A DNA stretch of 10,749 nucleotides from an uncultured Eubacteriales bacterium (lineage in GTDB: Bacteria > Bacillota > Clostridia > Lachnospirales > Lachnospiraceae). The translations under genes and the position numbers were made by a program. Numbering within the stretch: position 1 is the stretch's first letter; each line of letters opens with the position of its first letter. The notes beneath the pieces are model-generated. The model saw only the letters and a program-made list of their open reading frames with translations. It did no database searches and was not told the origin of the DNA. The stretch is taken from contig OMSN01000037.1 in assembly GCA_900313765.1 (NCBI GenBank), positions 1-10,749 on the forward strand, written 5' to 3'. Positions 1-10,749 of the stretch are shown here, one piece after another.

Positions 1-48
1 TACAATCCGAACTTCTCACTGGCGCGCTGGGACTATACCCTTCGGTGA
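1..48 (+). CDS. 3' end of an unidentified gene (partial)
   Basis: Frame 1 reads 15 residues (YNPNFSLARWDYTLR) and then a TGA at 46-48. The frame is open from the left edge and its stop sits just before the first complete glycosyltransferase, as expected for a tightly packed operon. Fifteen residues are too few to name a family. From its position in a polysaccharide locus it may be another glycosyltransferase or export protein, but that is inference only. Confidence 0.45.
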   Translation, partial: YNPNFSLARWDYTLR

Positions 49-59
49 GTGGTGACCCT

Positions 60-1028
60 ATGAAGAGCATTACCATAGTGATACCGAATTACAATGGAAT
101 GAAGTTTCTTCAGGGCTGTCTGGACAGTCTGAGGGAGCAGACCGATCAGGACTTTGAGACCGTCATGATCGACAACGGATCATCAGATGAGAGTGTCTCC
201 TATGTCAGGGAGAATTATCCGGAAGTGAAGATCCGCGCCTATCACAGGAATACAGGATTCTGCGCGGCAGTCAATGCAGGCATCCGGCTTTCCCGTGCTC
301 CGTATGTACTGCTTCTGAACAATGACGTAGTCTGCGGCCCCGACATGGTAGCACAGCTGCACCATGCCATTGCCCGCAGGGAAGATACCTTCTCCTGCTG
401 CGCGAAACTGATCCAGATGTACGACCCGACGAAACTGGATGACGCAGGAGACTATTACAGTGCGCTGGGATGGGCGTTTGCCAGAGGAAAGGGCTGCAGC
501 AGCACTCTGTACGACAGGGAAGAGACGGTGTTCGCATGCTGCGGCGCCGCCGCGATCTACCGCAGGGATGTCCTGGAGAAGATCGGCCTGTTCGATGAGA
601 AGCACTTCGCCTATCTGGAAGACATTGATATCGGATACCGGGCGCAGATCCATGGCTATGTGAACCGCTATATCCCTTCTGCGGTGGTGTACCACGCAGG
701 ATCCGGGACCAGCGGGAGCCGTCACAATGCCTTCAAAGTGCGCCTGTCGGCCAGGAACAGCGTCTGGCTGGTACGCAAGAATATGCCCCTGTGGCAGGTG
801 GTGCTGAATGCGCCGCTCCTGACCGCGGGATGGCTGATCAAATACGTTTATTTCATCCCGAAGGGCCTCGCGGGAGAGTTCCGGAAGGGACTTTTTGAAG
901 GGCTGAAGGCTCTTCCTGAGACAAAAGGCGCGCCTGAAGGGCATACGCGGGAGTATCTGAAGATCCAGCTGCAGTTGTGGAAGAACTGCTTCAGGCGTCT
1001 GTATGAAGGCGCCCGGGCTGAGGGCTGA
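60..1028 (+). CDS. Family 2 glycosyltransferase (GT-A fold)
   Basis: This 322-residue protein probably transfers a sugar from a nucleotide-activated donor onto a growing lipid-linked glycan at the inner face of the membrane. The N-terminus ITIVIPNYNG is the classic GT2 start. It is followed by DNGSSD (residues 38-43, nucleotide binding), LLLNNDV (85-90, the DXD-like metal-binding position at N88-D89) and a late acceptor-side motif YLEDIDIGYR (185-194) with the usual Glu-Asp pair. A hydrophobic stretch at about 246-266 may hold it to the membrane. The ATG at 60 was chosen because the conserved domain begins directly after it and GGTGA lies at 50-54. A GTG at 45, overlapping the previous stop, would add five residues and cannot be excluded. 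The resemblance is to COG1216-type rhamnosyl/glycosyltransferases; the exact sugar cannot be read from sequence. Confidence 0.9.
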   Translation: MKSITIVIPNYNGMKFLQGCLDSLREQTDQDFETVMIDNGSSDESVSYVRENYPEVKIRAYHRNTGFCAAVNAGIRLSRAPYVLLLNNDVVCGPDMVAQLHHAIARREDTFSCCAKLIQMYDPTKLDDAGDYYSALGWAFARGKGCSSTLYDREETVFACCGAAAIYRRDVLEKIGLFDEKHFAYLEDIDIGYRAQIHGYVNRYIPSAVVYHAGSGTSGSRHNAFKVRLSARNSVWLVRKNMPLWQVVLNAPLLTAGWLIKYVYFIPKGLAGEFRKGLFEGLKALPETKGAPEGHTREYLKIQLQLWKNCFRRLYEGARAEG

Positions 1029-1036
1029 GGAGAGAG
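1028..1036 (+). promoter_or_regulatory. Ribosome binding site that selects the GTG start at 1045
   Basis: AGGAGAGAG lies just after the stop of the upstream glycosyltransferase and 8 bases before the GTG at 1045. An in-frame ATG at 1003, inside the upstream gene, has no comparable site and would add a 14-residue segment that does not look like the start of this family. Confidence 0.7.
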
Positions 1037-1044
1037 AATACAGC

Positions 1045-2445
1045 GTGATTAAGGATAACCAGAAACATCTGAACCGGATACAGGTCATAATCGATGCACT
1101 GATCATAGCGGTGTCGTATGTGGCAGCATGGTGGATACAGTTCACCTTCCTTGCTGATCCCAAGGCAGGAAAACTTCCCATGCAGCAATATATGATGGCA
1201 CTGCTGTTTGTGATCCCCGGATATCTTCTTCTGTACGATGCTTTCCATCTGTACAAGCCGAAGAGAGTGTCAGGAAGGATGCTGGAGGCAGGGAACCTGT
1301 TTCTTGCCAACATGGTAGGCCTTCTGGGGTTCATTTTCGTACTGTTCATCATCAAGGAGAACAACTTCTCCAGGCGACTGATCTTCATCTTCACAGGGAT
1401 CAACTTTGCGCTGACTCTGTGTGAGCGCAATTTTGTCAGGACCGTTCTTCGCGATATCAGATCCAGGGGAATGAACCTGAAGCATATGATCCTCGTGGGA
1501 TATTCCAGCGCGGCGGAAGGCTATATCGACCGCATATTCGCGAATCCCCAGTGGGGCTATAAGATCAATGGCATCCTGGATGACAATTCGGCGGTAGGAC
1601 GTTATTACCATAACGTGCCCGTGATCGGGACCACGGATGACATCGACCAGATCCTGGAGGAGAATCAGCTCGATGAGATCGCGATCACTCTGGGACTGAA
1701 TGAGTATTCGAAACTGAAGAGAATCGTCGCAGCCTGCGAGAAGAGCGGCGTGCATACGCAGTTTGTTCCGGATTATACGGACATCATCCCCTCCAGGCCT
1801 TACACGGAGGATCTGCTGGGACTTCCGGTAGTCAACATCCGCTATGTCCCCCTGTCCGACACCTTCAACGCGCTGGTGAAGCGCACGATGGATGTGGTCG
1901 GATCCCTGATGGCGATCGTGCTGTTCTCGCCGGTGATGCTGATCACGGCCATCGCGATCAAGAGAAGCAGCCCCGGACCGCTGATCTTTACACAGAGCAG
2001 GGTCGGCCTGCACAATCAGGAATTCAGGATGTTCAAGTTCCGTTCCATGACCGTGCAGGAAGAGAGCGAAGAGAAGAAGGGATGGACGACGAAAAATGAC
2101 CCCCGCGTGACGAAAGTGGGCAAGGTGATCCGCAAGACATCCATCGATGAACTCCCGCAGCTGTTCAATGTGCTGAGGGGAGATATGAGCCTGATCGGGC
2201 CCCGCCCCGAACGTCCGCAGTATGTGGAGAAGTTCAGGGAAGAGATCCCGCGTTATATGGTGAAGCATCAGGTGCGTCCCGGCATGACCGGCTGGGCGCA
2301 GGTCAACGGCTACCGCGGCAATACTTCGATCCGCAAGAGGATCGAATACGACATCTATTATATCGAGCACTGGTCGGTGGCGTTTGACATCAAGATCCTG
2401 ATCCTGACCGTGTTCAAGGGATTTATCAATCGAAACGCGTATTGA
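1045..2445 (+). CDS. Polyprenyl-phosphate sugar-1-phosphate transferase (WbaP/WcaJ family)
   Basis: This 466-residue integral membrane enzyme is predicted to move a sugar-1-phosphate (often glucose or galactose) from a UDP-sugar to undecaprenyl phosphate, the first committed step of repeat-unit assembly. Four hydrophobic segments lie at about 12-36, 49-66, 84-104 and 111-125. Next is a Rossmann-like CoA_binding_3 domain (about 146-240, [13 protein letters not shown]), then a membrane hairpin at about 281-306 and the bacterial sugar transferase core to the end. Core signatures are KFRSM (331-335), [16 protein letters not shown] (365-380) with the catalytic Asp-Glu pair D368-E369, IGPRPERP (384-391) and [11 protein letters not shown] (412-422). 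Length and layout match full-length WbaP-type enzymes rather than short PglC types. It starts 16 bases after the glycosyltransferase stop. Donor specificity is not readable. Confidence 0.93.
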
Positions 2446-2461
2446 CCGGAGTAAATAGGAA

Positions 2462-3928
2462 ATGGCGTCAAGCAGAAAGAAGAATCCTTCCAGCCGGTAT
2501 TCCAGAATGGAAGAGCCGTGGCTGGATGAGAGAGATACGACAGACAGCCGGGACAGCCAGGGAGATCCCAGAGACGAAGGCTATGGCGTAAGGGACAGTT
2601 ATTCCAGACAGGCCTCCTACGGAAGACCTGACGGATATTATGATTCCTACCGTCCGTCCAGGGACCTGGGGGATACCCGGGTGTACTCCTCCTCCAGAGT
2701 GCGCAGTGCCTACAGGGCGGATGAGCGCCGGGAGGACAGATACAGAGAACAGAACTACAGACAAGAGAATTACAGGGATGACGATTACCGGGAAGAGAAT
2801 CCCTCAAAAGCAGCCTACGATGCGTGGGATGATCCGGACTACGATGACCGGTATGAGGACACGCGTTATGAGGACACACCGGCACCGAAGCGCTCTCGGG
2901 CGGCAGGAAGAACCCGCCGCAGGACAGATACGGAGGCTTCTTCCGGAAAGACCGGGTTCATCATCAAACTCATCCTTCTGCTGATCGCAACGGCAGCGCT
3001 GGTAGTCGTGTGGCGATTCTCCCGCATGGATCACCTGAATCTGAAGGATATCCTTACCAATGCAGGTGTCCTGTCTCCTGAAGGATATCAGGACTTTGTG
3101 ATCTACGGGGTGGATTCCAGAGAAGGAAGTCTGACCAGGGATGCGCATTCCGATACGATCATCCTGTGTTCGATGAATAAGACGACAAAAGAGATCCGGA
3201 TGGTATCCGTCTACCGGGATACCTATCTGGACAATACCAACGGAGAGTACCGCAAAGCGACGGAATGTTATTTCTTCGGAGGTCCGGAGCGGTCGGTCAA
3301 TATGCTCAACAAGAACCTTGACCTCAACCTGCACGACTATATCACGGTAGACTTCAATGCCGTTGTCAAGGCGGTGGACCTGATCGGCGGAGTTGATGTG
3401 GAAGTGACCGAGGAGGAACTCCCCTATATCAATGGATATCAGGAAGAAAATGCACAGGTGACAGGCGCCCAGATCACGCCGGTCACATCTGCAGGATATC
3501 AGCATCTGAACGGCATACAGGCGCTTGCGTACTGCCGGATCCGCTATACAGCCGGGTCCGACTACAGGCGGACAGAGAGGCAGAGGACGGTGCTGACGCA
3601 GATCTTCCAGAATGCGAAACAGCAGGGACCGGTAAAACTGGCTCAGATCGTGGATACCATGATCCCGTATATATCGACCAGTTTTTCATCCGCGCAGCTG
3701 CTGGCCCTGGCATCGGGGATCTCTGATTACGCGCTTTCCGAGACCTGCGGGTTCCCGTTTGATCTGCAGGCAGCCAACATATCGGCAGGGGACTGTGTGG
3801 TGCCGGTCAATCTGGCACAGAATGTGTCCCAGCTGCATACATTCCTGTATGCACAGACAGGCTATACGCCGTCTGAAACGGTGCAGCAGATCTCCGCGCA
3901 GATCAGTGCTGCGACAGGAATCTACTGA
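2462..3928 (+). CDS. LytR-CpsA-Psr (LCP) family glycopolymer-peptidoglycan ligase
   Basis: LCP proteins transfer undecaprenyl-pyrophosphate-linked glycans onto peptidoglycan outside the membrane. This 488-residue protein has a long charged N-terminal tail (1-162), one transmembrane helix at about 165-186 and an extracytoplasmic LCP domain from about 211. Family signatures are FVIYGVDSREG (212-222), AHSDTIIL (228-235), MVSVYRDTYL (247-256), an ITVDFNAVVKAVDLIGGVDV stretch (294-313) and a RIRY...DYRRTERQR block (359-375), giving the acidic and arginine residues that bind metal and pyrophosphate. About 110 residues follow without a recognised domain. The tail is odd: it carries 17 tyrosines in its first 160 residues among Arg, Asp and Glu. 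It lies between the initiating transferase and another glycosyltransferase, 16 and 10 bases away, which fits attachment of this locus's polysaccharide to the wall. Start ATG is preceded by AGGA and by GGAG a little further upstream. Confidence 0.92.
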   Translation: MASSRKKNPSSRYSRMEEPWLDERDTTDSRDSQGDPRDEGYGVRDSYSRQASYGRPDGYYDSYRPSRDLGDTRVYSSSRVRSAYRADERREDRYREQNYRQENYRDDDYREENPSKAAYDAWDDPDYDDRYEDTRYEDTPAPKRSRAAGRTRRRTDTEASSGKTGFIIKLILLLIATAALVVVWRFSRMDHLNLKDILTNAGVLSPEGYQDFVIYGVDSREGSLTRDAHSDTIILCSMNKTTKEIRMVSVYRDTYLDNTNGEYRKATECYFFGGPERSVNMLNKNLDLNLHDYITVDFNAVVKAVDLIGGVDVEVTEEELPYINGYQEENAQVTGAQITPVTSAGYQHLNGIQALAYCRIRYTAGSDYRRTERQRTVLTQIFQNAKQQGPVKLAQIVDTMIPYISTSFSSAQLLALASGISDYALSETCGFPFDLQAANISAGDCVVPVNLAQNVSQLHTFLYAQTGYTPSETVQQISAQISAATGIY

Positions 3929-3938
3929 GGTACTGATT

Positions 3939-4883
3939 ATGGAGGAAGTTACAGTTCTGATACCGACCTGGAGGCCGGACAGAAAACTGAATGAACTGCT
4001 TGACCGGCTGTCGAAACAGACGATCCTTCCAGCCAGAGTCCTGCTGCTCAATACCGTGGACGGAGATGAGGACAGCCAGGTTATGGAGAGTGTGGATGCT
4101 TTCCGTGACCGTTTTCCGGTCCTGTCGGTGTTTCATGTGGACAGGAAGGACTTCGATCATGGTGGAACAAGGCATCTGGGAATGACATTTGCGGATACTT
4201 CGCTTGTCCTGTGCATGACACAGGATGCACTGCCGAAAGATACCCATCTGATCCGGCACCTGGTGCGCTGTTTTGACGATCCTCTTGTCGGGGCGGCATA
4301 TGCAAGACAGCTTGCGGGAAAAGGCAGCAGTGCGGCGGAGCAGTTTACACGAACCTTCAATTATCCGCCGGTCTCTGCGGTAAAGTCCGCCGAAGACCTG
4401 GAGACGCTGGGCATCAAGACTTTTTTCTGCTCCGACGTCTGTGCCATGTGGCGCAGAGAGACGTACTTTGAGCTGGGTGGTTTCGAGCGTCCGACGATCT
4501 TCAATGAGGATATGATCCTGGCAGGGAAAATGATCCGTGCAGGGTACCGGATCGCATATGCGGCGGATGCGCAGGTGTGGCATTCTCACAGCTACTCTGC
4601 CGCAAAACAGCTCAGGAGGAACTTCGATCTGGGGGTTTCACAGGCAGATCATCCTGAAGTGTTCGACATGGCGTCTTCCACAGGGGAAGGCATCCGGCTG
4701 GTTAAGCAGACAGCCGGCTATCTGATCCGGAATAAAAAGGCCGCACAGCTTCCGAAACTGGTTCTGGACAGCGGCTGCAAATACATCGGCTATTCGCTGG
4801 GGAAGCGGTACAGGAAACTGCCCCCGGATATGATCAGGAGACTCACAGACAACAAAATGTACTGGGACAGACAGAAGAACTGA
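3939..4883 (+). CDS. Family 2 glycosyltransferase, rhamnosyltransferase-like
   Basis: This 314-residue protein is a second GT-A glycosyltransferase of the locus. It begins MEEVTVLIPTWRP, a GT2 start. It has DHGGTRHLG (73-81), a motif seen in rhamnosyltransferases of this superfamily, then MTQDALP (93-99) at the DXD position and FNEDMILAGKMIRAGYRI (188-205) as the acceptor-side block, followed by VWHSHSYS (213-220). The ATG at 3939 was chosen because TGAGG lies 8 bases upstream, overlapping the LCP stop, and because the domain begins at once. The frame is open further upstream to an ATG at 3759 inside the LCP gene, but that extension is the LCP gene read out of frame. A rhamnose donor is suggested by family resemblance only. 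It is the last gene of the polysaccharide group before a 110-base gap. Confidence 0.9.
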   Translation: MEEVTVLIPTWRPDRKLNELLDRLSKQTILPARVLLLNTVDGDEDSQVMESVDAFRDRFPVLSVFHVDRKDFDHGGTRHLGMTFADTSLVLCMTQDALPKDTHLIRHLVRCFDDPLVGAAYARQLAGKGSSAAEQFTRTFNYPPVSAVKSAEDLETLGIKTFFCSDVCAMWRRETYFELGGFERPTIFNEDMILAGKMIRAGYRIAYAADAQVWHSHSYSAAKQLRRNFDLGVSQADHPEVFDMASSTGEGIRLVKQTAGYLIRNKKAAQLPKLVLDSGCKYIGYSLGKRYRKLPPDMIRRLTDNKMYWDRQKN

Positions 4884-4918
4884 AGGAAAATGTCATATGG
4901 CAGTCTGTCTCCACACAT

Positions 4919-4941
4919 TTGACACAGGGTTGTGCTAGAGT
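4919..4941 (+). promoter_or_regulatory. Candidate extended -10 promoter ahead of the pseudo-HtrA gene
   Basis: In the 110-base gap, TG-C-TAGAGT (4933-4941) matches an extended -10 element, and a perfect -35 hexamer TTGACA lies at 4919-4924. The spacing is only 11 bases rather than about 17, so the two may not be used together; the extended -10 could act without the -35. No other good promoter was seen in the gap. Transcription would start near 4948, leaving a leader of about 45 bases that includes the strong ribosome site AGGAGAGG at 4981-4988. Confidence 0.4.
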
Positions 4942-4993
4942 GAAACCAGAATATGCGCAAAATCGGAAGTCCACAGAGTGAGGAGAGGAAACT

Positions 4994-7042
4994 ATGGATG
5001 AAGATAAGAGATATACGGGAGAAGATAATCTGAATGGCGGACAGCCCGGTGACGAAGGAATGGAAGTGCAGGATACATATGTCCCGGATGAGGGATATAC
5101 TCCGGACCCGGAAACTGTCCCGGATGAGGAATATACTTCAGCCCCGGAAACGATCCAGGATGAGGGGTATGCTCCGGACCCGGAATTCACTCCGGATCAG
5201 GAAGACACTACCGTCCCGGTGAATGAGGATGGGCAGGATGCGAAAGATGCGTCCGGCCAGCAGTCTGATGTGACAGACACCCCGGAGCAGCAGGCGCAGG
5301 ATGCAGAGATTCCCGGCGACGGCAGCGCTGCTCCCCAGGACCGTCCCCATGATTTTGATGTTGACGAGCCCAGATTCGATACACAGACGGGCGAGCCTCT
5401 GGACAAACCCAAGAAGAAATACCCGGGCATCATTCTGACAGTCGTTGTCACAGCGGCTGTAGTGGGCGCCTTCGTATATGCAGTCATGCCTGGAAAACTT
5501 CCCTCTGCTGTCAATGTCACAGACAATTCCGCCTCTCTTGCGATCGCATCAACAGAGGGGGAAGAGGAGCAGGTCGAGACAGAATCTGTTCAGAATGATA
5601 CCGTGTTGCCGGCCGCCCCGGCTGCGCAGACAGAAGCGGAAGCGGCACAGACCGAGTCCGAGCTGACGGCTGCACCGGGATCCGTTGAGACGGAAGTCGA
5701 GACGGAAGCAGAAACCGAAACGGAGACAGAAACAGAGAAAGAGGGATCCACTGTTCTTCATGTTACGCCGCAGGGTACGGATGACAAGAAGAAAGAAGAG
5801 CCTGAGTTCAAGACAGAAGGCGTGATCCTCAGCGCGTCGCTGGATGTGTCCGATATGGTGGAGGAAGTGATGCCGGGCATCGTTTCCGTCACCTGCACCA
5901 ACATCAAGACCGTCCGGGACTTCTTCTACGGAGTACAGGAGATTCAGCAGACGGACGCAGGGTCCGGCATCATCGTCAGTGAGGACGACGATGCGTACTA
6001 TATCGTAACGGACGCCTGGATCGTCAGCGGGGCGGAGGAGATGACCGTCGGATTCTCCGTATCCAAAGAGGCTACAAAGGAACTGTCTGATGAAGACACC
6101 CTGGCAGAGGCTGAACTGGTCGGTCTGGACCGCGATACCGAGCTTGCCATGCTCAGAGTACTTAAGAAGGATGTAAATGAAGTCATTCGCGGCCAGGTCA
6201 AACCTTCTGTGATCGGGGATTCGGACTCGATCCGTGTCGGTGAGCGTGCGATCGCCATCGGCAACGCCATGGGATACGGCCTGTCTGTTACGGAAGGGAT
6301 CATCAGCGCACTGAACCGTCAGATGTCGACGGGGCTTGGCATACACTCCTTCATTCAGACAGATGCGTCGATCAATTACGGCAATTACGGCGGCGCTCTG
6401 CTCAACGCGCAGGGAGAAGTGATCGGTATCAATGCAGGAAAGATCTCCAGAGATTCCGGAGAAGGCATGGGATATGCATTCCCCATCAATTCCGCCAAAG
6501 ACGCGATCACAGAGATGATCGGCACTGCTTCCGGATCTTCTGCGGAAGTTCAGGAAGAGCAGACGGAGGAAGCGCCGCAGAAAGAGACAGAAAGCAAGCC
6601 TGAAAACCAGGTCATGCTGCAGGTAGCTGATCCGGAGACGGAAGAAACCAAAGAGAGCGAAGCGGCCCCTGAGACAGAGGAGAAGGAGACGCAGCCTGAG
6701 GAAGAGAAGAGCGAAGAGAGCATCTCAAAACCGTCCTCCGGCGGAACACTGGGCGTGAGTGTCGGTGAAGTGTCGGATGAATACAGTATTATCTACCGCA
6801 TTCCGAAAGGCGCGTACATCATGGAGGTCATGGATGGCTCCGGCGCACAGAAGGCAGGACTTCGGGCGGATGATGTGATCATCCGGATCAATGATACCGA
6901 TATCACATCGGTCATGGAACTGAAGGATGCCCTTGCTTCCACCAGGCCGGGAGATAAGGTGAAGGTTACCTATCTGCGTCCGGACGGCAACGGGGACTAT
7001 GACAGCGACAGAACTTCGAATGTCACTGTAACGCTTCAGTAA
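4994..7042 (+). CDS. Membrane-anchored HtrA/DegP-like pseudoprotease with PDZ domain
   Basis: This 682-residue protein has the S1C (HtrA/DegP) layout: an acidic N-terminal tail (1-142) with a three-fold 12-residue repeat, positive residues KPKKK before one transmembrane helix (about 143-165), a Thr/Glu-rich linker (166-270), a trypsin-like domain (about 280-512), a second Glu-rich linker (517-580) and a C-terminal PDZ domain (about 583-680). The charge pattern places the protease-like and PDZ domains outside the membrane. HtrA landmarks are clear: GSGIIV (323-328), IAIGNAMGYGLSVTEGIISA (420-439), QTDASIN (455-461) and GEVIGIN (474-480). The catalytic triad is lost at all three places: the His of TNNHVV is W342, the Asp of the TDLA motif is E383 and the Ser of GNSGG is Y465. 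Two prolines near the serine are also changed (Y462, A468). The reading frame is otherwise clean, so this looks like a maintained non-proteolytic protein, perhaps a binding or scaffold factor. ATG 4994 follows AGGAGAGG. Family call is firm; lack of activity is inferred from residues. Confidence 0.88.
   Translation: MDEDKRYTGEDNLNGGQPGDEGMEVQDTYVPDEGYTPDPETVPDEEYTSAPETIQDEGYAPDPEFTPDQEDTTVPVNEDGQDAKDASGQQSDVTDTPEQQAQDAEIPGDGSAAPQDRPHDFDVDEPRFDTQTGEPLDKPKKKYPGIILTVVVTAAVVGAFVYAVMPGKLPSAVNVTDNSASLAIASTEGEEEQVETESVQNDTVLPAAPAAQTEAEAAQTESELTAAPGSVETEVETEAETETETETEKEGSTVLHVTPQGTDDKKKEEPEFKTEGVILSASLDVSDMVEEVMPGIVSVTCTNIKTVRDFFYGVQEIQQTDAGSGIIVSEDDDAYYIVTDAWIVSGAEEMTVGFSVSKEATKELSDEDTLAEAELVGLDRDTELAMLRVLKKDVNEVIRGQVKPSVIGDSDSIRVGERAIAIGNAMGYGLSVTEGIISALNRQMSTGLGIHSFIQTDASINYGNYGGALLNAQGEVIGINAGKISRDSGEGMGYAFPINSAKDAITEMIGTASGSSAEVQEEQTEEAPQKETESKPENQVMLQVADPETEETKESEAAPETEEKETQPEEEKSEESISKPSSGGTLGVSVGEVSDEYSIIYRIPKGAYIMEVMDGSGAQKAGLRADDVIIRINDTDITSVMELKDALASTRPGDKVKVTYLRPDGNGDYDSDRTSNVTVTLQ
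5081..5206 (+). repeat. Tandem 36-base repeat coding for an acidic 12-residue unit
   Basis: Three consecutive imperfect 36-base units (5081-5116, 5117-5152, 5153-5188) and a half unit (5189-5206) encode variants of VPDEGYTPDPET in the cytoplasmic tail of the pseudo-HtrA protein. The phase matches whole codons, so copy number can change without frameshift. Confidence 0.8.
5684..5743 (+). repeat. Low-complexity Glu-Thr coding tract
   Basis: Alternating GAG/GAA and ACG/ACA codons encode a run of Glu-Thr pairs (residues 231-250) in the extracytoplasmic linker between the transmembrane helix and the protease-like domain. It is a likely flexible spacer and a site prone to length variation. Confidence 0.7.
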
Positions 7043-7052
7043 AGGAATACGA

Positions 7053-8468
7053 ATGTCAGAAGATAAGAAAGAGATCCGGTCCTGTTTCATGTGCCGGCGC
7101 ACGGAGGAACAGGCAGGAAAACTGATTCAGCTTCCGGGCGGGATCACATTGTGTCAGGACTGTATGCAGAAGTCCTTCGACGCGATGGACAATCCGCAGG
7201 TGCGAAATATGCTGAACCTGCAGAATTTCTCGAATATGCAGAACTTTCCGGATATGGGCATGTTCCGCATGGACCAGTCCGCTGCGGGCGGTCCGGGGGA
7301 GAAACAGGACAGCAGGACAGACAGGAAAAAAGAAGAGAAGAAGCCGAAGGCCATGTTCGATATCGCCTCGCTGCCTGCTCCCCATAAGATCAAGGCGGCT
7401 CTGGATGATTATGTGATCGGTCAGGAATACGCGAAGAAAGTAATCTCCGTGGCTGTATACAACCACTATAAGCGCGTCAGGACCAATACGAATTCTCTGG
7501 ATGAGATCGAGATCGAGAAGTCAAACATGCTGATGATCGGCCCCACGGGAAGCGGTAAGACCTATCTGGTCAGGACCCTGTCCAGACTTCTGGATGTACC
7601 GCTCGCCATTGCGGACGCGACCGCCCTGACAGAGGCAGGATATATCGGTGATGACGTGGAGAGCGTTCTCAGTAAGCTGCTCTCAGCAGCGGACAACGAC
7701 GTGGACCGGGCTCAGACCGGCATTGTATTTATCGATGAGATCGATAAACTGGCCAAGAAACAGAATACCAACCAGAGAGATGTCAGTGGAGAGTCCGTGC
7801 AGCAGGGACTGCTGAAACTTCTCGAAGGCGCACAGATTGAAGTTCCGGTCGGCGCGACCAGCAAGAACGCGATGGTACCGATGACCACCCTGGATACAAA
7901 GAACATACTGTTCATCTGCGGCGGTGCATTTCCGGGACTGGAAGACATCATCAAAGAGAGGCTGACAAGATCCTCACTGATGGGATTCGGCTCCACGCTG
8001 AAGGACCAGTATGATGACGATCCTGACATCCTTACGAGAGTCAAGACGGAGGATCTGCGTAAATTCGGGATGATACCGGAGTTTGTGGGAAGACTTCCGA
8101 TGATCTTTGCGCTTCGCAAGCTTGACAAACAGATGCTGGTACGCATCCTGAAAGAACCCAGGAATGCGATCCTCAAGCAGTATCAGAAGCTTCTGGAACT
8201 GGACGAGGTGAAGCTGGACTTCGATGACGGTGCTCTGGAAGCAATCGCAGAGCAGGCACTGGAGAGAGATACCGGCGCGAGGGCACTGAGATCGATTATC
8301 GAAGAGTTCATGCTGGATATCATGTATGAGATACCGAAGGACGACAACATCGGCCAGGTTCTCATCACCAGGGCATATATTGAACATACGGGTGGTCCCG
8401 TGATTACCATGCGCGGCGCGCAGACACCGCTGCTCGGGGATCGTACACAGGACAGCCATCAACAGTAA
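7053..8468 (+). CDS. clpX: ClpX-family AAA+ unfoldase, probably a divergent paralogue
   Basis: ClpX is a hexameric ATPase that unfolds proteins and feeds them to the ClpP peptidase in the cytoplasm. This 471-residue protein has an N-terminal zinc-binding domain (C11, C14, C34, C37), a long Met/Asn/Lys-rich linker (about 48-100) and a complete AAA+ core. Seen in the core are Walker A GPTGSGKT (163-170), pore loop GYIG (196-199), Walker B IVFIDE (224-229), sensor 1 region ILFICGGAF (285-293), arginine finger FVGR (344-347) and sensor 2 GAR (408-410). The ClpP-docking loop reads MGF (310-312) in place of IGF, with the key Phe kept. The RKH loop expected near 270 reads SKN and its surroundings diverge, so substrate choice may differ. 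Canonical clpX genes usually follow clpP or tig-clpP; here it follows the pseudo-HtrA gene by 10 bases, with AAAGGA 6 bases before the ATG. It could still be the only ClpX of the genome. Confidence 0.88.
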   Translation: MSEDKKEIRSCFMCRRTEEQAGKLIQLPGGITLCQDCMQKSFDAMDNPQVRNMLNLQNFSNMQNFPDMGMFRMDQSAAGGPGEKQDSRTDRKKEEKKPKAMFDIASLPAPHKIKAALDDYVIGQEYAKKVISVAVYNHYKRVRTNTNSLDEIEIEKSNMLMIGPTGSGKTYLVRTLSRLLDVPLAIADATALTEAGYIGDDVESVLSKLLSAADNDVDRAQTGIVFIDEIDKLAKKQNTNQRDVSGESVQQGLLKLLEGAQIEVPVGATSKNAMVPMTTLDTKNILFICGGAFPGLEDIIKERLTRSSLMGFGSTLKDQYDDDPDILTRVKTEDLRKFGMIPEFVGRLPMIFALRKLDKQMLVRILKEPRNAILKQYQKLLELDEVKLDFDDGALEAIAEQALERDTGARALRSIIEEFMLDIMYEIPKDDNIGQVLITRAYIEHTGGPVITMRGAQTPLLGDRTQDSHQQ

Positions 8469-8477
8469 TAGACAGAT

Positions 8478-8500
8478 CTGGGCAGCATGGCCCGGGAGGG
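8478..8500 (+). promoter_or_regulatory. Small hairpin touching the distant rpoD ribosome site
   Basis: In the 46-base gap before rpoD, CTGGGC (8478-8483) can pair with GCCCGG (8490-8495) with one G-T pair and a 6-base loop. The only strong ribosome site, GGAGGG (8495-8500), touches this stem and lies 14 bases from the ATG, further than usual. There is no T-run, so it is not a terminator. Whether it affects rpoD translation is conjecture. Confidence 0.3.
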
Positions 8501-8514
8501 AGCGGTAACATTTT

Positions 8515-9702
8515 ATGAGTGATAACGCACAGGCGCAGTTTGTGCAGACACTGCAGGATATCGTTGATAAGGCAAGGAAAAACAATGATACGATCCGGAT
8601 GGATGAGATCATGGGGGCCTTCGAAGGTATGGACCTTCCGGTCGAACAGATGGAAGAGATCTATGAGCACATCCGGAATCAGAATATCATCGTCATTCAG
8701 GGGAAAGGACCCGAGGACAGCCTGGATGGAGAACCGGATCCGGAAGAGACAGATGATATCCTGATCGATGCCGACGACGATGATCTTCTGGAGACAGAAG
8801 ATGATGAGATTGAAAACCTGGATGATGTGGAGGAAGTCCGCATCGAGGAGACCTCTGAAGTGCTGGAAGGTGTGTCCACGGAGGACCCCGTCCGCATGTA
8901 TCTGAAGGAGATCGGTAATGTTCCGCTGCTCACTTCTGAACAGGAGGTGGATCTGGCAAGACGTGTGGAGGAAGGAGATCCGGAAGCAAAGAAGGCGCTG
9001 ACAGAGGCGAACCTTCGTCTTGTCGTATCCATTGCGAAGAAATATGTCGGCCGCGGCATGCCGTTCCTGGACCTGATCCAGGAAGGCAATATGGGGCTGA
9101 TGAAGGCTGTCGACAAGTTCGACTATACCAAGGGCTATAAGTTCTCGACGTACGCCACATGGTGGATCCGCCAGGCTATAACCCGCGGCATCGCGGATAC
9201 CGGAAGAACGATCCGCGTCCCGGTCCATATGGTCGAGACGATCAACAAGACGCTGCGCATGACCAGGCAGCTGCTGCAGGAACTGGGCCGTGAACCTACC
9301 CCGGAAGAGGTTGCCGATAAACTCGGGGTTCCTGCCTCCAGAGTCCGCGAAGTCCTGAAGATCTCGAGAGATCCGGTTTCCCTCGATACTCCGATCGGTG
9401 AGGAAGATGATTCCCATCTTGGCGATTTCATCGAGGATGATACCGCACTCTCACCTGCAGACAGCGCGACCTTCTCCATGCTGAAGGAAGAACTGTCCAA
9501 TGCCCTCGAATCTCTGACAGAGAGGGAGAGACAGGTTGTTAAGCTGAGGTTCGGACTGGAGGACGGAAGAGCCAGAACACTGGAAGAGGTTGGCAAAGAG
9601 TTCAACGTCACCAGAGAGCGTATCCGTCAGATCGAGGCGAAAGCGCTGCGTAAGCTCAGACATCCCAGCCGCTCCAAGAGGCTGAAGGATTTTCTTACAT
9701 AA
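8515..9702 (+). CDS. rpoD: Primary RNA polymerase sigma factor RpoD/SigA
   Basis: This 395-residue protein directs RNA polymerase to housekeeping promoters. It has a region 1.1-like segment (about 8-62), a very acidic linker (62-118) and region 1.2 ([20 protein letters not shown], 124-143). Region 2 spans about 164-231, with [20 protein letters not shown] at 184-203 and the -10 reading and melting block [17 protein letters not shown] at 208-224. Region 3 follows from [15 protein letters not shown] (231-245), and region 4 (about 334-395) ends in the helix-turn-helix [20 protein letters not shown] (365-384). Length fits Firmicutes SigA. An in-frame TAA at 8506-8508 makes ATG 8515 the only sensible start. 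In most Firmicutes rpoD follows dnaG; here the upstream gene is the ClpX-family protein. FolC starts 2 bases downstream. The strong region 2 and 4 signatures mark it as primary rather than an alternative sigma factor. Confidence 0.96.
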
Positions 9703-9704
9703 GA

Positions 9705-10749
9705 ATGTTTACCTACGAACAGGCAGTGGACTATATCGCACAGATACCGAAGTTCACGAAGAAAAATGAACCCGGGAACACCGTGTCGCTGCTCCGGCGG
9801 CTCTCACATCCTGAGCGCAGCTTTCGTGTAGTTCATGTTGCGGGAACCAATGGGAAGGGGAGCGTGTGTGCGTTCCTGGAATCCATTTTCAGGAAGGCCG
9901 GATGCAGGACAGGATTGTTTACTTCCCCGCATCTTGTGCGCATCAACGAGCGGTTCCAGACAGACAGGATCCCGATAGCGGATACAGATTTCCTGGAGGC
10001 GTTTGTGCATGTGCACCAGGCTGTGGAAGAGATGGTCCGGGACGGATATGCCCATCCCACCTACTTTGAGTTTCTGTTCGCGATGGGGATGTGGTATTTC
10101 CGGGAACAGAAGATCGATATCCTTCTGTGCGAGACAGGTCTGGGCGGGCGTCTGGATGCGACGAATACGATTGAAAAGCCAATTCTGACGGTCATCACAT
10201 CGATCAGCCTGGATCATATGGAGTATCTGGGTGACACGATCCCGCAGATCGCCGCTGAGAAGGCCGGCATTATCAAAGAGGGCATCCCGGTTGTCTATGA
10301 CGCATCGAATCCGGAGGCCGCACAGGTGATCCGCCGCGTCGCTGCGGCGAAGGGAAGCAGTGCCATCCCGTGGGAGAGCGCGATGAGCGTGATCACGCAG
10401 CGCTCGGGAAGGTCTGTGACTTTCACACTGACAGGACAAGGTTACAGGGACGTGTCTGTTACAGTCCCGTTTGCCGCTGATTACCAGGCAGCAAATGCTT
10501 CGGTGGCAATGATCGCCGCAGACGTGATCCGGAAAACGGACAGTGCTCTGATGCGGAAACACCCCCTGGAACTTTCCGATATACTGGAAGGCATCGCTCA
10601 GACACAGTGGCGCGGCCGCATGGAAGAGATCCGGAAGGATGTGATCCTGGACGGTGCACACAACGAGGATGGGATCCGGCAGTTTCTGAAAACAGCCGCC
10701 CGGATCGCGGGGACACGGAAGGTGTCCCTCCTGTTTTCAGCTGTTTCGG
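9705..10749 (+). CDS. folC: Folylpolyglutamate synthase / dihydrofolate synthase, 3' end missing
   Basis: FolC adds glutamate to dihydropteroate and/or to folates using ATP, in the cytoplasm. The frame is open from ATG 9705 to the window edge (348 codons). Typical family members are near 430 residues, so perhaps 80 are missing. Signatures in order are P-loop VAGTNGKGSV (45-54), FTSPHLVRINER (72-83), ETGLGGRLDATN (143-154), SLDHMEYLGDT (168-178), EKAGIIK (185-191), WRGRMEEI (302-309) and LDGAHN (315-320). These are the ATP-binding and central-domain motifs of Mur-ligase-like FolC. It begins 2 bases after the rpoD stop without a clear ribosome site of its own (AAGGAT lies about 14 bases upstream), suggesting coupled translation with rpoD. 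Whether it is bifunctional cannot be decided here. Confidence 0.95.
   Translation, partial: MFTYEQAVDYIAQIPKFTKKNEPGNTVSLLRRLSHPERSFRVVHVAGTNGKGSVCAFLESIFRKAGCRTGLFTSPHLVRINERFQTDRIPIADTDFLEAFVHVHQAVEEMVRDGYAHPTYFEFLFAMGMWYFREQKIDILLCETGLGGRLDATNTIEKPILTVITSISLDHMEYLGDTIPQIAAEKAGIIKEGIPVVYDASNPEAAQVIRRVAAAKGSSAIPWESAMSVITQRSGRSVTFTLTGQGYRDVSVTVPFAADYQAANASVAMIAADVIRKTDSALMRKHPLELSDILEGIAQTQWRGRMEEIRKDVILDGAHNEDGIRQFLKTAARIAGTRKVSLLFSAVS

Follow-up and report, generated by a model that had tools for sequence, protein, structure and literature searches.

HtrA proteins such as DegP, DegQ and DegS consist of a chymotrypsin-fold S1C domain followed by a PDZ domain. They function as trimers, and in the known members DegS and DegP the PDZ domain controls the protease by close contact. 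Csp proteins, in turn, are subtilisin-like. CspC and CspA of Clostridioides difficile are described in excerpts of PMC12880746 as dead proteases used in signal transduction. The clear precedent for bacterial HtrA pseudoproteases is MamO, a magnetosome protein derived from HtrA. According to excerpts of PMC4794232 it has a non-catalytic job, with metal binding and activation of MamE, and the authors count three independent origins in magnetotactic groups. In Bacillus subtilis an engineered Ser260Ala HtrA gave less secretion stress, which is credited to chaperone-like activity, and more secreted enzyme (PMC10715036).

We analysed a window of 10,749 nucleotides (contig OMSN01000037.1) from an uncultured Lachnospiraceae bacterium, whose draft genome has 2.2 Mb and is 75% complete. 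The gene at 4994..7042 on the forward strand encodes a 682-residue protein, here called pseudo-HtrA, which shares with DegP, DegQ and DegS the S1C-PDZ order and motifs of the GSGI, QTDA-IN, GN-GG and GEVIGIN type. It differs from them in having no catalytic residue left and in carrying a conserved juxtamembrane motif; its S1C-PDZ linker has 70 residues, whereas that of DegQ and of intact relatives is short. Pseudo-HtrA is also separate from MamO. As far as the excerpts of PMC4794232 describe it, MamO keeps His and Asp and has Thr at the nucleophile position, whereas pseudo-HtrA loses all three residues; MamO has Glu at an oxyanion Gly position, whereas GN-GG is kept here; and a TauE domain and a metal site belong to MamO, a PDZ domain to pseudo-HtrA. 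Identity with MamO was rejected, since the NCBIfam MamO model gives 46.5 bits against a cut-off of 800. The B. subtilis protein, as presented in PMC10715036, is a laboratory single mutant, whereas pseudo-HtrA is natural, genus-wide and lacks three residues. CspC and CspA are of another protease type than the HtrA-derived pseudo-HtrA and act in spore germination. Among the listed matches of our literature search (titles and starts of abstracts, with most subscription literature outside the scope) no paper deals with pseudo-HtrAs of Lachnospiraceae or with the pairing of HtrA and ClpX2; the sole match for ClpX, HtrA and Lachnospiraceae together concerns CRISPR.

Domain architecture and the replaced triad

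The pseudo-HtrA gene has an ATG start with GAGGAGAGGAAACT just upstream. Residues 1-118 (4994..5347) form an acidic N-terminus (30% D+E), probably cytoplasmic, which is poorly conserved (dN/dS 0.25-0.46 in five pairs with finite dS). They are followed by the conserved juxtamembrane motif HDFDVDEPRFDTQTGEPLDKPKKKYP at residues 119-144 (5348..5425) and a predicted transmembrane segment at residues about 146-164 (5429..5485), with a mean hydropathy of 2.58 over 19 residues. The KPKKK stretch on the N-side of this segment points to an N-in, C-out topology, which would place the S1C and PDZ modules outside the membrane. The S1C domain covers residues 280-512 (5831..6529), with a Pfam Trypsin_2 match at 323-479 (E 2.1e-24, 87.3 bits, cut-off 27.6). 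The PDZ domain covers residues 583-682 (6740..7039), with a PDZ_2 match at 584-665 (54.1 bits, cut-off 27), and between the two lies an expanded acidic linker of residues 513-582 (6530..6739, 33% D+E). The AlphaFold2 model matches DegQ, DegP and PepD, and its protease domain superposes on 3sti and 2z9i with rmsd values of 2.2-2.5 Å. Thus the initial annotation was right that the HtrA fold, as predicted and not as solved, and the PDZ domain are both retained.

The same annotation had read the His, Asp and Ser positions as W342, E383 and Y465, and translation of the frame agrees: the codons are TGG at 6017..6019, GAG at 6140..6142 and TAC, within GNYGG, at 6386..6388. When aligned by phmmer with E. 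coli DegQ (PDB), these residues face the triad positions in NNHV, SDIA and GN-GG. All 17 rows outside the pseudo clade have H, D and S at these columns in an alignment with 30 homologues. Pseudo-HtrA is thus without the His-Asp-Ser set of an HtrA enzyme. E383 by itself is uninformative, since Glu stands at the Asp position in 43 of the 49 lower-ranked listed homologues that have His and Ser, so that Glu there alone does not mean that activity is lost; W342 and Y465 are the telling replacements. Many of the listed homologues P0073-P0120 have about 517 residues and look like near-copies. Domain searches still label such pseudo-HtrAs trypsin-like peptidases. In the NCBIfam Do-family model pseudo-HtrA reaches 204 bits against a cut-off of 416.2, and the intact linked HtrA L120 also stays below it at 244.

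Besides the neighbouring ClpX2, the initial annotation had passed over two changes that accompany the loss of the triad: the growth of the acidic linker and the appearance of the probably cytoplasmic juxtamembrane motif DEPKFDTQTGERLDKPKKK. The linker has 47-168 residues in 24 pseudo-HtrA rows. Of 30 intact rows, 29 have a linker of 6-9 residues, and only the intact HtrA P025 departs from this with 76. The linkers of the pseudo-HtrAs are 21-38% acidic and 2-16% basic, and in the AlphaFold2 model the linker has a pLDDT under 50 (model residues 244-311). Given the close-contact regulation by the PDZ domain in known HtrAs, such a long and loose linker fits a PDZ domain released from regulating the protease. 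The motif reads DEPKFDTQTGERLDKPKKK in many rows and is nearly invariant: D120, E125 and D129-E134 are the same in 14 orthologues, and its dN/dS is 0-0.05 (five pairs with finite dS). It was not found in the stretch upstream of the transmembrane segment in the active HtrAs at this locus. Across 19 genomes of the genus there are 16 occurrences of its core, 15 of them in the pseudo-HtrA gene; the remaining one lies towards the end of an 806-residue open reading frame in a different context.

Conservation in the genus and origin of the loss

Pseudo-HtrA with complete S1C and PDZ domains is present in 14 of 19 genomes of the genus (Lachnospiraceae), and the triad is absent in all 14; one of these copies (G016) is clipped at the N-terminus by a contig end. 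Three genomes (G012, G015, G017) hold only gene fragments, which were excluded from the trees. In the remaining two (G007, G014) the matches listed contain only the canonical ClpX, plus a 52-residue ClpX2 fragment in G014, so the ClpX2 locus seems unassembled there. Among named records, the best matches come from uncultured members of Lachnospiraceae or Clostridia, often under RUG names, which we take to mean rumen genomes, and from Porcincola intestinalis. The latter is a pig-gut isolate and one of the genus members; the species occurs in a paper on cultured pig-gut bacteria (excerpts of PMC7738495), and its record (L040, containing L013) reads Y-E-Y at the triad positions.

Across the 14 genes the His position holds W, V, S, Y or Q, and the Asp position E, G, Q, L, M or S; at the Ser position, 12 genes have Tyr and 2 have Asn. 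A homologue search scored 7986 candidates and kept 7778. Among the best 120 of these, the top 70 have Tyr at the nucleophile position, P0071 has Ile (S/G/I at the triad positions) and the remaining 49 have Ser together with His. Asp is retained in P0036 and P0037 (F-D-Y). Two entries look like chimeras, probably from assembly: P0018, which reads His-Asp-Tyr, and P0054, in which a TETET repeat marks the fusion with a ClpC-like AAA protein. These two and P0064 and P0070, which are without the His segment, were dropped before the 80-row counts and tree; P0071 is absent from that tree and was omitted from the linker-count tree. In the 80 pseudo-HtrA rows the nucleophile position is Tyr in 78 and Asn in 2.

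On the 80-row tree at least 13 changes are required at the His position, 10 at the Asp position and 1 at the Ser position, with a median of 6 for S1C columns. The His and Asp positions are thus more variable than the median column. As 57 of 233 S1C columns change at most once, Y465 is conserved but not exceptional. Of Trp, Glu and Tyr, whose conservation among homologues had been put forward as a test, only the Tyr is conserved; W342 and E383 were rejected as conserved substitutes because both positions drift across the clade. In 37 active rows (two identical), 58 positions reach a conservation of 90% or more, and 43 of these still do so among the 12 Tyr-type genes. Lost are 15 positions, among them the whole triad and the Asn that stands two residues ahead of the His and is now Asp in all; the GN-GG oxyanion-loop residues are kept. 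The branch of L015 and L016 has Asn at the nucleophile position and has lost more family motifs.

The S1C dN/dS values of six pseudo-HtrA pairs are 0.077, 0.094, 0.204, 0.117, 0.077 and 0.108, and those of two active HtrA pairs are 0.005 and 0.131. The range of 0.077-0.204 speaks for purifying selection and not for decay, which makes pseudo-HtrA a conserved, presumably non-catalytic HtrA under purifying selection. Sequencing error and recent decay had been called unlikely from the single copy, a judgement borne out by 13 further assemblies of the genus that also lack the triad, by a frame open in 14 genomes and by the conserved locus.

The gene order GT2a-sugT-LCP-GT2b-pseudoHtrA-ClpX2-RpoD-FolC, which begins with glycosyltransferases, is whole in 11 of 13 named loci of the genus, and contig ends cut the other two; in a fourteenth record (L056) the pseudo-HtrA gene is present by its start only. 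In the window ClpX2 (7053..8468, forward strand) starts 10 bases past the pseudo-HtrA stop codon, and this spacing varies among relatives. ClpX2 is a second ClpX paralogue; the canonical ClpX has clpP-, tig- and engB-like open reading frames, named by eye, as its neighbours. Walker, pore and zinc motifs are present in ClpX2, and the GGRKHP of the canonical ClpX is replaced by VPVGATSKNAMVP, a loop retained with small changes in the aligned ClpX2 rows of this genus and of other genera. Between 3700 and 8700 a promoter and terminator scan gave signal no higher than the shuffle level, and the Rfam search gave nothing matching at gathering scores.

We sampled 19 ClpX2 loci from 19 other Lachnospiraceae genera. 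An HtrA lies near ClpX2 in 16 of them and has His-Asp-Ser in all 16; no HtrA was found in the examined stretch of the other three (L104, L107, L114). Thirteen of the 16 are on the same strand as ClpX2 and at most 450 bases away, and a gap of 1.3-1.7 kb separates the two genes in L106, L115 and L116, the HtrA gene of L115 being divergent. Another genome of the family (G019) shows, among the matches listed, only a ClpX match of 54% identity. Among 200 genomes of the family, drawn from a larger group and two of them from the genus, only G183 and G220 passed E 1e-54 besides those two, and the three HtrAs of G183 and G220 are all intact. The G183 locus matches the order of the genus from GT2a to ClpX2, and its HtrA groups together with P0072 with the pseudo clade in a 26-row set (support 100/96). 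An HtrA of G183 at L128:5763-7364 has an intact triad with GCSGG in place of GNSGG. The G183 ClpX2 (L129:110-1490), which adjoins an intact HtrA, is split over frames with internal stops, by decay or by assembly indels.

The pseudo-HtrAs form one clade at one locus, which is one side of a 100/100 branch in three trees, in two of which the bootstraps had not settled. Since the same-locus HtrAs in 16 other genera are all His-Asp-Ser, the ancestor was most likely a working HtrA linked to ClpX2, whose activity disappeared near the base of the genus. Close orthologues with a normal triad had been proposed as a refutation, and HtrAs with such a triad do exist at the locus in other genera; they date the loss and do not refute it. 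The pairing of HtrA and ClpX2 predates this loss and may stem from nothing more than shared regulation. A codon route from Ser (AGC) through Asn (AAC) to Tyr (TAC) is not claimed, because the placement of the Asn-bearing L015 and L016 is unsure, being unresolved in one tree and inside a 20-row fork of 90/74 in another.

This locus offers a clean natural experiment: the other genera inspected have an intact protease here, a single genus one that is fully dead as judged from its residues, and three differences, in triad, linker and juxtamembrane motif, are coupled. It allows direct testing of what HtrA proteins do when they do not cut, and of a possible cooperation between HtrA and the second Lachnospiraceae ClpX. 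As judged from sequence, a quality-control membrane protease of this gut bacterium and its kin has lost every cutting residue with its predicted shape kept, and evolution has preserved it in that state.

Possible roles of the pseudo-HtrA

Pseudo-HtrA very probably does something other than cutting, and the peptide-binding, scaffold or sensor role first suggested for it is plausible. Our preferred reading, with a probability of about 0.6, is a membrane-anchored pseudoprotease that serves as a non-proteolytic binding scaffold or holdase. A once-active, ClpX2-linked HtrA would have lost its catalytic residues near the base of the genus and retained its fold since the protein binds something. The S1C and PDZ modules would bind an exported or misfolded polypeptide without cutting it, so that the protein acts as a holdase or scaffold tethered to the membrane. 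The juxtamembrane motif might dock a cytoplasmic partner, with ClpX2 as the first candidate, and signalling inward is conceivable. The Ser260Ala HtrA of B. subtilis, which helps secretion, indicates that a dead HtrA can benefit a Gram-positive bacterium.

The main rivals to the scaffold or holdase are inward signalling via the motif and damping of active paralogues. In the first, a transmembrane sensor or adaptor would pass peptide binding from outside across the membrane to the DEPKFDTQTGERLDKPKKK motif and so recruit or regulate ClpX2. The near invariance of the motif, the 15 of 16 core occurrences in the pseudo-HtrA gene, its absence from active HtrAs at the locus and the conserved gene pair with ClpX2 are in its favour. 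However, ClpX2 also pairs with motif-less active HtrAs and so does not need the motif, which could instead serve topology or membrane targeting, and we consider this reading unlikely. In the second, pseudo-HtrA would join trimers with active HtrA paralogues of the same cell, or compete for their substrates, and damp their activity as a regulatory subunit. The trimer habit of HtrAs fits this, as does an intact paralogue in the own genome (L001), and the genus paralogues examined are His-Asp-Ser in 16 of 16. Against it, pseudo-HtrA and these paralogues share only 38-46% identity, and its linker and N-terminus are strongly unlike theirs, which makes such damping distinctly unlikely. That the protease was turned into a transmembrane receptor, with the dead S1C and the uncoupled PDZ reading exported peptides and the motif relaying to ClpX2, is quite improbable.

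A hydrolase rewired to other residues might be read from the retained oxyanion-loop glycines and Asn and from the Tyr fixed at the nucleophile position, with E383 no bar given the 43 His- and Ser-bearing homologues with Glu. Neither a His nor a Cys is conserved in the S1C domain, however: its sole His, H451, is His in only 59 of 80 relatives and C301 is conserved in 34 of 80. Moreover, relatives show combinations such as V/L, S/M and G/M at the His and Asp positions. Alternative catalytic residues were therefore rejected, and a rewired enzyme is hardly credible. A decaying relic or assembly artefact, which the triad loss by itself and chimera-like database entries such as P0018 and P0054 could suggest, is refuted by the 14 open frames including that of the Porcincola intestinalis record, the S1C dN/dS of 0.08-0.20 and the conserved locus, and its probability is negligible.

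Other HtrA-like proteins with altered triads

A separate clade of Lachnospiraceae pseudo-HtrAs is formed by L046:9887-10945, L048:8231-8884 and L050:369-1415, which have D or S at the His position, a kept Asp and Asn at the Ser position. Their linkers have 6, 0 and 6 residues, respectively, and neighbours of the window type were not found in the flanks examined. With their own clade and short linkers they were rejected as kin of the window's pseudo-HtrA. GNYGG also occurs in an HtrA-like protein of a Clostridia MAG (L049:9995-10966; E, N and Y at the triad positions) and in one of Candidatus Scalindua (L051:10103-11080; N at the Asp and Y at the Ser position), apparently by independent Ser-to-Tyr losses. 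L049, whose branch is very long, is placed beside an active HtrA and does not figure in the linker-count tree. In L052, L053 and L054 (Oligoflexia/Bacteriovoracaceae) an HtrA with GNSGG adjoins a second one with GNNGG, possibly as tandem pairs of an active and a pseudo-HtrA.
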